Shown here piece after piece: positions 1-64,000 of a stretch of 64,000 bases of DNA. The stretch covers positions 1 to 64,000 of the forward strand of contig CAMWUN010000004.1 in assembly GCA_947177425.1 (NCBI GenBank), given 5' to 3'. The translations under genes were made by a program, and so were the position numbers. Position 1 is the stretch's first letter, and each line of letters opens with the position of its first letter. A model generated the notes under the pieces. The model saw only the letters and a list, made by a program, of their open reading frames with translations, searched no databases and was not told the origin of the DNA. This DNA is from an uncultured bacterium. Its GTDB lineage: Bacteria; Bacillota; Clostridia; Lachnospirales; Lachnospiraceae.

Positions 1-94
1 TTGTATAGAGCTGCTCTTTTTGTCTGCTCTGAATCTGATACTTTCCTAATGAATTTTACCAGAAAATACGGATAATGAGGGTATCAGCACACAC

Positions 95-331
95 TCACTC
101 AATACACTTTATCATAATATCTTTGACCTGCCAGCAGCCATCTATCCAGAAAATGGTAAAATCAAACAAATTTCTACTTTTTCCTGACTGTGGAATTTGC
201 AGTAAGGTAATATATCCATATGACTGCATTTCGATATTCTTAAGGTCTGACTCTTCTTTACCAAACACTTCTTCCACCGTATCAAAAGCCCCGTCAAGAT
301 ACCGGTTCTCTTTTATTCTGCAAAAACTCAT
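95..331 (-). CDS. Small protein of unknown function (78 aa)
   Basis: Short open frame with an ATG start preceded by an AGGATG-like ribosome binding site about 8 bases upstream. The sequence is soluble in character, with an acidic N-terminal half (FDTVEEVFGKEESDLKNIE) and an aromatic C-terminus ending FWIDGCWQVKDIMIKCIE. I recognise no family. It sits next to a decayed DUF6075 gene and the two may be remnants of the same accessory segment. The call as a gene rests on the start context and composition only. Confidence 0.45.
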   Translation of the reverse strand: MSFCRIKENRYLDGAFDTVEEVFGKEESDLKNIEMQSYGYITLLQIPQSGKSRNLFDFTIFWIDGCWQVKDIMIKCIE

Positions 332-337
332 TTTTTA

Positions 338-548
338 ACATCCTGCCTTTCCGTGTGTTTATTGCAAAAGTTCTTTTATACTTTTGCAGATTTTAAATTA
401 TCCTCTTCCTTTTCCTTCTTTTCCCCATCTCTCCCATATCTTCCCGATCCAGCATAACCCCTCGACTCTCCGACCTATACGACTAACTAAAATCCCTTTT
501 CCCTTAATTCCTTTGTAGTAATCTCTCTATAAGAATTCTATATATATG
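338..548. other. Non-coding AT/pyrimidine-rich interval
   Basis: No convincing gene. It holds one small dyad, TGCAAAAG and CTTTTGCA at 363-370 and 381-388, followed by a C/T-rich stretch. No promoter or terminator is clear. Confidence 0.5.
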
Positions 549-923
549 CTATATAATCACATATACTGCCTCATACCCTCTATAAGGTGATATCCCACCC
601 TCTACTATCCTTATACTGTAAAACCCCTTACCGTTGCAGTAAAGGTTATACGCCATCCTGACTACTTTCATGCTCCCGCTGGCCTGCCAGCCTTCATGCA
701 GGCACTCTGTTTTTACACAGCCTGTCTTAAAGTTATAAATGCTGTTGATATTCCTTCTTGTGTCATCACTGATACCAAACTGAATTGCAGGCAATTCAGT
801 TTACAATAATACAAGCGCTTTATGGTACACGTCCTGATCCTTGACCTCTTTTAATTTTTCATGTGCATTGCTGATAAAAATAATCGATTTCTCTGCTCCT
901 AACGCTATATTACTCATGTTCAT
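549..923 (-). pseudogene. DUF6075-like gene broken by an in-frame stop
   Basis: The frame opens at an ATG (921-923) with a good GGAGG site and reads MNMSNIALGAEKSIIFISNA, then through VKDQDVYHKALV to a TAA at 801-803. The same frame continues after the stop as GISDDTRRNINSIYNFKTGC, VKTECLHEGWQASGS and KVVRMAYNLYCNG. From memory these two blocks are consecutive in DUF6075 proteins, where YCL joins KALV to GISDDTR. The extra sequence carrying the stop is a 26-base perfect palindrome at 777-802. The C-terminus after NLYCNG no longer resembles the family. Downstream re-initiation at a TTG is conceivable, but I read this as a pseudogene. Confidence 0.65.
777..802. repeat. 26-bp perfect palindrome inside the DUF6075-like pseudogene
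   Basis: AAACTGAATTGC is followed by AG and then GCAATTCAGTTT. The palindrome sits exactly where the reading frame departs from the family and supplies the in-frame stop codon, which suggests an insertion. Confidence 0.7.
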
Positions 924-960
924 TTCCTCCATTTCCTATTTTGTTTTTTGACCATAACAA

Positions 961-1001
961 AAGGACACTTCCCTAAAATTTTCTTTTAGAAAAATGTCCT
1001 T
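961..1001. repeat. Imperfect inverted repeat between lysS and the DUF6075 remnant
   Basis: AAGGACA at 961-967 and TGTCCTT at 995-1001 flank an inner CTAAAA/TTTTAG dyad. It lies about 120 bases beyond the lysS stop codon. It could be a weak terminator-like structure or the end of a lost mobile element; neither has further support. Confidence 0.35.
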
Positions 1002-1119
1002 ATCGTACAAAATATTAACTTGAACTGACACGAGTTTAATTTAAAATCGTTTATTTTAACCCTTTAAGAGAGTTTATTTTGTCGTACCACACTGTTTTTA
1101 AGTCCGCAAACCCTTGACT

Positions 1120-2643
1120 TTACTGGTCTTTTCCGCCAAGCGTTTTCATCGTCGGGAACAGCAAAACATCCCGTATCGCCGGCGAATCTGTCAGCAGCAT
1201 CACCAGCCTGTCAATCCCATATCCAATTCCTCCTGTAGGAGGCATCCCGATTTCCAGCGCATTAAGGAAGTCTTCATCTGTCGTGTTCGCTTCCTCGTCA
1301 CCTGCTGCCAGTGCCGCCTCCTGTGCCTTAAAGCGCTCCCGCTGGTCAATAGGATCGTTTAACTCGGAGTAAGCATTGCACATTTCCCGTCCCGTGATAA
1401 ACAGTTCGAACCTCTCCACGTAATCCGGCTTATCCGGTTTCCGCTTGGTGAGAGGGGAAATCTCTACCGGATGATCCATAACGAAAGTAGGCTGTACCAG
1501 ATGTTCTTCCACAAATTCCTCGAAGAACAGATTAAGGATATCGCCCTTGGTATGACGGTCTTCATAGTGGACTTCCTTTTCGTCCGCAAGCTTTTTGGCC
1601 GCCTCGGTATCCGGTATCTGATCGAAATCAATGCCTGTATATTTTTTTACTGCGTCAATCATGGTAAGCCTTTCAAAGGGCCTGCCTAAATCAATCATTT
1701 CCCCGCCATAAGGAACGGTGGTGGTGCCGCATACTTCCTGGGCCACATAACGGAACATGTTCTCGGTAAGATCCATCATTCCGTTGTAGTCCGTGTATGC
1801 CTGGTACAACTCCATCAGAGTGAATTCCGGGTTGTGCCTGGTATCCAGACCTTCATTTCTGAAAACCCGTCCGATTTCGTAAACTCTCTCCAGGCCGCCT
1901 ACGATAAGTCTCTTAAGATAAAGTTCCAGCGAAATGCGCAGTTTCACGTCTTCGTCAAGGGCGTTAAAATGGGTTTCAAAAGGTCTTGCCGCTGCGCCTC
2001 CTGCATTGGATACCAGCATGGGTGTTTCTACCTCCATGAATCCCTGGCCGTCAAGATATTTTCTGATGGCGGAAATGATCTTTGAACGTTTAACAAAAGT
2101 TTCCTTTACTTCCTGGTTCATGATAAGATCCGTATATCTCTGGCGGTAACGGATATCTGTATTGGTCAGACCGTGATATTTTTCAGGAAGAATCTGAAGG
2201 CTCTTGGAAAGCAGGGTCACGCTGGCGGCATGAATGGAAATTTCTTCTGTTTTCGTCTTAAAGACTTCTCCTGTGATTCCCACAATATCGCCCACATCAT
2301 ATTTTTTAAAGTCCCCATAAGGTTCTTCTCCAATGCTGTCTCTTGCCACATAGGACTGGATATTTCCTTTCAGGTCCTGAATGTTGCAGAAGGACGCCTT
2401 GCCCATTACGCGCTTCTGCATGATACGCCCGGCAACAGATACCGTCTGTCCTTCCATCTGTTCATAGTTTTCCTTAATGTCCCTGCTGTGGGCTGTCACA
2501 TCAAATTTCGTGATTTTGAAAGGATCTTTGCCTGCCTCCTGCAATGCGGCAAGCTTCTCCCTTTTTATCCTTAATAACTGGTTGATATCCTGTTCCTGCG
2601 CGGAACTACAGCCCTGTGCCTGGTTCTTTCCCTGATTTGCCAC
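1120..2643 (-). CDS. lysS: Lysyl-tRNA synthetase, class II
   Basis: Charges tRNA-Lys with lysine using ATP, in the cytoplasm. The 507 residues match the usual bacterial LysS length. An N-terminal OB-fold anticodon-binding domain (about 55-150, [20 protein letters not shown]) precedes the class II catalytic domain. Motif 2 is visible as [20 protein letters not shown] and motif 3 as [17 protein letters not shown] near the C-terminus. I chose the GTG at 2641-2643 because AGGAG lies 8 bases upstream; the in-frame GTG three codons earlier abuts the ribosome binding site. It is the last gene of a dusB-unknown-greA-lysS series on the minus strand; greA next to lysS is a common Firmicute arrangement. 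Confidence 0.97.
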
Positions 2644-2697
2644 GTCTAACACTCCTTTTAAAAGCTTCGGCCTTTGTAATTTACAAGTTTCTGACTG

Positions 2698-3183
2698 TTA
2701 CTGGTTAAATCTCTGAATTTCAAGTACTTCATATTTTAAGATTCCCGCCTGTGTTTCCACTTCCACAATATCCCCTAATTTGCTTCCAATTAAAGCCTTT
2801 CCTACCGGGGATTCGTTGGAAATCTTTCCTTTTAAACTGTTGGCCTCTGTAGAGCCTACAATTTTGTATTCCAAATCTTCATTAAATTCAAGGTCGCGGA
2901 TTTTTACGCAGCATCCGATGTTGATTTTGTCAAGATCTACTTCATCCTCAACCACAACCTCCACGTTCTTTAAAATCTTTTCCAGTTCTTCAATTCTGGC
3001 TTCAATGTCGCGCTGTTCATCTTTGGCTGCGTCATACTCAGCGTTTTCTGACAGGTCGCCCTGTTCCCTTGCCTCTTTGATTTTCTGCGCTACTTCTTGT
3101 CTTTTTACTACCTTAAGTTCATGAAGTTCATCCTCATATTTCCTCAATCCCTCATAGGTAAGTATGTTCTTCTTCTCTTCCAT
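2698..3183 (-). CDS. greA: Transcription elongation factor GreA
   Basis: Rescues backtracked RNA polymerase by stimulating cleavage of the nascent transcript in the secondary channel. The 161 residues show the N-terminal antiparallel coiled coil with the acidic tip (LSENAEYDAAKDEQ, about 45-58) and the C-terminal FKBP-like domain (ESPVGKALIGSKLGDIVEVE). The second in-frame ATG was chosen as start because GGAAGGG lies about 9 bases upstream; the first ATG overlaps that site. It lies just upstream of lysS and is probably co-transcribed with it. Confidence 0.96.
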   Translation of the reverse strand: MEEKKNILTYEGLRKYEDELHELKVVKRQEVAQKIKEAREQGDLSENAEYDAAKDEQRDIEARIEELEKILKNVEVVVEDEVDLDKINIGCCVKIRDLEFNEDLEYKIVGSTEANSLKGKISNESPVGKALIGSKLGDIVEVETQAGILKYEVLEIQRFNQ

Positions 3184-3234
3184 TGCTAATCGCCCTTCCA
3201 TCCTTTATGTTTTGTTTCGCTTCATAATAAGGTC

Positions 3235-3897
3235 TTAGTCAACTTTCGTATTATACCCACTTTTTACCGTAGTGTCAAGGAATTTCAACGTTTCCCGCCT
3301 GCTGATGTGCTTTACTTTTTTTGAAAACACGGTCTGGTCTGCTTCCTGTGGGCCGCCCTCCTGCAAATCCAGCCAGGGCCTGTCATCAGGTACTTTTCCA
3401 GCCCGTGTCATGACTATTCCGAACTCCTCATAAAGGTAGTCCTCAAGCAGTCCGGCGCTCTCTCCTTCCTCCCCGGCAAATGTCACCTGCTTCATTCTTG
3501 GCAGGTATGGCGTAATCAGTTCCAGCATCTCTTCCAGTTCCCGATCCCGGCTTTCCTTTGGCAGTGAAATGCATAGTTTATCAAAGGGCCTGTACTGATA
3601 AAGGCAGACAGCCAGAAGTTCCGGCGGTATCTGTAAAGGGTTTTTGGTAAGCTGCGCCGCCATAACCTGTTCCTGGCAGTCAAATCCTATAATTGCCCTC
3701 TCTTCCGCTTCCTCCAAAAGCCGCTGTGCCGTTTCCGCTTTCCATCTTTTAGGTTTGCCCGTAAAAAAGGTTCTGCCGCAGTATTCAGGCAGCAGTACAT
3801 AGTAAATCTGTAACCTGCCCGCCCTTGCCCGCTCTTTTCCTAAAAGATAAGGGTATTCTCTTCCTATCTTTCTGACAGGAAGTCCCAGTTTTTTCAT
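3235..3897 (-). CDS. Conserved-looking protein of unknown function between dusB and greA (220 aa)
   Basis: Not recognised. The chosen ATG (MKKLGLPVRKIGREYPYLLG) has AAGGG 8 bases upstream; longer in-frame starts running into the dusB stop lack a ribosome binding site. It is soluble, with no signal peptide or membrane segment. Visible stretches include YYVLLPEYCGRTFFTGKPKRW, a segment IIGFDCQEQ, and a C-terminal half with FDKLCISLPKESRDRELEEM and FGIVMTRAGKVPDDRPWLDL. The tail is basic. Placement between dusB and greA suggests an operon with tRNA modification and transcription genes, but gives no function. Confidence 0.8.
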   Translation of the reverse strand: MKKLGLPVRKIGREYPYLLGKERARAGRLQIYYVLLPEYCGRTFFTGKPKRWKAETAQRLLEEAEERAIIGFDCQEQVMAAQLTKNPLQIPPELLAVCLYQYRPFDKLCISLPKESRDRELEEMLELITPYLPRMKQVTFAGEEGESAGLLEDYLYEEFGIVMTRAGKVPDDRPWLDLQEGGPQEADQTVFSKKVKHISRRETLKFLDTTVKSGYNTKVD

Positions 3898-3997
3898 GTC
3901 GCCGCCCTTTTCCGGGTATTGGCCGGATGCAATTCCCATGTAAAAAATATTTTTATTAATCGTTTCCATAGAAAAGCATATGTAATATGCTTCCATC

Positions 3998-4978
3998 CTA
4001 TTCCACAAAGATATTTTTTACTGCCTGCCTTAATTCTTCAAAAGTTTCCATCTCATTAATGCTTCTTCTGAACGCTGCGGAATGGGGATAACCTGCCGTA
4101 TACCAGGCAATGTGTTTGCGCATTTCCCGCACCGCCGTATATTCTCCTTTTACTTCAAGTTCCATTTTGGCATGGCGCAAAATTGTATCATACACTTCGG
4201 CGCCAGAGGGCCTTTCCATCATTTCCCCGGTATGCAGATAATGGAGGATTTCCTTAAAAATCCAGGGATTTCCCCTGACTGCCCGTCCCACCATCACACC
4301 GTCGCATCCGGTCTGTTCAAAAAGATTCCGGGCGGAGGGCCCGTCCGTCACGTCCCCGTTGCCAATTACCGGAATGGACACCGCTTCCTTCACTTTTGCA
4401 ATGATATTCCAGTCAGCATGTCCGGCATAGTACTGCTCCCGGCTGCGGCCGTGTACCGCCACTGCCGCAGCGCCACAGCCTTCGGCAATCCGCGCAATCT
4501 CCACAGCATTTGGCTTCTGGTCGTAAAAGCCTTTCCGTATCTTGACGGTGACAGGCTTCTTCACTGCCCTGACGGTTTTGGTTATGATTTCCTCCGCCAG
4601 CTTTGGATTTTTCATGAGTGCAGAGCCTTCCCCATTATTGACCACCTTAGGCACCGGACATCCCATATTGATGTCCAGTATATCAAAAGGACGATCTTCT
4701 ATTCTCTTTGCCATCTCGCTGATAATGTCCGGATCGGAACCAAAAAGCTGGAGAGACACCGGTCTCTCACCGGGATGAATTTTCATCAGCCCCTCTGTGT
4801 TTTTATTTCCATAAAAAATCGCCTTGGCGCTGACCATCTCCATACACACCAGCCCCGCCCCCTGCTCATGGCAGAGCAAACGAAATGGCAGGTCACTTAC
4901 GCCTGCCATGGGAGCCAGTATTAAATTATTATCCAAAACCACATTCCCTATCCGCAGTTTTCTTACTGTATCTGTCAT
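3998..4978 (-). CDS. dusB: tRNA-dihydrouridine synthase (DusB type)
   Basis: FMN-dependent enzyme reducing uridines in tRNA D-loops using NADPH. The TIM-barrel sequence shows ILAPMAGVSDLPFRLLC at the N-terminus, the catalytic cysteine in NMGCPVPKVV, AVHGRSREQYYAGHADW, and the flavin phosphate-binding motifs VIGNGDVTDG and GVMVGRAVRGNPWIF. The C-terminal helical tRNA-binding part is present and the 326-residue length is usual. The start is the ATG at 4976-4978 preceded by AGGTG; an upstream GTG is in frame but less well placed. It is first in the series leading to greA and lysS. Confidence 0.96.
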   Translation of the reverse strand: MTDTVRKLRIGNVVLDNNLILAPMAGVSDLPFRLLCHEQGAGLVCMEMVSAKAIFYGNKNTEGLMKIHPGERPVSLQLFGSDPDIISEMAKRIEDRPFDILDINMGCPVPKVVNNGEGSALMKNPKLAEEIITKTVRAVKKPVTVKIRKGFYDQKPNAVEIARIAEGCGAAAVAVHGRSREQYYAGHADWNIIAKVKEAVSIPVIGNGDVTDGPSARNLFEQTGCDGVMVGRAVRGNPWIFKEILHYLHTGEMMERPSGAEVYDTILRHAKMELEVKGEYTAVREMRKHIAWYTAGYPHSAAFRRSINEMETFEELRQAVKNIFVE

Positions 4979-5107
4979 AGCCTTCACCTGTTCTGCCCCT
5001 TGCTGATTATAAAAGCAATCTCATCCACATTTTATTGATTCAACATGAACTTTATATCCGGCCCGCTATCTGGTACCCATTCCCCTCCCCATACCTGCGC
5101 TTCACAG

Positions 5108-5479
5108 CTAAAAGGCATTGTCTGTAAAATCTAAATTCTCTATATCTTCGTGGAGGACAAATACTCTGTAGTACAGGCTTAAGGATTCAAACATTTCCTG
5201 TCTTTTGCGGCGGACTTCATTCACCATAAGCCCGCTTCCAATTTCATCATAAAGAAAATCGTCCTCTGCGTACTCGGTACGCATGGTCACGTTGCCGTCC
5301 TCTTCAAACTCAATCGTAAAAACGCCGCCGATTTCTTCTGTAAAGAGGACACAGATAATATGCAGTTCATCCTTGACAGATGCCGGAAGTCCTGCAAATT
5401 TTTCGTTAAAATAGTATTTTTTCTCATAGGCGCTGGCTCCGCAGAGCACCGTCTTCTTTTCTCCGGCTTCGTGATTCAT
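5108..5479 (-). CDS. DUF6145 family protein
   Basis: A 123-residue soluble protein of unknown function, matching from memory a small family typical of Lachnospiraceae (TVLCGASAYEKKYYFNEKFA, LPASVKDELHIICVLFTEEI, FLYDEIGSGLMVNEVRRKR). The start is the ATG with GGAGG 8 bases upstream (MNHEAGEKK); an upstream in-frame start has no such site. It lies about 90 bases downstream of argF on the same strand and may be read from the same transcript. The family supports a cytoplasmic conserved protein but no activity. Confidence 0.8.
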   Translation of the reverse strand: MNHEAGEKKTVLCGASAYEKKYYFNEKFAGLPASVKDELHIICVLFTEEIGGVFTIEFEEDGNVTMRTEYAEDDFLYDEIGSGLMVNEVRRKRQEMFESLSLYYRVFVLHEDIENLDFTDNAF

Positions 5480-5571
5480 TATCTGTGCCTCCGTTGGCTT
5501 TCCCTGGTAACATGGCACCAGAACCGCCACGCCCTGATGCCATGAAATTACTGTCTTCTATCCCAAATATC

Positions 5572-6558
5572 CTATAGAGTTGCAGCCATCACTGCCTTAA
5601 TGGTATGCATCCTGTTCTCGGCCTCCTGGAATACTATGGACGCTGAGGATTCAAACACCTGGTCAGTGACCTCCATCTCAGAAATGCCGAATTTTGCTTC
5701 TATTTCCCGCCCTACCTTCGTCTTCAAATCATGGAAAGCAGGAAGACAATGCATGAAAACAGCCTGTTCCCCGGCATTTTCCATTACTTTACTGTTTACC
5801 TGATAAGGTGATAATTCCTTGATTCTCTCTTCCCATACGGCATCGGGCTCGCCCATGGAAACCCACACATCGGTGTATATGACATCGGCCCCTTTCGTCC
5901 CTGCAGTTACATCTTCGGTAAGTGTAATGGTACCGCCTGTCTCCTGTGCAATCTTTTCACATTCTTTTACCAGCGCCTCACCCGGAAAATATTTTCTGGT
6001 GGTGCAGGCTGTGAAATGCATCCCAAGCTTTGCACAGACCACCATAAGGGAATTGCCCATATTGTAGCGGGCATCCCCCATATAGGTAAGCTTTACGCCC
6101 TTTATGCGTCCAATTTTTTCTTTGATGGTCAATATATCCGCCAGCATCTGGGTTGGATGGAATTCATTAGTCAGACCGTTCCACACCGGAACCCCTGCAT
6201 ATCTGGCAAGTTCCTCCACGATTTCCTGCTCAAATCCCCGGTACTCGATCCCCTCATACATACTGCCCAGAACACGGGCTGTATCCGCAATGCTCTCCTT
6301 CTTGCCAATCTGTGAGCCGGAAGGGTCAAGATATGTGGTTCCCATTCCCAGATCATGGGCTGCAACCTCAAAGGAACAGCGGGTACGGGTACTGGTCTTT
6401 TCAAAAATAAGCGCTACGTTTTTGCCCCTGTGCATATCCTGGGTCAGTATTCCCTTTTTTTTCTTATCCTTCAGTTCTGCCGCCAAATCCACCAGATACA
6501 GAATTTCCTCCGGCGTAAAATCAAGCAACTTCAAAAAACTTCTGCCTTTTAAATTCAT
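5572..6558 (-). CDS. argF: Ornithine carbamoyltransferase
   Basis: Transfers the carbamoyl group of carbamoyl phosphate to ornithine to give citrulline (arginine synthesis, or the reverse in arginine deiminase catabolism). The 328 residues carry the carbamoyl phosphate-binding [12 protein letters not shown], the HPTQMLAD motif and the ornithine-side HCLPAF motif. The start has AGAGGAT at proper spacing. No other arginine gene is near; it follows the SPFH protein gene by only 11 bases, so it is probably in that operon. Whether it is catabolic or anabolic cannot be told from the sequence. Confidence 0.96.
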
Positions 6559-6569
6559 TTGTTTATCCT

Positions 6570-7490
6570 CTATTTATCGCTTACCAGTTCTTTTAAAGAT
6601 GCCGCCAGACCTGCAACCCCCTGTATTTCGGAAGGGATGATAATCTTGGTTGCCCTGCCGTCAGCCGCCTTTTCAAAAGCTTCCAGACTCTTGATACGGA
6701 GGACAGCCTCGTCTGCGCCAGCCTCGCGAATCATGCGGATACCGTCTGCCGTCGCCTGTTGTACCTTCAAAATTGCCTCAGCTTCACCTTCTGCTTCACG
6801 AATCATCTTTTCCTTCTGGGCCTCTGCACGCAGAATCGCGGACTGTTTCTCAGCTTCTGCTTCCAGAATGGCTGACTGCTTCTTACCTTCCGCAACCGTT
6901 ACACTTGCTTTCTTCTCACCTTCTGCACGGGTAACAGCTTCCCTTCTCTCACGCTCCGCCTTCATCTGCCTTTCCATGGCGTTCTGGATTTCCGCCGGTG
7001 GAATGATATTCTTAAGTTCTACCCTGTTTACCTTGATACCCCATGGGTCTGTCGCTTCGTCCAGAGACGCGCGCATCTTGGTATTGATGGTTTCTCTTGA
7101 AGTGAGGGTCTGGTCCAGTTCCAAGTCACCGATGATATTACGCAGAGTGGTAGCGGTCAGATTTTCAATCGCCATAATTGGGTTTTCCACACCATACGCA
7201 AACATCTTAGGATCTGTAATCTGGAAAAATACAACGGTATCAATCCGCATGGTTACGTTATCCTTCGTGATAACCGGCTGGGGTGCAAAGTCCACAACCT
7301 GCTCTTTTAAATTAATCTTCTTCGCTACCTTGTCAATAATGGGCACCTTAAAATGAAGCCCTACCGACCATGTGCCCTGATAAGCGCCCAGCCGCTCCAC
7401 TACATAGGCATAAGCCTGGGGTACAATCTTCACGCAGGATGCCAGCAGAACCAGCACGACTACCAGCACGACCAAAATTAATATTTCCAT
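6570..7490 (-). CDS. SPFH/Band 7 (stomatin-like) membrane protein, QmcA type
   Basis: Membrane-anchored scaffold protein of the stomatin/prohibitin family. A single N-terminal membrane segment (residues 2-20, rich in V and L) is followed by the Band 7 domain ([20 protein letters not shown] to about 180) and a long charged Ala/Glu/Lys-rich coiled coil (about 170-255) with [19 protein letters not shown]-type repeats. It ends in a conserved small domain ([20 protein letters not shown]). Length and layout fit QmcA/YbbK proteins. It lies 30 bases downstream of an NfeD gene, the classic partner; together they organise membrane microdomains. Confidence 0.93.
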
Positions 7491-7520
7491 AATCTTTCCT
7501 CTTCTTTCCGGGATTTACCC

Positions 7521-7964
7521 TTATATATTTTGTCTCTTTTCCTCCACCATCAGCTTCACGCCGCTGATAGACCGGACAATCACTACGCTGCCCACCGGAA
7601 GGGTAATGCCTTCCGCAGTGGTTCTGGCGCTCCACTCCTGTCCGCCTACCGTGACCTGCCCGATTCCCTGCAGATTATCAATTTCACTGATTACAATCGC
7701 CTGCTTGCCCACAAGGCTTTCCGCATTGGTCTTCACCCTGTCCTTGTTGAAATACTTCACTGCAATCGGACGGGTAAAGTACAAAAGCACCAGCGACACT
7801 GCTGCAAACAGCAGAATCTGAATCCAGAGCGGTGTCCCGATTGCGGCCGCAACCGCAGCAATCAGCGAACCTCCTGCAAACCAGATCGTTGTCAGTCCCA
7901 TGCTGATAATCTCAGCAACAATACAGACAACGAAAACAACAAGCCATATTGTCGTCAAATTCAT
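7521..7964 (-). CDS. NfeD family membrane protein
   Basis: 147 residues with three or four hydrophobic segments in the first 75 (IWLVVFVVCIVAEIISMGL, AGGSLIAAVAAAIGTPLWI, ILLFAAVSLVLLYFTRPIAV) and a C-terminal soluble OB-fold domain (SLVGKQAIVISEIDNLQGIG, VGGQEWSARTT, VGSVVIVRSISGVKLMVEEK). This short form lacks the ClpP-like protease domain of long NfeD proteins. NfeD proteins are encoded beside SPFH proteins and act with them in the membrane, and the next gene downstream is one. The start has GGAGAGGG. Confidence 0.92.
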   Translation of the reverse strand: MNLTTIWLVVFVVCIVAEIISMGLTTIWFAGGSLIAAVAAAIGTPLWIQILLFAAVSLVLLYFTRPIAVKYFNKDRVKTNAESLVGKQAIVISEIDNLQGIGQVTVGGQEWSARTTAEGITLPVGSVVIVRSISGVKLMVEEKRQNI

Positions 7965-8291
7965 GCTCCCTCTCCTTATCCACTCTTTCCTTTCATCCTA
8001 TTATTATGAACAGGTTCCGCAATTTAACGCCGGATGCCTGTTACAAAATATTTTACTACATAATAAGGTGGCAGGCAACAAAAACAGTGGCGGATTTAAG
8101 GCGCTATAAATGCTCATCAAGTAACCCTTATCAGCCCTGTCATACATGCTTTATCTGCCAATACCACAACTAATGGGCACACAAGAACCATATATTCCCA
8201 TGTGCCCATTACATTATTTACTTTATAAATATCAGCAATCCTGCCCAGACAATATCATACTGCTTTGCACAGCATCCGCCAGGCGGATATT
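7965..8291. other. Intergenic interval upstream of nfeD and downstream of the SleB-type hydrolase
   Basis: About 330 bases without a supported gene. It contains one clear dyad, TAATGGGCACA at 8171-8181 and TGTGCCCATTA at 8201-8211, with a 19-base loop. It is not followed by a T-run on either strand, so it may be a processing or regulatory site rather than a terminator. Confidence 0.5.
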
Positions 8292-9380
8292 TTACCAGAA
8301 TACATGATCGCCCAAAATAAATCCTTCCCGCTTGCCGGCGCGTCTGAAATGGGTTGCTCCGCCTACGGTAGTCTCCCCATTGATGGCTGCCTGGGCTGCC
8401 TGCATACATACATCCGGCACGCTGGACTCGTATACTCTTGCGACCTTTCCGGTCATGGCCGGTGTAAACTGTCCGGAAGCATAAATAACTGAATGAATTG
8501 TGTTAGGATATGCACCGCTTTTCACCCGGTTCATAACAACTGCCCCTACGCCTACCATTCCGTCATAGGACTGGTTGCCTGCCTCACAATAGATAAGTGC
8601 GCCAAGGAGCCGCAGTTCGTCCGCATTCGCCGCCACTGCACCGCGGTTGGCCTTGCGTTTTTTCTCCGCTTCTTCCCGCTCTCTTGCCCTAATGACTTCT
8701 ATGCTCTCGCCTTCGTCAATATGGAACCGTACATTAATATATTCCGACGCCACATATCCGATTTCGTCGTTATAATCCACGCTGATCCAGCCGTCTGCCA
8801 CGGTATCGATAAATTCCACAGAGTCTTCGTAGGCCAGGAATCCATATACATCCGAATCCTCGTTGGGTTCCATCCTTACACGGACTGCTTCCGAATCCAG
8901 GGTAACAATCCAGTTGCCCACATCTTCCGCCATTTCCTTGGCTTCCTCTCCGAACAGAAGATACTCGTCCTTCGCCCAGCCGATAACATTTCCTGATTTG
9001 AGCTTCGTCCATCCATCTTTGCGCTCTAAAATGGTACCCCCGCAGTCTTTATACAAAAGACCCACTTTTTCAGAGTCTTCGCTGGCCTTCGCCCTGATGT
9101 TCAGTGCATTCTGCACATTGGCCATGGTCAGCTCCTGTTCCATTCTTTCTTTTTCGGCTTCAAATTTCTCGTCAAGATTCAGCTCTGTCTGCTCCGGCTG
9201 TTCCTTTCTGGGCGTTTCACTATTAAACGCGCCGGACCCGAATATCTCTGCAGCTCCTGCACTTAAGAAATCATAGCCTTCCCTTTCACTTGCCTGAACG
9301 GTTATTTCCCCTGCTGTGAGGAAATACAGGCTTATAAAAAATCCTGCTACCGCTGCCAGCAGTCTATTTCTCCGGTTCAT
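8292..9380 (-). CDS. Secreted cell wall hydrolase with SH3 repeats and a SleB (Hydrolase_2) domain
   Basis: Probable peptidoglycan lytic enzyme related to spore cortex-lytic SleB/CwlJ. A signal peptide (MNRRNRLLAAVAGFFISLYF) is followed by two bacterial SH3 domains (about 88-145, NIRAKASEDSEKVGLLYKD; about 165-225, VRVRMEPNEDSDVYGFLAYE), a charged linker and a C-terminal Hydrolase_2 domain (about 252-362, LLGALIYCEAGNQSYDGMVG, GAVVMNRVKSGAYPNTIHSV). The catalytic glutamate sits in YCEAGNQ. The start has GGAGG. It has its own sigma-A promoter, so it is probably a vegetative wall hydrolase rather than a strictly spore gene; this last point is inference. Confidence 0.92.
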   Translation of the reverse strand: MNRRNRLLAAVAGFFISLYFLTAGEITVQASEREGYDFLSAGAAEIFGSGAFNSETPRKEQPEQTELNLDEKFEAEKERMEQELTMANVQNALNIRAKASEDSEKVGLLYKDCGGTILERKDGWTKLKSGNVIGWAKDEYLLFGEEAKEMAEDVGNWIVTLDSEAVRVRMEPNEDSDVYGFLAYEDSVEFIDTVADGWISVDYNDEIGYVASEYINVRFHIDEGESIEVIRAREREEAEKKRKANRGAVAANADELRLLGALIYCEAGNQSYDGMVGVGAVVMNRVKSGAYPNTIHSVIYASGQFTPAMTGKVARVYESSVPDVCMQAAQAAINGETTVGGATHFRRAGKREGFILGDHVFW

Positions 9381-9483
9381 TTTGCTACCTCCAAAACATT
9401 CTGTATTTGTAATATGATTATGTATATAGATATATACATTTATACTATATTTGTTACAGATTTATTACAGTTGGTACAAATTT

Positions 9484-9512
9484 ATAATAACAAATTGTCC
9501 CATGTTTGTCAA
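9484..9512 (-). promoter_or_regulatory. Sigma-A promoter of the SleB-type hydrolase gene
   Basis: On the minus strand TTGACA (9507-9512), a 17-base spacer and TATTAT (9484-9489). It leaves a leader of roughly 95 bases before the hydrolase ATG. Confidence 0.75.
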
Positions 9513-9582
9513 GTTCAAGCAATTTGAAGCCTTTTAAGCTACAATTTCTCTTCCAATTTTATCAAAAAATATTACGGCTTTT

Positions 9583-10377
9583 TTACAGTTTTTTCGATTT
9601 TTCGACGCAGGCGTCCACGGCTTTCATCACTGCCCACCTAAGACCTGCCTCCTCCAGCGCCTGCACGCCTTCGATAGTAGTCCCCCCGGGGGAGCATACC
9701 ATATCCTTCAGTTCTCCCGGATGTTTTCCTGTCTCCAGCATAAGTTTAGCGCTTCCCAAAACAGCCTGGGCTGCAAAACGGTATGCCTGGTTTCTGGTCA
9801 TGCCTGCTTTCACGCCGCCGTCAGCGAGGGCTTCCATGAACAGGAACACAAATGCCGGGGAACTGCCGCTTACTGCACCCACCGCATCTATCAGTTTTTC
9901 CGGCACTTCCTCCGCCAGGCCGAAACTTCCTGCAATCTTCATGCACAATGCCATCTCCCCGTCCGTAACGCACAAATTTCTGCACACGCCGCTGCATCCT
10001 GCTCCCACCATAGCCGGGGTATTGGGCATACACCTTACCAGCTTGATTTCTTTCCCAAAAGCTTTTTCTATCTGTCCGGTAGTTTTTCCGGCCGCAATAC
10101 TGATAATTAACGCGTCTTCCTTTATGCAGTCCCTTATCTGGGGAATCACTTCCCCGAACATCTGGGGCTTTACCGCCAAAATAAGAATGTCCGCCAAAGC
10201 CGCCGCTTTTCCATTGTCCTCCATCGTTTCGATGCCGTATTTTTCCCTGACCCCATCCCGGGTAGCCTGTGTCCGGGCAGTTCCAAAAATATCCTCCGGC
10301 TTTGCGATGCCCTTTGCAAGCATCCCGCCAATCATGGCATTCGCCATATTTCCAAGTCCAATAAATCCAATCTTCAT
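9583..10377 (-). CDS. proC: Pyrroline-5-carboxylate reductase
   Basis: Last step of proline synthesis: NAD(P)H reduction of pyrroline-5-carboxylate. The 264 residues show the N-terminal dinucleotide fold (MKIGFIGLGNMANAMIGGML), LILAVKPQ and the C-terminal dimerisation domain with the family signature (LKDMVCSPGGTTIEGVQALE). The ATG has GAGG upstream, which overlaps the end of the preceding trmH-like gene (3 bases between stop and start), so the two are translationally close and surely co-transcribed. Confidence 0.96.
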   Translation of the reverse strand: MKIGFIGLGNMANAMIGGMLAKGIAKPEDIFGTARTQATRDGVREKYGIETMEDNGKAAALADILILAVKPQMFGEVIPQIRDCIKEDALIISIAAGKTTGQIEKAFGKEIKLVRCMPNTPAMVGAGCSGVCRNLCVTDGEMALCMKIAGSFGLAEEVPEKLIDAVGAVSGSSPAFVFLFMEALADGGVKAGMTRNQAYRFAAQAVLGSAKLMLETGKHPGELKDMVCSPGGTTIEGVQALEEAGLRWAVMKAVDACVEKSKKL

Positions 10378-10380
10378 ACC

Positions 10381-11289
10381 TTACCTCATTTCTACATTGT
10401 TTCTTCTTGCATACCCGGCTGCCTGATAAAGCAAAAGGGCCGACGCCACAGCCGCGTTTAAGGACTCCAGGCTGCCTTCCATGGGAATTTTCAGGTAAAC
10501 ATCCGCCAAAGCCGCCGTCTCCTTTTTCAGCCCGTTCCCCTCATTGCCGATAAGAAAAGCGCTGCCCCCTTTATACTTTGTCTGATCATAAAACTGCTGT
10601 CCTTTTAAGTGGGCGGCATACACCGTTATGTGGCTGTGCTGCAGCAGGCGGACCGCCTCTCCCAGTTCCTCCATGTAAACAAAGGGCACCCTGTACAGAG
10701 AACCCATGGTGGAGCGGATAGTCTTGGGATTGTAAATGTCCACCGTACCTTTACTCAAAATCACGCCGCTTGCGCCTGCTCCTTCCGCAGTCCTTATCAT
10801 GGTTCCCAGATTGCCCGGGTCCTGAATGTCCTCCGCCAGCAGAAAAAGGGGCTCCCTGCCCTCTTTCTCTTTCCTCTTTACGGCTTTGCTTACCATGGAT
10901 TCCAGAGAATAAGAAAACTGCCCCATCACAAACAGAATCCCCTGAGGCGTACGGGTATCGGAAATATGCCTAAAAACTTCATGGGACACCCTTTCCACAT
11001 AAACGCCCGCTTCCATGCAGTCGTGCAGCTTTTTTCTCACAAGGCCATAATTCTTTACGGAAAACTCCCCCTCATCCCGGGTATCCCCCGGCGTCAGGGC
11101 GTCCCCCCTGCCCTCCAGGAAATCCCAGAGGCTTTCGCTTACATAAACCTCGCGCAGCATGGCAGGCGGAACTTCCTTATACATCCTGATTCCCTCCGCA
11201 ATAAAAAGCCCTTCCTTATTCCTCGCCCTGCCCTTATCCCGGAGCTGTACGAGATGCCTGATACGTCCATTCGACAAACTGGTAATCAT
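10381..11289 (-). CDS. TrmH/SpoU family RNA methyltransferase
   Basis: SAM-dependent 2'-O-ribose methyltransferase of the SPOUT (trefoil knot) class, probably acting on 23S rRNA or tRNA. The 302 residues contain an N-terminal substrate-binding domain (NKEGLFIAEGIRMYKEVP) and the C-terminal knot with the three motifs: LLAEDIQDPGNLGTMIRTAE, LIGNEGNGL and KIPMEGSLESLNAAVASALL. The exact target cannot be assigned. It is transcribed with proC immediately downstream. Confidence 0.92.
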   Translation of the reverse strand: MITSLSNGRIRHLVQLRDKGRARNKEGLFIAEGIRMYKEVPPAMLREVYVSESLWDFLEGRGDALTPGDTRDEGEFSVKNYGLVRKKLHDCMEAGVYVERVSHEVFRHISDTRTPQGILFVMGQFSYSLESMVSKAVKRKEKEGREPLFLLAEDIQDPGNLGTMIRTAEGAGASGVILSKGTVDIYNPKTIRSTMGSLYRVPFVYMEELGEAVRLLQHSHITVYAAHLKGQQFYDQTKYKGGSAFLIGNEGNGLKKETAALADVYLKIPMEGSLESLNAAVASALLLYQAAGYARRNNVEMR

Positions 11290-11314
11290 ACTTTCCTCAT
11301 TTCTGTTTCGTCAA

Positions 11315-11340
11315 AAAACGCCGGCCTAAGCCGGCGTTTT
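11315..11340 (-). terminator. Rho-independent terminator of pfkA
   Basis: The dyad ACGCCGGC / GCCGGCGT with a 4-base loop is followed on the minus strand by a T6 run. It lies 10 bases after the pfkA stop and before the trmH-like gene. Confidence 0.85.
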
Positions 11341-11350
11341 CTTACGTGGT

Positions 11351-12325
11351 TTATTCTGATAATAATCTGCTCACACGATACTGGTATTCAGGAATCTCTT
11401 TCTGCATATTAAGCGCTTCCTCAATATCAAAATCCACAAATTCTCCTTTTCTGTATCCAACTACCCTGTTGCTCTTGCCTTCGCACAGGATGTCAGCCGC
11501 ATATGCCCCCATAATGGATGCATAGAAACGGTCCTTACAGGTAGGCGAGCCGCCTCTTTGCATGTAACCTAAAATGGTCGCCCTTGTCTCCATGCCTGTG
11601 GCCGCCTCAATTCTCCTTGCCATGGAAGTGGAATGTCCTATCCCTTCCGCATTGACAATGATATGGTGGGTCTTACCTTTTTTACGGTTTCTGATAATGT
11701 TATTGATAATACTCTGCTCGTTAAAATCATATTTTTCAGGAAGAAGGATATCCTCAGCCCCATTTGCCACGCCGCACCACAAGGCAATATAACCTGCGTT
11801 CCTGCCCATAACCTCAATAATACTGCATCTTTCATGGGAGGATGAAGTATCCCTTACCTTATCAATGGCCTGCATCGCCGTATTGATGGCTGTATCAAAG
11901 CCTATGGTGTAATCCGTACATGCAATGTCAAGGTCGATGGTTCCCGGAATGCCGATGGTATTGATGCCGTGTCTGGCAAGCGCCTGGGCCCCACGGTAAG
12001 AACCGTCCCCGCCGATAACCACTACCCCGTCAATGCCGTGGTTTCTGCATATCTCCGCCGCTTTCTCCTGGACTTCTCCCAGCCGGAATTCCGGGCAGCG
12101 TGCCGTGCCAAGTATGGTTCCGCCCTTCTGGATGGTATCGGAAACGTCTTTCTTTTCCATCTCTATAATTTCTTCATTCAAAAGGCCCTGATAACCTTTC
12201 TTGATTCCTTTCACTTTCACTCCGTTGCCGATTGCCTTGCGCACAATCGCGCGGATTGCCGCATTCATTCCCGGGGCATCGCCGCCGCTGGTCAGAACGC
12301 CAATGGTTTTAATTTCCTTTGCCAT
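11351..12325 (-). CDS. pfkA: 6-phosphofructokinase (ATP type)
   Basis: Phosphorylates fructose 6-phosphate to the 1,6-bisphosphate in glycolysis. 324 residues, usual for the short bacterial enzyme. The ATP-binding motifs GVLTSGGDAPGMNAAIRAIV and VIGGDGSYRGAQAL carry the glycine that goes with ATP rather than pyrophosphate use. The catalytic loop reads GIPGTIDLDIACTDYTIGFD; the usual bacterial sequence is TIDND, so the residue between the two aspartates is Leu instead of Asn. MGRNAGYIALW and the C-terminal GYMQRGGSPTCKDR motif are present. The start is the ATG with AAGGATGG upstream. It lies 52 bases after dnaE, a known Firmicute pairing. Confidence 0.96.
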   Translation of the reverse strand: MAKEIKTIGVLTSGGDAPGMNAAIRAIVRKAIGNGVKVKGIKKGYQGLLNEEIIEMEKKDVSDTIQKGGTILGTARCPEFRLGEVQEKAAEICRNHGIDGVVVIGGDGSYRGAQALARHGINTIGIPGTIDLDIACTDYTIGFDTAINTAMQAIDKVRDTSSSHERCSIIEVMGRNAGYIALWCGVANGAEDILLPEKYDFNEQSIINNIIRNRKKGKTHHIIVNAEGIGHSTSMARRIEAATGMETRATILGYMQRGGSPTCKDRFYASIMGAYAADILCEGKSNRVVGYRKGEFVDFDIEEALNMQKEIPEYQYRVSRLLSE

Positions 12326-12377
12326 AAGTGTTTCCATCCTTTCTTTGCTGTTATTTTACATCCATTTTGTACTGTTT

Positions 12378-15300
12378 TCAATCTTTTTTCACATCCCAGA
12401 CAATTTTTATATTATCTTTGCCGTACTGCCCGGTTAACTTGTTAAAAAGTTCTTCGTCAGCACAGACATTTTTGTTGGGAGGAAGCTTTTTCATGGCTTT
12501 GATATCTTCTATATAAATAATAACGCTGTCGTTCCCATCAGAATCCGCAAGAATGGCAAACATTTCATCCGCCGCCTGTTGGTAGTCTTCTTTGGAAGGG
12601 AACTTAATCCAGAGTTTTTTCGGGATCTCGTCAAAAGCTGTGATTTTCTCACAGATTAATTTGCCGTCCTTATCCTCCTCCAGGGAAACCCTTCCCCGGA
12701 TGAAAACTTTGTTGTCCTCCACCAGCTTTGCATTATTTTTCTCATAGTCCCTTGGAAAAACGATGACTTCCACAGTGCCTACCAGATCCTCCAACTGCAA
12801 AAAGGCCATAATTTTGTCGTTTTTGGTGTACTTGATTCTTTTATCCGCAATCATGCCCCCAATTACGGCTGTGGCGTTGTCCCTGACTGCCGCTTCATTG
12901 GTCTCCTCGTCCAGCATGAAATCCGCCGTGGTATTGGTAATGCCCTTCCGCCAGAGTTCCTCCTGTTCCTCTAAGGGGTGTCCGCTTATGTAAATTCCCA
13001 GCACTTCCTTTTCAAAGGCAAGCAGCATTTCCTTGGAATACTCGCCTACATCGGGAAGTTTTATTTCATACTCTTTCTTTTGTTCCTCGTCCACAATATC
13101 AAAGAGACTAATCTGCCCTGCCATGTTGTTCTTTTTGTCGTGGATAATCCGGTCCATAATCTGCACATAGACGCTCATGAACTGCTTCCTCGTGCCGGGA
13201 AGACTGTCAAATGCTCCCGCTTTGATAAAATTTTCAATAGCTTTTTTGTTGATTTCCTTATCCACCACTCTTGTGATAAAATCTTTCAGGTTTGTGAAAG
13301 GCCCCCGGAGATTTCTCTCCTCCACCACCACATCAATGACCGGCCTGCCCACGCTCTTGATTGCAGTAAGGGCATAACGGATAGACGTATCGCCGTCTAC
13401 GGAAAAGCCTCTCTCCCCCTGATTGATATCGGGAGGCAGAATCTTAATCCCCATGTTCCGGCTCACCATGATGTATTCCGCCACTTTGTTGGAATTATCT
13501 ATCACGGAAGTCATAAGAGCCGCCATAAACTCTACCGGATAATAATATTTTAAGTATGCTGTCTGGTATGCTATCACCGCATAGCATGCCGCATGGGATT
13601 TGTTAAATGCATACTTTGCAAAATCCATCATGTCATCATAAATCTGGGAGGCCACCTGTTCGGAAATCCCGTTTGCCACGCATCCGGGCACCCCTTCCTC
13701 CTTATTTCCATATATAAAGTTGGCCCGTTCCTTCTCCATCACCGCCTGTTTTTTCTTACTCATGGCACGGCGCACCAAATCGCTCCGCCCAAGGGTATAG
13801 CCCCCCAGGTCGCGGACAATCTGCATCACCTGTTCCTGATAAACAATACAGCCGTAAGTAGAAGACAGAATAGGTTCCAGTTGGGGACAGGAATAGGTAA
13901 TGGTACCGGAACTGCTTTTCCCCTTAATATACTTTGGGATGAAATCCATGGGGCCGGGACGGTACAGGGAAATTCCTGCAATAATGTCCTCAAGGTTACG
14001 TGGTTTCAGTTCCTTCATGAAACTCTTCATGCCGCCGCTTTCAAGCTGGAATACCCCGTCTGTCCGCCCTGTTCCGATAGATGCAAGCACCTTTTTATCC
14101 TCAAAGTCAATCCCGTCAATGTCGATATGTACACCCGTGCTCTTTTCCACCAGCGCCACCGCATCTCTCAGAACGGTCAGGGTGCGCAGTCCTAAGAAGT
14201 CCATCTTGAGAAGCCCAAGTTCCTCGATGGTGGTCATGGTAAACTGTGTGGTCACAGAACCGTCCGACCCTCTTGAGAGCGGCACCAGTTCTTCCGCGGG
14301 CCTTGAACAGATCACCACCCCTGCGGCGTGCATGGAGGTATGCCGGGGCAGGCCCTCCAGACGCCTGCTCATGTCAATCAGTTCTTTTACCTGCCCGTCC
14401 GTCTCATACATCCTGCGCAGCTCCGGGTTGATCTGCAGGGCACGGTCTATGGTAATGTTCAGTTCATTGGGTATCAATTTCGCCAGGGAATCCACATAGG
14501 CATAGGGCAAATCCATGACCCTGCCCACATCCCGGATGACACCCTTGGCCGCCAGTGTACCGAAGGTGACAATCTGCACCACCTTCTCCGCACCATACTT
14601 CCGGCTTACATAGTCAATGACCTCCTGCCTTCTCTCGAAGCAGAAGTCAATATCAATATCCGGCATAGATACACGTTCCGGATTTAAAAACCGTTCAAAG
14701 AGCAGGCTGTATTTGATAGGGTCAATGTTGGTAATTTTCAGCGCATAAGCGACAATGCTCCCTGCCGCCGACCCTCTGCCCGGCCCTACCATAATCCCGT
14801 TGGACTTGGCATAATTGATGAAATCCCACACAATCAGGAAATAATCCACATATCCCATGGTTCTGATGACATTCAGTTCATAATCAAGCCGCTCTTTTAA
14901 GGTCTGTCCTGTGTCCCCTTCCCCTGCCATAGGCGACAGTGTCTGTTTTTCCCCATACCTCTCCTTCAGGCCGTCATAACAAAGTTTATTTAAATATGTC
15001 CAGGAGTCATACCCTTCCGGCACCTCGAAATGCGGCAGTTTCGTGACCCCGAATTCAATTTCCACATTACAGCGGTCGGCTATGCGCTGGGTATTTTCCA
15101 CCGCTTCCCACGCATAGGGGAAAAGCCCTTTCATTTCCTCCTCGCTCTTGACATAATACTGCCCGCCCTCGTAGCGCATCCGGTCCTCGTCCGCCAGCTT
15201 CTTTCCAGTCTGGATACAGAGCAGGATATCATGGGGCTTCACATCCTCCGCATACGTGTAATGGACATCATTGGTAACTACCAGCGGAATTCCCAGCTCC

Positions 15301-15884
15301 CTGCTCATCTGCATAAGCGTGGTGTTCACCATCCTCTGCTCCGGAAGCCCGTGATCCTGCATCTCCAGAAAATAATTATTTTCCCCGAAGCAGTCCCTGT
15401 ATTTTAACGCCGCCTTTTTTGCCTCGTCTATAAGCCCTTTCTGGATATAACGCTGGACCTCCCCTGCAAGGCAGGCTGACAGGGCAATAAGCCCCTGATG
15501 GTTCTCCCTGAGAAGTTCCATGTCCACACGCGGCTTATAATAGTAGCCTTCCGTAAAGCCCCGGCTCACAATCTTCATCAGATTGTCATAACCTGTATTG
15601 TTCTCCGCCAGCAGGACAAGATGGTAATACCTGTCCTCCCCTCCTGTCAGTTCCTTGTCAAAACGGGAATTAGGGGCCACGTAAATCTCGCAGCCTAAAA
15701 TCGGCTTAATCCCTTCCCCCTGGCATGCCTTGTAAAAATCAATCACCCCGTACATGACCCCGTGGTCCGTGATGGCGGCGCTGTCCATGCCCAGTTCCTT
15801 CACACGTTTTACATACTCTTTAATCTTATTGGAACCGTCCAGCAGACTGTACTCTGTGTGGACGTGAAGATGTGCAAATGCCAT
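12378..15884 (-). CDS. dnaE: DNA polymerase III subunit alpha
   Basis: Replicative C-family polymerase. 1168 residues in the DnaE order: N-terminal PHP domain (FAHLHVHTEYSLLDGSNKI), polymerase core with GPGRGSAAGSIVAYAL and the catalytic aspartates in PDIDIDFCFERRQEVIDYV, helix-hairpin-helix region (KAIENFIKAGAFDSL), and a C-terminal OB fold (VEVIVFPRDYEKNNAKLVED). It is the DnaE rather than PolC type, since no internal exonuclease domain is present. The ATG has AGGAGG 9 bases upstream. It is transcribed with pfkA. Confidence 0.97.
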   Translation of the reverse strand: MAFAHLHVHTEYSLLDGSNKIKEYVKRVKELGMDSAAITDHGVMYGVIDFYKACQGEGIKPILGCEIYVAPNSRFDKELTGGEDRYYHLVLLAENNTGYDNLMKIVSRGFTEGYYYKPRVDMELLRENHQGLIALSACLAGEVQRYIQKGLIDEAKKAALKYRDCFGENNYFLEMQDHGLPEQRMVNTTLMQMSRELGIPLVVTNDVHYTYAEDVKPHDILLCIQTGKKLADEDRMRYEGGQYYVKSEEEMKGLFPYAWEAVENTQRIADRCNVEIEFGVTKLPHFEVPEGYDSWTYLNKLCYDGLKERYGEKQTLSPMAGEGDTGQTLKERLDYELNVIRTMGYVDYFLIVWDFINYAKSNGIMVGPGRGSAAGSIVAYALKITNIDPIKYSLLFERFLNPERVSMPDIDIDFCFERRQEVIDYVSRKYGAEKVVQIVTFGTLAAKGVIRDVGRVMDLPYAYVDSLAKLIPNELNITIDRALQINPELRRMYETDGQVKELIDMSRRLEGLPRHTSMHAAGVVICSRPAEELVPLSRGSDGSVTTQFTMTTIEELGLLKMDFLGLRTLTVLRDAVALVEKSTGVHIDIDGIDFEDKKVLASIGTGRTDGVFQLESGGMKSFMKELKPRNLEDIIAGISLYRPGPMDFIPKYIKGKSSSGTITYSCPQLEPILSSTYGCIVYQEQVMQIVRDLGGYTLGRSDLVRRAMSKKKQAVMEKERANFIYGNKEEGVPGCVANGISEQVASQIYDDMMDFAKYAFNKSHAACYAVIAYQTAYLKYYYPVEFMAALMTSVIDNSNKVAEYIMVSRNMGIKILPPDINQGERGFSVDGDTSIRYALTAIKSVGRPVIDVVVEERNLRGPFTNLKDFITRVVDKEINKKAIENFIKAGAFDSLPGTRKQFMSVYVQIMDRIIHDKKNNMAGQISLFDIVDEEQKKEYEIKLPDVGEYSKEMLLAFEKEVLGIYISGHPLEEQEELWRKGITNTTADFMLDEETNEAAVRDNATAVIGGMIADKRIKYTKNDKIMAFLQLEDLVGTVEVIVFPRDYEKNNAKLVEDNKVFIRGRVSLEEDKDGKLICEKITAFDEIPKKLWIKFPSKEDYQQAADEMFAILADSDGNDSVIIYIEDIKAMKKLPPNKNVCADEELFNKLTGQYGKDNIKIVWDVKKD

Positions 15885-15946
15885 CCGAAATGCCTCCTGT
15901 TATGTTTGCAGAAATCTCTTGTTTCCTTAAAAAGATTTATCTGCAC

Positions 15947-16039
15947 CTACCTCTGAATGTTTTCATAGTCCTGTATTTTTATTAAATCTGCTTCCGGCAA
16001 TACTTCCAGCATAGAGATGGTATTTTCAAGGGTACTCAT
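15947..16039 (-). CDS. 30-codon ORF, possible truncated antitoxin-like N-terminus
   Basis: ATG with an excellent GGGAGGA site reads MSTLENTISMLEVLPEADLI then KIQDYENIQR and stops. The sequence recalls the N-terminus of small antitoxin-like proteins (LENTISMxEVLPExDLxKIQDF), but the rest of such a protein is missing. A good promoter lies 58 bases upstream (16097-16124). It is either a truncated gene still transcribed, or a short leader ORF ahead of dnaE (dnaE starts 62 bases later). Confidence 0.45.
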   Translation of the reverse strand: MSTLENTISMLEVLPEADLIKIQDYENIQR

Positions 16040-16096
16040 TTTATCTTCCTCCCGAATTCCTTTTTAAATTATAAATCATCTGAATTATTTGTCTTT

Positions 16097-16124
16097 ATTA
16101 TACCATTTTATTCTGTGTAAACAA
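16097..16124 (-). promoter_or_regulatory. Extended -10 promoter upstream of the 30-codon ORF and dnaE
   Basis: On the minus strand TTGTTT (16119-16124), a 16-base spacer and TGG-TATAAT (-10 at 16097-16102). It would transcribe the 30-codon ORF and probably dnaE-pfkA. Confidence 0.6.
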
Positions 16125-16170
16125 ATCTTTTTATAGAAGAGCCTCTTCCCTGTCCCAATTAATGCAAAAA

Positions 16171-16429
16171 TCAATCGACAATTACTTGCTGAAAATTTTT
16201 TGTCCAATCAATAATTACGCGTTTATCGAATTTATTAATATTATCAGGCAGATTTGTTTTATCAAAAAATCTATGTTCTAGTACTTCTTCTGTATTATTT
16301 TGTATTTCCCCACTATACACAGTTGTCCTAAAAATGATACCTGTACCATAGCAAATATCTCCATTCGGATAAGTAATAATTCCATCCTCCCCCGAATAAA
16401 TACCAAATAATGTAGTGTGAAAAATCCAT
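16171..16429 (-). pseudogene. C-terminal remnant of a NUDIX hydrolase-type gene
   Basis: A frame without a start reads IFHTTLFGIYSGEDGIITYP, NGDICYGTGIIFRTTVYSGE, EVLEHRFFDKTNLPDNINK and VIIDWTKNFQQVIVD before a TGA at 16171-16173. From memory this resembles the last 75 or so residues of NUDIX proteins (tYPNGDicYgv, FFdldnLPenI). The N-terminal half with the NUDIX box is absent, and a 12-bp dyad at 16415-16449 abuts the break. I conclude a deletion or replacement removed the 5' part. Confidence 0.55.
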
Positions 16430-16449
16430 ATGTGGAAGATTTTTCACAC
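16415..16449. repeat. 12-bp inverted repeat at the edge of the NUDIX remnant
   Basis: GTGTGAAAAATC (16415-16426) and GATTTTTCACAC (16438-16449) with an 11-base loop. A second imperfect hairpin (CGAGATTTGTGTC / GACACAAACTCG, 16451-16486) and a short TGCGC/GCGCA dyad follow directly. The run of hairpins looks like a small repetitive element. Confidence 0.6.
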
Positions 16450-16533
16450 GCGAGATTTGTGTCTGCGCGTACTTGACACAAACTCGTTTATGCGCAAAAA
16501 ACGTGCGCAGAAATGGGGATTAACATGAGTAAA

Positions 16534-16575
16534 GGCTGTTGCGTCCTTAATTTGTCAATTATAGGCGCAACAGCC
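16534..16575 (-). terminator. Probable terminator of the first M56 sensor gene
   Basis: The dyad GGCTGTTGCG (16534-16543) and CGCAACAGCC (16566-16575) lies 23 bases after the stop codon. On the minus strand it is followed by only TTT, so termination is plausible but not certain. Confidence 0.5.
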
Positions 16576-16597
16576 CTGCCGCACAGAAAAGTATCTA

Positions 16598-18940
16598 TTA
16601 TTTTAAAGGCCCAAGGGGCTTAAGAGCTTTCAATTCATCCAGTCTCCTTGCAGCGTTTTCTCTAAGGTATGGTGAAATTTCTTCAAACTGTGAGTAAGTA
16701 AGTTCATTGCCCATTTCCAGATATTTTACCAGGACTTCTTCCAGCTTGCTGCTTCCAAGGTATGGTGCACAGTCACTTATCAGTTCAAAAGAAATATTAT
16801 CCATGGCAAGCAGCATTTCTTTCAGCCCCGCTGACCCTAAATAGGGTGCACATTCACGCACTGTATCGCCGGAAACCTTTTCGCCTGCTGTCAAAAGCAG
16901 TGTTTTCAGCTTATCCCCGCCAAGATAAGGGGCTATATAAACAATAATATCGTCGCCTGGATAGCCTGCTTTTCCATTTTTTATGGCTTCCCCCAGATAA
17001 GAAGCAGATAAATCAGAATCAGAATATATGATAAGTTCTTCCAGTTCTTCACCGGTCAGGGACACGCCCTGATTTAACAGAACAGCCAGCGCCTCACTGA
17101 CCACTTCATCGTCCAGATAGTAAAGCAGTTCCATCAGTTTATCTTTATCCACCTTCCCATCCTTAATTTCTGCGGCCATCATTGCGCTTCCTTCATCATC
17201 CTCCGAATACCATATACTTTCAAACTCATTCTTCCTTAAATAAGGGAACTCTGCCCGGAGATTGCTGACTTTTGCACCCTGGCCTACAAATTTGATCACA
17301 TTCCTCCCAGCCTTTATATTCACAGAAAACGAGCCTGCTTCCCCTGTATCATTAATAACGGCCACTTCGCCGTCGGGATTTATATGGACAATCTTGAAAC
17401 GCCCGTCCTTTACCTCAAAAGCGGAATCCACCTGCAGTTCAACATCTCTTTTGGCTATAAAAATCCGCACGGAAGCAGTTCCGTTCAGGTACATCCCGTC
17501 ACACTTTATCCGCTCCCCGCCTCCTGAATACGAGTGCATATGCCACTGGTCGCTGACATCCTTTCCGGCTGTCAGATCATCATCATCATAGGCCCTCCAG
17601 GCTTCTCCCTGCTTATCCACCAGCACTGGTTTATCCAGAAAGTCGTCCAGTCCTGTATCCAGCCATCCCCCTATGGCCGCTCCCATGTCATCCCAGAAGG
17701 AAACATACTCTGCTGTAGATTCGTCCCAGAAAGCGGAATATTCATGGCCGGCATCCTTTTCTTTGGAATCTGCCGAAATCTGCACCGGCATGGCGTCTGG
17801 CTCCGCCTGCACACTGGCACAGGCCGACAAAAGTAAAATCACCCCTGACAGGCAGATGGAAACCACTGTCCGTAATCCGCCCTGCTTTTTATATTGGAGA
17901 ATCCCTTTCAGTCTCATCTTTAAGTCTTCCTTTCTCTCCAGCAACGTTGTGGAGGGGATATTCCTGTTAATATTCATGTTCTTCCGGGCAGTGTCAATCA
18001 GCACATTGCCGTATGCCTTCTTCCCTTCCCCCGTCAATGCCGCAAGCACGGCCTCGTCGCAGGAAAGTTCGCAGTCAATATTCAGCTTTATGCCAACCAG
18101 ATAGAGGACCGGATTGAACCAGTGGATACAGAGCAGCATCTGGTATGCCCACTTATACCATAAATCTTTCCTTTTCACATGAAGCAGTTCATGATGAAGT
18201 ACCATCTGCAAATCCTTCAAATCCCATGCTTCCTCAGGCAGAACTATCACAGGGCGGACAATTCCCACGGTAATAGGTACGGAAACACTTCCGCTTTTAT
18301 ATAGGGCAGGCACTTTCCTCATGCGAAGCCTCTTTGCCAGTTCCTTTGCCATATCGTTTATACCCTCATCCAAAATGGGGACACAGTCTTTTTTCATGCC
18401 GGAAGTAAAACACAGATAATTTCTCATCTTGATAAACAGGCTGATTCCTGCACCCCACAGCCAGAGGATTCCCAGCATAACGCCCCAGTCTGCGGACAGG
18501 AAAGCCCCCTGCCTGCGCCCATTCCCTGTTGAAGCCTTTGCGCCGTCCTGCCCCTGTAGTCTGCCGGATGCAGCCTCTGCCCTCTGACTGTCATTCTGCA
18601 AAAGCGGCTGTTCCTGCGGCTGATTTGGCATGCCGGCAGTTCCTTTCTCCTGCTCCTCAGGCTGCATCTGTGCAGAACCTGCCTCTTGTTCCTTTTCCGT
18701 TACCGGCACCGCTCCCACCGCCTCTTCCTGCCCGGCCGTTTCTCCCTTTATCAGCACAGCAGAGTAGTCCGTGTGGAAATAAACCGGAATCACCAGCCTT
18801 GCAATCACTAAAATCCATATATAGTAATTCCACCTCTTTGAAAAAAGTCTTCCGCTGACAGGGCGTATGCATAATATCAGCAGTCCTGTCAATGCGCCCG
18901 ATAAAGACAATGACAGCACACACATAAAAATTTGTCTCAT
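16598..18940 (-). CDS. BlaR1/MecR1-type M56 metalloprotease sensor with an unusual C-terminal domain
   Basis: Membrane zinc protease that senses an extracellular signal and inactivates its BlaI-type repressor. 780 residues. The N-terminal membrane segments (ILCIRPVSG, WNYYIWILVIARLVIPVYF) are followed by a Gln/Glu-rich loop (about 70-140). The M56 domain carries H250-E-L-L-H254 in MVLHHELLHVKRKDLW and NIDCELSCDEAVLAAL. After a further membrane segment (VVSICLSGVILLLSACA) comes a large extracellular part without a penicillin-binding domain: a beta-rich region (about 420-570) and then about 170 residues of helical repeats containing APYLGG, APYLGS, APYLGS and SPYLRE. The start was chosen at the ATG with AAGGAG 7 bases upstream. 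The cognate repressor gene lies 47 bases upstream. Confidence 0.9.
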   Translation of the reverse strand: MRQIFMCVLSLSLSGALTGLLILCIRPVSGRLFSKRWNYYIWILVIARLVIPVYFHTDYSAVLIKGETAGQEEAVGAVPVTEKEQEAGSAQMQPEEQEKGTAGMPNQPQEQPLLQNDSQRAEAASGRLQGQDGAKASTGNGRRQGAFLSADWGVMLGILWLWGAGISLFIKMRNYLCFTSGMKKDCVPILDEGINDMAKELAKRLRMRKVPALYKSGSVSVPITVGIVRPVIVLPEEAWDLKDLQMVLHHELLHVKRKDLWYKWAYQMLLCIHWFNPVLYLVGIKLNIDCELSCDEAVLAALTGEGKKAYGNVLIDTARKNMNINRNIPSTTLLERKEDLKMRLKGILQYKKQGGLRTVVSICLSGVILLLSACASVQAEPDAMPVQISADSKEKDAGHEYSAFWDESTAEYVSFWDDMGAAIGGWLDTGLDDFLDKPVLVDKQGEAWRAYDDDDLTAGKDVSDQWHMHSYSGGGERIKCDGMYLNGTASVRIFIAKRDVELQVDSAFEVKDGRFKIVHINPDGEVAVINDTGEAGSFSVNIKAGRNVIKFVGQGAKVSNLRAEFPYLRKNEFESIWYSEDDEGSAMMAAEIKDGKVDKDKLMELLYYLDDEVVSEALAVLLNQGVSLTGEELEELIIYSDSDLSASYLGEAIKNGKAGYPGDDIIVYIAPYLGGDKLKTLLLTAGEKVSGDTVRECAPYLGSAGLKEMLLAMDNISFELISDCAPYLGSSKLEEVLVKYLEMGNELTYSQFEEISPYLRENAARRLDELKALKPLGPLK

Positions 18941-18987
18941 CACATTCTCCTTCCCACAAAAAAAACGGAAACTATCTGAAAACCTGC

Positions 18988-19359
18988 TTAACAATTCTGG
19001 TTAAAATAGTCGCGCAGTTCTCTGATATCTTCCTCGGTCAGCGCCCTGCTGTTCACCAACGCCGCCGCCAGATTCCGGGAACTTCCCTTAAAGAATTTAT
19101 CCACAAAATTTTTCGTCTCTCCCCTGACGTATTCTTCACGTCCGATACTGGGAGCGTAATAATACACTTCACGCTTCTCCTGACTAATCACATTCTTCTT
19201 CAGAAGCCGCTGAATCAGGGTAAGGACTGTGGTCCTCTCCCAGCTTTTGTTCTTCCCCAGCCGCGTGCGGATCTCATTGGCATTTAAGAAATCCCCGGCT
19301 GACCACAAAACCTCAAGTATCTCCAATTCCGCATCGGAAACGGTAATTTTCTTCTCCAT
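18988..19359 (-). CDS. BlaI/MecI/CopY family repressor (first module)
   Basis: Dimeric winged-helix repressor inactivated by cleavage from the partner M56 protease. 123 residues: the winged helix (ITVSDAELEILEVLWSAGDF, SWERTTVLTLIQRLLKKNVI, REVYYYAPSIGREEYVRGE) and a helical dimerisation tail (LAAALVNSRALTEEDIRELR). The start has GGGAGGA 7 bases upstream. It sits directly upstream of the M56 sensor gene and downstream of a promoter overlapped by two 16-bp dyads, so it is very likely autoregulated. Confidence 0.93.
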   Translation of the reverse strand: MEKKITVSDAELEILEVLWSAGDFLNANEIRTRLGKNKSWERTTVLTLIQRLLKKNVISQEKREVYYYAPSIGREEYVRGETKNFVDKFFKGSSRNLAAALVNSRALTEEDIRELRDYFNQNC

Positions 19360-19397
19360 TTTCTTCCTCCCTGTCAAGTCCTCGTTACACATTCAGA

Positions 19398-19448
19398 GTC
19401 TACTTTTGTAGACATTTTAAGTTTACACCTGTAGACACCAAATGTCAA
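19398..19448 (-). promoter_or_regulatory. Promoter and two operators of the first BlaI/M56 module
   Basis: On the minus strand TTGACA (19443-19448), a 17-base spacer and TAAACT (19420-19425). One operator-like dyad, GTTTACACCTGTAGAC (19421-19436), lies between -35 and -10; the perfect palindrome GTCTACTTTTGTAGAC (19398-19413) covers the start site. The TAC...GTA core and the promoter overlap fit BlaI/MecI-type repression. Confidence 0.8.
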
Positions 19449-19468
19449 CTCTTTTCCATAAAATAAAA

Positions 19469-19801
19469 CTATTCCCTATTGTTTTCACCCCAGACGCATA
19501 GCTGGTCTAAAACGTCCATCAAAGATTTCCCTCTGTCACTTAATCGGTATTCAACCTTAGGCGGTATCTGGGGATATTCTTTTCTGATAATGAGCCGGGC
19601 TGCTTCCAGCTCCTTCAGATTATTGCTGAGAGTTTTATCCGACACATTTTTCAGATACCGTTTCAGTTCATTGAATCTTACCACCTCAAATTCCATCAGA
19701 CAGTATAGGATGACCATCTTATGCTTTCCAGAGATAAGTGACAGTGCATAGCTGAATCCTGTATCTTCAAAATTCGCCTTATCAATATAGTTCTTTATCA
19801 T
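19469..19801 (-). CDS. HxlR family winged-helix regulator
   Basis: 110-residue MarR-like transcription factor of the HxlR group. The family core is visible: GFSYALSLISGKHKMVILYC, RFNELKRYLKNVSDKTLSNN, LKELEAARLIIRKEYPQIPP and VEYRLSDRGKSLMDVLDQLC. The start has AAAGGAAAG. It is divergent from the flavin reductase gene at 19928, a common arrangement in which the HxlR protein controls the neighbouring redox enzyme. Direct repeats AATAGTAC at 19819-19826 and 19838-19845 in the shared region are candidate binding sites. Confidence 0.9.
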   Translation of the reverse strand: MIKNYIDKANFEDTGFSYALSLISGKHKMVILYCLMEFEVVRFNELKRYLKNVSDKTLSNNLKELEAARLIIRKEYPQIPPKVEYRLSDRGKSLMDVLDQLCVWGENNRE

Positions 19802-19818
19802 TTTACACTTTCCTTTAT

Positions 19819-19845
19819 AATAGTACCTTACTTTTAAAATAGTAC
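19819..19845. promoter_or_regulatory. Direct repeats, candidate HxlR operator
   Basis: AATAGTAC occurs twice, 19 bases apart, in the region between the divergent HxlR-type regulator and flavin reductase genes. The sites lie just upstream of the regulator's start codon. Confidence 0.4.
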
Positions 19846-19927
19846 TTGTATTTTTTCCATTACCATTTATAATTTTATATAAACAAACAAGTAATGTCAA
19901 TCCCATACAAGAAAAGAGGTAATTACA

Positions 19928-20494
19928 ATGAGAAAGAAACTCAACATAACAGAAGGCATTTTCCCAATGCCGGTACTAATGGTGGCAACTTACAATGAAG
20001 ATGGCAGCGTTAATGTCATGAATGCTGCATGGGGTACCATGCAGGAGAGAGGCAATGTGGCTCTCAATTTGACACAGACACACAAAACAGTAAAAAACAT
20101 CAAGGCAAGAGGCGCTTTTACGGTAAGCATTGCCGATGCCGCTCATGTAGTTGAGGCGGACTATTTTGGCGTTGAATCAGGCAACAGAGTTTCAGATAAG
20201 TTTGAGAACAGCGGTCTTACTGCAAGTAAAGCCGAAACGGTGGACGCACCGGTCATCAATGAATTTCCCCTCTGTCTTGAGTGTGAATTTATTGAATACC
20301 AGGACAATGAATATGGATGCGGGGTTATCGGCAAGGTAGTAAATGTCACGGCAGACGAGAGCGTCATGTCCGGTGACAAAATTGATATGTCTCTGGTAAA
20401 CGCTATCGCCTTTGATCCATATACCCACGGTTATTATAGAGTGACGGAAAGAGTGGGGGAAGCTTTTAAAGATGGCCTGCAGCTTAAAAAATAA
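19928..20494 (+). CDS. Flavin reductase family protein (FMN-binding split barrel)
   Basis: Probable FMN-dependent NAD(P)H:flavin oxidoreductase. 188 residues with the split-barrel pattern: PMPVLMVATYNEDGSVNVMN, AAWGTMQERGNVALNLTQTH, KTVKNIKARGAFTVSIADAA and DYFGVESGNRVSDKF. The C-terminus (IAFDPYTHGYYRV) matches the type found beside HxlR regulators. AGAGG lies 7 bases upstream of the ATG. The substrate is unknown. A second, different flavin reductase is at 36146. Confidence 0.9.
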   Translation: MRKKLNITEGIFPMPVLMVATYNEDGSVNVMNAAWGTMQERGNVALNLTQTHKTVKNIKARGAFTVSIADAAHVVEADYFGVESGNRVSDKFENSGLTASKAETVDAPVINEFPLCLECEFIEYQDNEYGCGVIGKVVNVTADESVMSGDKIDMSLVNAIAFDPYTHGYYRVTERVGEAFKDGLQLKK

Positions 20495-20595
20495 TATTCC
20501 TATGCTGTAAGCGTATTGGAAATCTGCTTTCCACAAGATATACGTCATTGTTTATGGGGGATTTGTGCAAAATCCGGTCGGGGCAGTAAACTGCA

Positions 20596-21888
20596 TTATT
20601 GTTCCCACCGCACTACATCCCCCTTTTTAATTTCCATGGTAGAAGAAATTACAACTTTGCTGTCCTTATCCAGAGTCCCTTCCTCAAGGGCCGCCCAATT
20701 CTCGTTTTTGTCAATAACTTTCACATTCATCTCATCTACGTAATATTCCTGTCCAAGAATACCTTCCCGCTCCTTCAGCACATAGACATAGTTTCTGTCC
20801 TCTTGGGTATTAAGGGCTGTTACGGGGATGCAACACTTATGTTTTTCACCGTTTTCCGACCGGGCAATGGTGCCGGAAGCGCCGGGGACCCCTGTATTTT
20901 GGGGAAGCTCTATCAAAGCTTCATATTTTTCAGGCGCCGTTCTGCTTTCAGCAAGATACCCAATCTTATCCTCCAGCGCTCTGCCCGCACCCTCTATTTT
21001 TACAGAAACTTCATCCCCCAGACTTATGTATTTCTTCTGCTCCTTATCTAACGTCACCTTCAACTGGCAGGGCAGGCTTTCGTCAGATATGAGCAGAACC
21101 GCCGTATCCGGCACCCTGTCCCCCACACCTGCAAGAATTTCTGTTATCACGCCTCCAAAGGGCGCTTTTACAATTCCCTGACTGTCCACAATCTTTTGCA
21201 GTTCCTGCATATCGGCCCAAAGGCTGGCTTTCTCCACCTGGGCCACTTCAAGGTCGGATGCTGCGTTGTCCGGCAGAAGGATGTCCTCCACTTTCCTGCC
21301 TGCCAGTTTCACCGCTTCGTCCCGCTGTGCTTTGGCGTCGGCCTCTTCGTATGCCGCGCTCTGCAGGGCATCTTTTAAGGATTCATCGCCCCCGTTTTCC
21401 TCCAAATCCTCCTGTGCCTGGCTGTAGCTTTCCGTCGCACGCCCCACCTGGGTGTCCTGTATCCGGGCGGTGGTATCGTAATCCTCTCTGGCCCGGGCAA
21501 GCTCCAGCTCCTTTTTCTGCTGTGCAATGGCCTGGTTTTCCAGAATCGCGTCAATCTGGAGGGAAACCTTGGAAATCTCAGTTCTCTTATCCTCTATCAT
21601 CTTCCCTAAATCCTCCAGGTCAATCTGAAACAGAATATCGCCTTCCTCCACTCTGTCCCCTGCATGAACCGGCATGGCGTCTATCCGGAGCCCCGGCAGA
21701 TATGTGACGGTCTTTTCCCCTCCCGCCACAACGATTCCCTCCGCTTCCACTTTATGCTCCACATACTTGGACTCCGGCTGGCATGTGCCCACCATGGGAA
21801 GCCTGTGTGCATAAATACTCCTGGAAATCACCGTGCACATCATCATTGCTATTAAAAAAACTGCAAATCCAATCATAATTTTTTTCAT
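20596..21888 (-). CDS. HlyD/MacA-like membrane fusion (adaptor) protein
   Basis: Extracellular adaptor of an exporter. 430 residues: an N-terminal membrane anchor (IMIGFAVFLIAMMMCTVISR), a first lipoyl half (VEAEGIVVAGGEKTVTYLPG, VHAGDRVEEGDILFQI), a long helical hairpin (about 105-235, Glu/Gln/Ala-rich), a second lipoyl half (GIVKAPFGGVITEILAGVGD) and C-terminal beta domains. The start is the ATG after GGAGG. Its usual partners, a MacB-type permease and ATPase, are not in the window. It follows the sugar-type permease gene by about 150 bases on the same strand and may belong to that operon. Confidence 0.87.
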   Translation of the reverse strand: MKKIMIGFAVFLIAMMMCTVISRSIYAHRLPMVGTCQPESKYVEHKVEAEGIVVAGGEKTVTYLPGLRIDAMPVHAGDRVEEGDILFQIDLEDLGKMIEDKRTEISKVSLQIDAILENQAIAQQKKELELARAREDYDTTARIQDTQVGRATESYSQAQEDLEENGGDESLKDALQSAAYEEADAKAQRDEAVKLAGRKVEDILLPDNAASDLEVAQVEKASLWADMQELQKIVDSQGIVKAPFGGVITEILAGVGDRVPDTAVLLISDESLPCQLKVTLDKEQKKYISLGDEVSVKIEGAGRALEDKIGYLAESRTAPEKYEALIELPQNTGVPGASGTIARSENGEKHKCCIPVTALNTQEDRNYVYVLKEREGILGQEYYVDEMNVKVIDKNENWAALEEGTLDKDSKVVISSTMEIKKGDVVRWEQ

Positions 21889-22042
21889 CCTAATCCTCCA
21901 TGCCGGAACATTTTGTGGGCAGGCCAAATGTCAGATCCGGCTCTGCGATTCAAATTTGTGACGCTCCGGTACAAATTATTCCCTTTTGCTGGAAAAAGCG
22001 CTTTACGGAACAGTCCCTGCCATGCGTATCAGGGGCTTCTTC

Positions 22043-22942
22043 TCACGCTTTCAGACCCGAATAGATAATCCCCTGTTCCAGATAATCCTGTCCCATTAAA
22101 AAAACAAACACCGCCGGAACCAGCGTAATCGCGCTGGCGCAGAACGCAAATCCCGCCTGTCCCCAGGTAATTTCCGGCAGATATAAGGATAGGGGCCATA
22201 AGGATTTTTCCTCCAGAAATGCCATGGGCTGTTCCATCATATTCCAGTATTCCAGAAACCCAAGCACCATGGCGGAGAGCAGGCCGCTTTTTCCAAGAGG
22301 AAGGCCGATCCTTATAAATATGGTAAGTTCTCCGGCGCCATCCACCCTTGCCGCTTCCAGCATCTGGGGCGGTATCCCCCGGAATCCACCATAGGATAAG
22401 AACACCGGGAAGGTGGAAAATACAGCCGGAAGGATAATGGCCTGATGGGTGTTGAGCAAATCCAGTCTGTTCAGCACCAGATAGCTGGAAAGCATCGTCA
22501 CCTGAAAAGGAAGGAGCATCAGCACCACATACAGGCTGAATAATATTCTGCTGCCTCTGGCCTGATATACCGCAAATCCCCATGCCGCCGGAACCGCCGC
22601 CAGAAGCTGTCCTGCCAGAATACAGCACACCAGCTTCATGGAATTCCAGAACAAAATAAAAAACTGGGGTGTAGCAAATAGCAGCTTTCCATAATTTTCA
22701 AAAGAGGGATAATCGGGTATCAGTTTCCAGCTAATAAATCCTTCCCCATTCATAAACACCGGGTTCAGATACTCTTTCATTTCCAGGGCGTCCATAAGGG
22801 CTCCTGACAAAAGGAGGGCAATAGGCAGCGCCACAAGCAGGGCGGGCAGGGAAAGGCTAAGGACCGCCAGCGCTTTTTTGAAAATTTTTATCCCTTTCCC
22901 GGCTTTATTGTTTTTTCCTGTTGTTTTTTTCATCCCATTCAT
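22043..22942 (-). CDS. ABC transporter permease, MalG (carbohydrate) type
   Basis: Inner membrane component of a binding-protein-dependent importer. 299 residues with about six membrane segments. The EAA loop that contacts the ATPase reads EAARVDGAGELTIFIRIGLP. The N-terminus is basic (KKTTGKNNKAGKGIKIFKK). It overlaps the 3' end of the MalF-type gene by 38 bases, showing translational coupling. The ligand is unknown; the MalFG family is mostly sugar-specific, but the partner binding protein is atypical. Confidence 0.9.
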   Translation of the reverse strand: MNGMKKTTGKNNKAGKGIKIFKKALAVLSLSLPALLVALPIALLLSGALMDALEMKEYLNPVFMNGEGFISWKLIPDYPSFENYGKLLFATPQFFILFWNSMKLVCCILAGQLLAAVPAAWGFAVYQARGSRILFSLYVVLMLLPFQVTMLSSYLVLNRLDLLNTHQAIILPAVFSTFPVFLSYGGFRGIPPQMLEAARVDGAGELTIFIRIGLPLGKSGLLSAMVLGFLEYWNMMEQPMAFLEEKSLWPLSLYLPEITWGQAGFAFCASAITLVPAVFVFLMGQDYLEQGIIYSGLKA

Positions 22943-23792
22943 TTCCGTCCCACAACCTCTGTAATATCAGAATAACTATCATCAAAAACCCACCTGTACA
23001 CACTGCTGCAGCCGCCATTTTGTCCAGTTCCAGATTGACAAACCAGTTGTTGAACAAATGCTGCAGCAGATAGATGCTTTTGTCGGGATAGGCCCCTGCT
23101 GTAAGATAAGCCTCCCGGTAAATCTTGAAGGAATTTAAAAAAGATAAAATCACAATGGTGTACAGGCTTCCCTTTAAATTAGGCAGGATAATATACCACA
23201 TCCTCTGCCATTTTCCTGCACCGTCCACCCTTGCCGCCTCCAGAAGGGCTGCAGGTATTGCTTTTATACCTGCCAGCCACAAAATCACCGTATATCCCAG
23301 ATTCTTCCATACATAGCTTCCCACCAGAACCCAGAAAGCCGCCGGTGTCCCCAGATAATCCCTCCGTACCTCTCCCCAAATCCCTGTCCACGTACCCAGA
23401 CCGGTGAGAAACAAATTTAAAAACCCCTGCCTGTAAAACACCATTTTCCATACCATCACAATGGTTGCCGTGGGCATGGCAAGGGGAAACAGATACACAG
23501 CCTTCATCCATCCCCTGCTCCCCAGCCCGTTCAGCAGCAACGCCGTCACAAATCCTGTCAGCACCAGCAAAGGAATACACACCAGCGTAAAGCCCATGGT
23601 GTTTTTCACCGCCAGCAGAAAAGCCTGATTGGTAAAAATAATTCCGTAGTTTTTTACTCCTGTAAACTTTCCCGTCACTGCCCCGGTAAAGGATCTTCTG
23701 ACCACATCCCCGAAGGGAAGCAGCACAAAAACCAGAATTCCCAGAAAGCCGGGGGATACAAATAAATAAAAGAATTTTCTCTTCTTCCTCAT
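22905..23792 (-). CDS. ABC transporter permease, MalF (carbohydrate) type
   Basis: First membrane component of the same importer. 295 residues: about six membrane segments (FFYLFVSPGFLGILVFVLLP at the N-terminus) and the ATPase-contact loop EAARVDGAGKWQRMWYIILP. It starts 15 bases downstream of the binding-protein gene and overlaps the MalG-type gene. The ribosome binding site is weak, suggesting coupling to the upstream gene. Confidence 0.9.
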   Translation of the reverse strand: MRKKRKFFYLFVSPGFLGILVFVLLPFGDVVRRSFTGAVTGKFTGVKNYGIIFTNQAFLLAVKNTMGFTLVCIPLLVLTGFVTALLLNGLGSRGWMKAVYLFPLAMPTATIVMVWKMVFYRQGFLNLFLTGLGTWTGIWGEVRRDYLGTPAAFWVLVGSYVWKNLGYTVILWLAGIKAIPAALLEAARVDGAGKWQRMWYIILPNLKGSLYTIVILSFLNSFKIYREAYLTAGAYPDKSIYLLQHLFNNWFVNLELDKMAAAAVCTGGFLMIVILILQRLWDGNEWDEKNNRKKQ

Positions 23793-23807
23793 ACTGCTTT
23801 CTCACTT

Positions 23808-26312
23808 TTATTCTGACATATAAATGGCAAGTCTTTGTCCAATGGCGCCCAGCGCTTCTTCAAGGCTCTGCTCTCCCCGGATAAACTTTTCCCCTTCTTC
23901 AAATACTGCTTTTTCAAGGACAATGTCCGCTATATAAGGGGTATCCGCCGTTTCCATCCAGCTTTTCAGCGTGTCCAGTTCCTCCTCCCCGGGCAGATAA
24001 ACATCCATATAAACTACCAGGCCGTCACCGTCCGTCATGCCCAGCGAACTATATTCCCCGTTTTCCCCGGCATATTCTTCATCAGATATAAATTGCTGGT
24101 CAAAGGCTTCTTTGTTAATCACATATCCGCCCAGCGCATACTGGATGTCTTTTCCCAGAAAAGCTTTCAGGAAATCCTTTGCCAGTTCTGTCTGGGAGGA
24201 GGCCGCATTGATTCCCAGAATCGTTTTAGGGATAAAAAATTTCCTGTTGTCATTTTCCATCCATACTAATTCTGTGTCTTCAAATCCCTCTGCCTTTGAG
24301 GCGGAGGTAAGCCCGTAATATCCATAGGGATAATTATTTTCTCCTACAGACAACTGCTGGTATCCGCCTATGTAATACAAATACTCCTCCCCGAAAAAGC
24401 TGATATCATACATCCAGTCCTCTCCAAACTCTGACGTGAGGTACTCACTGTTTTCCTCATACCTTTCCAGGCTTTTTTCATCCAGTCCGTCCATCTGGGC
24501 ATCGTAAATCCGCTTTATCTGGGTCAGGAATTCCCCAATGGCATCCTGATTTATTTCCCCGTTGTCCTTTTTCCATGCCGGGGCACTGATGGGGGCAAAA
24601 ACTTTCATAACCGCCTTTTCCTCACAGATGCCGAGAATATCTTTTCCGGGATTCTCATCCCTTATCTGCTCAATCCCATCCGCCAAAGACACCATATCTT
24701 TTCTGCCGGAAATATATTTCTCCCTCCCCAGCATTAAGGGAAAGGAAACCTCGCAGGGAATCCCATAAATCTCCCCGTCTTTTGCAAGGGCCTGATAGAG
24801 ATTGCTGTACATTGCTTCTTCCCCGCCGCACGCCTGCATGAAGTCCCCAAGTTCCAAAAGCAGCCCTTTTTCCATATAAGAATCCATGGGCAGTCCGTCC
24901 AGCATCAGAAGGTCAGGCCCTTCCCCTGCCATAATCCGGGTATTCAGTTTCTTTAAGGCGTCTTCTCTGGTGACAGCGCCGCCTTCCTCCATCCCTGTCT
25001 CATATTCCACATAAACATCCGGGTTCTGTATCTGGTAAAGGGATATCCCTGTGCGGATGCTGTAGCTTTCCGTAAGGCTGTATATTTTCAGCTTCTGTCC
25101 CGGCATGGACGGCATATCGGGATCATAGGTAAAGCGCACCAGCTTTCCGTCATTGGAAACCGCCAGAAATTCTTCCTCCCCCAAAGGAATCATAGCCTTG
25201 ATACAAAAGAGGGGACTGCCCAGCCGTGACAGCCTTCCGTCAATCAACTGCTCCACACTATCCTGCCCGATTACATGCCGGTGCAGGCCCTTCTCCCCTG
25301 CCAGATAAATCACTATGTCTGTTTCCGCATTGTCCGCCGGGAACATATACAGGTCGTACCAGCTTCCGCCGTTAAATCCCCTGTCCCCATAATTTTCTCT
25401 GACAAATTCTGCAAAGACTTCGTCTTCCACCGTCTCTTCCTTTTCCATATCATAAAGAACCGGCGCCTGGAAATCATAACCGTCTATCAGCATAAGACTT
25501 CCAAAAAACTGTATCAACTGCGGCCGCCCATCCACTGTAAGAAACAATCTGCTGCTGCCGTCTCCGTTCACTTCGTAAATGTTGTACCCCTGGGTAGTCA
25601 CGAACATCCTTCCCTGCTCCGACATCCAGATATTCTTCGGATACATATCATCCTCTGTCAGGGGAAAGGACACCGGAACCACTGTACCGTCACTCTTTAC
25701 AAGTGCACATTCGGGGCTGAAGCCGTCGTCTATTCCCACCACCACCTCCTGCTCCGTGTCTTCTTCCTGTCCAGAGTCTTCCTGGTCTTCACTTTCCTGC
25801 TCTCCTGCGCCTTCCTGGGCTGCGCTCTCCTGCTGGTCTGATTCCTCCTGTTCCTCTGTACTCTCCTGTTTTGCGCTTTCCTCTTCCAGATCCTCTACAT
25901 AATCTGCATAGCCCTCATAAACAACCCCAAGGGTTCCACTGGCATCTGTCTGTATGTCCAGAAAATAGGCTTCATTCGTCTTTTGGGCCAGCCATTCATT
26001 TTTTACTTCGTTCCATGAAGCCCCATTATCCTTTGATTCCCATAATCCACAGTTTCTGTCAGAGATAACAAGGGTTCCGTCAGGAAATTTTTTTAAATTG
26101 CTGACTACCTCCAGTTCGTCTGTCAAGTCAAATTCTTCTTCCCCATACCGCCCCATGGCAATCTCCCCAGACTGGCCGTCCTCTCCTTCTGTCAGCCCGC
26201 TTTGGCCGTTCTCCTTCCGGGGATTTCCGCCTGCATCCTGATTCCCGCAGCCTGCCAGTAATACTGCCGCCAACAGCAGGCATATTATCTTTTTAATCCA
26301 TAAACCCTTCAT
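23808..26312 (-). CDS. Large substrate-binding lipoprotein with an N-terminal propeller-like domain
   Basis: Binding component of the MalFG-type importer, but about twice the usual size (834 residues). The signal peptide ends in the lipobox LLAGC (Cys at 22). Residues about 65-400 look like a beta-propeller: an Asp-box SKDNGASW, and repeated GTLVISD, GTLGVVYEG, GRMFVTTQGYNIYEVNGDGS and EEFLAVSNDGKLVRF strands. It is interrupted by a 50-residue Glu/Gln/Ser-rich low-complexity stretch (about 140-190). From about 408 the sequence follows extracellular solute-binding family 1 (GEGPDLLMLDGLPMDSYMEK, GEIYGIPCEVSFPLMLGREK). The start is the ATG after AGGAG. A BlaI-type operator lies upstream. Confidence 0.85.
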   Translation of the reverse strand: MKGLWIKKIICLLLAAVLLAGCGNQDAGGNPRKENGQSGLTEGEDGQSGEIAMGRYGEEEFDLTDELEVVSNLKKFPDGTLVISDRNCGLWESKDNGASWNEVKNEWLAQKTNEAYFLDIQTDASGTLGVVYEGYADYVEDLEEESAKQESTEEQEESDQQESAAQEGAGEQESEDQEDSGQEEDTEQEVVVGIDDGFSPECALVKSDGTVVPVSFPLTEDDMYPKNIWMSEQGRMFVTTQGYNIYEVNGDGSSRLFLTVDGRPQLIQFFGSLMLIDGYDFQAPVLYDMEKEETVEDEVFAEFVRENYGDRGFNGGSWYDLYMFPADNAETDIVIYLAGEKGLHRHVIGQDSVEQLIDGRLSRLGSPLFCIKAMIPLGEEEFLAVSNDGKLVRFTYDPDMPSMPGQKLKIYSLTESYSIRTGISLYQIQNPDVYVEYETGMEEGGAVTREDALKKLNTRIMAGEGPDLLMLDGLPMDSYMEKGLLLELGDFMQACGGEEAMYSNLYQALAKDGEIYGIPCEVSFPLMLGREKYISGRKDMVSLADGIEQIRDENPGKDILGICEEKAVMKVFAPISAPAWKKDNGEINQDAIGEFLTQIKRIYDAQMDGLDEKSLERYEENSEYLTSEFGEDWMYDISFFGEEYLYYIGGYQQLSVGENNYPYGYYGLTSASKAEGFEDTELVWMENDNRKFFIPKTILGINAASSQTELAKDFLKAFLGKDIQYALGGYVINKEAFDQQFISDEEYAGENGEYSSLGMTDGDGLVVYMDVYLPGEEELDTLKSWMETADTPYIADIVLEKAVFEEGEKFIRGEQSLEEALGAIGQRLAIYMSE

Positions 26313-26349
26313 CAATAGCTTCTCCTTTCTGTCCCTATACGCGCAAAGT

Positions 26350-26405
26350 GACTATTGCAATAGTCTATCCATTCATAGACTATCACAATAGTCACTTTGT
26401 GTCAA
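26350..26405 (-). promoter_or_regulatory. Promoter and paired operators of the transporter operon
   Basis: On the minus strand TTGACA (26400-26405), a 17-base spacer and TAGTCT (26377-26382). The operators GACTATCACAATAGTC (26378-26393) and the perfect palindrome GACTATTGCAATAGTC (26350-26365) are 28 bp apart. The whole block forms a larger inverted repeat from 26344 to 26399. The -10 box, the spacer tail GTGA and the operator spacing are the same as at 28642-28697 in front of the second BlaI gene. Confidence 0.85.
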
Positions 26406-26473
26406 TTGTTTTTATTTTCCCAGAGTTTTATGCTGTCTGCCCGGGCGCGCGGCTTATCCTGCCAGACGCACCG

Positions 26474-28021
26474 TTACCATGCCCCTGTCCAGGCCCGTGA
26501 ATATTCTTTAGATTCCTCTATGGAAAGCCGCTCAAGCCCCGTGATTTTCCCATTGTCATCACGCTTGGCGACCACCCCTGTATAGCCGTTTTCCTCTCCT
26601 GCTTCCCTTGCATATACTCTTCCGGAAAATCCCTCTCCTGTCTTGCTCCTGTTATCTGCAAAAAAGTAAACCGGCTCCCCGTAATAATAAAGCTGGTAAT
26701 CATCCGTACTGTATTCCGCACTCAGCCCGTCATCCTTAAATTCCTCCACAAGATTTTCAATACCTGTCTTCAGACTTGAGGGCATACCGTCTGTCTCCCA
26801 CATTTCCCATTCGCCTCCGGCCCGCGCCGCTTCTGTTTCTGCACTGGCTGCCGTTGTACTTTCCACAGCTTCAGCTGCGGCACTTGTTTCCCCAGGCTGA
26901 ACCGAGTCTATTGTCACCTGATATATTACCGCATTTTCATCCTCCGCCACTTCCGCCCAGCCAATAATGTCTTCTGCCTTCTGTGCTGTTACAGAATATT
27001 CTGCTGCACTGGCCGTATTGTGTGACGTGCTCTGGGCAGCGCTGGTAACAAAAACCGTCAGAGCGCTTGCCACTGCCGCTGTTGCCGCCAACATCCCAAT
27101 CAGTGTTGTCTTTTTAAAGGTCATAACCGCAACAATCCTCTCCTTCACAGCATTTTGGCCAAACCCAAGGCCGGTTCTGAACCCCATGCTCCTGCACTCT
27201 GCCAGCGACAGCAGCGCCTGCGCATATTCCTTCCTGTTTCCGCCCTCCCGCTTTACCACAGTCTCATCACACAAAAGTTCCATATCCCTGTTAAAAAGAA
27301 GATACATCACCCACACAAGGGGATTAAACCAGTGAAGGCAGAGCGCCCCGTGAGCAGCCAGCTTTTTCAGATTGTCATGGTTGATAATGTGCACCAGTTC
27401 GTGCCGCAGACACAACCCGGTTTCCTTTTCATTCAAAAAAAAGATTCCCTTTGGGAAAACCACAGACGGACGCAGCACCCCATAAGTCACAGGAGTGGCA
27501 GTCCGGTCCGATATCTGGAATTTTACCCTGCAGAGCCTTTCCTTCTCCCTCTCCTCCAGCCGGGAAACGGCAAGCAGTCTCTCCCTTTCCTGCTCTGGCA
27601 TGGGCAGCCCTTCCCTGAATAACTGGCTGTCCCTGAAATATAGGAAAGCAGAGCCCGCGGCCATCAGCACAGCCCCTGCCAGATAGACGGCCGCAAACAG
27701 CATCGTCTGATTCTGTTCCGAAGTCACAGCTATCACTCCCCCCCGGCTGTTCTGTGCAACATCTTCCATAGCTTCCTGATTTGTCTCATATACTTTTGTT
27801 TCCAGATTATATATCTGCCCGTCCAGGGCCACATGATCCGTCAGACTTCCTATTCCCGGAAGGGACAGGGAAATGGAAAAGGGAAATAATAAACGTAAAA
27901 TCACAATTTCCCAGAGAACTATCATCACCTTCTTTGGCAGGCGATGTATCAACAGGGAACGGAAAATCACAATCCCCACAATCAGGATTCCCGCTGCCAT
28001 GCTCATTTGTATCAGATTCAT
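26474..28021 (-). CDS. BlaR1-type M56 metalloprotease sensor (second module)
   Basis: Membrane zinc protease of the BlaR1/MecR1 group. 515 residues: N-terminal membrane segments (AAGILIVGIVIFRSLLI, IVLWEIVILRLLFPFSISL), the M56 domain with H207-E-L-V-H211 (LRHELVHIINHDNL), LCLHWFNPLVWVMYLLFNRD and ELLCDETVVKR. A further membrane segment (MLAATAAVASALTVFVTSAA) precedes a small extracellular part of about 190 residues with an Ala/Glu/Thr linker. There is no penicillin-binding domain, so the signal is unlikely to be acylation by a beta-lactam. The ribosome binding site is AAGGAGGG. It follows its repressor gene by 171 bases and precedes the transporter operon. Confidence 0.9.
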   Translation of the reverse strand: MNLIQMSMAAGILIVGIVIFRSLLIHRLPKKVMIVLWEIVILRLLFPFSISLSLPGIGSLTDHVALDGQIYNLETKVYETNQEAMEDVAQNSRGGVIAVTSEQNQTMLFAAVYLAGAVLMAAGSAFLYFRDSQLFREGLPMPEQERERLLAVSRLEEREKERLCRVKFQISDRTATPVTYGVLRPSVVFPKGIFFLNEKETGLCLRHELVHIINHDNLKKLAAHGALCLHWFNPLVWVMYLLFNRDMELLCDETVVKREGGNRKEYAQALLSLAECRSMGFRTGLGFGQNAVKERIVAVMTFKKTTLIGMLAATAAVASALTVFVTSAAQSTSHNTASAAEYSVTAQKAEDIIGWAEVAEDENAVIYQVTIDSVQPGETSAAAEAVESTTAASAETEAARAGGEWEMWETDGMPSSLKTGIENLVEEFKDDGLSAEYSTDDYQLYYYGEPVYFFADNRSKTGEGFSGRVYAREAGEENGYTGVVAKRDDNGKITGLERLSIEESKEYSRAWTGAW

Positions 28022-28073
28022 TTCTCACCCTCCTTTTTAAGTTCCGCATCTGACCTCCCAGTACCATAACCGG

Positions 28074-28115
28074 CAGAACAATGCCCGCCTGAAAGCATAG
28101 CCGGCCATTGTTCTG
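28074..28115 (-). repeat. Inverted repeat between the second BlaI gene and its M56 gene
   Basis: CAGAACAATG (28074-28083) and CATTGTTCTG (28106-28115), loop 22. It lies in the 171-base gap between the two co-directional genes without a T-run; it could stabilise or process the mRNA. Confidence 0.5.
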
Positions 28116-28192
28116 GGCACTGTTTGGACAGATGCTGTTAAAAATTGTTCTTGACATTTCTTAGCTGGACTTAAAACCCGTCTTTGCCCTGC

Positions 28193-28546
28193 TTAATCCA
28201 GGTCGTCAATCAGCTTCTTTAACTGGCCGACCTCCTGCCTGGACAGTTTCTTCCCATCCAGGAAAGCTGCAAAAAACTTCTCTCTGGAACCGTCAAACAT
28301 CTTGTCAATCAACTCCTCCGTCTCGTAATCCTGTATTTCCTGCCGTGAAACAAGGGGGCTGCACATAAAACCGGGTTCTTCCCGCTTTACCGCGCCCTTG
28401 TCTATGCACTTCTTGATTACCGTATAAGTGGTGTTCCTGTTCCAGCCAGTTTCCTCCTTTAAAATTTTTACAATCTGCCCTGCCGGGATTTTCCCTTCGC
28501 GCCAGAGCACCTCCATTATCTTACGTTCCGAATCAAACAGCTTCAT
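28193..28546 (-). CDS. BlaI/MecI family repressor (second module)
   Basis: 117-residue winged-helix repressor: FDSERKIMEVLWREGKIPAG, WNRNTTYTVIKKCIDKGAVK, REEPGFMCSPLVSRQEIQDY, then a dimerisation and cleavage region (LIDKMFDGSREKFFAAFLDG, LSRQEVGQLKKLIDDLD). The start is the ATG after AGGAGAGG; a longer upstream extension has no homology. Its promoter region carries the same operator pair as the transporter promoter 2.3 kb downstream, so it should regulate both itself and the transporter. Confidence 0.93.
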   Translation of the reverse strand: MKLFDSERKIMEVLWREGKIPAGQIVKILKEETGWNRNTTYTVIKKCIDKGAVKREEPGFMCSPLVSRQEIQDYETEELIDKMFDGSREKFFAAFLDGKKLSRQEVGQLKKLIDDLD

Positions 28547-28641
28547 TTTCCTCTCCTTTGTCATTTTCCATATCAAATACGCTCTCGTACAGCATTGCGT
28601 AATTAACGGTGAATGCTGTGCCAGGCGGATGCCATTAATCC

Positions 28642-28697
28642 GACTACTGTAATAGTCTGCCTGTAATAAGACTATCACAGTAGTTAGGTCATGTCAA
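28642..28697 (-). promoter_or_regulatory. Promoter and paired operators of the second BlaI gene
   Basis: On the minus strand TTGACA (28692-28697), a 17-base spacer and TAGTCT (28669-28674). The operators are GACTATCACAGTAGTT (28670-28685) and GACTACTGTAATAGTC (28642-28657), 28 bp apart. Compare 26350-26405. Confidence 0.85.
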
Positions 28698-28726
28698 CCA
28701 TAAAAGCAGACTGCGAAAAATTCCCA

Positions 28727-28755
28727 TTGACAAAGCGCACCATATGTTGTACTCT
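28727..28755 (+). promoter_or_regulatory. Probable promoter of metK
   Basis: TTGACA (28727-28732), a 17-base spacer and TACTCT (28750-28755), about 37 bases upstream of the SAM riboswitch. The -35 is perfect and the -10 weak. Confidence 0.5.
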
Positions 28756-28792
28756 ATCTACAGATATGAAAATTCAATATTGTAAAGAATCT

Positions 28793-28956
28793 CTTATTCA
28801 GAGTGGTGGAGGTACATAGGACCGGTGAAGCCACGGCAACCCCATTATGGAAGGTGCCTACCTGAGCGAATAAGCAGCCTTACGGCGAATCGAACAATAA
28901 GAGGATTTGATTATCGGTTATCGGGTCCGCTTATTTACATAGTAAGCGGATTTTTT
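28793..28956 (+). promoter_or_regulatory. SAM-I (S-box) riboswitch with terminator
   Basis: The aptamer shows stem P1 CTTATTC (28793-28799) / GAATAAG (28868-28874), the conserved AGAGTGGTGGAGG, GAAGCCACGGCAACC and GGAAGGTGCCTACCTGAGCG core elements. The expression platform ends in the terminator TCCGCTTA (28926-28933) / TAAGCGGA (28943-28950) plus T6. When SAM is bound the terminator should form and stop metK transcription about 100 bases before the start codon. Confidence 0.95.
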
Positions 28957-29054
28957 ATGTGCGGAGCGTTAATCTGCAGATATACAGCACGCGCCCTGCA
29001 CGATGGCAGGGAAAATTTCCCGGCCAAATTTTCAAACAAACAGGAGGAAAAGAA

Positions 29055-30242
29055 ATGGAAAAACATTTATTTACTTCAGAATCAGTAACAGAAGGCCATC
29101 CCGACAAAGTCTGCGATGCCATCTCCGATGCGATTCTGGACGCATGCATGGAAAAGGATCCCATGAGCCGTGTAGCATGTGAAACCGCTACCTGTACAGG
29201 ATTTGTTCTTGTAACAGGGGAAATTACCACCAACGCTTATGTAGATATCCAGAAAGTGGTACGCGATACAGTCAGGGAAATCGGCTACACCAAATCCGAG
29301 TATGGATTTGACGGCAATACCTGTGCTGTGTTCGTTGCCATCGACGAACAGTCCGCAGATATTGCAATGGGTGTTGACAAGGCTCTGGAAGCAAAAGAAA
29401 ACAAGATGTCCGATGCGGAAATCGAAGCAATCGGCGCAGGCGACCAGGGTATGATGTTCGGCTATGCAACCAATGAGACGGAAGAATATATGCCTTACTC
29501 AATTGCTCTTGCACACAAGCTGGCTCTTCAGCTCACCAAAGTCCGCAAGGATGGAACCCTTCCTTATTTAAGGCCCGATGGAAAGAGCCAGGTTTCCGTA
29601 GAATATGACGAGACCGGCAAACCCATCCGCTTAGAGGCAGTTGTCCTTTCCACCCAGCATGATGACGATGTGACACAGGAACAGATTCACGAAGATATTA
29701 AGAAATATGTATTTGACCCGGTTCTTCCCAAGGAGCTTCTTGACGAAAATACCAAATACTTTATCAATCCTACGGGACGCTTCGTAATCGGCGGCCCCCA
29801 CGGCGACGCAGGTCTTACAGGACGCAAGATCATCGTTGATACCTACGGCGGATATGCACGCCACGGCGGCGGCGCTTTCTCCGGAAAGGACTGCACCAAG
29901 GTTGACAGAAGCGCTGCCTATGCTGCACGTTATGTAGCTAAAAATATTGTAGGGGCAGGACTTGCCGACAAGTGTGAAATCCAGTTGTCCTATGCAATCG
30001 GCGTTGCGCAGCCTACATCCATTATGGTGGATACCTTTGGAACAGGAAAGCTGGACAATGAAAAGCTGGTTGAAATTATAAGGGAAAACTTCGACTTACG
30101 TCCTGCAGGCATCATCAAGATGCTGGATTTGCGCCGTCCCATCTACAAACAGACAGCAGCTTACGGACACTTTGGCCGCAACGACTTAGATTTACCCTGG
30201 GAGAAACTTGACAAGGCAGATGCCCTTAAGAAATACTTATAA
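29055..30242 (+). CDS. metK: S-adenosylmethionine synthetase
   Basis: Makes SAM from methionine and ATP. 395 residues with the family signatures: [35 protein letters not shown] and [20 protein letters not shown]. The start is the ATG after AGGAGG; an in-frame upstream extension runs into the riboswitch terminator. Controlled by the SAM-I riboswitch directly upstream, giving feedback by its product. A terminator follows, so it is a single-gene unit. Confidence 0.98.
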
Positions 30243-30259
30243 TCATTAGCAGCCATATG

Positions 30260-30295
30260 AAAGCCCGGTACAGGTATTATCCCAGCCGGGCTTTT
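30260..30295 (+). terminator. Rho-independent terminator of metK
   Basis: AAGCCCGG / CCGGGCTT stem with a long loop, followed by TTTCGTTTT, 18 bases after the metK stop. Confidence 0.8.
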
Positions 30296-30388
30296 CGTTT
30301 TATATATCTTTTGTTTTATTGACAAGGAAACATATTGAACCTATAATAAAAAGAGGGATATAAATTACCTATGTATGGGGGTATGCAT

Positions 30389-31465
30389 ATGAAACGAGTC
30401 AAAACTTCTGAACTGGTTCCCGGTATGGTGACAGCCACGGATGTTTTTAATTACAGCCAGCAGCTTATCCTGCCTAAAGGGATGATTCTGAATGACAGGA
30501 CAATTACCAAGCTTGCCTTTTATTCCATCTTTTTTGTAAATGTCGAGGAACCCACTGAAAATCAGGCACTGGACGAGACGCCTTACGAGCCGTCTTATTA
30601 TGAACGCATCCGGACATGCCCGGAATTTGTACAATTCCGTAAAGAGTTTGAAACCGATGTGGCTAATTTTAAAACTGCCATGAATGATGTGGTTGAAAAA
30701 GGCGCACCTTTGGATATTACCAAACTTATGAATTATACGCTGAATATTCTGGACGTTGATTCCACAAGTCCGAATGTATTTGACATGCTCCACATTATGC
30801 GTGAGTATGATGATTCCACCTATGTACATAGCATGAATGTAGCATTAATCTGCAATGTTTTTGCAAGATGGCTTCACATGAGCGAGGAGGAAATCCGTCT
30901 GGCAACTATCAGCGGCCTGCTTCACGATATCGGTAAGACACAGATTCCTGATGCCATTATCAAAAAGCCTGGAAAACTCACCGATGATGAATACAATATT
31001 GTTAAGACTCATCCCACGGAAGGCTACAGGCTGCTGCGGAATTCCCATCTGCCATCTTCCGTATTAAATGCCGTGCTTATGCATCATGAGCGGTGTGACG
31101 GCACCGGTTATCCTTCCGGCCTTCAGAGAGACGAAATAGATACTTTTGGCAAAATGGTGGCTATTGCGGACGTCTACGACGCCATGACCAGCGCAAGAAT
31201 TTACCGTGGGCCATTGTGCCCCTTCAAGGCCATTGCTCTTTTTGAGAGCGAAGGACTGCAGAGATATGATACCCGTTTTATCATGACCTTCCTTGAAAAT
31301 GTGGTAAACACTTATCTGCTCAACAAGGTCCGCCTGAATAACGGAATGGTCGGCAAGATTATCTTTATCAACAGAGATAAATACTCTGCCCCTACAGTTC
31401 AGACTGACCACGGATTTCTTGATTTAAGTTTCCATCCGGATATAACAATAGAAGCTCTGGTATAA
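30389..31465 (+). CDS. HD-GYP domain protein, probable cyclic-di-GMP phosphodiesterase
   Basis: 358 residues. The N-terminal part (MKRVKTSELVPGMVTATDVF, LILPKGMILNDRTITKLAFY) is a DUF3391-like lead-in domain. The C-terminal HD-GYP domain has the HD pair in LLHDIGKTQIPDAIIKKPGK and the GYP-loop equivalent HHERCDGTGYPSGL, then VAIADVYDAMTS. HD-GYP enzymes hydrolyse cyclic-di-GMP to pGpG or GMP using two or three metal ions. The start is the ATG with GGGGG about 7 bases upstream. No receiver or sensor domain is attached, so the input is unknown. Confidence 0.92.
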   Translation: MKRVKTSELVPGMVTATDVFNYSQQLILPKGMILNDRTITKLAFYSIFFVNVEEPTENQALDETPYEPSYYERIRTCPEFVQFRKEFETDVANFKTAMNDVVEKGAPLDITKLMNYTLNILDVDSTSPNVFDMLHIMREYDDSTYVHSMNVALICNVFARWLHMSEEEIRLATISGLLHDIGKTQIPDAIIKKPGKLTDDEYNIVKTHPTEGYRLLRNSHLPSSVLNAVLMHHERCDGTGYPSGLQRDEIDTFGKMVAIADVYDAMTSARIYRGPLCPFKAIALFESEGLQRYDTRFIMTFLENVVNTYLLNKVRLNNGMVGKIIFINRDKYSAPTVQTDHGFLDLSFHPDITIEALV

Positions 31466-31482
31466 ACCAGAGCTTCTTTTTT
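31451..31482 (+). terminator. Terminator overlapping the end of the HD-GYP gene
   Basis: GAAGCTCTGG (31451-31460) and CCAGAGCTTC (31467-31476) followed by T6. The stem includes the last codons and the TAA falls in the loop. Confidence 0.85.
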
Positions 31483-31522
31483 ATTCAATAAGGCAACCCG
31501 CGAAGCGTATCAGCGTTTATTT

Positions 31523-32815
31523 TTATCCTGTCTTTAAGCGGAATTTATGAAGTTCACGCTCCGAGTTCACTTTTTCAATCTGGGCCCCAAGAGTCTGAAG
31601 TTTAATGTGAAAATCTTCATAGCCTCTTTCAATAAACTTGATATCGTCAATAATTGTCGTGCCCTCCGCTGAAAGCCCGGCAATCACCAGCGCTGCCCCT
31701 GCCCGCAGATCCGGGGCGCTGATACTGGCTCCCGTATATCTGGGTACACCGTCAATAATGGCTGTATTGCCTTCCACCTTGATACTGGCGCCCATTCTGG
31801 TAAGTTCATCCACATATTTGAAACGGTTTTCAAATATGCTTTCGGTGACGATACTGGTTCCCCTGGACAATCCCAATGCCACTGTGATCTGAGGCTGCAT
31901 GTCCGTTGGAAAGCCCGGATAAGGAAGGGTTTTTACATGGGTATGGGTAAGGGGCTTGGCTGCCACTACCCGGACTGCATCGTCAGATTCCTCCACCTCA
32001 CAGCCTATTTCGTTAAGTTTGGCGCTGATAGACTCCAGGTGTTTGGGAATCACATTTTTAACCGTAACATCACCTTTCGTTACTGCTGCCGCAAACATAA
32101 AGGTGCCTGCTTCAATCTGGTCCGGGATAATCGTATATTCTGTGCCGTGAAGCCTTGGCACTCCCTTGATCCTTATGACGTCTGTCCCGGCACCCCTTAC
32201 GACTGCACCCATACTGTTCAAAAAATTGGCTACATCTACCACATGGGGTTCTTTGGCTGCATTTTCAATAATGGTCTGGCCCTCCGCCATAACCGCCGCC
32301 ATCATCACGTCAATGGTGGCGCCTACCGTTACCACGTCCATATAAATATGGCTGCCCCGGAGCCGCTGTGCCTCGGCAATAATCAGGCCGTGCTCAATCC
32401 TCACGTCCGCCCCAAGGGCGCGAAATCCTTTAATATGCTGGTCAATAGGCCGCAGGCCGATATTGCAGCCACCCGGTAATGTTACCTGCGCCTTTTTATA
32501 CTTTCCCAGCAACGCCCCCAACAGGTAGTAGGAGGCGCGTATTTTTTTAATAAAATCGTCTTCTATCACCAGGTCCATAATGGATTTTCCTGATATTTTC
32601 ACCGTATGTCTGTCAATCCTTTCCACAATGCCTCCGATGCTTTCAATGGCCTGCATCATCACATTGGTGTCCCGGACATCCGGTACGTTCTCTATCAACA
32701 CGGTTTCATCCGTCATAATGGAAGCTGCCAGGATTGCAAGGGCCGCATTTTTAGCGCCGCCTATCTCCACCTCTCCCACCAGCGGATTGCCACCTTTTAT
32801 TGCATACTGTTCCAT
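31523..32815 (-). CDS. murA: UDP-N-acetylglucosamine 1-carboxyvinyltransferase
   Basis: First committed step of peptidoglycan synthesis: transfers enolpyruvate from PEP to UDP-GlcNAc. 430 residues. The catalytic cysteine (fosfomycin target) is present in LPGGCNIGLRPIDQHIKGF at about 116. Other conserved parts are GGAKNAALAILAAS, GTEYTIIPDQIEAGTFM, LPYPGFPTDMQPQ and DLRAGAALVIAGL. AGAGG lies upstream of the ATG. It is followed by a convergent HD-GYP gene and preceded by an M23 cell wall peptidase gene on the same strand. Firmicutes often have two murA genes; which type this is cannot be decided here. Confidence 0.97.
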   Translation of the reverse strand: MEQYAIKGGNPLVGEVEIGGAKNAALAILAASIMTDETVLIENVPDVRDTNVMMQAIESIGGIVERIDRHTVKISGKSIMDLVIEDDFIKKIRASYYLLGALLGKYKKAQVTLPGGCNIGLRPIDQHIKGFRALGADVRIEHGLIIAEAQRLRGSHIYMDVVTVGATIDVMMAAVMAEGQTIIENAAKEPHVVDVANFLNSMGAVVRGAGTDVIRIKGVPRLHGTEYTIIPDQIEAGTFMFAAAVTKGDVTVKNVIPKHLESISAKLNEIGCEVEESDDAVRVVAAKPLTHTHVKTLPYPGFPTDMQPQITVALGLSRGTSIVTESIFENRFKYVDELTRMGASIKVEGNTAIIDGVPRYTGASISAPDLRAGAALVIAGLSAEGTTIIDDIKFIERGYEDFHIKLQTLGAQIEKVNSERELHKFRLKTG

Positions 32816-32952
32816 AGTATACCTCTATATGATCAAAATCAAATTGTCTGCGCACAATGCACTAATCTATATTATCAAAACTTATATGCTGAATTTGTTC
32901 TACTCGCTAACGTCCATTATAACATATTGTGACCATTTGTAAACATCAAACA

Positions 32953-34530
32953 TCAGTTCATATAGTCAAATGGATTCACCTGTGAACCGTTTATCAATAT
33001 TTCAAAGTGCAGATGAGGGCCTGTGCTGACGCCCGTATTTCCGCTAAGCGCTATCTTTTGTCCCTGAGAAACAGTTTGTCCTGCTGACACCAATACCTTA
33101 CTCAAGTGTCCGTATCTTGTCTGTCTTCCGTCCGGGTGATTGATATAGACAACATAACCATAGCCGCTGCCCCATCCGGCTTTTGCAACCGTACCGCCGC
33201 AGGAAGCATATACAGCCGTGCCCGTAGGCGTCGCCCAGTCAACTCCCTTGTGATTGGTGCTGGCGCCTCTTGTGGGCCTGTTCCTGCGTCCAAATCCAGA
33301 AGTCAGACGCCCGCCGGATATAGGTTTGATATAGGTAGGCGGTATTTTGGTACCACGCTCCACTATTTTGGGAACCGCCTGGTAAGTAATCTCCTCTTTG
33401 ACAATTTCCTGGTTTACTTTCTTATCATTTTCAAAAGTCACCACCGCAATGACCCTTCTGTGCCCGGCAGAAGGCTCCTGCAGGGTTTTAGTTTCCGTGG
33501 TATACCAGTCATCGTTGTCTATATAAATAACCTCTTCCTCGTAATCCTCCTCATAGTACATTTCCTCCTGACGCACCACTGCCAGCTTTGGCTCCGGCAC
33601 TGTGATAATCAGTTCATCCCCTACGCGTATCATGGAATTTTCATCCTCAAGGGACTCGTTCATTTCAATCAGCCTGTCCATGGGAATGTTGGTCTTGATT
33701 GCAATTTCAGAGAGCGTGTCCCCCGATACTACCTCGTAAACATCGTTCTTTTCTTCATCCTGCGTCACTTCCCGGATAGCGGCCCTAAGGGGTGTAAGAT
33801 CGTCCTCTTTCAAATAGGCTTCCACCACCTCAATGCTGTCCCCGTATTCCATGGAAATCAGTCCCAGGTCATAATCTTCAAACTCCTTTTCCTTTGCCGG
33901 CTCCACCGCTTCAAATACCTCGGTCAGTTCTGCATGGATTCCCGCTTCAAGATTTACTGTCTCCTGAACCTCCTCCACCGCTTCTTCCTGGGTCTGTATC
34001 TGGGTGGTCAGGACGGAAAGTTCCCTGGCCGGGTCCAGATGCAGTTCCACCTGATACCTGCTCTCACTGTCGTATTTGTCAAGAGCCGCCTGTAAAAGAC
34101 TGATTACTTCATCCTTTCTGGAAAGATTTACCATATATTCATTGATTTTAACCACATAAGACCTTTGCAGGGTTTCCTTCACATCGGACCTAAAAATCTG
34201 TACCATGTTGTCAATAACCTGCCCGGGGTCATCTATCTTCCCCCATAACACCTCACTGCCTACCGTTTCCAGATCGCTGTCCACCAGCACCAGTTCTTCG
34301 CTTCCTGCTGCAATCCGGCGCCTTGCCTCCAGCGCGTATTCCTCCGCTTCCTCCGGTGATGACACCACGCCGGCTTCTTTATTGTTTAAAATCACTGTAA
34401 ACATATTATTACCCAATTTCTCAAAGGGTACATATGATGGCAGAAAAAATATACTGACAAAAATTGCCAGTACTCCAATTTTAATTTTTATGATATTTAA
34501 TCGTTTGTAACAACAGGTTATATGTTTCAT
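32953..34530 (-). CDS. Cell wall endopeptidase: LysM, G5 and M23 domains
   Basis: Secreted or anchored peptidoglycan hydrolase, 525 residues. An N-terminal membrane segment (IGVLAIFVSIFFLPSYVPF) is followed by a long helical region, a LysM (about 268-312, YEVVSGDTLSEIAIKTNIPM), a G5 domain (about 345-400, TETKTLQEPSAGHRRVIAVV) and a C-terminal M23 metallopeptidase (about 415-525). The zinc ligands are visible as NHKGVDW and GPHLHFEI, with YGHLSK between them, so the enzyme should be active. RBS TTGGAG precedes the ATG. It lies 137 bases upstream of murA. Confidence 0.94.
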   Translation of the reverse strand: MKHITCCYKRLNIIKIKIGVLAIFVSIFFLPSYVPFEKLGNNMFTVILNNKEAGVVSSPEEAEEYALEARRRIAAGSEELVLVDSDLETVGSEVLWGKIDDPGQVIDNMVQIFRSDVKETLQRSYVVKINEYMVNLSRKDEVISLLQAALDKYDSESRYQVELHLDPARELSVLTTQIQTQEEAVEEVQETVNLEAGIHAELTEVFEAVEPAKEKEFEDYDLGLISMEYGDSIEVVEAYLKEDDLTPLRAAIREVTQDEEKNDVYEVVSGDTLSEIAIKTNIPMDRLIEMNESLEDENSMIRVGDELIITVPEPKLAVVRQEEMYYEEDYEEEVIYIDNDDWYTTETKTLQEPSAGHRRVIAVVTFENDKKVNQEIVKEEITYQAVPKIVERGTKIPPTYIKPISGGRLTSGFGRRNRPTRGASTNHKGVDWATPTGTAVYASCGGTVAKAGWGSGYGYVVYINHPDGRQTRYGHLSKVLVSAGQTVSQGQKIALSGNTGVSTGPHLHFEILINGSQVNPFDYMN

Positions 34531-34670
34531 TTATCTAAACTCCAACACATTTTTCTTCATATTTTTATTATTTACATCCTTTATTATCCGCAAAATTTTC
34601 GCAGTAAATTTATTCTATCAGTTATCATTTTAGTTGTAAAGGGTATGTTATTTCCAAATTTTCTGATAAA

Positions 34671-34823
34671 ATATAAGCGGTACTGTTCACACAGACCTGC
34701 GCATTTACTGCGCTGGTCGTAAGAAAGTGATTCGAGAGTGCAAAAATCCCATTGCCGAAGGCAATTTTCAATGGATTTTTGCATGTTACTGGTCACGGAG
34801 TGAGCAGTAACATATAAGCGGTA
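34671..34823 (+). repeat. MITE-like element, copy 1, with flanking direct repeats
   Basis: A structured unit of about 130 bases bounded by TACTGTTCAC (34681-34690) and its near-inverse GTGAGCAGTA (34800-34809). It is flanked by a 10-base direct repeat ATATAAGCGG (34671-34680 and 34812-34821), which looks like a target duplication. Inside are two hairpins: ACCTGCGCA / TGCGCTGGT, and a long one starting GCAAAAATCC and ending GGATTTTTGC around GCCGAAGGC. It lies between the divergent M23 peptidase and dinB genes, just ahead of the dinB ribosome binding site. Further copies are at 53514 and 55836. Confidence 0.75.
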
Positions 34824-34847
34824 TAGCTGAAAGGGGGTTTTAAATCC

Positions 34848-36104
34848 ATGGAACGGATAATATTTCATATTGATGTAAATTCCGCATATTTAAGCTGGAG
34901 CGCATTGGAGCGCCTGGCTAATGGGGATACAGTGGATTTGCGGGAAATCCCTTCCATTGTGGGCGGTGATATGGAAAAACGCCACGGCGTGGTTCTTGCC
35001 AAGTCCATTCCTGCCAAAAAGTACGGCGTCACCACGGGCGAACCTATTGTAAACGCCCTGCGCAAGTGTCCATCCCTTTATATAGAGTCTCCTGACCATA
35101 CCCTCTACCACCAGCGCAGCAGGGAACTTATGGATTATCTTCTGGATGTCTGCCCGGAAATAGAGCAGCTCAGCGTGGATGAATGTTTTATGGATTTCAC
35201 TCCCATCCGGAACCGGTTTTCCTCCCCTCTCCAGGGGGCCAGTTTCATCAAGGACCATATCCGCGATAATTTTGGTTTTACGGTAAATATTGGGATTTCA
35301 GACAAAAAGATTCTTGCCAAGATGGCCTCGGATTTTAAAAAGCCTGACATGGTGCATACCCTTTTTTCCTGGGAAATCGAAGAGAAAATGTGGCCTATGC
35401 CTGTTTCTTCCTTATATATGTGCGGGAAGTCCAGCACCCTTGCACTGAAAAAGCTGGAAATTACAACTATTGGGGATTTGGCAAAGTGCCAAAGAGACAT
35501 TCTTGCCTCCCACCTGAAAAGCCATGGGATTCTTTTGTGGGAATATGCCAACGGCATAGATGACTCTGCTGTCGTCTCTGCGCCTGTGGAGGCAAAAGGA
35601 ATCGGCAACTCTACTACACTCCCCAAAGATGTAACAGACCGCAGGGAAGCTTTCCAGTGCCTTTTATCCTTGTCAGACAGCGTTGCCGGACGTCTGCGGA
35701 AAGCCGGGCAGCTTGCGGGCATGATAAGCGTTGAAATCAAATACAGCAGCTTCCAGACTGCTTCCCATCAGATGCCCCTTTCCCCTGCATCAAACACTTC
35801 ACAGATTATTTACAAAACCGCCTGTAAACTCTTTGACGACTTGTGGAACGGCTCCCCTATCCGGCTTCTGGGAATACGCTCTTCCAAACTTACCGCCGAA
35901 ACCGGGCCGACCCAGCTTTCCCTGTTCGACCTGCCTGTAAACGGTATCTTCGTCCCGGATAATACCGCGTCAAAAGTGAGCACCCCTTCCCCCTCACAGG
36001 AAAAACTGGCCGCCCTTGACAAGACTCTGGATTTCATCCGGCAGAAGTACGGGAAAAACGCTGTCGTCCGCGGAAGCTTTCTGAATAAGCCGCCGGAAGT
36101 GTAG
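34848..36104 (+). CDS. dinB: Y-family DNA polymerase (DinB/Pol IV type)
   Basis: Error-prone translesion polymerase. 418 residues. The catalytic acidic residues are visible in IIFHIDVNSAYLSWSALERL and LSVDECFMDFT. The palm (KNLSM-like KIIAKMASDFKKP region reads KILAKMASDFKKPDM), little-finger domain and a C-terminal clamp-binding motif QLSLFD are present. The ATG is preceded by AAGGGGG. The lineage is the Clostridial UmuC/DinB type with the N-terminal SAYLSW. No LexA-like box was seen upstream; the immediate upstream DNA is a MITE-like insertion, which may have altered its promoter. Confidence 0.94.
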   Translation: MERIIFHIDVNSAYLSWSALERLANGDTVDLREIPSIVGGDMEKRHGVVLAKSIPAKKYGVTTGEPIVNALRKCPSLYIESPDHTLYHQRSRELMDYLLDVCPEIEQLSVDECFMDFTPIRNRFSSPLQGASFIKDHIRDNFGFTVNIGISDKKILAKMASDFKKPDMVHTLFSWEIEEKMWPMPVSSLYMCGKSSTLALKKLEITTIGDLAKCQRDILASHLKSHGILLWEYANGIDDSAVVSAPVEAKGIGNSTTLPKDVTDRREAFQCLLSLSDSVAGRLRKAGQLAGMISVEIKYSSFQTASHQMPLSPASNTSQIIYKTACKLFDDLWNGSPIRLLGIRSSKLTAETGPTQLSLFDLPVNGIFVPDNTASKVSTPSPSQEKLAALDKTLDFIRQKYGKNAVVRGSFLNKPPEV

Positions 36105-36145
36105 TCAAATGCTGCATCTTTTTGACATATTGCAGCAGTATTTCA

Positions 36146-36715
36146 TTAGACGCCGGATTTTCTGACACTCCAGCCAAAGGTTCCCAATTTTTCTCCCAGA
36201 GTAAAGTAACTGCCATGGGAATAAGCTATTGGGTCTGCTTTGTCCAGCATGAAACGGCCGCTTTCGTCCATATATGCTTCGTCCGCATGGACAGTCTCCA
36301 CTTTAGCCAGATACATATCATGGGTTCCCAGACGCAGGGTCTGCTCCACGCGGCACTCAATGTTTACCGGGCTTTCTTTGATGAGAGGTACTTTTACCTT
36401 TTCTCCAGGCACTAAAGTCAGGTGCATATCTTTGATTTTGTCCGTATCTCTTCCGCTTTTAACGCCGCAGTAATCCGTCGCAAAAGCAAGCTTACGGGTG
36501 GTCAGGTTTATGACAAATTCCCCTGTTTCCTCTATCATGTGGTGGGAATATCTTTCGGGCCGCACCGAAATAGATACCATGGCAGGGTCGCTGCACACGG
36601 TTCCTGTCCACGCTACCGTAAAAACATTAGGCTGCCCGTCAATGCCTGCCGCAGTCACCAGCACTGCAGGCACCGGGTACAGCATATTCCCCGGCTTCCA
36701 GCTTTGTTTTCCCAT
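36146..36715 (-). CDS. Flavin reductase family protein
   Basis: FMN-binding split-barrel protein, 189 residues: KPGNMLYPVPAVLVTAAGID, VAWTGTVCSDPAMVSISVRP and HHMIEETGEFVINLTTRKLA are typical. It ends with ADPIAYSHGSYFTLGEKLG. RBS AGGAGG. It probably uses NAD(P)H and FMN, but its partner and substrate are unknown. It is convergent with dinB and just 10 bases downstream of the coiled-coil gene, so the two are probably co-transcribed. Confidence 0.92.
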   Translation of the reverse strand: MGKQSWKPGNMLYPVPAVLVTAAGIDGQPNVFTVAWTGTVCSDPAMVSISVRPERYSHHMIEETGEFVINLTTRKLAFATDYCGVKSGRDTDKIKDMHLTLVPGEKVKVPLIKESPVNIECRVEQTLRLGTHDMYLAKVETVHADEAYMDESGRFMLDKADPIAYSHGSYFTLGEKLGTFGWSVRKSGV

Positions 36716-36725
36716 ACAATTCCTC

Positions 36726-37376
36726 CTAAAACAATCCTAAAATTCTTGCAATTGTAATTGCAATATTGGCAATTGTAATAACCATTGTGACAACTGCCAC
36801 AGGGAACAGTGCTTTCGTACTCTTAGCCGTCTTTTCCTGTTCTTCTTTTAATGTCATGGTCTGCTTTGCAAGTTCTTCAATCATGGCCGCCTGCACATTG
36901 CGGTAAACTTTTACATTGTCAGAGTGGGTATAATCTTCCAGTCCTCTGAACAGTTCCTCCAGCCTGCTTTGAAGTCCTGACATATTTTCCGTAATTTTAT
37001 CAAGACTGTCAGAATTTTCCTTGATTTCTGCAATCTTTGCCAGGCTCTCGCTTAAAGTCTGGTTAATGCCTGCAATAGACAAATCCGAAGTTTCTTTAAT
37101 TTTCGATACGGATGCGGCCTCCACTTCCTCAATCGTCCGATCCAGTTTTTCACCAGCCTTGTCAGCCAGCGCCTGTACGCCCTGGGCACTCTCGATATTT
37201 TTCAGATTCAGCTTGCGCATCTCCTGAAGGCAGTCGTCATATTTATCCATCTGCTCTTTGAACAACACCAACTGCTTTTCCAAATTTTCAAGCGCTGCCG
37301 CATCGGCGGCTGCATTCGCCCGAATAATCTCCTGTGAATTTAATTTCTGTGCAACCTTGTCCATAAAGTTATCCAT
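36726..37376 (-). CDS. Coiled-coil protein with a C-terminal membrane anchor, unknown function
   Basis: 216 residues. Residues 20-160 are long charged helices of coiled-coil character (LENLEKQLVLFKEQMDKYDD, LDRTIEEVEAASVSKIKETS). A single hydrophobic segment at the very C-terminus (about 192-214, FPVAVVTMVITIANIAITIA) makes it tail-anchored, with the coiled coil in the cytoplasm. RBS GGAGG. I recognise no family; the helical part is loosely like methyl-accepting chemotaxis or phage tail-length type coiled coils, without their motifs. Confidence 0.75.
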   Translation of the reverse strand: MDNFMDKVAQKLNSQEIIRANAAADAAALENLEKQLVLFKEQMDKYDDCLQEMRKLNLKNIESAQGVQALADKAGEKLDRTIEEVEAASVSKIKETSDLSIAGINQTLSESLAKIAEIKENSDSLDKITENMSGLQSRLEELFRGLEDYTHSDNVKVYRNVQAAMIEELAKQTMTLKEEQEKTAKSTKALFPVAVVTMVITIANIAITIARILGLF

Positions 37377-37548
37377 TACTATTCCTCCGGGTGTATCCTA
37401 TTCATTTATCAAATTCGCATTTCTCTTGTATCTTATCACTTTTATGGAAATTTTACAACAAACTAATCAGCTTCGCGCGTAATTTCCCCCACACCTGAAT
37501 CACATTCCCAGGCGGGCCAAATAACAGAAAAATACCTGTGCCTTCATA

Positions 37549-37577
37549 TTTACCCCTTTTGCCAAAATGTGTATAAT
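37549..37577 (+). promoter_or_regulatory. Promoter of the potassium channel gene
   Basis: TTTACC (37549-37554), a 17-base spacer and TATAAT (37572-37577), about 50 bases upstream of the start codon. Confidence 0.65.
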
Positions 37578-37626
37578 ATTCTTAACAAAATTTTTACAGA
37601 CAATACAGCAAAGGAGACAGAGTTTT

Positions 37627-39207
37627 ATGAAGAGAAGCAGTAAAATCTATCTGCGCATGACAATACTTCTGCTATTTATATACGTCGGGCTGCTGGGCGT
37701 TCTCTACATGTCCGAACATGCTGACAAAACCGCAAGCATCCGTTCTTTCAGCGATGCTTTCTGGTATTCTCTGGTTACGCTGACTACCGTTGGTTACGGC
37801 GATCTGACACCCGTAACACCCTTAGGACATGCGGTAGGCGTAGTTTTTCTCTTATTGTCCGCCGGTATTATGATGACATTATTTGGTGCCGTAATATCTT
37901 TTGTCACAAGTGAGGGACTCCCATTTTTCCTGCTTGGTTTACAGCGGAAGAAAAACTGGTATTATTTTGCAGATTATGGAGTAGAAGCCAGCACGCTGGC
38001 TAAAAATATATGTAAAGAAGACCCTGATGCCATTATCATTTTTGGCGAGAGGAAAAACGACCAGATGGAATTTCCAGATTATCCATGTCTGTTTATCAGC
38101 GCTTCCCCGTCCAGAATTGTGGCACATAAGAAAGATACCGGCGCCAAGTGCAGGATTTTTCTTATGAAAGAGAATGATATCGGTGTCAATATCCGTGCTG
38201 CCAATCTACATACATTACCTGTGGAGGTATATGCAAGGACAACCAACGGGCGGGATTCTCTTTCAGGGAATATCAGCTTTTTCCACAGTTATGACTGCTG
38301 TGCCAGACAATACTGGCGTTCCAGGCCCCTATGCAGTTTTGAAAATACAATTGTAATTATTGGTTTCAGGAATTACGGACGCTGCATTCTTGAACGGGCC
38401 ATCCTGACAAACATCATCTCTGTCGATCAGCATGTAGCTTACCATATTTTCGGAGATGCCAGAATCTTTCTTGCCATGCACAGCCATCTTCATGAGACAT
38501 TTTCGCTGAATAAAGAATCTGAGACAACAGATTCTCTGATCTTTCACGATGACCCCTGGGAACTGTGCCCTGCACTCATGGAAAAGGCTGACCGCATTAT
38601 CATCTGCACTGACGATGAACCGGATGGCTGGAACATATTCTGGAGATTAAACAGTTACTATAAGATTCGGGGGCAAATCCATCTGCGCAGCAGCCAGAAA
38701 GCTCCCGGCGTATCATATTTTGGAGCAAATGAAGATATATATACGCCGGATCAGATCATGCGGACCACATTGAACAAAGCCGCCATTGCGATCAATGAAC
38801 TATTCTGCAGGTCTGTCTCATACCCTACCCTTAATTGGTATGAACTTGATTCAATCCACAGGGAATCCAAAATATCTGCCGCAGATCACATTATAATGAA
38901 AATACGAATTATTTTGAACGATGAAACAATTACAGATATCACGCCCGATATCATCAAAAAAGCAAATAAGGAATATATCAAAAACAAAAAATCCGATTCC
39001 CTGCAGGATATGTACCGCAGGATCGACCATTCCCGCTGGCTGCGCTTTTATACGTTTTATAACTGGAGTTACGGGCCTGTCCGGGACGATCTTGCAAGAC
39101 AGCACCCCATGCTATGCCCTTATCAGGATCTGACTTTGGAGCAGAAACGGGAACGTGATGTTGCGTGGGAACTTTTAAACTGTCTCGCCACGGAAGCGCT
39201 CTTATAA
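37627..39207 (+). CDS. Two-TM potassium channel with cytoplasmic nucleotide-binding-like region and C-terminal RyR-like domain
   Basis: 526 residues. Two membrane segments (TILLLFIYVGLLGVLYM; GVVFLLLSAGIMMTLFGAVI) flank a pore helix and the selectivity filter TTVGYGD (53-59). The cytoplasmic part looks like two degenerate TrkA-N/RCK units (YYFADYGVEASTLAKNI; TIVIIGFRNYGRCILERAIL). The last 70 residues resemble a ryanodine receptor RyR domain: HSRWLRFYTFYNWSYGPVRD, DLARQHPMLCPYQDLTLEQK, then RDVAWELLNC. RBS AAAGGAG. Expected role: ligand-gated potassium flux; the ligand is unknown. The RyR call is from pattern memory. Confidence 0.85.
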   Translation: MKRSSKIYLRMTILLLFIYVGLLGVLYMSEHADKTASIRSFSDAFWYSLVTLTTVGYGDLTPVTPLGHAVGVVFLLLSAGIMMTLFGAVISFVTSEGLPFFLLGLQRKKNWYYFADYGVEASTLAKNICKEDPDAIIIFGERKNDQMEFPDYPCLFISASPSRIVAHKKDTGAKCRIFLMKENDIGVNIRAANLHTLPVEVYARTTNGRDSLSGNISFFHSYDCCARQYWRSRPLCSFENTIVIIGFRNYGRCILERAILTNIISVDQHVAYHIFGDARIFLAMHSHLHETFSLNKESETTDSLIFHDDPWELCPALMEKADRIIICTDDEPDGWNIFWRLNSYYKIRGQIHLRSSQKAPGVSYFGANEDIYTPDQIMRTTLNKAAIAINELFCRSVSYPTLNWYELDSIHRESKISAADHIIMKIRIILNDETITDITPDIIKKANKEYIKNKKSDSLQDMYRRIDHSRWLRFYTFYNWSYGPVRDDLARQHPMLCPYQDLTLEQKRERDVAWELLNCLATEALL

Positions 39208-39703
39208 CTGTCCACTGGTTTCGATGATTATATCAACAAGCCATACCCAGATTTACTACGGCTGGCAGTAAATGTATGCCTGTGTAATTATTGTATATCT
39301 CACTGAAAAATGATTCAGGTATGCAGAAAAACATGCCGTAGTCCACTATGGCATGTATAATTATTCAACTTTGTGCATTTTGCATATTTTTTTTCATCAT
39401 TGTTCCATATCATTGTAAAAATTTACGATAATTTCATACTGTGTTCATAATTTGTTCATAATCCCGTGGTATATTATATATAAATCAAACAAGTGATTCC
39501 GTAATGTTTTTCATTACACACATAGATAAATTTTTTCATAATAGCCCAGGCGCAGAAATGTGTCTGGGCACTCCTCATTACAATAAGCTGGCTCGTGAAA
39601 CGTGGCAGCGTTTGTTTTCCCCCGTTTATCTCTTTATACTGAAAGCCGAAAAGCAGGCCCCCGGATATTCGCCAGAACCGGAAATAGCCGGCCTTACGGC
39701 CAG
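39208..39703. other. Intergenic interval with hairpins and a possible small RNA
   Basis: About 500 bases without a supported gene. It holds a dyad CATGCCGTAG / CTATGGCATG at 39332-39355 (possible channel-gene terminator), a plus-strand promoter-like TTGTTC-17-TATATA at 39452-39480, a perfect GTAATG/CATTAC hairpin at 39501-39517 and a GCCCAG/CTGGGC hairpin at 39544-39569. A short non-coding RNA running to the hairpin at 39683-39708 is possible. Confidence 0.4.
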
Positions 39704-39708
39704 CTATT
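39683..39708 (-). terminator. Hairpin overlapping the stop codon of the alarmone synthetase gene
   Basis: AATAGCCGGCC and GGCCAGCTATT with a TTAC loop. The TAG stop lies within the stem. The following T-run is short on the minus strand (TTTCC), so termination efficiency is uncertain; on the plus strand TTCCTTTCTCTT follows. Confidence 0.55.
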
Positions 39709-40345
39709 CCTTTCTCTTGGTAATCCCAAGCACTTCTTCATTTAATGTAAGCATCTTTGCGTCCAGCGCAGACACCATTTTTGCACATTCTACCAGTTCG
39801 TTTCTGATATAATCCGGCGCGTTCCCTTCAAATTTGTAATGAATTTTGTGCTCTAAACTTGCCCAGAAATCCATTGCAACCGTCCGAATCTGTATTTCCA
39901 CTTTCGTATCCAGTATCCTGTCCGATAAATATACTGGAATCGTCACCAGCATATGGTAACTCTTGTAACCGCTGTTCTTCGGTGTGACAATATAATCCTT
40001 CACTGAAATCACTTTAATATCGCCCTGATTGCTGATCATCTCTGCAATTCTGTAAATATCAGAAGTAAAAGAGCATATAACGCGGATGCCCGCAATATCA
40101 TTCACGTACTGAATCATATTCTGAATAGTTGATTCATAACCATGCTTCTTTAACTTTTTCACAATGCTCTCAGAAGTCTTGATTCTGGATTTAATGTGTT
40201 CAATCGGATTATACCTGTGGATATGCTGAAATTCATCATTTAGTATTTCCAGTTTCGTTGACATCTGCTTCAGCGCAGAATTATAAACTAATATCACTTC
40301 CTTCCAACTGTCAATGTCGCTGTCTCGTTCAACTCTTAATTCCAT
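39704..40345 (-). CDS. Small alarmone synthetase (RelA/SpoT domain GTP pyrophosphokinase)
   Basis: Makes (p)ppGpp from ATP and GDP or GTP. 213 residues consisting of the synthetase domain only, like RelQ/RelP: MIQYVNDIAGIRVICSFTSD, KDYIVTPKNSGYKSYHMLVT, VEIQIRTVAMDFWASLEHKI and HYKF. No HD hydrolase, TGS or ACT domain, so it is synthesis-only. A C-terminal helix (CAKMVSALDAKMLTLNEEVL) fits the tetramerisation helix of SAS proteins. RBS GGGAGG. A -10 TATAAT with extended TG lies at 40435-40440. Confidence 0.94.
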   Translation of the reverse strand: MELRVERDSDIDSWKEVILVYNSALKQMSTKLEILNDEFQHIHRYNPIEHIKSRIKTSESIVKKLKKHGYESTIQNMIQYVNDIAGIRVICSFTSDIYRIAEMISNQGDIKVISVKDYIVTPKNSGYKSYHMLVTIPVYLSDRILDTKVEIQIRTVAMDFWASLEHKIHYKFEGNAPDYIRNELVECAKMVSALDAKMLTLNEEVLGITKRKE

Positions 40346-40434
40346 TTTCCTCCCGCCTTACTTATGTATTACTTCAAAGAAAGTACGGCCGAGAAAGTGT
40401 TGCACTTGAATTCTCCGTCCGCACCTTTACGATT

Positions 40435-40440
40435 ATTATA
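40435..40440 (-). promoter_or_regulatory. -10 element of the alarmone synthetase promoter
   Basis: TATAAT preceded by TGG (extended -10) on the minus strand, about 90 bases upstream of the start codon. No good -35 is visible. Confidence 0.45.
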
Positions 40441-40517
40441 CCATGTTATTGCATAAAATGTACATCTTATACAATAAGTTTATAAAATATTTATTTTTAT
40501 TGTGTAAAATAATAGTG

Positions 40518-40546
40518 TTGAGAACCCGTCCTTCCTCTGTTATAAT
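40518..40546 (+). promoter_or_regulatory. Promoter of the 88-residue protein gene
   Basis: TTGAGA (40518-40523), a 17-base spacer and TATAAT (40541-40546), 35 bases upstream of the start codon. Confidence 0.7.
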
Positions 40547-40581
40547 AATTCGGAGAAAATTTTACAGAAATGAGGGATATT

Positions 40582-40848
40582 ATGTTCCGTTTATGGGCTA
40601 AAATTTTTAAAGATAACCGTATGCTGAAAGACACCGTGATATGCGACGACAGCCAGGATACCCGCACTCACAAGGTTTTTCGCGCACTGGATGAAATCTG
40701 CTGTCAGTTCGACCTTGGAAAACCTATGTGGTTAGACGCCACCATCAACGAATTCAAACGCCATTCCAAAGCACGCTTCACAAATGACAACTTTATCGAA
40801 CAGATCGACTTCGATTATCTGGAAATCCATGTCATTGAAGAAGATTAA
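40582..40848 (+). CDS. Small protein of unknown function (88 aa)
   Basis: ATG with GAGGG 6 bases upstream and a near-consensus promoter just before it, so expression is likely. The sequence MFRLWAKIFKDNRMLKDTVI, HKVFRALDEICCQFDLGKPM, WLDATINEFKRHSKARFTND and FIEQIDFDYLEIHVIEED is soluble and compact, with no signal or membrane segment. It looks like a conserved Lachnospiraceae protein, but I cannot name a family. It is divergent from the alarmone synthetase gene. Confidence 0.75.
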   Translation: MFRLWAKIFKDNRMLKDTVICDDSQDTRTHKVFRALDEICCQFDLGKPMWLDATINEFKRHSKARFTNDNFIEQIDFDYLEIHVIEED

Positions 40849-41004
40849 TAATTATGTAAAGTCTGCCTGCTGTATTTTTGAGGGGATACCAGGTTCTTCT
40901 AACCGCTTCCCATAAGGTTCCATGTGGATATCTGCCCTCTCCTGCGTGTGCTGTTCCGGGTGTCTGGACTTTTATATCATTTGCGTATTTTTTGCATATT
41001 TTAT

Positions 41005-41033
41005 TTGACATCAGAAACAATAAGTAGTAGTAT
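41005..41033 (+). promoter_or_regulatory. Promoter of the hemolysin III family gene, with an overlapping dyad
   Basis: TTGACA (41005-41010), a 17-base spacer and TAGTAT (41028-41033). The dyad ATAAGTAGT (41020-41028) / ACTACTTAT (41061-41069) overlaps the spacer and the leader and could be an operator. Confidence 0.6.
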
Positions 41034-41098
41034 CATAATATATTACACATAGTTCTTAAAACTACTTATCGCATTCTGATATAAAAGGAGGTTTTTTT

Positions 41099-41749
41099 AT
41101 GCAAATAACAATACGTGAACCGGGAAGCGCAATTACACATTTTATCGGGATGATGATGGCTGTATTTGCGGCGGCCCCCTTACTGATAAAGGCTGCCCTT
41201 TCTTCCGGCAGCAAATCCGTGCCGGCTCTTGGTATTTTTTGCGTCAGCATGGTATTGCTTTACGGCGCAAGCGCCACTTACCATTCTTTAAATATCAGCG
41301 GCAGGGCCCTGCGGATTTTCAGAAAGCTTGACCACATGATGATTTTTGTCCTGATTGCAGGCTCTTATACTCCTGTCTGCCTGATTATATTAGACGGCCG
41401 TCTTGGACTTACGCTCCTGGCTGTTGTGTGGGGCATCGCGCTTTTGGGAATGACTTTAAAAGCCTGCTGGATCACATGCCCTAAATGGTTTTCATCCCTT
41501 ATTTATATTGCCATGGGCTGGGTCTGCCTTGCTGTGTTCGGGCCTCTTTGGAGTATGCTGCCCCATGCGGCTTTCGGCTGGCTTTTAGCAGGTGGTGTTA
41601 TCTACACAATCGGCGGCATCATTTATGCCCTGAAACTTCCGGTTTTTAACGGCAGACACGAATTCTTCGGCTCTCATGAGATTTTCCATCTGTTTGTCAT
41701 GGGCGGAAGCATCTGCCACTTTATCTTTATGTATCTTTACGTGGCATAA
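41099..41749 (+). CDS. Hemolysin III family (PAQR-type) membrane protein
   Basis: 216 residues with seven predicted membrane segments, the YqfA/hemolysin III layout. The family's conserved polar residues are present: SAITHFIGMMMAVFA, GASATYHSLN, KLDHMMIFVLIAGSYTPVCL and HEIFHLFVMGGSICHF; the histidines resemble the zinc site of PAQR receptors and alkaline ceramidases. RBS AAAGGAGG. The cellular role in bacteria is unsettled; the haemolysis name is historical. Confidence 0.92.
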   Translation: MQITIREPGSAITHFIGMMMAVFAAAPLLIKAALSSGSKSVPALGIFCVSMVLLYGASATYHSLNISGRALRIFRKLDHMMIFVLIAGSYTPVCLIILDGRLGLTLLAVVWGIALLGMTLKACWITCPKWFSSLIYIAMGWVCLAVFGPLWSMLPHAAFGWLLAGGVIYTIGGIIYALKLPVFNGRHEFFGSHEIFHLFVMGGSICHFIFMYLYVA

Positions 41750-41817
41750 AAAGGCATACCCTGCCAGAGTCTGTCTGAAAAATTATTTCTGACATCTGTG
41801 CGCCCCCTTTTGCGTGA

Positions 41818-43260
41818 TCAACCGTTCCTGATTTCAAAGGATAATACAACACAATGCCCATTTTCAGTAATTAAGAAGCCTCCACCATGAGCCTGCACAA
41901 TCTGCTGTACAATCCGCAGTCCCATGATGTGAGGTTTTTCTTTGCGGCTGCCCCGGCCGTCTGCGGCGGTGTGTGCCGGCTCTGCGGCGCTGCTTCTTTC
42001 GCCGCTTTCTCTTGAAAACTCCGGGCTGCAGCCCAGATATGCCGCTACCTCATCCGGTATGCCGCAGCCCTCATCTTTGACCGCAATCAGGCATAAATTC
42101 CCCTGCCTGCTGCCCAAAAGACAGATTCTGCATCCTTTTGGATTGTGGCGGATACTGTTGCCCAGCAGATTCCGTACAGCCCTTGCTATCAGTCCCTCAT
42201 CCCCATTAAGGACAATGCTCTCAAAGCCCTCCTGCAAATCTATGTCCAGCTCGTGCTCCGCCCCCAGCCCTTCATTGATAGTCTCCGCCGCAAGCCGCCT
42301 AAGCAGGGCGGCCGGATAAAATGCGCTTATCCTTAAGGGCTGCATCTGGTATTCCAATTTGGAAGTTAAATTTAAATCGTCAATAAGCTGCCTGATTTTA
42401 AGGATCTGGCTCTTTATGACCGCCGCCCTGTTCCGCTCCTGCTCACTTAAATTCCCGTCCGACTCAAATTCATCGGCATAGCCCATAATCACGGAAAGAG
42501 GCGTCCTGATGTCATGGGAAACCCCGGCAATCCATTCTGTCCTTGCCAGATCCCGTTTATCCAGCGCTGACCGCTGGCTCTCTAAAATCCTGGAAGTATG
42601 GTTTATCTGGCAGGCCAGTTCCGATGCTGTCCCCTTTTCATCCAGACACACCTTCTGCCCCGATGCTATCCCATGAATCCCTTCCGCCAGCGGGCGCAGG
42701 GACTGGTAATACCGATACCCCAGAAATCCCACCACCCCAAAAATAACCAGCAGGTTACAGGACAAAGCAATGCCGATATATCTGCCTAAATTGTACATAA
42801 AATCCTGGGAAAGTTCCACCGGATATTTCCATGTGCTGTTCTTTTCGCTTCCCACCACCAGAAGACCTTCTTCACAGCGCCACACCTTTACGGGATAATC
42901 ATGGAGATACCATCGGGTAAAAGCGGCAATCTCCCCGGCTGTATAGTGGCCTTCAAAACCCTCCGGCTGATTCCATGTATAAATCACGTCTCCCTCATCA
43001 TTTAGCACCAGCAGAAAAACATAACCTTTCTCTTCAAGGAAATTTTCTCCCTGCTGTGTCATTCTGATTTCTCCCTGCCGGTTTGTTTCAAGCACAATCT
43101 CCGTCATGTCACTGAATCTGTTCGGGAACACCGGCTCATTTTTTTCCGACTGGCTGATAATTACCCACAAAAGAAGTCCTGTATTGACAATTCCCAGAAG
43201 CAGAATCATAGCCCATGTGAATCCAATATATTTTCCATAAATTTTTAACAGACTCTTCAT
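41818..43260 (-). CDS. Sensor histidine kinase
   Basis: Membrane kinase, 480 residues. Two membrane segments (about 12-33 GFTWAMILLLGIVNTGLLLW; about 170-190 YIGIALSCNLLVIFGVVGFL) enclose an extracellular domain of about 135 residues. A HAMP-like linker, the phospho-acceptor box (AGVSHDIRTPLSVIMGYADE) and the ATPase domain (LIARAVRNLLGNSIRHNPKG, VKDEGCGIPDE, IMGLRIVQQIVQAHGGG) follow. Its start overlaps the response-regulator stop (ATGA). The divergent ABC exporter suggests sensing of a membrane-active peptide, as in CprK. Confidence 0.93.
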   Translation of the reverse strand: MKSLLKIYGKYIGFTWAMILLLGIVNTGLLLWVIISQSEKNEPVFPNRFSDMTEIVLETNRQGEIRMTQQGENFLEEKGYVFLLVLNDEGDVIYTWNQPEGFEGHYTAGEIAAFTRWYLHDYPVKVWRCEEGLLVVGSEKNSTWKYPVELSQDFMYNLGRYIGIALSCNLLVIFGVVGFLGYRYYQSLRPLAEGIHGIASGQKVCLDEKGTASELACQINHTSRILESQRSALDKRDLARTEWIAGVSHDIRTPLSVIMGYADEFESDGNLSEQERNRAAVIKSQILKIRQLIDDLNLTSKLEYQMQPLRISAFYPAALLRRLAAETINEGLGAEHELDIDLQEGFESIVLNGDEGLIARAVRNLLGNSIRHNPKGCRICLLGSRQGNLCLIAVKDEGCGIPDEVAAYLGCSPEFSRESGERSSAAEPAHTAADGRGSRKEKPHIMGLRIVQQIVQAHGGGFLITENGHCVVLSFEIRNG

Positions 43261-43997
43261 AACTGCCCTCCCTGACGGGGCAGGGCCAGCTTATACCCCA
43301 GCCCTCTTACAGTCAGAAGGAACTGCGGGCTGGAAGGCTTTTCCTCTATCTTTTCCCGCAGACGCCTGATATGCACCATAATTGTATTTTCATACCCAAA
43401 ATAGTTGTCCTTCCAGACTGCCTGACAAAGCTGGTCAAAGGTGACAATCTTTCCCTGGTTTTCCCAAAGCTTGCGCAGAATCAGAAGTTCCTTGGCCGTC
43501 AGCGTGATTTCCTCCTCTCCCTCCCTTTCCCAGAGAACGGTTCCCCTGCCAAAATCTACATGGCACTCCCCCAGGACAAGAGTTTCTTCCTCCTGCAGGA
43601 CTTCCTTATTTTTGGAAAAGTATGTCCTTTTTAAAATGGCGCTCACCCGCAAGGTAAGTTCTTTGGGCAGGAAGGGCTTGACCATATAGTCATCCGCCCC
43701 AAGGCCAAGCCCCAGCAGGCGGTCGCTGTCCTCATCCCTTGCAGAGAGAAACAGCACCGGCACATCCGATACAGTTCTGATTTTCTGCATAAGGGAAAAA
43801 CCGCTCCCATCGGGAAGATTGACGTCCAGAATCATCAAATCCGGCTCTCTGTGCATGAAATACTCTTCTGCCTCCTTCACACAGGATACCTTGTCTATAT
43901 TAAGGAATCCTTCCCTGCGCAGAATCCCTTCCACCATTTTTTGCAATTCATGATTATCATCTACCACCAGCAACGTGCTTTCGTAAATATGTTTCAT
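43257..43997 (-). CDS. OmpR-family response regulator
   Basis: 246 residues. Receiver domain with the acidic pair (LLVVDDNHELQ), phospho-acceptor Asp in LMILDVNLPDGSGF (about 57) and the switch Lys in DDYMVKPF. The C-terminal winged helix has LTAKELLILRKLWENQGKIV and NTIMVHIRRLREKIEEKPSS. RBS TGAGGG. It is read with the kinase gene and is divergent from the ABC exporter operon, its likely target; the kinase-regulator-exporter layout matches cationic peptide resistance loci. Confidence 0.94.
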   Translation of the reverse strand: MKHIYESTLLVVDDNHELQKMVEGILRREGFLNIDKVSCVKEAEEYFMHREPDLMILDVNLPDGSGFSLMQKIRTVSDVPVLFLSARDEDSDRLLGLGLGADDYMVKPFLPKELTLRVSAILKRTYFSKNKEVLQEEETLVLGECHVDFGRGTVLWEREGEEEITLTAKELLILRKLWENQGKIVTFDQLCQAVWKDNYFGYENTIMVHIRRLREKIEEKPSSPQFLLTVRGLGYKLALPRQGGQL

Positions 43998-44347
43998 AAA
44001 CCCTCACTTTCTTCCGGCAAAAAGCCCGGAAAATGTAATAGGAAAAGATAATAACTTACCTGTCAATTTTAATACAAATTTTTTCTTCTGTGTGCCATTG
44101 TGTATAAATTTAAGGTAAAAGTAAGGTTTCTTTCATTTTTATGTAAGGAAGCCTCTGTATCTTTAACTTAAGCATAATGCTGTGCAGCGGACTATTCTGG
44201 AGCGTGTTTGAAAAGTCCTTCCAGCAAACCGGAGCACATTTCAATCAGGCCCGAAGTCAACACCCCCGCGGCAGTCGCCAAATGTTCATGCAAGCATGCC
44301 CACCTGGCTCGTTGCTCGCGGACATCAACACAGAAACGAGGTAAATT
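43998..44347. other. Divergent regulatory region between the two-component system and the ABC exporter
   Basis: The left part (44040-44180) is AT-rich and holds the repeats GTAAGG at 44119-44124 and 44142-44147, possible regulator sites. The right part (about 44190-44340) is clearly more GC-rich and its minus strand can be read as an open frame (LHEHLATAAGVLTSGLIEMC). I take it as a probable dispersed repeat or leader, not a gene. Confidence 0.4.
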
Positions 44348-45307
44348 ATGAAAAAGAATAATTTTGTCATCACAACCAGAAATCTCACCAAAAATTATGG
44401 AAAATCCAGTCATTCCCATGCGGCGGTAAAGCAGATAGACCTTGCGGTGCCGGAAGGATGCATTTACGGATTTTTAGGGCCAAACGGTGCGGGCAAGAGT
44501 ACTACCATGAAGATGCTTCTCGGACTGATAAAACCTACCAATGGTGAAATTACCATTTTAGGCACACCCTTTGTATCCCCCGGACATACCTGCGCCAGTG
44601 AAAAGGATCGTCTCGCGGTGCTTAAGCAGACAGGTTCGCTGATTGAGTCCCCCTCCTATTACGGCCACTTAACAGGCCGGGAAAATCTGGAAATTGTCTG
44701 TACGCTGAAAAATATTCCCAAAAAGGAGATTAACGAAGTACTTTCCATTGTGAGAATGGAAAACCAGCAGCACAAAAAGGCCGGACACTATTCCCTGGGC
44801 ATGAAACAGCGTCTCGGACTGGCCGGAGCGCTTTTGGGACACCCAAAACTTCTTTTGCTGGATGAACCCACCAACGGACTGGACCCGGCGGGCATTTCAG
44901 AAATCCGGGATCTTATCCGCTCCCTGCCCGAAACATACCATATGACCGTCATGGTATCCAGCCACCTCCTTGGTGAGATTGACCAGATGGCCGATTACGC
45001 AGGCATCATCAATAAAGGGCAGTTGATTTATCAGGACAGCCTACTCCGCCTTCATGAACACAGCCGGAAACAGCTCCGCCTGCGCACTGATAACAACAGC
45101 CGCGCCCTGTGCCTTTTAGAGGAAAACAGTATCCGCTGTACGCTGGATGGGGACTTCCTTATGTTCCCGGAGACAAACGATGGCAAAACAGCTTTTCTGG
45201 TTTCCCGCCTGGTACAGGAGGGCATTGGGATTCTAAGAATTGAAGAATATCAAAAGTCATTGGAAGATATCTTCCTTAGTCTGACAGGAAAGCAGGTGAG
45301 TTTATAA
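44348..45307 (+). CDS. ABC transporter ATPase, lantibiotic/cationic peptide resistance type
   Basis: 319 residues with Walker A GPNGAGKSTTMKMLLGL, signature YSLGMKQRLGLAGALLGHPK, Walker B LLLLDEPTNGLDPAG and the switch His in MVSSHLLGEI. The C-terminal 90 residues are the extension typical of BcrA/NisF/CprA-type ATPases. RBS ACGAGG. The next two genes encode its membrane subunits, with stop/start overlaps or very short gaps. It is expected to expel or remove membrane-active peptides; the substrate is not shown by the sequence. Confidence 0.93.
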   Translation: MKKNNFVITTRNLTKNYGKSSHSHAAVKQIDLAVPEGCIYGFLGPNGAGKSTTMKMLLGLIKPTNGEITILGTPFVSPGHTCASEKDRLAVLKQTGSLIESPSYYGHLTGRENLEIVCTLKNIPKKEINEVLSIVRMENQQHKKAGHYSLGMKQRLGLAGALLGHPKLLLLDEPTNGLDPAGISEIRDLIRSLPETYHMTVMVSSHLLGEIDQMADYAGIINKGQLIYQDSLLRLHEHSRKQLRLRTDNNSRALCLLEENSIRCTLDGDFLMFPETNDGKTAFLVSRLVQEGIGILRIEEYQKSLEDIFLSLTGKQVSL

Positions 45308-46062
45308 TGCGCTTATTTCAAAGTGAACTGAAAAAAATACGCCGCCGTCACATCGGCCTTATTTATATCGCCACATTTCTGGCAATTTTTATGTGGATGG
45401 CATGGGCTATGGGAAGAATGGATGCCCCTCTCATTGCCAGTCAGGGCTATTATTACATGCTTTTAAGCCTTCCTCTCATGAACAGCATTTTCCTTCCCAC
45501 CCTTTTAGCCTGCGCGGAAAGCAGGATTTGTGATATCGAGTTGAAGGGAAATACTTTTAAAGCGCTCTGCACCATGCAGCCCCGTCACAGCATTTACCAC
45601 ATAAAGCTGCTTTTCAGCGCCCTGTACCTGCTTTTCTTCACCCTTGCGGAGACTGCCCTCATTCCGGCTCTATGCAGTTATTACCATGTATTGCAGCCTG
45701 TGCCCGCCTTTCATATAGGCGCGTTCTTTTTCTCCACTTATTTTGTAAGCCTGATACTGAGCGTTCTCCAGCAGTCATTATCCCTGCTGTCAGAAAATCA
45801 GCTATTCCCTCTGTTTGTGGGAGTCGGGGGAACCTTTGTGGGCATTTTTACGGCATTTTTTCCCAATCTTCCCGTCTGTTATCTGCTGCCCTGGGGATAT
45901 TATCATGTAGTCTCTACCATCAATATGGATTACGACAACGCCACCCGCCTGGCCACCTATTATACGATTCCCTTTCCCTGGGCCTTTTTCCTGGGATTCC
46001 TTACCTTTGGGATCCTCATATATCTGGCCGGACTAAATACATTTATAAAAAAGGAGGTTTAA
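45307..46062 (+). CDS. ABC-2 type permease, first subunit (NisE/CprB-like)
   Basis: 251 residues with about six membrane segments (IGLIYIATFLAIFMWMAWAM, LLSLPLMNSIFLPTLLACA, AFFLGFLTFGILIYLAGLNT). The start overlaps the ATPase stop by one base (TAATG). The conserved block CDIELKGNTFKALCTMQPRH lies in the cytoplasmic loop, as in lantibiotic immunity permeases. It pairs with the next gene to form a heterodimeric membrane unit. Confidence 0.88.
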   Translation: MRLFQSELKKIRRRHIGLIYIATFLAIFMWMAWAMGRMDAPLIASQGYYYMLLSLPLMNSIFLPTLLACAESRICDIELKGNTFKALCTMQPRHSIYHIKLLFSALYLLFFTLAETALIPALCSYYHVLQPVPAFHIGAFFFSTYFVSLILSVLQQSLSLLSENQLFPLFVGVGGTFVGIFTAFFPNLPVCYLLPWGYYHVVSTINMDYDNATRLATYYTIPFPWAFFLGFLTFGILIYLAGLNTFIKKEV

Positions 46063-46065
46063 ACC

Positions 46066-46797
46066 ATGCTTTTTGCCTGTATTAAAAGTGAACAGCTTAA
46101 ATTACGGCACTCCCATATCTGGATTGCCTTTGTATTAATCCCTATCATTCCCACCGCCATGGGCACACAGAATTATCTTAATAACCTGGAAATGCTGAAA
46201 TCGGAATGGTTTTCCCTGTGGACCCAGGAAACCCTGTTTTACTCCAATTTCTTCTTTGCCCCATTAATTGCAATCTGCTGCGGCTACTTATGGCGAATGG
46301 AAAACCAAAACAAGAACCGGCATATGCTTCTGACATCTCCGGTTCCTGTAAAAGATATTTTTATCGGCAAACTGACTGCCATCGCCAAAATAACGGTTTT
46401 CACACAATTATGGATATTTATGCTTTTCCTTATCAGCGGAAAATTAGTCCGCCTGCCCGGATTCCCGCCTGCACAGACCTTCATTTATGTGATAAGGGGT
46501 ATTTTGGGGGGAATGTCCATCGCTGCCATACAGCTTTTATTGTCCATGGTAATACGCAGCTTTGCCACTCCCATTGCCATCGCCATTATCGGCAGCATCA
46601 CCGGACTTCTGGCAGCCAACTCCCAATACGGCATCTACTACCCTTACTCCCTTATGATGCTGGGGATGAATGCCAACAAAAAAGAAGATATGCTGGCCGG
46701 AAGCGGCATACCTTTTTTCGCAAACAGCCTGGGATACCTTATCCTGTTTTCCGTCCTGGCAGTTTACCTGCTTAGACACCGGGATGCAAATGCCTGA
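46066..46797 (+). CDS. ABC-2 type permease, second subunit (NisG/CprC-like)
   Basis: 243 residues with about six membrane segments (IWIAFVLIPIIPTAMGT, ETLFYSNFFFAPLIAICCGY, ILGGMSIAAIQLLLSMVIRS). The loop MENQNKNRHMLLTSPVPVKD, then FIGKLTAIAKI, is the expected ATPase contact. RBS AAAGGAGG inside the end of the previous gene; 3 bases separate stop and start. A strong terminator follows, closing the three-gene operon. Confidence 0.88.
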   Translation: MLFACIKSEQLKLRHSHIWIAFVLIPIIPTAMGTQNYLNNLEMLKSEWFSLWTQETLFYSNFFFAPLIAICCGYLWRMENQNKNRHMLLTSPVPVKDIFIGKLTAIAKITVFTQLWIFMLFLISGKLVRLPGFPPAQTFIYVIRGILGGMSIAAIQLLLSMVIRSFATPIAIAIIGSITGLLAANSQYGIYYPYSLMMLGMNANKKEDMLAGSGIPFFANSLGYLILFSVLAVYLLRHRDANA

Positions 46798-46856
46798 ATA
46801 CAGATAAGGTAAGGCACCAACAAACGCTGCTTTGGGAATCATGGCAGTTTATTGAT

Positions 46857-46900
46857 AAAAACAGCACACTCCGCTTATCTGCGGAGTGTGCTGTTTTTTA
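46857..46900. terminator. Bidirectional terminator between the exporter operon and galE
   Basis: Perfect 14-bp stem ACAGCACACTCCGC / GCGGAGTGTGCTGT with a 6-base loop, T6 on the plus side and a short T-run on the minus side. It serves the two convergent units. Confidence 0.92.
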
Positions 46901-46917
46901 TAAAGAAGTTTCTGTAT

Positions 46918-47934
46918 TTAGTCTTCATATCCGTTAGGATTGTTGCTCTGCCATCTCCAGGAGTCAGCGCACATGTCCTTAATGCCGTACTGTGCCTCCC
47001 AGCCAAGTTCTCTCTTTGCCTTGGATGCATCGGAGTAGCAGGTTGCAATATCTCCTGCCCGTCTTTCCTTAATCACATAAGGAATCTTAACCCCTGTAGC
47101 TTCTTCAAAATTCTTTACAATGTCCAGAACGCTGTATCCCACGCCTGTTCCCAGATTGTAAATGCAAAGCCCTGCTTTTTCTTCTATCTTCTTAAGGGCC
47201 TTTACATGCCCTGCGGCCAAATCCACCACATGGATGTAATCCCTGACCCCGGTTCCGTCCGGCGTGTCATAGTCGTTTCCAAATACGCCCAGTTCTTTTA
47301 ATTTACCCACTGCAACCTGTGTGATATAAGGCATCAGGTTGTTAGGGATTCCGTTGGGGTTCTCTCCCATGGTTCCACTCTTGTGCGCACCGATTGGATT
47401 GAAATACCGGAGCAGTATCACATTCCACTCAGGGTCAGCTTTCTGCATATCTGCCAGAATCTGCTCCAGCATGGATTTGGTCCAGCCGTAAGGATTCGTG
47501 CACTGTCCCTTCGGGCATTCCTCTGTGATAGGAATAATCGCCGGATCCCCGTAAACGGTAGCCGAGGATGAGAAAATAATATTCTTGACTCCATGGTTCC
47601 TCATAACATCTACCAGTGTCAGCGTGCCTGCAATATTGTTTTCATAATATTCCCAGGGCTTCTGCACCGACTCTCCCACTGCTTTAAGCCCTGCGAAATG
47701 AATACAGGAGTCAATGCTTTCCTTATCAAAAACTGCGTTTAAGGCTTCCCTGTCCAGAATATCCGCCTTATAAAAAGTTACCGGCTTACCAGTAATCTTC
47801 TCTACCCGCTGTAAACTCTTTTCGCTGGAATTGCTCAAATTGTCTACTACTACCACATCATAACCTGCGTTCTGTAATTCCACCACCGTATGGCTGCCGA
47901 TATACCCGGCCCCGCCTGTAACCAGTATTGCCAT
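46918..47934 (-). CDS. galE: UDP-glucose 4-epimerase
   Basis: Interconverts UDP-glucose and UDP-galactose (and perhaps the N-acetyl forms). 338 residues of the extended SDR type: NAD-binding [28 protein letters not shown] with the catalytic Ser, YGWTKSML with the Tyr-Lys pair, and [25 protein letters not shown]. It is next to a UDP-sugar pyrophosphorylase gene on the same strand, so the pair supplies nucleotide sugars, probably for the surface polysaccharide made further right. Confidence 0.96.
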
Positions 47935-48119
47935 TTTGCTGCCTCCTTTAAATACATTACTTGTTTTATTGTTGTGCTGTTTATTACCTTGTACTCATTT
48001 TAACTGGTATTTCCTGTATCAGACAATATGATAATGTTACTCAAACCAGTCAAAATGTTAAAATACTGTCAGGCCAGCACTGTGCAGGCTTTTACCCTGC
48101 CACATCCCCATACACGGCG

Positions 48120-49346
48120 CTACAGCTCTATTCCGTTTTCCTCACATAGCTTCCTTGCACTTTCCACCGAATCTATACCCGTTTTATTTTTGATGGGTGC
48201 AAATTCTTTATTTCTCTCCACTTCAAAGGAGAGACAGCTATCCAGTTCATGAATCATGTCCAGGGCAAGCTGTTCAAATTTGTAGCCGTTAGGCTCTTCG
48301 GGTTTTATCTTTGTCCCGTTTTCATCCATATAAGGGATTTTCTTTTCCACCACATGAAAAGGAAGCCTTCTCTCGCGGATTCTCTCAAGGCCGTTTATAT
48401 TAAACAGATAGTTAAATATTACGCCGAAGTAATATGCAGGATCTCCGTTTGCATCTTTTTCATACATCAATTCGTCTGTCAGTTCATAGTATTCCACAAT
48501 AAAGGGCCTGCCATCCTCCAGGCAGATGACCCCTATCTTTTCATCAGGCGCGCATTTACGCACTACCTTGGCGCCGCATTCACGCTGGTTTGTAATAACC
48601 GCCCCTACAAAACAGGGATCCGCAATTCTCTGCAATACATTGTCCACTGCAAACACATTCAGCCATTCCACACCGTCTTCTCTGGCTTTCTGGGCAATCC
48701 CCCATTTGTACATGGAGGAGTACCAGCCCCCGTTCCCGTTGGGTGAAGTCGAAATCTTCCACGGCTCTTCCATATAAACCTTCCCTTCCCGGTCACAGGC
48801 CGGGGCCATATCCTGTTTAAAGAAAGTGACATAATCGCTTTTATATCCAAAATAATCATGTTCTTTTAAGAAACGGGCTGTTGTCTCATGGTTCTTGTCG
48901 CTGGTCATCACATAAAGAGGGATGTATGCCCCTGCTTCGTTTACCACATCCATCAGATTCTCAATCTGTCTCTGGAAAATGTAAACTTCTTTCGTAATTC
49001 CTATGTCGTACATTCCCTTGGGGGCATCCGAACCTAATCTGGTTCCCATACCGCCTGCAAGCATTACCGCGCCGACTTTTCCTTTCCTGATTGCATCAAG
49101 TCCCACTGCCCTGAACTCTTTTTCTTTTTCATGGATTTCAGGAAGCTGCATGGATGAGAGCGGGGTAATTTTGCCGTTTACAGCGCTTTCCCTTCCATGT
49201 TCCAAAAATGATAAAACAGAAAAATCTGTAGCGTCAATCTGAGCAAGCAAAAGTTCCTTCTGCTCCTTTGTCAGTTCATCATAATATTTCATTACATGCT
49301 CCTGGCCTGCTTTGGCAAGTTTCTCTAATGCCTGTTCATAATTCAT
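48120..49346 (-). CDS. UDPGP-family UDP-sugar pyrophosphorylase (AGX-like)
   Basis: Makes a UDP-sugar (UDP-GlcNAc, UDP-GalNAc or UDP-glucose) from UTP and sugar 1-phosphate. 408 residues of the eukaryote-like UDPGP fold, not the GalU or GlmU fold. The nucleotide-binding signature is VMLAGGMGTRLGSDAPKGMY; other landmarks are YVMTSDKNHETTARFLKE, SPNGNGGWYSSMYKWGI and FAVDNVLQRIADPCFVGAV. RBS GGAGG. Four TTAAC-type repeats with 11-bp period lie upstream, suggesting control by a PhoP/PhoB regulator. Sugar specificity cannot be read from the sequence. Confidence 0.9.
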   Translation of the reverse strand: MNYEQALEKLAKAGQEHVMKYYDELTKEQKELLLAQIDATDFSVLSFLEHGRESAVNGKITPLSSMQLPEIHEKEKEFRAVGLDAIRKGKVGAVMLAGGMGTRLGSDAPKGMYDIGITKEVYIFQRQIENLMDVVNEAGAYIPLYVMTSDKNHETTARFLKEHDYFGYKSDYVTFFKQDMAPACDREGKVYMEEPWKISTSPNGNGGWYSSMYKWGIAQKAREDGVEWLNVFAVDNVLQRIADPCFVGAVITNQRECGAKVVRKCAPDEKIGVICLEDGRPFIVEYYELTDELMYEKDANGDPAYYFGVIFNYLFNINGLERIRERRLPFHVVEKKIPYMDENGTKIKPEEPNGYKFEQLALDMIHELDSCLSFEVERNKEFAPIKNKTGIDSVESARKLCEENGIEL

Positions 49347-49416
49347 ATCCCGTTCCTCCGTGTTTTTCCATAATATTTATCATTTCCATAAGCTGCCGCC
49401 GTTACAAGTCAACCTT

Positions 49417-49442
49417 ATTATAAGTTTTTTTTAACTATTATG
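49417..49442 (-). promoter_or_regulatory. Candidate -10 elements of the UDP-sugar pyrophosphorylase gene
   Basis: Two minus-strand -10-like hexamers, CATAAT (49437-49442) and TATAAT (49417-49422), lie downstream of the Pho box. Neither has a good -35, as expected for an activator-dependent promoter. The CATAAT version puts the repeats at about -35 to -75. Confidence 0.4.
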
Positions 49443-49468
49443 CAACCGCCATTCCAATTTATCCGCGG

Positions 49469-49507
49469 CGTTAAAAATACGTTAAGATAACGTTAAACTC
49501 CTGTTAA
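49469..49507 (-). promoter_or_regulatory. Four-repeat Pho box
   Basis: On the minus strand TTAACA (49502-49507), TTAACG (49491-49496), TTAACG (49480-49485) and TTAACG (49469-49474), each separated by exactly 5 bases (11-bp period). This is the direct-repeat pattern bound by Firmicute PhoP. It is oriented toward the pyrophosphorylase gene, 123 bases downstream. Confidence 0.75.
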
Positions 49508-49665
49508 AAATCCGTTCATCCGCTTTATCTTCCCCTTTGCTTCTGATAAGATGTAGTCAACATAAACGGCAATGTCATCAAGTTAAAAAACGCCGGCGTA
49601 CCACCATTCTGCAGGCTGACGCTTCTTAACTTGATGACATTGCTCCAAAGGGAGGTACTTTAATT
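49508..49665. other. Interval between the Pho box and the small membrane protein gene
   Basis: Besides the 18-bp inverted-repeat element at 49569-49643, I see no gene here. A plus-strand GGGAGG ribosome binding site for the 54-residue ORF begins directly after the element (49650-49655). Confidence 0.5.
49569..49643. repeat. 75-bp element with perfect 18-bp terminal inverted repeats
   Basis: GCAATGTCATCAAGTTAA (49569-49586) and TTAACTTGATGACATTGC (49626-49643) bracket 39 bases. There is no coding capacity. The right end with its inner flank (CTGCAG...CTTCTTAACTTGATGACAT) recurs at 52092-52121. It looks like a miniature derivative or the fused ends of an insertion sequence. Confidence 0.75.
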
Positions 49666-49830
49666 ATGAACATTGGTCTTTTACTTATTGCATTTATCGG
49701 TGGGGCTGTGGGTATTATTTCCACTTTGTATCTGCTGGTGTCTCTTCCTGCGGTCATTGTATGGAAGATTTATCGGAAAATCCATCTGGGGATTTCCATA
49801 ACCAACTGACGGTTTCCTGCATATCATAAA
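49666..49830 (+). CDS. Small membrane protein (54 aa)
   Basis: ATG with GGGAGG 10 bases upstream reads MNIGLLLIAFIGGAVGIIST, LYLLVSLPAVIVWKIYRKIH, LGISINQLTVSCIS. One or two hydrophobic helices (about 3-35) are followed by a basic stretch, so it should be membrane-embedded with a positively charged cytoplasmic tail. It ends 25 bases before the LysM-GH18 gene and may be co-transcribed with it. No family is recognised. Confidence 0.6.
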
Positions 49831-49855
49831 TGAAAGATACTGTGCAGGATTATCC

Positions 49856-50989
49856 ATGGAAATATATGTAGTAAAAGAAGGGGATACCGTTGATTCTATC
49901 GCAGAGCGTTACGGAATTTCGGCATCCTCCATTATATTTAACAACCAGATAAACTATCCCTATGCCCTGGCAGTGGGGCAGGCGCTTCTTTTATCTTCCG
50001 GCACCCCTTCCATTCCCTCTTATCCGGCCTATGTAAATGGTTATGCCTACCCATTTATCGGACAGAATGTCCTGGAAGATACCCTGCCTTTTCTCACTAC
50101 ATTGTCTGTATTTTCCTACGGCTTCACAATAGAAGGCAGTCTGGTTCCCCCCGAGGTTGACGACAGTTTCATGATTCGTTCCGCACTGGAGGCAGGTGTC
50201 GGTCCAATCCTCACACTGACCCCTTTCGGGCCTGACGGTAATTTTAACAATTATCTGATTACTACGCTGGTGAATAATGAAGAGGTGAAAGCAAACCTGC
50301 TGGATAACCTTCTGGCAGTCCTTTCAGAAAAGGGATTTCAGGGAGTGGATATTGACTTTGAATTTATTCTTGCCGAGGACAGAATCCCTTTTGCAGACTT
50401 CGTGGCTGAAACCAGAAATTTTCTTGCCCCTTATGGCTATCATGTATCCGCCGCCCTGGCTCCCAAGACTTCCGATGACCAGCAGGGACTTCTTTATGCT
50501 GGAAAGGATTATGGACTGATTGGTGCGGCGGCTGACAGTGTGCTTCTTATGACATATGAGTGGGGATATACATACGGCCCCCCAATGGCTGTCGCACCCC
50601 TTAACAAAGTAAGGGAAGTGGTGGATTATGCCGTCACGCGCATTTCTCCTTCCAAAATCGACTTAGGCATACCCAATTACGGCTACGACTGGACGCTTCC
50701 TTATGTAAAAGGCGCTTCGGAAGCAACCGTAATCGGCAATCTGGAAGCTGTCCAGATTGCCATAAATGCAGGCGTCCCCATCCAGTTTGACGAAACAGCC
50801 ATGTCGCCATTCTTTCAATATGAGGAAAATGGAATACTGCATGAAGTGTGGTTTGAAGATGCAAGAAGTTACAGGGCAAAGTTTGCCCTGCTGCCGGAAT
50901 ATGGGCTGCGGGGGATGGGATACTGGCAGATTATGCGTTTCTTCCGTCCCAACTGGCTCCTGCTTCAGGATACCTTTCTAATCAGATAA
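49856..50989 (+). CDS. LysM and glycoside hydrolase family 18 enzyme (SleL/YaaH-like)
   Basis: Likely N-acetylglucosaminidase-type lytic enzyme for spore cortex fragments or peptidoglycan. 377 residues: one LysM at the N-terminus (MEIYVVKEGDTVDSIAERYG) and a GH18 barrel from about 60. The catalytic motif is GFQGVDIDFE (DxDxE, with the acid Glu). MTYEWGYTYGPPMAVAPLNK and LGIPNYGYDWTLPY are typical of the YaaH group. No signal peptide, as in YaaH, which reaches the spore coat from the mother cell. The ribosome binding site is modest (AGGAT). Confidence 0.93.
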   Translation: MEIYVVKEGDTVDSIAERYGISASSIIFNNQINYPYALAVGQALLLSSGTPSIPSYPAYVNGYAYPFIGQNVLEDTLPFLTTLSVFSYGFTIEGSLVPPEVDDSFMIRSALEAGVGPILTLTPFGPDGNFNNYLITTLVNNEEVKANLLDNLLAVLSEKGFQGVDIDFEFILAEDRIPFADFVAETRNFLAPYGYHVSAALAPKTSDDQQGLLYAGKDYGLIGAAADSVLLMTYEWGYTYGPPMAVAPLNKVREVVDYAVTRISPSKIDLGIPNYGYDWTLPYVKGASEATVIGNLEAVQIAINAGVPIQFDETAMSPFFQYEENGILHEVWFEDARSYRAKFALLPEYGLRGMGYWQIMRFFRPNWLLLQDTFLIR

Positions 50990-51094
50990 GAAATCACCGC
51001 ACGGCAACGGACAATAAGGGTATGGCAACGGCAAACGTTGAGAATGCCGCCCATTCTCCCCCGATGGTTTTCGCTGTCGCAATTTCCTAAAATA

Positions 51095-51136
51095 TATACA
51101 GGCATAATGCAGAAATTTCTGCATTATGCCTGTATA
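51095..51136 (-). terminator. Perfect 42-bp palindrome at the end of the coiled-coil gene
   Basis: TATACAGGCATAATGCAGAAA and its exact inverse. The stop codon at 51124-51126 lies inside it. On the minus strand it is followed by TATTTTAGG, a weak T-run, so it may act as terminator for the minus-strand gene and possibly for the convergent GH18 gene. Confidence 0.6.
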
Positions 51137-51954
51137 TCGAGATTTCCTCCTTCGGCCATGGCTGGCATCCCGCTTACATCCACGGGCATTTCCATTCCGC
51201 CGATTTCCAGAGATACCGCCTCCGCCGCTTCATAATTATAGCTGGAAACCCCGCTGGAATTTTCCTGTTTCTCTTTTGCAAGCTTGTCGAACATTGCCCT
51301 TAAATATTTCATGTCCGCTTCCATAATTTCCCGGAGTTCATCTGATCTGTGTTTTTTCTTCAGGCGCTCTATGTCCTCCGGTTCCATCTCGCGGCTACTG
51401 ACGTTCAGCATTTCATCCGATAATTCATCCAGCTTTTCCATCTGGGTAATCTCTTTCTCAAGTTCCCTGATAGTTTCCTGAAGTTCCCGCATGATATCTT
51501 TCATTTCCTTGTCGGACATTTCAGATTCTTTCATATTGTAGAAATCTTCGCCCTCCTGGAGACTGGTATCATCCTCTCCCTCAATCTGGTTCTTTCCGTT
51601 CTTTTTCTCCAGATTCTCCTCCTGCTGTAAATTCTTCATGCGCTTTTTAGCTATTCTGGTCATTTTTTCCGCATGTATCAGCGCACGTCTGACCTCGCTG
51701 AAATCATAATCTTCACTACTTAACTTCTTGCGCAGGTCTACCGCCTTTGCCCTTGCCCTTATGACAACCTGCTTTGCATTGACAGGTGTCTTGGTCTGCA
51801 TAATTTGAAGGGAAAGCTGTTTAAAATTATATTGCAGCTTCTTCTGCTTCTTCTTACTGCGCTTTGAAATAGTCATCGTTCCCGCCACGGAGCCATCACG
51901 GTTTTTTATTACTACTTTTCTTACATTGGAATTTGAACCTATACCTAAACTCAT
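51124..51954 (-). CDS. Charged coiled-coil protein of unknown function (276 aa)
   Basis: Rich in Lys and Glu. The N-terminus (MSLGIGSNSNVRKVVIKNRD, GSVAGTMTISKRSKKKQKKL) is followed by helices VVIRARAKAVDLRKKLSSED and a long predicted coiled coil at about 145-225 (MRELQETIRELEKEITQMEK). The C-terminal 45 residues are acidic to neutral (GVSSYNYEAAEAVSLEIGGM, PVDVSGMPAMAEGGNLDIQA). No signal peptide or membrane segment. The start ATG is weakly supported; an in-frame GTG four codons earlier is the alternative. It resembles other Lachnospiraceae hypothetical proteins, without a named function. Confidence 0.8.
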   Translation of the reverse strand: MSLGIGSNSNVRKVVIKNRDGSVAGTMTISKRSKKKQKKLQYNFKQLSLQIMQTKTPVNAKQVVIRARAKAVDLRKKLSSEDYDFSEVRRALIHAEKMTRIAKKRMKNLQQEENLEKKNGKNQIEGEDDTSLQEGEDFYNMKESEMSDKEMKDIMRELQETIRELEKEITQMEKLDELSDEMLNVSSREMEPEDIERLKKKHRSDELREIMEADMKYLRAMFDKLAKEKQENSSGVSSYNYEAAEAVSLEIGGMEMPVDVSGMPAMAEGGNLDIQA

Positions 51955-51966
51955 GCCTGCAACCAC

Positions 51967-52306
51967 GTCCTTTCACAAACTGTATGTCTTAAAACTCCAT
52001 ACCGGACCGGTCTTCTATTCTTCTGTTCAAAGAAATGTAATTGGAAATAAGTTACTGTCCACCTTGTGTCTGCCAAACGTTGTCACGCTTTGCAGACTGC
52101 TACTTCTTAACTTGATGACATCGTATGTGAACAGTTCCATAAATAATCCTTATAGCGTTCTGTCCTTGAACATAAGAGGGAAATCCGTTTCCTTTTCCTA
52201 TAAGTTTTACCTATTGTCAGATATTGTTAAGCCAAAAGATTTTACTTTATTTATAAGTATTATATCGGCATATCTGTACGATTTTCTTACCACATTTCAT
52301 TACAGC
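51967..52306. other. Intergenic interval with a lone insertion-sequence-like end
   Basis: No gene is supported. TTAACTTGATGACAT at 52107-52121, preceded by CTGCTACTTC, repeats the right end of the 49569-49643 element. The matching left end is not present. The rest (52130-52306) is AT-rich. Confidence 0.5.
52092..52121 (+). repeat. Single end of the 18-bp inverted-repeat element
   Basis: Shares CTTCTTAACTTGATGACAT and the upstream TGCAG(A/G)CTG with the right end at 49610-49640. A solo end implies decay of a longer element. Confidence 0.6.
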
Positions 52307-53413
52307 TTAAATACCGCTTATGACATTTGCAAGATATCTTATAAAATTTCCGCCAATAATCTTTTTTACTGTATCTTCATCCATCCCTCTTTGCAGCAAT
52401 GCCGCCGTCACCACTGGTATCTGCCCGTGGTTTAGAAGGCAGTCATCCCTCTCCACGCCCGTTTCCTGTTTTTCTGATGCCTTATTACTTTCTCCATCAC
52501 AGACATTCGGACTGCAGGAATGTTTTTTCAGCCGCGCCCTGGCCTGGTCATAAGAATCGCACAGGTCAAATCCAAATCCCACGTGCTCCGGCCCCGCCTT
52601 TTCCACCTCGTATTCTATATGGCGGCAAAGCATTTCTATATGATTTCCTGCAAGGGAGCCTGCAATATATTTGCATCCGTTCATTCCCATAATCCCTCCC
52701 TGTCCGGAAAGGGCAAGTATCTGCGCATCGGTAAGATTTCGGAAATTGTCATAAACGCTCCTGCTTCCCGAATGGGTTGCAATAAAACTGCGCTCCGCCA
52801 GTTTGCATACATGGTCAAACCCTTCGTCATTTAAGTGGCTGACATCCAGAAACATGGACAGTTCCTCCAGCCTTTTTACCGCCCGCTCTCCTGCCTTCGT
52901 CAGCCTTCCAGATATCTGCCTGTACTCTGATGCCTTACAGCATCCCCGGCCCAGTGCATTTTGCCTGCTCCATGTAAGGGATGCTCCCCGCACTCCCAGC
53001 CCGTACAAAACGTCCAGCCTGTCAATATCCTCACCTATACAGTCAAGCCCTTCCATATAAAGCAGGATTCCAATTTTATTTTCTTCCAGAACTTTATCCA
53101 TATCAACGCTGTTTTTTACCAGCACCACACCAGAAAGTCCTTTGATATCCTCTTTCAGCGCATTAATCTGTTCCAGCGCATTTTCCCATCCCCGGGACAG
53201 ATTCCCGCTTTCCACATAGACAGAAGAAAAAACCATATTTAATGCAGCCTCTTTAAAATGAGGCAGGTAATACCTCTTTACCACCTCGCGCTCTCCTGCC
53301 TGATGCCGTAAAAGCACTTCCCCCGCCAAATCCAGATGAGCATCCACCACCGGATTTGTCCTGTGCAGTTTTAAAGCCTGCGCCAGATATTCCTCTTTTA
53401 CTTTAATATCCAT
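52307..53413 (-). CDS. Membrane dipeptidase family enzyme (peptidase M19)
   Basis: Zinc dipeptidase of the renal dipeptidase family, 368 residues, TIM-barrel. Metal ligands are visible in NPVVDAHLDLAG (HxD), GILLYMEGLDC (bridging Glu), DVSHLNDEGF (His) and FIATHSGSRSV (His). GGIMGMN and HVGFGFDLCDSYDQA are further family parts, the latter containing the Asp near the active site. No signal peptide, so it is cytoplasmic; it probably cleaves dipeptides, including L,D or D,D forms. RBS AGGAGG. Confidence 0.93.
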   Translation of the reverse strand: MDIKVKEEYLAQALKLHRTNPVVDAHLDLAGEVLLRHQAGEREVVKRYYLPHFKEAALNMVFSSVYVESGNLSRGWENALEQINALKEDIKGLSGVVLVKNSVDMDKVLEENKIGILLYMEGLDCIGEDIDRLDVLYGLGVRGASLTWSRQNALGRGCCKASEYRQISGRLTKAGERAVKRLEELSMFLDVSHLNDEGFDHVCKLAERSFIATHSGSRSVYDNFRNLTDAQILALSGQGGIMGMNGCKYIAGSLAGNHIEMLCRHIEYEVEKAGPEHVGFGFDLCDSYDQARARLKKHSCSPNVCDGESNKASEKQETGVERDDCLLNHGQIPVVTAALLQRGMDEDTVKKIIGGNFIRYLANVISGI

Positions 53414-53513
53414 GCCAGTCCTCCTAAAAGACAGTTTTTTCTTTATATTATATGCTATTGCTCAAAGTTTTCCAGTTGCATGACTCACGAAACTGCATAA
53501 GACAGAACTATTA

Positions 53514-53631
53514 GTTACTGTTCACACAGACCTGCGCATTTACTGCGCTGGTCGTAAGAAAATGATTCAAGCGTGCAAAAATCCCATTGCCGAAGGCAAT
53601 TTTCGATAGATTTTTGCATGTTACTAGTAAC
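53514..53631 (+). repeat. MITE-like element, copy 2
   Basis: From GTTACTGTTCAC to AGTAAC it matches the 34681 copy almost base for base, including the ACCTGCGCA/TGCGCTGGT hairpin and the long GCAAAAATCC...GATTTTTGC hairpin. The right end is shorter (TTACTAGTAAC instead of the GTCACGGAGTGAGCAGTAAC tail). It lies between the M19 dipeptidase and EamA genes. No flanking duplication is evident. Confidence 0.75.
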
Positions 53632-53662
53632 CGCTGTGTTCCATGGGCAGAGCCAAAAAGGC

Positions 53663-53691
53663 TTGATGAACCTATATGCTAATGCTATAAT
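53663..53691 (+). promoter_or_regulatory. Promoter of the EamA-family gene
   Basis: TTGATG (53663-53668), a 17-base spacer ending TGC, and TATAAT (53686-53691, extended -10). It is 21 bases upstream of the ATG at 53712, so the leader is very short. Confidence 0.75.
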
Positions 53692-53711
53692 TGTTCCAGA
53701 GGTGGCTGTAT

Positions 53712-54125
53712 ATGTGGCTTTTATTTGCAATATTGTCGGCAGTGTTTGCGGCGCTTACTTCCATATTGGCGAAAATCGGCATAGAGGGCGTCAATTCAAA
53801 CCTTGCCACGGCAGTACGGACAGTTGTAGTCGTTATCATGTCATGGGGAATGGTCTTTTTGACAAATGCCCAGAGCGGAATAACGCAAATCAGCAAAAGG
53901 AACTGGCTGTTCCTAATCCTTTCCGGGTTGGCAACCGGCGCGTCATGGCTGTGTTATTACCGGGCATTACAGACGGGGGAAGCGTCTAAAGTCGTTCCAA
54001 TTGATAAGCTGAGTGTTGTGATTACTCTCATACTGGCTTTCATAATTCTTCATGAAGAATTTACTGCAAGGTCCTTAATCGGCTGTGTGTTAATTGGGGC
54101 GGGAACCCTGATTATGGTTTTATAG
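53712..54125 (+). CDS. Small EamA-family (DMT) transporter
   Basis: 137 residues with about five membrane segments: MWLLFAILSAVFAALTSILA, VRTVVVVIMSWGMVFL, WLFLILSGLATGASWLCYYR, VVITLILAFIILHEEFTA and GCVLIGAGTLIMVL. It is one half of a classic ten-helix EamA protein, so it would work as a dimer. The conserved YYRALQTGEASKVVPIDKLS block identifies the family. The chosen ATG follows AGAGGTGG and fits the promoter; an upstream in-frame start would begin inside the -10 region. Substrate unknown. Confidence 0.9.
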   Translation: MWLLFAILSAVFAALTSILAKIGIEGVNSNLATAVRTVVVVIMSWGMVFLTNAQSGITQISKRNWLFLILSGLATGASWLCYYRALQTGEASKVVPIDKLSVVITLILAFIILHEEFTARSLIGCVLIGAGTLIMVL

Positions 54126-54229
54126 GCTGTTTTAAATCAGCAGGGCAATTTTACCCAAAAACGGCAGAGCCGGGACGCCTGACTCCGATTTATTACCGGA
54201 AGAAATAAGCCGATAGAAAGGAATGCATC

Positions 54230-54664
54230 ATGAAAAAGCTAACAAAAGATGTAGAAAAAATTATGGAAGAGCGCTTCGGAAAGGACAGTTTAATTGCTTT
54301 GGCAACCACCGAAAACGGCGTACCATATGTGCGCACCGTTAACGGCTATTATGACAGCGGGGCTTTCTATGTGCTTACCCATGAACTTTCCAATAAAATA
54401 AAGCAGATCGAAAAAAATCCTGTTGTTGCAATTTCCGGTGAATGGTTTACGGCCCATGGCACCGGAAGCAGTCTGGGATGGTTCTGCCGTAAGGAAAATG
54501 AACTCATTGCCAGTAAAATGAAAACCGTGTTTGCAGAATGGATAGATAACGGCCACAATAATTTTGACGATGAAAACACCTGTATTTTACGCATAGAGTT
54601 GACTGACGGCGTATTGTTTTCCCACGGAACACGTTATGATATTGACTTTACAAGCAAGTATTAA
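54230..54664 (+). CDS. Pyridoxamine 5'-phosphate oxidase-like (FMN-binding split barrel) protein
   Basis: 144 residues: MKKLTKDVEKIMEERFGKDS, LIALATTENGVPYVRTVNGY, YDSGAFYVLTHELSNKIKQI and NPVVAISGEWFTAHGTG follow the PPOX/general stress protein 26 pattern. It is probably an FMN or F420-like flavin-binding protein, not a true PdxH. AAAGG lies upstream of the ATG. It is preceded by the EamA gene by 104 bases and followed by a terminator. Confidence 0.87.
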   Translation: MKKLTKDVEKIMEERFGKDSLIALATTENGVPYVRTVNGYYDSGAFYVLTHELSNKIKQIEKNPVVAISGEWFTAHGTGSSLGWFCRKENELIASKMKTVFAEWIDNGHNNFDDENTCILRIELTDGVLFSHGTRYDIDFTSKY

Positions 54665-54667
54665 TAC

Positions 54668-54712
54668 AGAACCGGCAGTTTTGTGCAAAGCCACAATACC
54701 GCCGGTTCTTTT
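54668..54712. terminator. Terminator between the PPOX-like gene and pseB
   Basis: GAACCGGC (54669-54676) and GCCGGTTC (54701-54708) then TTTT. It follows the PPOX-like stop closely and faces the convergent pseB gene. Confidence 0.75.
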
Positions 54713-54722
54713 ATCTGCTTTT

Positions 54723-55739
54723 TTACTTTTCCAGTTCAACATTTTCAAGAAGTTTCCTGATATCTTCCACACTGAGCCACTCTTTGTTGTTGCCCGAACT
54801 GTAAGAAAATCCGTCCTCCACCTTGCGTCCGCTTACATTGATCTTCTGCTTGTCATTCCACACAACCTGCGGATACACAATAAAATGTCTGTCATATTCA
54901 TAAGTGGTCGGGGAATCTTCCACTGTCACCATAATCTCATGAAGCTTTTCTCCGGGACGGATGCCGATTTCAGGCATTTTGCAGTCAGGCAGCATTGCCT
55001 TTGCCAAATCCGTCACTTTAAAGGAAGGAATCTTGCTGATAAAAGTTTCCCCTCCTGTGGCTTCCTCCAACGCTTTAATTACCAGCTCCACTCCCTGGGT
55101 AAGACTAATCCAGAAGCGTGTCATGCGGTAATCTGTTATAGGCAGTTCATTGCCGCCGTTCTTTATAATATTGTGGAATACAGGAATAATGGAGCCGCGG
55201 CTTCCTGCCACATTGCCATATCGTACAATGGAGAAATTAATGTCTTTTGTCCCAGCATAAGCATTTGCCGCAATAAAAAGTTTATCGGAGACAAGCTTCG
55301 TGCCGCCGTAAAGATTCACCGGATTGACCGCCTTATCCGTGGAAAGCGCCACTACTTTCTTCACGCTGGAATCCAGCGCCGCATCGATCACATTCTGGGC
55401 GCCGTGAATATTGGTCTTAATTGCTTCATTGGGATTATATTCACAGGCGGGCACCTGCTTTAGGGCCGCTGCATGAATCACATAGTCCACACCTTCAAAA
55501 GCCCTCTTAAGCCTTTCCTTATCCCGGACATCTCCGATAAAGAACCGAAGCCTGTCCTTATATTCCTTAAATTCATTTTCCATAATAAACTGTTTAAACT
55601 CGTCCCTTGAATAAATAATAATCTTTTTCGGATTGTAATGGGTGAGTACATATTTGGTAAAACATTTCCCGAAGGAACCTGTACCTCCGGTAATCAGTAT
55701 CGTTTTATTATCCAGCAGTGCGCCGTTGTTCGATGACAT
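54723..55739 (-). CDS. pseB: UDP-N-acetylglucosamine 4,6-dehydratase (PseB type)
   Basis: Starts the path to pseudaminic acid or related deoxy amino sugars by dehydrating UDP-GlcNAc (often with C5 inversion). 338 residues, short SDR: LITGGTGSFGKCFTKYVLTH, IIIYSRDEFKQFIMENEF, DVRDKERLKRAFEGVDYVIH and VNLYGGTKLVSDK with the Tyr/Lys pair. The C-terminal IRPGEKLHEIMVTVED is characteristic. The start is the ATG after GGAGG; upstream in-frame sequence is repeat DNA (copy 3 of the MITE). The neighbouring RfbD-like reductase and glycosyltransferases point to a surface glycan. Confidence 0.92.
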   Translation of the reverse strand: MSSNNGALLDNKTILITGGTGSFGKCFTKYVLTHYNPKKIIIYSRDEFKQFIMENEFKEYKDRLRFFIGDVRDKERLKRAFEGVDYVIHAAALKQVPACEYNPNEAIKTNIHGAQNVIDAALDSSVKKVVALSTDKAVNPVNLYGGTKLVSDKLFIAANAYAGTKDINFSIVRYGNVAGSRGSIIPVFHNIIKNGGNELPITDYRMTRFWISLTQGVELVIKALEEATGGETFISKIPSFKVTDLAKAMLPDCKMPEIGIRPGEKLHEIMVTVEDSPTTYEYDRHFIVYPQVVWNDKQKINVSGRKVEDGFSYSSGNNKEWLSVEDIRKLLENVELEK

Positions 55740-55835
55740 AAAAATTCCTCCATACAATATTTTCCGGGCCAGAACCCTTTCCAACCATCTTACCATGAAT
55801 CCCCAATAACAGCAAGCTTGCGTGGAGACCAATTT

Positions 55836-55880
55836 CTTACGACCAGCGTAGCAAATGCGCAGGTCTGTGTGAACAGTAAC
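55836..55880 (-). repeat. MITE-like element, partial copy 3
   Basis: On the minus strand GTTACTGTTCACACAGACCT and on to GGTCGTAAGAA, 45 bases, matches the left end of the copies at 34681 and 53514, with CTACGC in place of CTGCGC in the loop region. It is truncated before the long hairpin. It lies in the pseB upstream region. Confidence 0.7.
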
Positions 55881-55932
55881 TATCAAACACGCTCTAATAT
55901 TATTCCTCAGGTTTTGTTTATCATTCTACAAA

Positions 55933-56793
55933 TTACTTCATATCCGTATCTATCCTGCTCCCATTTCTTATTAATGCCTCTAATGTGGGCAAAAATGTAA
56001 TTCCACATTGATTCAGCTTTGCAGGGCTCATACTGATATTCCTGGGATTTGACGCAAAAGCCTCCTCATTCCTCTTTAAACGCGCCGCATCCCACTTAAG
56101 TCCCATAAACATAGCCCTGACTGTCTCATACGTATTCTTGTCATTAGGAGAACCAAAATTATAAACGCCGCCTTTTAATTCCAGCGTCTTCTCAAAATTA
56201 AAGAGAACTTCATTCACATCGGTTATCCCCCTCACATCATATACGGGATAACACAAATCTTCCTGTGCCTGCAATCTGGAAAGAAGCGTCCTGAAAAAAT
56301 CACTGTGTTCCCACTCGCTCATTGTTCTGGTGTCGTACATCCACGACAGCCGCAGCAATACACATTCCGGGTTTTTGTCCAGGCATTCTTCCTCCGCCTT
56401 TTTCTTTTCCCTTCCATAAGTATTGGCAGGACTTACTATTTCGTCTTCCCTGTGAAGTCCCTTGACATTACTTCCAAAATAAACCTGGTCGGAACTGCAC
56501 AGCAGACATTTCGCATGGAATTCCGCCGATGCAGCGGCTATATTCCGGCTCCCGTCTACATTGATTTTCCATGACCTTTCCGGCTCCCTGTCACACATTC
56601 CCACATCGGAAACCGCCGCGCTGTGTATCACAAAATGAGGCTTGAAATTCTTAAATACTTTATACACATTTTCCTCATCTGTAATGTCCATTTCAGAATG
56701 TCCCGGCGCCAAAACATCATATTTTCCACTGTAAAATTTTACAATTCTGCTTCCCAGAAAACCGGAAGCGCCTGTTACTAATAATCTTTTCAT
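55933..56793 (-). CDS. RfbD-like sugar nucleotide reductase (extended SDR)
   Basis: 286 residues related to dTDP-4-dehydrorhamnose reductase: LLVTGASGFLGSRIVKFYSG, HFVIHSAAVSDVGMCDREPE, DQVYFGSNVKG, and NTYGREKKKAEEEC with the Tyr/Lys pair. PVYDVRGITDVNEVLF fits the substrate-binding C-terminal part. It probably reduces a 4-keto sugar made by PseB or a rhamnose intermediate. The ATG at 56791-56793 follows GGAG. It lies about 190 bases upstream of pseB on the same strand. Confidence 0.88.
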   Translation of the reverse strand: MKRLLVTGASGFLGSRIVKFYSGKYDVLAPGHSEMDITDEENVYKVFKNFKPHFVIHSAAVSDVGMCDREPERSWKINVDGSRNIAAASAEFHAKCLLCSSDQVYFGSNVKGLHREDEIVSPANTYGREKKKAEEECLDKNPECVLLRLSWMYDTRTMSEWEHSDFFRTLLSRLQAQEDLCYPVYDVRGITDVNEVLFNFEKTLELKGGVYNFGSPNDKNTYETVRAMFMGLKWDAARLKRNEEAFASNPRNISMSPAKLNQCGITFLPTLEALIRNGSRIDTDMK

Positions 56794-56805
56794 ATCCACT
56801 CCATT

Positions 56806-57219
56806 TTATTTTACTACCCACTGGCCTTTACGGGTGGTGCCGGTTCTTTCCAGCTTTCCCTGTTCCTTCTGTTTACGGATATGGTACTTTACAGTATTCA
56901 GATTCATATTCAGTCTGTGCGCAATCTGTTTTTGTGACAGTTCCGGCTCCTGTTTTATCAGAGCAATAATATCCTGTTCAGAAGTTTGGGTGGGCAATTG
57001 GGTGGTTTGGGTGGTAACAAATTCATCATCCAGCGGAATAATAATTTTAAACACATCGCCTTCAATAAATTCCGACTCCCTTCCAGAATAAAATCTGCTG
57101 TATTTAAACAAATTTCTCACACCTGACCCTAATTGATCTGCATATCCAATATTGCGGAAAAATGATGCAATTATTGGATTTTTAGGATTTGGTTCGAGAT
57201 TTATACCTCCAGTCAACAC
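56806..57219 (-). pseudogene. C-terminal remnant of an AlbA_2/HATPase_c_4 type DNA-binding regulator
   Basis: The 137 codons GGINLEPNPKNPIIASFFRN, IGYADQLGSGVRNLFKYSRF, YSGRESEFIEGDVFKIIIPL and a C-terminal winged helix (QKQIAHRLNMNLNTVKYHIR) are the last third of a family of RNA/DNA-binding proteins with an N-terminal AlbA_2 domain. The frame begins exactly at the stop of the XRE regulator gene and has no ribosome binding site and no AlbA_2 domain. It is therefore a truncated copy; expression as a small winged-helix protein is possible but not supported. Confidence 0.75.
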
Positions 57220-58131
57220 CTATTCACCATCTTTCGATATCATTACCTTTACAATCGCACACAAAAGTCCGCCAACCGCAAAGAATAGCCATGACCACTG
57301 CCACTTGCCTGTAACAAAGCCAAACACCAGGAAGCTTCCTGTTGCCGCCAGCATAATACATGCGCTTATCTTCCATATCAGCGCATCCCGTCTTTTCTTT
57401 TCGGGGCTTGGATTTCCTTCCTTATTATAACCTGCAATATTATATTTTTCTTTCTGCATCCCGCCATACACCAGTATACTGACTGCCACTGCCACCATCA
57501 GCAGGAAAATCCCGTTGGCAAACTCATCCACATTCACAATACGTCCGGCTTCCACCGTCACAGATGCCAGTCTGCTGTCAGTCACCAGTATCAGCAGCAT
57601 TCCAATCAAAATAATTCCCACCCCAAGGGCAATTCTGACTGTGAATTTCCTGTAAGCCTGCTCCTTTTCCTCTTCCTTGTAAAAGTCTTCAATCTGGGGA
57701 TGTTTCTCACGAAACCTTGCATCCTGCATTCCCATGACAATAAATATCATCACTGAAATAATCAGAAAGATAAAAAATACTACGTTAGAGAGATTTTCTT
57801 CTATTCCAATCCCGTTCAGCATGCACACACAGCTAAACCCAAATATAATCAGCCCTACTCCCAGAGTGACCGCTCTGGAAAACTGATTCATAAATTTATC
57901 GTATCCGTGGACATCCTTCGCAAATTCACGGCTCACATCCCCCTGCATCAATGTATCCATATTACAGCAGAACATCCTGCAAATCTGCAAAATCTTCTCC
58001 ATTTCAGGAAAACTCGCCCCAGACTCCCATTTGGAGACAGACTGCCGTGAAACCTCAAGCTGTTCCGCCAGTTGTTCCTGTGTGATATTCTTCTCTTTCC
58101 TCAAAAACTGTAAATTCTCCGCAAAACTCAT
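57220..58131 (-). CDS. XRE-family regulator with membrane domain
   Basis: 303 residues. The N-terminal helix-turn-helix (FAENLQFLRKEKNITQEQLA, EQLEVSRQSVSKWESGASFP) is followed by about six membrane segments (VTLGVGLIIFGFSCVCMLNG, VVFFIFLIISVMIFIVMGM, IALGVGIILIGMLLILVTDS, GIFLLMVAVAVSILVYGGM and two more at the C-terminus). This XRE-plus-membrane layout is common in Firmicutes near transporters or toxin modules. RBS GGAGG; the ATG at 58129-58131 was preferred over a GTG two codons earlier. It may anchor a repressor at the membrane. Confidence 0.9.
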   Translation of the reverse strand: MSFAENLQFLRKEKNITQEQLAEQLEVSRQSVSKWESGASFPEMEKILQICRMFCCNMDTLMQGDVSREFAKDVHGYDKFMNQFSRAVTLGVGLIIFGFSCVCMLNGIGIEENLSNVVFFIFLIISVMIFIVMGMQDARFREKHPQIEDFYKEEEKEQAYRKFTVRIALGVGIILIGMLLILVTDSRLASVTVEAGRIVNVDEFANGIFLLMVAVAVSILVYGGMQKEKYNIAGYNKEGNPSPEKKRRDALIWKISACIMLAATGSFLVFGFVTGKWQWSWLFFAVGGLLCAIVKVMISKDGE

Positions 58132-58320
58132 TTTCACTCCTCCGTTTCAACCGTATATTATTGGAGTACCTCCCAGAACATGTAACAACGCCATTCTTTT
58201 CTTTGACAAAAATGCTGTTTCACCATGTGCGCTACTCCTGTTTACACGCTCTATACTACGGTTGCGCGGGGGCAATTTCAATCAACATTGTGTTGCTTTC
58301 AGGTTTTCCCGTGTATATTC

Positions 58321-59940
58321 TCAGTTGCCAAGCTCATATAACGTCCAAAAGTTCTTCTGCGCTATCATCTGACAGGAATTTAAATGACTGTTTGTCTCCA
58401 TTAGCCTCTCCAGGCATTCTTCCTGGTTTTCATAATCCGCCACATAAACCAGCAGCCTTTCGCTTTCCAAAATAAGTTCATCGCTGATTGGTTCCGGGTT
58501 TCCCTGGCTGGCCAGATAGACTTTGTCAAATTCCATCAGTTCATCGGACAGCCACCAGATAAAACCAGAGAGAGCGTCATTATAAAAAACAACCACAGTA
58601 TCATCCTTATGGGCCTGCACATAGGCCATCACCTGCTTTTCCTCCTCATAAAGGAAAAACACCCTGCCATTTTTCATTGCAAGTGCGTCTGTCAGAACCA
58701 GCACCGCCCCTAATATTCCTGCCAGTATCCGGTAATTCCTCTCCTTCCCTTCGTTTCTTCCAGAAAAAAGCGGGAATTCCCCAAGCAATGTCCACACACT
58801 ATACAAAACAAGGAACAGAAGCAGGCCGTAGATGGGAAGCTGATAACGGCTGGATGATTCCCCGAGAATCAGCGCTGTTTTGGACACGGTAAAGAAGTAC
58901 CCTGCGCAGGCAAACAAAATCAGACCTGCCATCCCGTCAAAGCCCACTCCCGCTTCCTTTCCTTTTCCCTTTTTACGCAGATAAACGGCGGTCACTGCCA
59001 GAAGGCAGATGACAAGAAGCCACCAGCTTAAAGTTCCATTCATCATAAAATCATCGAACAGTCCATAGAAAAAGCGCAGTCTCCCCAAGGTATTGGATAC
59101 ATCGCTGAACTCGCTGACCGCCTCCGTTCCCCGGTAGCCCCTGAATATGTGGGATAAGCTGGCCGGATAATAAGCAACCGCTCCCACAAACCCCAGACCG
59201 CAGGATGCCACATAGGCAATAAGTTCTTTTATCTTCTTACTTTTCAAAAGCAGAAAACAGAACCCCGCTCCTAAAAAAAAGTGGAAAATTATATAATAGT
59301 ATTGCGTCAAAAAACCAAAAAATACAGTAGCTGCCAGCGGAATCAGAAAGGTTCTTACCCTAAAATCATTTTTTTTCACCGCCCTGATATGAAGGGCCAG
59401 ACAGAGCAGGATAAACAGGGTAAGCCACTGGTACATGCGGATAAACATGACCCCCGAAATGACTGCGCTGCCAAATCCCCATGCCAGACAGGTGAGAAAG
59501 GACAGTATTTTTCCACGTTTCCCCATATTCGCCACATAAGCCAGCAGCAGAAACGAACCTGTGAAAGCAATCATATTTACTCCGATTCCCAGCCATTTGC
59601 TGAAAACCCCCGGAAACAGGGAACAGGCCGTGTGGATTAGATAATAGTAAAAAGGCGGATGCACATCCCAGGACTGCATCTGTTTTACCACGCCGTACCG
59701 GAATCCTTCTTCCGGGAGCACCACGAAATCATTCCATATCTGTTCCCTTGAAAGCCATTGCCTGTCATTCACAAACAGCCCCGCCGTCTTATTGGTAGAA
59801 TAGAACGTGTAAAGTTCGTCCTCATGAAAGCCTGCCTTTTTATTTCCAAAGTAAAAGCACACACACAGTTGTAAAAGGAGCAGAACAGCCATCACCGCCG
59901 CAAATCTTATATCTCTTTCCTTTTCTGAACCTATCCTCAT
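58321..59940 (-). CDS. Multi-spanning glycosyltransferase (GT39/ArnT-like)
   Basis: 539 residues with about 11 membrane segments. The first extracellular loop contains FHEDELYTFYSTNKTAGLF, the acidic motif expected at the lipid-linked sugar active site of PMT/ArnT-type enzymes. DVHPPFYYYLIHTACSLFPG is another conserved block of this family. The C-terminal 100 residues are a soluble extracellular part. It probably uses a polyprenyl-phosphate sugar to decorate a surface glycan. The start overlaps the GT2 stop (ATGA), showing co-translation. Confidence 0.87.
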   Translation of the reverse strand: MRIGSEKERDIRFAAVMAVLLLLQLCVCFYFGNKKAGFHEDELYTFYSTNKTAGLFVNDRQWLSREQIWNDFVVLPEEGFRYGVVKQMQSWDVHPPFYYYLIHTACSLFPGVFSKWLGIGVNMIAFTGSFLLLAYVANMGKRGKILSFLTCLAWGFGSAVISGVMFIRMYQWLTLFILLCLALHIRAVKKNDFRVRTFLIPLAATVFFGFLTQYYYIIFHFFLGAGFCFLLLKSKKIKELIAYVASCGLGFVGAVAYYPASLSHIFRGYRGTEAVSEFSDVSNTLGRLRFFYGLFDDFMMNGTLSWWLLVICLLAVTAVYLRKKGKGKEAGVGFDGMAGLILFACAGYFFTVSKTALILGESSSRYQLPIYGLLLFLVLYSVWTLLGEFPLFSGRNEGKERNYRILAGILGAVLVLTDALAMKNGRVFFLYEEEKQVMAYVQAHKDDTVVVFYNDALSGFIWWLSDELMEFDKVYLASQGNPEPISDELILESERLLVYVADYENQEECLERLMETNSHLNSCQMIAQKNFWTLYELGN

Positions 59941-60941
59941 TGCTGTTTTCCTTTCATTAAGCTGTGAACCTGCCTCACAAATTTAGGGGCTGTTCCCAAA
60001 AGCACCAGATACACCTTTTCCTTTCTGGTAAGATACTTAGAATGCACCGCATTTTTTCTGTTCTCTTTTAAATAGTTTTTCACCTGACAATAAAATGTAT
60101 TATCTTTATTCATAAGAGAAATGGGAATGTGCAGCATGTAGTCAAGCCGCTGGAACAGGCCGAACCGCATTGCTTCCGGCATCAGCGACGGATATTTCCT
60201 CATAACAATTTCGTTCACCCTGTCCGCATTTACCACAATATCCGTAAAAACCCGCGGGAATTCATCTTTATTTCTGGTTCTGGTATTGCTGCCATAACGG
60301 TAAAATACATGGTAATCCTGATCCGGCAGAACCGCTGTTTGTGAAACTTTGGGCAGCAACTTCACAAGCAGATAAAAGTCTTCATTCAATTCCCCCTCCG
60401 GGAATCTCTCTTTCTTTAAAAGGGAAGCATGGATAAGCTTCGTGCAGAAAGAACAGTCCCCTCTGTGCATCAGCAGTTCCCGCATAAACTTTTTGCTGTC
60501 CCACAGTTCCGCCTCCTTTGGCGGCACGCATACATCGGGCATCCGGTTCCCACGTTCGTCAATCTCGTCACGGGAAGTCTGTACCATAAGAAGATTTTCC
60601 GCAAGAGCCACCCCCAGAAGCTTCTCATACATTTGCGGCTCTATGTAATCATCACTGTCCACAAAACCGATATAATCTCCCCGGGCATTTGATATCCCCA
60701 GATTCCTTGCAGAGGATGTGCCGCCGTTTTCCTTGTGGAAGACACGTATCCTCTTGTCCTCAAGGGCCATTTTCTCTGCAAGGGCGCCGCTGTTGTCGGT
60801 AGACCCGTCATCCACCAGAATAATCTCCAGATTCGGGTAAGTCTGCTTCCGTATAGACTCCACACAGCGGGGAAGCCACTCTATCACATTATAAACCGGC
60901 ACGATTACGCTAATCAAAGCCGGACCTTTCCTCTCTCTCAC
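59937..60941 (-). CDS. GT2-family glycosyltransferase
   Basis: 334 residues. GT-A fold N-terminus LISVIVPVYNVIEWLPRCVE, SIRKQTYPNLEIILVDDGST, the ENGGTSSARNLGISNARGDY block and the metal-binding DXD-type FVDSDDYIEPQMYE. The start is the GTG with AGGAGG 10 bases upstream; a longer in-frame TTG reading is less likely. It transfers a sugar from a nucleotide donor; acceptor unknown. It is in a run of transferases on the minus strand. Confidence 0.9.
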   Translation of the reverse strand: MRERKGPALISVIVPVYNVIEWLPRCVESIRKQTYPNLEIILVDDGSTDNSGALAEKMALEDKRIRVFHKENGGTSSARNLGISNARGDYIGFVDSDDYIEPQMYEKLLGVALAENLLMVQTSRDEIDERGNRMPDVCVPPKEAELWDSKKFMRELLMHRGDCSFCTKLIHASLLKKERFPEGELNEDFYLLVKLLPKVSQTAVLPDQDYHVFYRYGSNTRTRNKDEFPRVFTDIVVNADRVNEIVMRKYPSLMPEAMRFGLFQRLDYMLHIPISLMNKDNTFYCQVKNYLKENRKNAVHSKYLTRKEKVYLVLLGTAPKFVRQVHSLMKGKQQ

Positions 60942-61029
60942 GTGCTTCAAGCCTCCTGTTATTCTTTTACCGGACAACTGTGAAATCCGGAACGATGCCG
61001 GATGCCGCCGTCAGCCCCGTCACTAGGTA

Positions 61030-62202
61030 CTATTTTTTCATCATGTACTGGTACATTTTCCCCGGCGCAATGACAGGCGCAGGACTTAAAGGGCCTTCTT
61101 TTGGCGGCTCTATCCGCCCTTTTTTCATGCCCTCCGCCATGCGCAGCAGTTCTTCCACAGCATGCCGGGAATTCCAGCTCTCCGTTATGGTTATGTAGGC
61201 TTCCCGCCCCATCTTCTCCATTTCAGCAGGATGGGATAAAAGAAAGTCTACGGCTTCCTCCATTTTTTCATAACTTCCGCCGGGATATACCATACCGTTT
61301 TTTTTATGCTGTATCAGATACGGCACCGCTCCAGCCTGCACATTTGCCACCACCGCACATCCACTGTTCATGGCCTCGTTCACCACCGCTCCCCAGCCTT
61401 CCAGATGATTGCTGGTAAAAATATGGATGTGGCACTTTTCCATAATTCGGCGGACTTCCTCCGGCGTCTGGAATCCGTAAAAGGTGATGCGTTCCATAAG
61501 CCCCTTCTGAAGGGCTGCTCCCTTAAGCTGCTCCTCCATCTCTCCGCCGCCCACCATATGAATATGCACCCGCTCACCTTTCAGTCTCTCAGCCAGACGA
61601 ATCATATATTCGGGGTGCTTTAAGGGAATAAAGCGCCCTGCCCAGACAATATCAATACCACCGCTCTTATCTTTCATTTTCTCCATCTGATCCCGTGTAT
61701 AATACTTTGTCTCCGGAAAATATCCCCACCTGAACATTTTGCCGGGGTAGGCATGGATGAGCTGAAAATCTGAAGGCACATAAGCGCCGGCGCACAGAAG
61801 ATACGCCGGGCTTTTCCGGTATCTGATATGTTCTTTATATTTATGAAACAATCCCTTAGGCGAAACCGCTTTCCACTGGCCTTCCCTGTAAAGCCGCTCA
61901 CTAATCCTTATGGTAAGTTTTCCCGCATTCAGCCGCTCTTCCACCAAGTCTTCCCGGCCGCTCCAGCCCGCCAGCAGCACATCGCTTTCCATCACCAGCC
62001 TGCGGCATGTATCCTCTTCTTTATAAAGACAGTGCACATAGGGAAGACTCTCCCCCTCCTGATTCCATCCCATAGCAAGACGCTCCTGCTCCATGGGCTG
62101 TGTCTGGATAAAGTGATAATCCTCCTTTAACCGCTCATAACAGGCGTTTGAAAAAGGAATCTGGTGATGGTTAATGTAGTTGGATATAAATGTGACTGTC
62201 AT
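61030..62202 (-). CDS. GT4-family glycosyltransferase
   Basis: 390 residues, GT-B fold. N-terminal MTVTFISNYINHHQIPFSNA; C-terminal donor domain with VWAGRFIPLKHPEYMIRLAE and IHMVGGGEMEEQLKG. The catalytic EX7E region lies in IHIFTSNHLEGWGAVVNEAM. RBS GGGGGT. Likely retaining transferase in the surface polysaccharide pathway; sugar unknown. Confidence 0.9.
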   Translation of the reverse strand: MTVTFISNYINHHQIPFSNACYERLKEDYHFIQTQPMEQERLAMGWNQEGESLPYVHCLYKEEDTCRRLVMESDVLLAGWSGREDLVEERLNAGKLTIRISERLYREGQWKAVSPKGLFHKYKEHIRYRKSPAYLLCAGAYVPSDFQLIHAYPGKMFRWGYFPETKYYTRDQMEKMKDKSGGIDIVWAGRFIPLKHPEYMIRLAERLKGERVHIHMVGGGEMEEQLKGAALQKGLMERITFYGFQTPEEVRRIMEKCHIHIFTSNHLEGWGAVVNEAMNSGCAVVANVQAGAVPYLIQHKKNGMVYPGGSYEKMEEAVDFLLSHPAEMEKMGREAYITITESWNSRHAVEELLRMAEGMKKGRIEPPKEGPLSPAPVIAPGKMYQYMMKK

Positions 62203-62271
62203 TCCTATACCCCCGCATACCGCAAACCTTGCCTGCAGTACTGCATCAATAAGTAGTTTGGAAGTCTACTT

Positions 62272-63627
62272 CTAAACTTTTTCCCCTACCGCTTCATATA
62301 TTTCCAGCAGCCTTGCATAATTGCGCTCCCCATCATGGGTGACTCTGGCTCTTTCCTGGGCCTTCCGGGAAATACGCTGGGCCAGCGTCTCCCCGTTTTC
62401 ATCTTTTCTTCTGTCCCAAAGCCGCTTAATTGCCCTGGCCAGCGCCTCTATATCACCTACCGGGAATAGAAGTCCGGTTTCTCCATCCTCAATCATGTCT
62501 GGTATTCCCCCTGTTTCGGAAGCCGCCACAGGCACACCTAAAAGCTGCGCTTCTCCTACAGTGTTGGGCGAATTTTCCAAAACCGAAGGACAGACATATA
62601 CACTACACTTTAAAAACTGCTCCTTCATTTCCTTAGCAGTTAATTTTCCCACCATCACAATATTTTCCTCAAGGCCGTATTTCTTAATCAACTCAAGGAG
62701 ATATTTTCCATAAGCGGAAATCTTTAATTTATCTTTTAACGTTTGATAGTTTATGATACTGTTGCCTGCCACATACAGCATGGTATCCGGATATTGGGAC
62801 AGAAGCAGCGCCATGGCCTCTAACATAAAATGCATTCCCTTTAAGGGATAATCCCCCTGTCCCAGAAAAATACGGTGTTCCTGACTCTCTTCCATTTTCC
62901 ACTGGCCTGTATAAAATTCACGGCGCATGGTTTCATTCATATGAAAGTACTCTGCCTTTGGATTGATTCTGGCAGCATACTCCCTGTCAAAACGGGTACG
63001 GCCTGTAACATTGCCGCACCTTTTAATGGCATCAGCCTCAAACACTCCCCGCATCAGGAACTTCGCCTGCTGGCTCCTGACAGAGTCATTCCGCAGGCGG
63101 TCCCGCAAAGTCTCATCCCCCTGCACTTTTTCCGGCAGTCCGGTCATATAAACCTCTTCAATCTCCTTACAGATTCCCTGCATGCCAATCAATATTTTCT
63201 CCGGCCTGTTGCACGCTCTGGCCGCTGACATACAATGGGGAAACTCCGTTCCGAATATATGAATAATATCCGGCTTAAAATCATCCAGAATCATCTTTAG
63301 CTGGATGTCATAGCTAAGGGAATGTTCTTCCGGCCTGCTGACATCTTCCTTAAACCCATAGCACATCGTATCAAAGAGCGAAAAGCATTTGACCCTGACC
63401 CTGGACACAACGTATATCCTGCTGTCTATCATCCGCGCTTCCTGAACCGGCAGTTCCTTCAAATTTTTCACAGGAAAGCATATTCCAAGCGTGAAAGGCG
63501 CTTTCTTGTCCATCACCTTTTCAAAAATACCAGAAAGCCAGCCTTCCCGGTTACTATATGGTAAATTCAGTTCCCGCGCAATGGCAGGCAACATAATATT
63601 GCAGACCCACAAAACCCTTTTCATCAT
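62272..63627 (-). CDS. GT4-family glycosyltransferase
   Basis: 451 residues, GT-B fold. N-terminal RVLWVCNIMLPAIARELNLP; KPDIIHIFGTEFPHCMSAAR in the acceptor domain; donor domain with FLGQGDYPLKGMHFMLEAMA and VYVCPSVLENSPNTVGEAQL, the E-rich catalytic stretch, then GVPVAASETGGIPDMIEDGE. The start overlaps the stop of the upstream transferase gene (ATGA). It belongs to the glycan gene cluster. Confidence 0.92.
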   Translation of the reverse strand: MMKRVLWVCNIMLPAIARELNLPYSNREGWLSGIFEKVMDKKAPFTLGICFPVKNLKELPVQEARMIDSRIYVVSRVRVKCFSLFDTMCYGFKEDVSRPEEHSLSYDIQLKMILDDFKPDIIHIFGTEFPHCMSAARACNRPEKILIGMQGICKEIEEVYMTGLPEKVQGDETLRDRLRNDSVRSQQAKFLMRGVFEADAIKRCGNVTGRTRFDREYAARINPKAEYFHMNETMRREFYTGQWKMEESQEHRIFLGQGDYPLKGMHFMLEAMALLLSQYPDTMLYVAGNSIINYQTLKDKLKISAYGKYLLELIKKYGLEENIVMVGKLTAKEMKEQFLKCSVYVCPSVLENSPNTVGEAQLLGVPVAASETGGIPDMIEDGETGLLFPVGDIEALARAIKRLWDRRKDENGETLAQRISRKAQERARVTHDGERNYARLLEIYEAVGEKV

Positions 63628-64000
63628 TCAGCCTTCCTCTTTTTTCCGTAAAACAGTTCCTTACAACGATTATAAATCCCTGCAGTCTTTTCATTTTCCG
63701 CAATCTTCGTCCGCAGGGGCGCCAGCGAAAGCAGCATAATCATCCTGAATTTAAACAACTGCCCCGGCGTTAAATACTTTTTCGTAATCTCCTTATGCTC
63801 GGCCGCCGAAACCTTCCTGTTTTCCTTCGTTTCCGAAAAACCGCCGCCTTCATAATCCGCAATCAACATATCCTTATAGGCAAATACTGTCTTGTCCCCA
63901 TACGCATCCGTAAAAAAACACCACAGAAACTGCTCATAATCGGCCCTTACCCTGTACTTTGTCACAAAAGGATGGGCCAGTAGAAGTTCTCTGTCATAAA
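63624..64000 (-). CDS. GT2-family glycosyltransferase, C-terminal part (cut by window end)
   Basis: The frame runs off the right edge. It reads YDRELLLAHPFVTKYRVRAD, YEQFLWCFFTDAYGDKTVFA, YKDMLIADYEGGGFSETKEN and ends GIYNRCKELFYGKKRKAE. The YDRELLLAHPF...RADYE block is the typical second half of colanic-acid type GT2 enzymes (WcaA-like). The true start lies beyond the window; a GTG at 63963-63965 in this frame is internal. It overlaps the next gene by 4 bases. Confidence 0.75.
   Translation of the reverse strand, partial: YDRELLLAHPFVTKYRVRADYEQFLWCFFTDAYGDKTVFAYKDMLIADYEGGGFSETKENRKVSAAEHKEITKKYLTPGQLFKFRMIMLLSLAPLRTKIAENEKTAGIYNRCKELFYGKKRKAE

What the first reader, a model, noticed from the sequence alone, without database searches (positions are those of the whole stretch)
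26350..28697. A BlaI/M56 module shares an identical promoter-operator design with the neighbouring transporter operon
Seen: the regions before the second BlaI gene and before the lipoprotein/MalFG operon both read TTGACA, 17 bases ending GTGA, TAGTCT, with two 16-bp dyads (GACTATYRCARTAGTY type) exactly 28 bp apart. One dyad overlaps the -10 and the other lies after the start site. Known: BlaI-type repressors bind such dyads and are cleared when the M56 protease is activated. Inferred: the transporter is switched on by the same extracellular signal as the sensor operon, giving a closed sensor-repressor-transporter circuit unrelated to beta-lactamase.
Basis: partly seen in the sequence, partly recalled or inferred. 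Interest (0 to 1): 0.78.

Follow-up and report, generated by a model that had tools for sequence, protein, structure and literature searches.

The report
BlaI switch rewired onto a transporter
In one genus of Lachnospiraceae bacteria, a repressor and membrane-protease pair of the kind that controls penicillin resistance in staphylococci appears to have taken over a nutrient-type transporter that relatives, and a second copy in the same genome, keep beside an ordinary two-component sensor.

Summary
The 4.19-Mb genome holds exactly two places with two close ACTA-N6-TAGT dyads: before blaI/M56 (28642-28685) and before the lipoprotein-MalF-MalG-HlyD operon (26350-26393), both over TTGACA-17-TAGTCT. 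The design is conserved: 21 of 22 orthologous transporter promoters examined carry it. The one without it (G014) has no close BlaI orthologue and a two-component system (TCS) instead. The 28-bp spacing is not conserved (23-29 bp); the place of the first dyad over the -10 is. Dyad-less copies stand beside a TCS in 19 of 20 loci of the genus (including the paralogue in this genome) and 16 of 21 outside it, beside BlaI in 0 of 41. On a MalF+MalG tree the dyad-bearing operons form one clade nested among TCS-linked ones. Best reading: one regulatory takeover, BlaI/M56 for TCS. The neighbouring BlaI (18988-19392) has another operator code (GTCTAC), found once in the genome. M56B keeps HExxH...E but shows no penicillin-sensor domain. 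Binding, cleavage, signal and substrate are inferred; a published C. thermocellum DAP-seq/EMSA study supports motif and layout. New variant of a known kind.

The parts
28193..28546 (-). blaIB, BlaI/MecI-family repressor, 117 aa from the ATG at 28546 (the ORF is open further upstream to 28678)
   Evidence: Pfam Penicillinase_R 89.6 bits; MecI/BlaI structures match; orthologues of 80% or more in 20 of 37 genus genomes
26474..28021 (-). M56B, BlaR1-like membrane protease without recognisable penicillin-sensor domain
   Evidence: Pfam Peptidase_M56; HExxH...E invariant in 19 of 19; BlaR1 model matched at 7-348 of 585 only
28669..28697 (-). promoter of blaIB-M56B: TTGACA-17-TAGTCT
   Evidence: same kind in 19 of 19 blaIB promoters
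28670..28685 (-). blaI operator, first dyad, over the -10
28642..28657 (-). blaI operator, second dyad
26377..26405 (-). promoter of the transporter operon: TTGACA-17-TAGTCT
   Evidence: 21 of 22 orthologous promoters
26378..26393 (-). transporter operator, first dyad, over the -10
26350..26365 (-). transporter operator, second dyad
23808..26312 (-). 834-aa lipoprotein with solute-binding C-terminal half
   Evidence: Pfam SBP_bac_1 29.3 bits, cut-off 26; profile matches oligosaccharide-binding proteins
22905..23792 (-). MalF-type permease
   Evidence: Pfam BPD_transp_1
22043..22942 (-). MalG-type permease
   Evidence: Pfam BPD_transp_1
20596..21927 (-). HlyD-like adaptor (start probably further downstream, at the first ATG)
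   Evidence: Pfam HlyD_3; RND_mfp below cut-off
19398..19436 (-). for contrast: operator pair of the neighbouring BlaIA (GTCTAC type), not part of the circuit

Best explanation
BlaIB represses two units: its own blaI-M56B operon and the separately transcribed lipoprotein-MalF-MalG-HlyD operon. It binds a dyad laid over the -10, usually helped by a second dyad 22-29 bp downstream. When the membrane protease M56B perceives an unknown, probably non-beta-lactam envelope signal, it cleaves BlaIB near A94-F95 and both units are derepressed. The transporter is probably the main target, since its operator is complete in every dyad-bearing copy examined while the blaI copy is often degenerate. The wiring arose once in the genus: an operon of a family that otherwise stands beside a two-component system came under a BlaI/M56 pair. 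Shown by comparison: operator, conservation, association, clade. Inferred: binding, cleavage, signal, substrate, direction of the change.
For: The pair occurs at two places in the genome, control 0. 21 of 22 orthologous transporter promoters have TTGACA-17-TAGTCT with both dyads 8 of 8 in the core; all 19 blaIB promoters examined have a dyad over the -10 and 16 of 19 a second one. Genus genomes: BlaIB and dyad-bearing transporter 18, BlaIB only 2, transporter only 2, neither 15 of 37 (Fisher p 1.7e-6, relatedness not corrected). Dyad-less copies: same TCS in 19 of 20 genus loci, TCS in 16 of 21 outside, BlaI in 0 of 41. One clade of 21 dyad-bearing rows in a tree of 55, SH-aLRT 95. Regulator and transporter trees share 13 of 14 splits. 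Outside the genus 19 of 23 loci with a pair hold a BlaI homologue. DAP-seq/EMSA in C. thermocellum: GACTAT half-sites, two pairs of inverted repeats (PMC8457756). HExxH...E and A94-F95 conserved.
Against: No experiment. G025 (96% complete) and G031 (78%) carry the dyad-bearing transporter without a BlaIB of 80% or more; G030 and G015 have BlaIB without that transporter. 3 of 19 blaIB promoters have one dyad only, and 9 of 19 have 7 of 8 core bases in the first. Over the family the pair is rarer (25 of 299 genomes) than its reversed control (60 of 299, hand count), so there only position speaks. The tree is quick, without bootstrap, and holds 14 of the 20 dyad-less genus loci.
Confidence: 0.78

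Rival explanations
1. The transporter is controlled by another BlaI of the genome, such as BlaIA, or by several BlaI paralogues together.
For: 13 BlaI-family matches in the genome. G025 and G031 keep the dyads without a close BlaIB, and other BlaI proteins of the family (41-68% identical) stand beside the same kind of dyad pair.
Against: BlaIA has its own operator pair, GTCTAC type, seen in five of five BlaIA copies inspected and once in the genome. BlaIB is next door and co-inherited. The operators of the other 11 BlaI genes were not resolved.
Confidence: 0.1
2. The pair is a beta-lactam or wall-antibiotic resistance switch, and the transporter is its resistance effector.
For: M56B is BlaR1-like in its protease half. 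The authors of PMC8457756 assign small BlaI regulons to a beta-lactam response by annotation (section 25).
Against: M56B matches the BlaR1 model only up to position 348 of 585; its last 104 residues match no Pfam family and no solved structure convincingly. No beta-lactamase among the ten proteins scanned.
Confidence: 0.15
3. The dyads before the transporter are an inherited remnant of a duplicated blaI promoter without present function.
For: Both promoters are alike in -35, spacer, -10 and dyad 1. G025 and G031 keep them without a close BlaIB.
Against: All 16 core bases are kept in 21 of 21 dyad-bearing promoters although the inter-dyad sequence and length vary; the operator stays with the transporter where BlaIB-M56B lies several genes away or on another contig (L060, L066, L068).
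Confidence: 0.05

Closest known systems
BlaI-BlaR1 / MecI-MecR1 (Staphylococcus aureus, Bacillus licheniformis)
   Same: BlaI-family repressor beside an M56 protease with HExxH...E; counterpart of the cleavage site N101-F102
   Different: No penicillin-sensor domain found, no beta-lactamase or PBP target; the target is a transporter; other operator code
Clostridium thermocellum BlaI_1845 and BlaI_0696 (PMC8457756)
   Same: GACTAT or GTCTAT half-sites, two pairs of inverted repeats, small regulons
   Different: Targets there are the own operon, a gene of peptidoglycan synthesis type and hypothetical genes; no transporter in the section read
TCS-linked SBP-MalF-MalG-HlyD operons of Lachnospiraceae (e.g. 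G000:C107, L084)
   Same: Same four transporter genes in the same order
   Different: Beside a response regulator and histidine kinase instead of BlaI/M56; outside the genus 16 of 21 also hold a MacB-like gene
Carbohydrate-type ABC importers with shared ATPase
   Same: Solute-binding lipoprotein and two MalFG permeases; no ATPase gene in the operon, a UgpC-type ATPase elsewhere in the genome
   Different: Large extra N-terminal half of the lipoprotein and a HlyD-like adaptor in the operon

Membership tests
BlaI/MecI repressor family | Penicillinase_R domain | tested here: met
   89.6 bits, cut-off 22.6
BlaI/MecI repressor family | operator dyads at own promoter | tested here: met
   19 of 19 blaIB promoters examined
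BlaI/MecI repressor family | DNA binding and cleavage | not testable with these tools
   site counterpart A94-F95 invariant in 19 of 19
BlaR1/MecR1 beta-lactam sensors | M56 protease with HExxH...E | tested here: met
BlaR1/MecR1 beta-lactam sensors | C-terminal penicillin-binding sensor domain | tested here: not met
   model matched at 7-348 of 585; BlaR1 structure aligned over the first 274 profile positions only
Carbohydrate-type ABC importer (SBP + MalFG) | SBP_bac_1 and BPD_transp_1 domains | tested here: met
   all three over cut-off
Carbohydrate-type ABC importer (SBP + MalFG) | transport of a sugar | not testable with these tools
   no experiment; structure prediction switched off

The most novel reading that the evidence does not exclude
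A transporter family of Lachnospiraceae (solute-binding lipoprotein, MalFG permeases, HlyD adaptor), otherwise standing beside a two-component system, had its sensor exchanged once for a BlaI/M56 proteolytic switch. The genus thus runs two copies of one transporter, one beside a kinase and one under a protease-cleaved repressor. The system may take up or clear an envelope-derived or foreign oligosaccharide or peptide that M56B senses directly or by its effect on the envelope.
Probability: 0.55. Interest if true: 0.72.

Novelty: new variant of a known kind. Interest (0 to 1): 0.6.

Why it matters
What BlaI/M56 pairs do outside beta-lactam resistance is largely open (my own knowledge), although this genome alone has 13 BlaI-family matches. 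Here is a predicted regulon of two operons with a conserved operator, a TCS-linked paralogue in the same genome as built-in control, and an apparent single change of regulator. The targets of such a pair, and then its signal, become directly testable.

Tried and rejected
Considered and dropped: (1) 28-bp spacing as a functional constant: varies. (2) Chance dyads. (3) Control by BlaIA: separate operator code. (4) A generic dyad finder for the operators of the 13 BlaI genes: too crude; no protein found for 4 of 13 and no dyad found even for BlaIA and BlaIB, so it says nothing. (5) Structures of lipoprotein and M56B: tool switched off. (6) Relatives of the M56B C-terminal 104 residues in the genome: itself only. 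(7) Promoter duplication: both promoters share short stretches after the second dyad in some genomes; not tested. (8) Literature: eight searches of an open-licence library listed no paper that I recognised as being on a BlaI/M56-controlled MalFG transporter or on this operon family. I read passages and section 25 of PMC8457756 and passages of PMC9834060; of all other papers I saw listings only.

Rows dropped, added or not fetched: L177 left out of the tree, no MalF. G012 (L083), where the dyads precede MalF with no lipoprotein gene between, is counted by its MalF promoter. blaIB promoters of G008 and G035 were not fetched: 19 promoters are 18 of the 20 genus orthologues plus strain 1XD21-87. 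Outside the genus I fetched 20 of the 44 places that one search lists beyond G000 (three genomes gave two each), plus L096. The six dyad-less genus loci L188-L193 were fetched last, for a recount; they are and not in the tree. One search left BlaIA-type hits out of its print and missed a distant kinase; one search replaces it. The printed output was cut.

Full report
WHAT IS THERE. The genes of the unit lie on the minus strand. In gene direction: blaIB (28546-28193), M56B (28021-26474), then from its own promoter an 834-aa lipoprotein (26312-23808), MalF- and MalG-type permeases (23792-22905, 22942-22043) and a HlyD-like adaptor (21927-20596). Both promoters read TTGACA-17-TAGTCT, with one dyad over the -10 and another 28 bp downstream. 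100 shuffles of the window never give this.

IN THE WHOLE GENOME. Two ACTA-N6-TAGT dyads with 4-30 bases between occur only at these two places in 4,191,497 bases; the reversed control occurs 0 times. Single dyads with up to 2 mismatches are no commoner than the control (26/24 against 36/33): the pair is what counts. The genome has 13 BlaI-family matches.

CONSERVATION. The lipoprotein matches at E <= 0.001 in 37 of 60 genomes (own included), many of them distant solute-binding proteins; close orthologues (53-61% in the best stretch) are in 20 genomes of the genus, own included. The pair pattern is in 24 of 37 genus genomes, the reversed control in 7 of 37. I examined 22 orthologous transporter promoters: the 20 just named, strain 1XD21-87 (L033), and G012, where the dyads precede MalF directly. 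21 have TTGACA-17-TAGTCT with both dyads complete in all 8 core bases; spacings 28 (6), 26 (6), 25 (5), 29 (2), 23 (2). Of 19 blaIB promoters, 19 have TTGAC-18-TAGT[CA]T with a dyad over the -10; that dyad has 7 of 8 core bases in 9 of 19; 16 of 19 have a second dyad, 22-28 bp away. The transporter's operator is the better kept of the two.

WHO GOES WITH WHOM. BlaIB orthologues of 80% or more are in 20 of 37 genus genomes. Together with a dyad-bearing transporter: both 18, BlaIB only 2 (G030, G015), transporter only 2 (G025, G031), neither 15; Fisher p 1.7e-6 without correction for relatedness. In 17 of 21 dyad-bearing loci (window included) BlaIB lies in the same fetched stretch; in G008 (L060) it is about 10 kb away, in G035 (L068) on another contig, in G025 and G031 not found. 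G025 and G031 remain exceptions; G031 is 78% complete, G025 96%. Where BlaIB-M56B is separated from the transporter (L060, L066, L068) the operator stays with the transporter. Trees of BlaI+M56 and of MalF+MalG share 13 of 14 splits over 17 loci, at most 3 in 2000 shuffles; this shows shared descent, whether vertical or as a unit.

A CHANGE OF REGULATOR. Of 20 dyad-less copies in the genus, 19 have the same response regulator (73% or more identical to the one of L087) and histidine kinase (58% or more) nearby; the twentieth, L090, ends at a contig edge. Of 21 loci outside the genus, 16 have a response regulator and kinase matched by these queries (47% and 29% or more, two of the query pairs or regulators coming from these loci). 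A BlaI match at E <= 1e-5 is in 0 of 41 and the dyad pair in 0 of 41. The set includes the second copy in the window's own genome (G000:C107, L084) and G014 (L074), the orthologue without dyads and without a close BlaIB (best BlaI 54%). Four dyad-bearing loci have distant response regulators in the stretch (L058, L063, L070, L072; 40% or less). On a MalF+MalG tree of 55 rows the 21 dyad-bearing operons form one clade (SH-aLRT 95), with L090/L091 and then L074 next outside and TCS-linked copies around them. The tree is a quick one, rooted at the midpoint for drawing. The simplest reading is one replacement of the TCS by BlaI/M56. In a BlaI+M56 tree the two BlaIB-M56B pairs without transporter, which lie between metK and dnaE as in the window, attach at the base of the group, unresolved. 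That is in keeping with a resident pair that acquired the transporter, and does not show it.

THE OTHER BLAI. BlaIA (18988-19392) has its own pair, GTCTACAGGTGTAAACT and GTCTACAAAAGTAGAC, over TTGACA-17-TAAACT; all five BlaIA copies inspected have such a pair, and the genome has the pattern once, at 19398-19436. Two neighbouring systems of one family thus use one layout and two codes.

HOW IT PROBABLY WORKS. Code and layout match the C. thermocellum BlaI proteins, whose half-sites are GACTAT and GTCTAT, and for which two pairs of inverted repeats were called apparently a strict requirement for regulation (PMC8457756, section 25; DAP-seq, EMSA on single sites). Over the family 25 of 299 genomes have the pair. 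The reversed control is in 60 of 299 by my hand count, so frequency proves nothing there. Position does: of the 23 loci outside the genus 19 hold a BlaI homologue within the fetched stretch of about 3 kb; L099, L101, L102 and L108 do not. In M56B H207, E208, H211 and E248 are invariant in 19 of 19, spaced as H201, H205 and E242 of BlaR1 (PMC9834060, passages). A94-F95 of BlaIB, invariant in 19 of 19, aligns with the N-F of MecI, the counterpart of the BlaI cleavage site N101-F102 (that the two number alike is recalled). M56B shows no penicillin sensor; its conserved last 104 residues match nothing useful. Cleavage and signal are inferred from homology.

THE TRANSPORTER. The C-terminal half of the lipoprotein resembles solute-binding proteins (7x0o CbpC, 4r9f MBP1, 5f7v Lmo0181, MalE); its N-terminal half weakly matches entries that I recall as propeller proteins (Scone, 3hxj), none passing as a single stretch. 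The operon has no ATPase gene; a UgpC-type ATPase over the cut-off is elsewhere in the genome. A HlyD-like adaptor with MalFG is unusual to my knowledge, and 16 of 21 loci outside the genus add a MacB-like gene, 0 of 20 dyad-less ones in the genus. Uptake of an oligosaccharide or wall fragment is a guess.

NOVELTY. Eight searches of an open-licence library listed nothing that I recognised as this circuit; subscription papers are mostly not covered. The parts are known, the combination and the change of regulator look new: a new variant of a known kind.

Noticed in passing
window 28791-28903 (+): SAM riboswitch (RF00162, 68.4 bits) before the divergent metK gene.
   Followed up: no
window 16598-19436: A second BlaI/M56 pair (BlaIA/M56A) with its own operator pair of another code (GTCTAC) in the same two-dyad layout; one such place in the genome.
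   Followed up: partly
L077:8990-9639, L078:8577-9227, L108:893-1543: In three other genomes the dyad pair precedes a 181-aa secreted-looking protein of unknown function; in L108 an M56-like ORF ends just upstream: another likely BlaI target.
   Followed up: no
L096, L164-L183, L084-L095, L188-L193: A widespread operon family: solute-binding lipoprotein, MalF, MalG, HlyD-like adaptor, often a MacB-like gene, beside a two-component system; I know no description of it.
   Followed up: partly
window 26477-26788 (-): Conserved C-terminal 104 residues of M56B without Pfam or convincing PDB match: candidate sensor domain.
   Followed up: partly
L083:7789-8793: In G012 the dyad pair stands directly before MalF, with no lipoprotein gene between.
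   Followed up: no
L079, L080: G030 and G015 have BlaIB-M56B between metK and dnaE with a full dyad pair but no transporter there, next to a further, more distant BlaI/M56 pair.
   Followed up: partly
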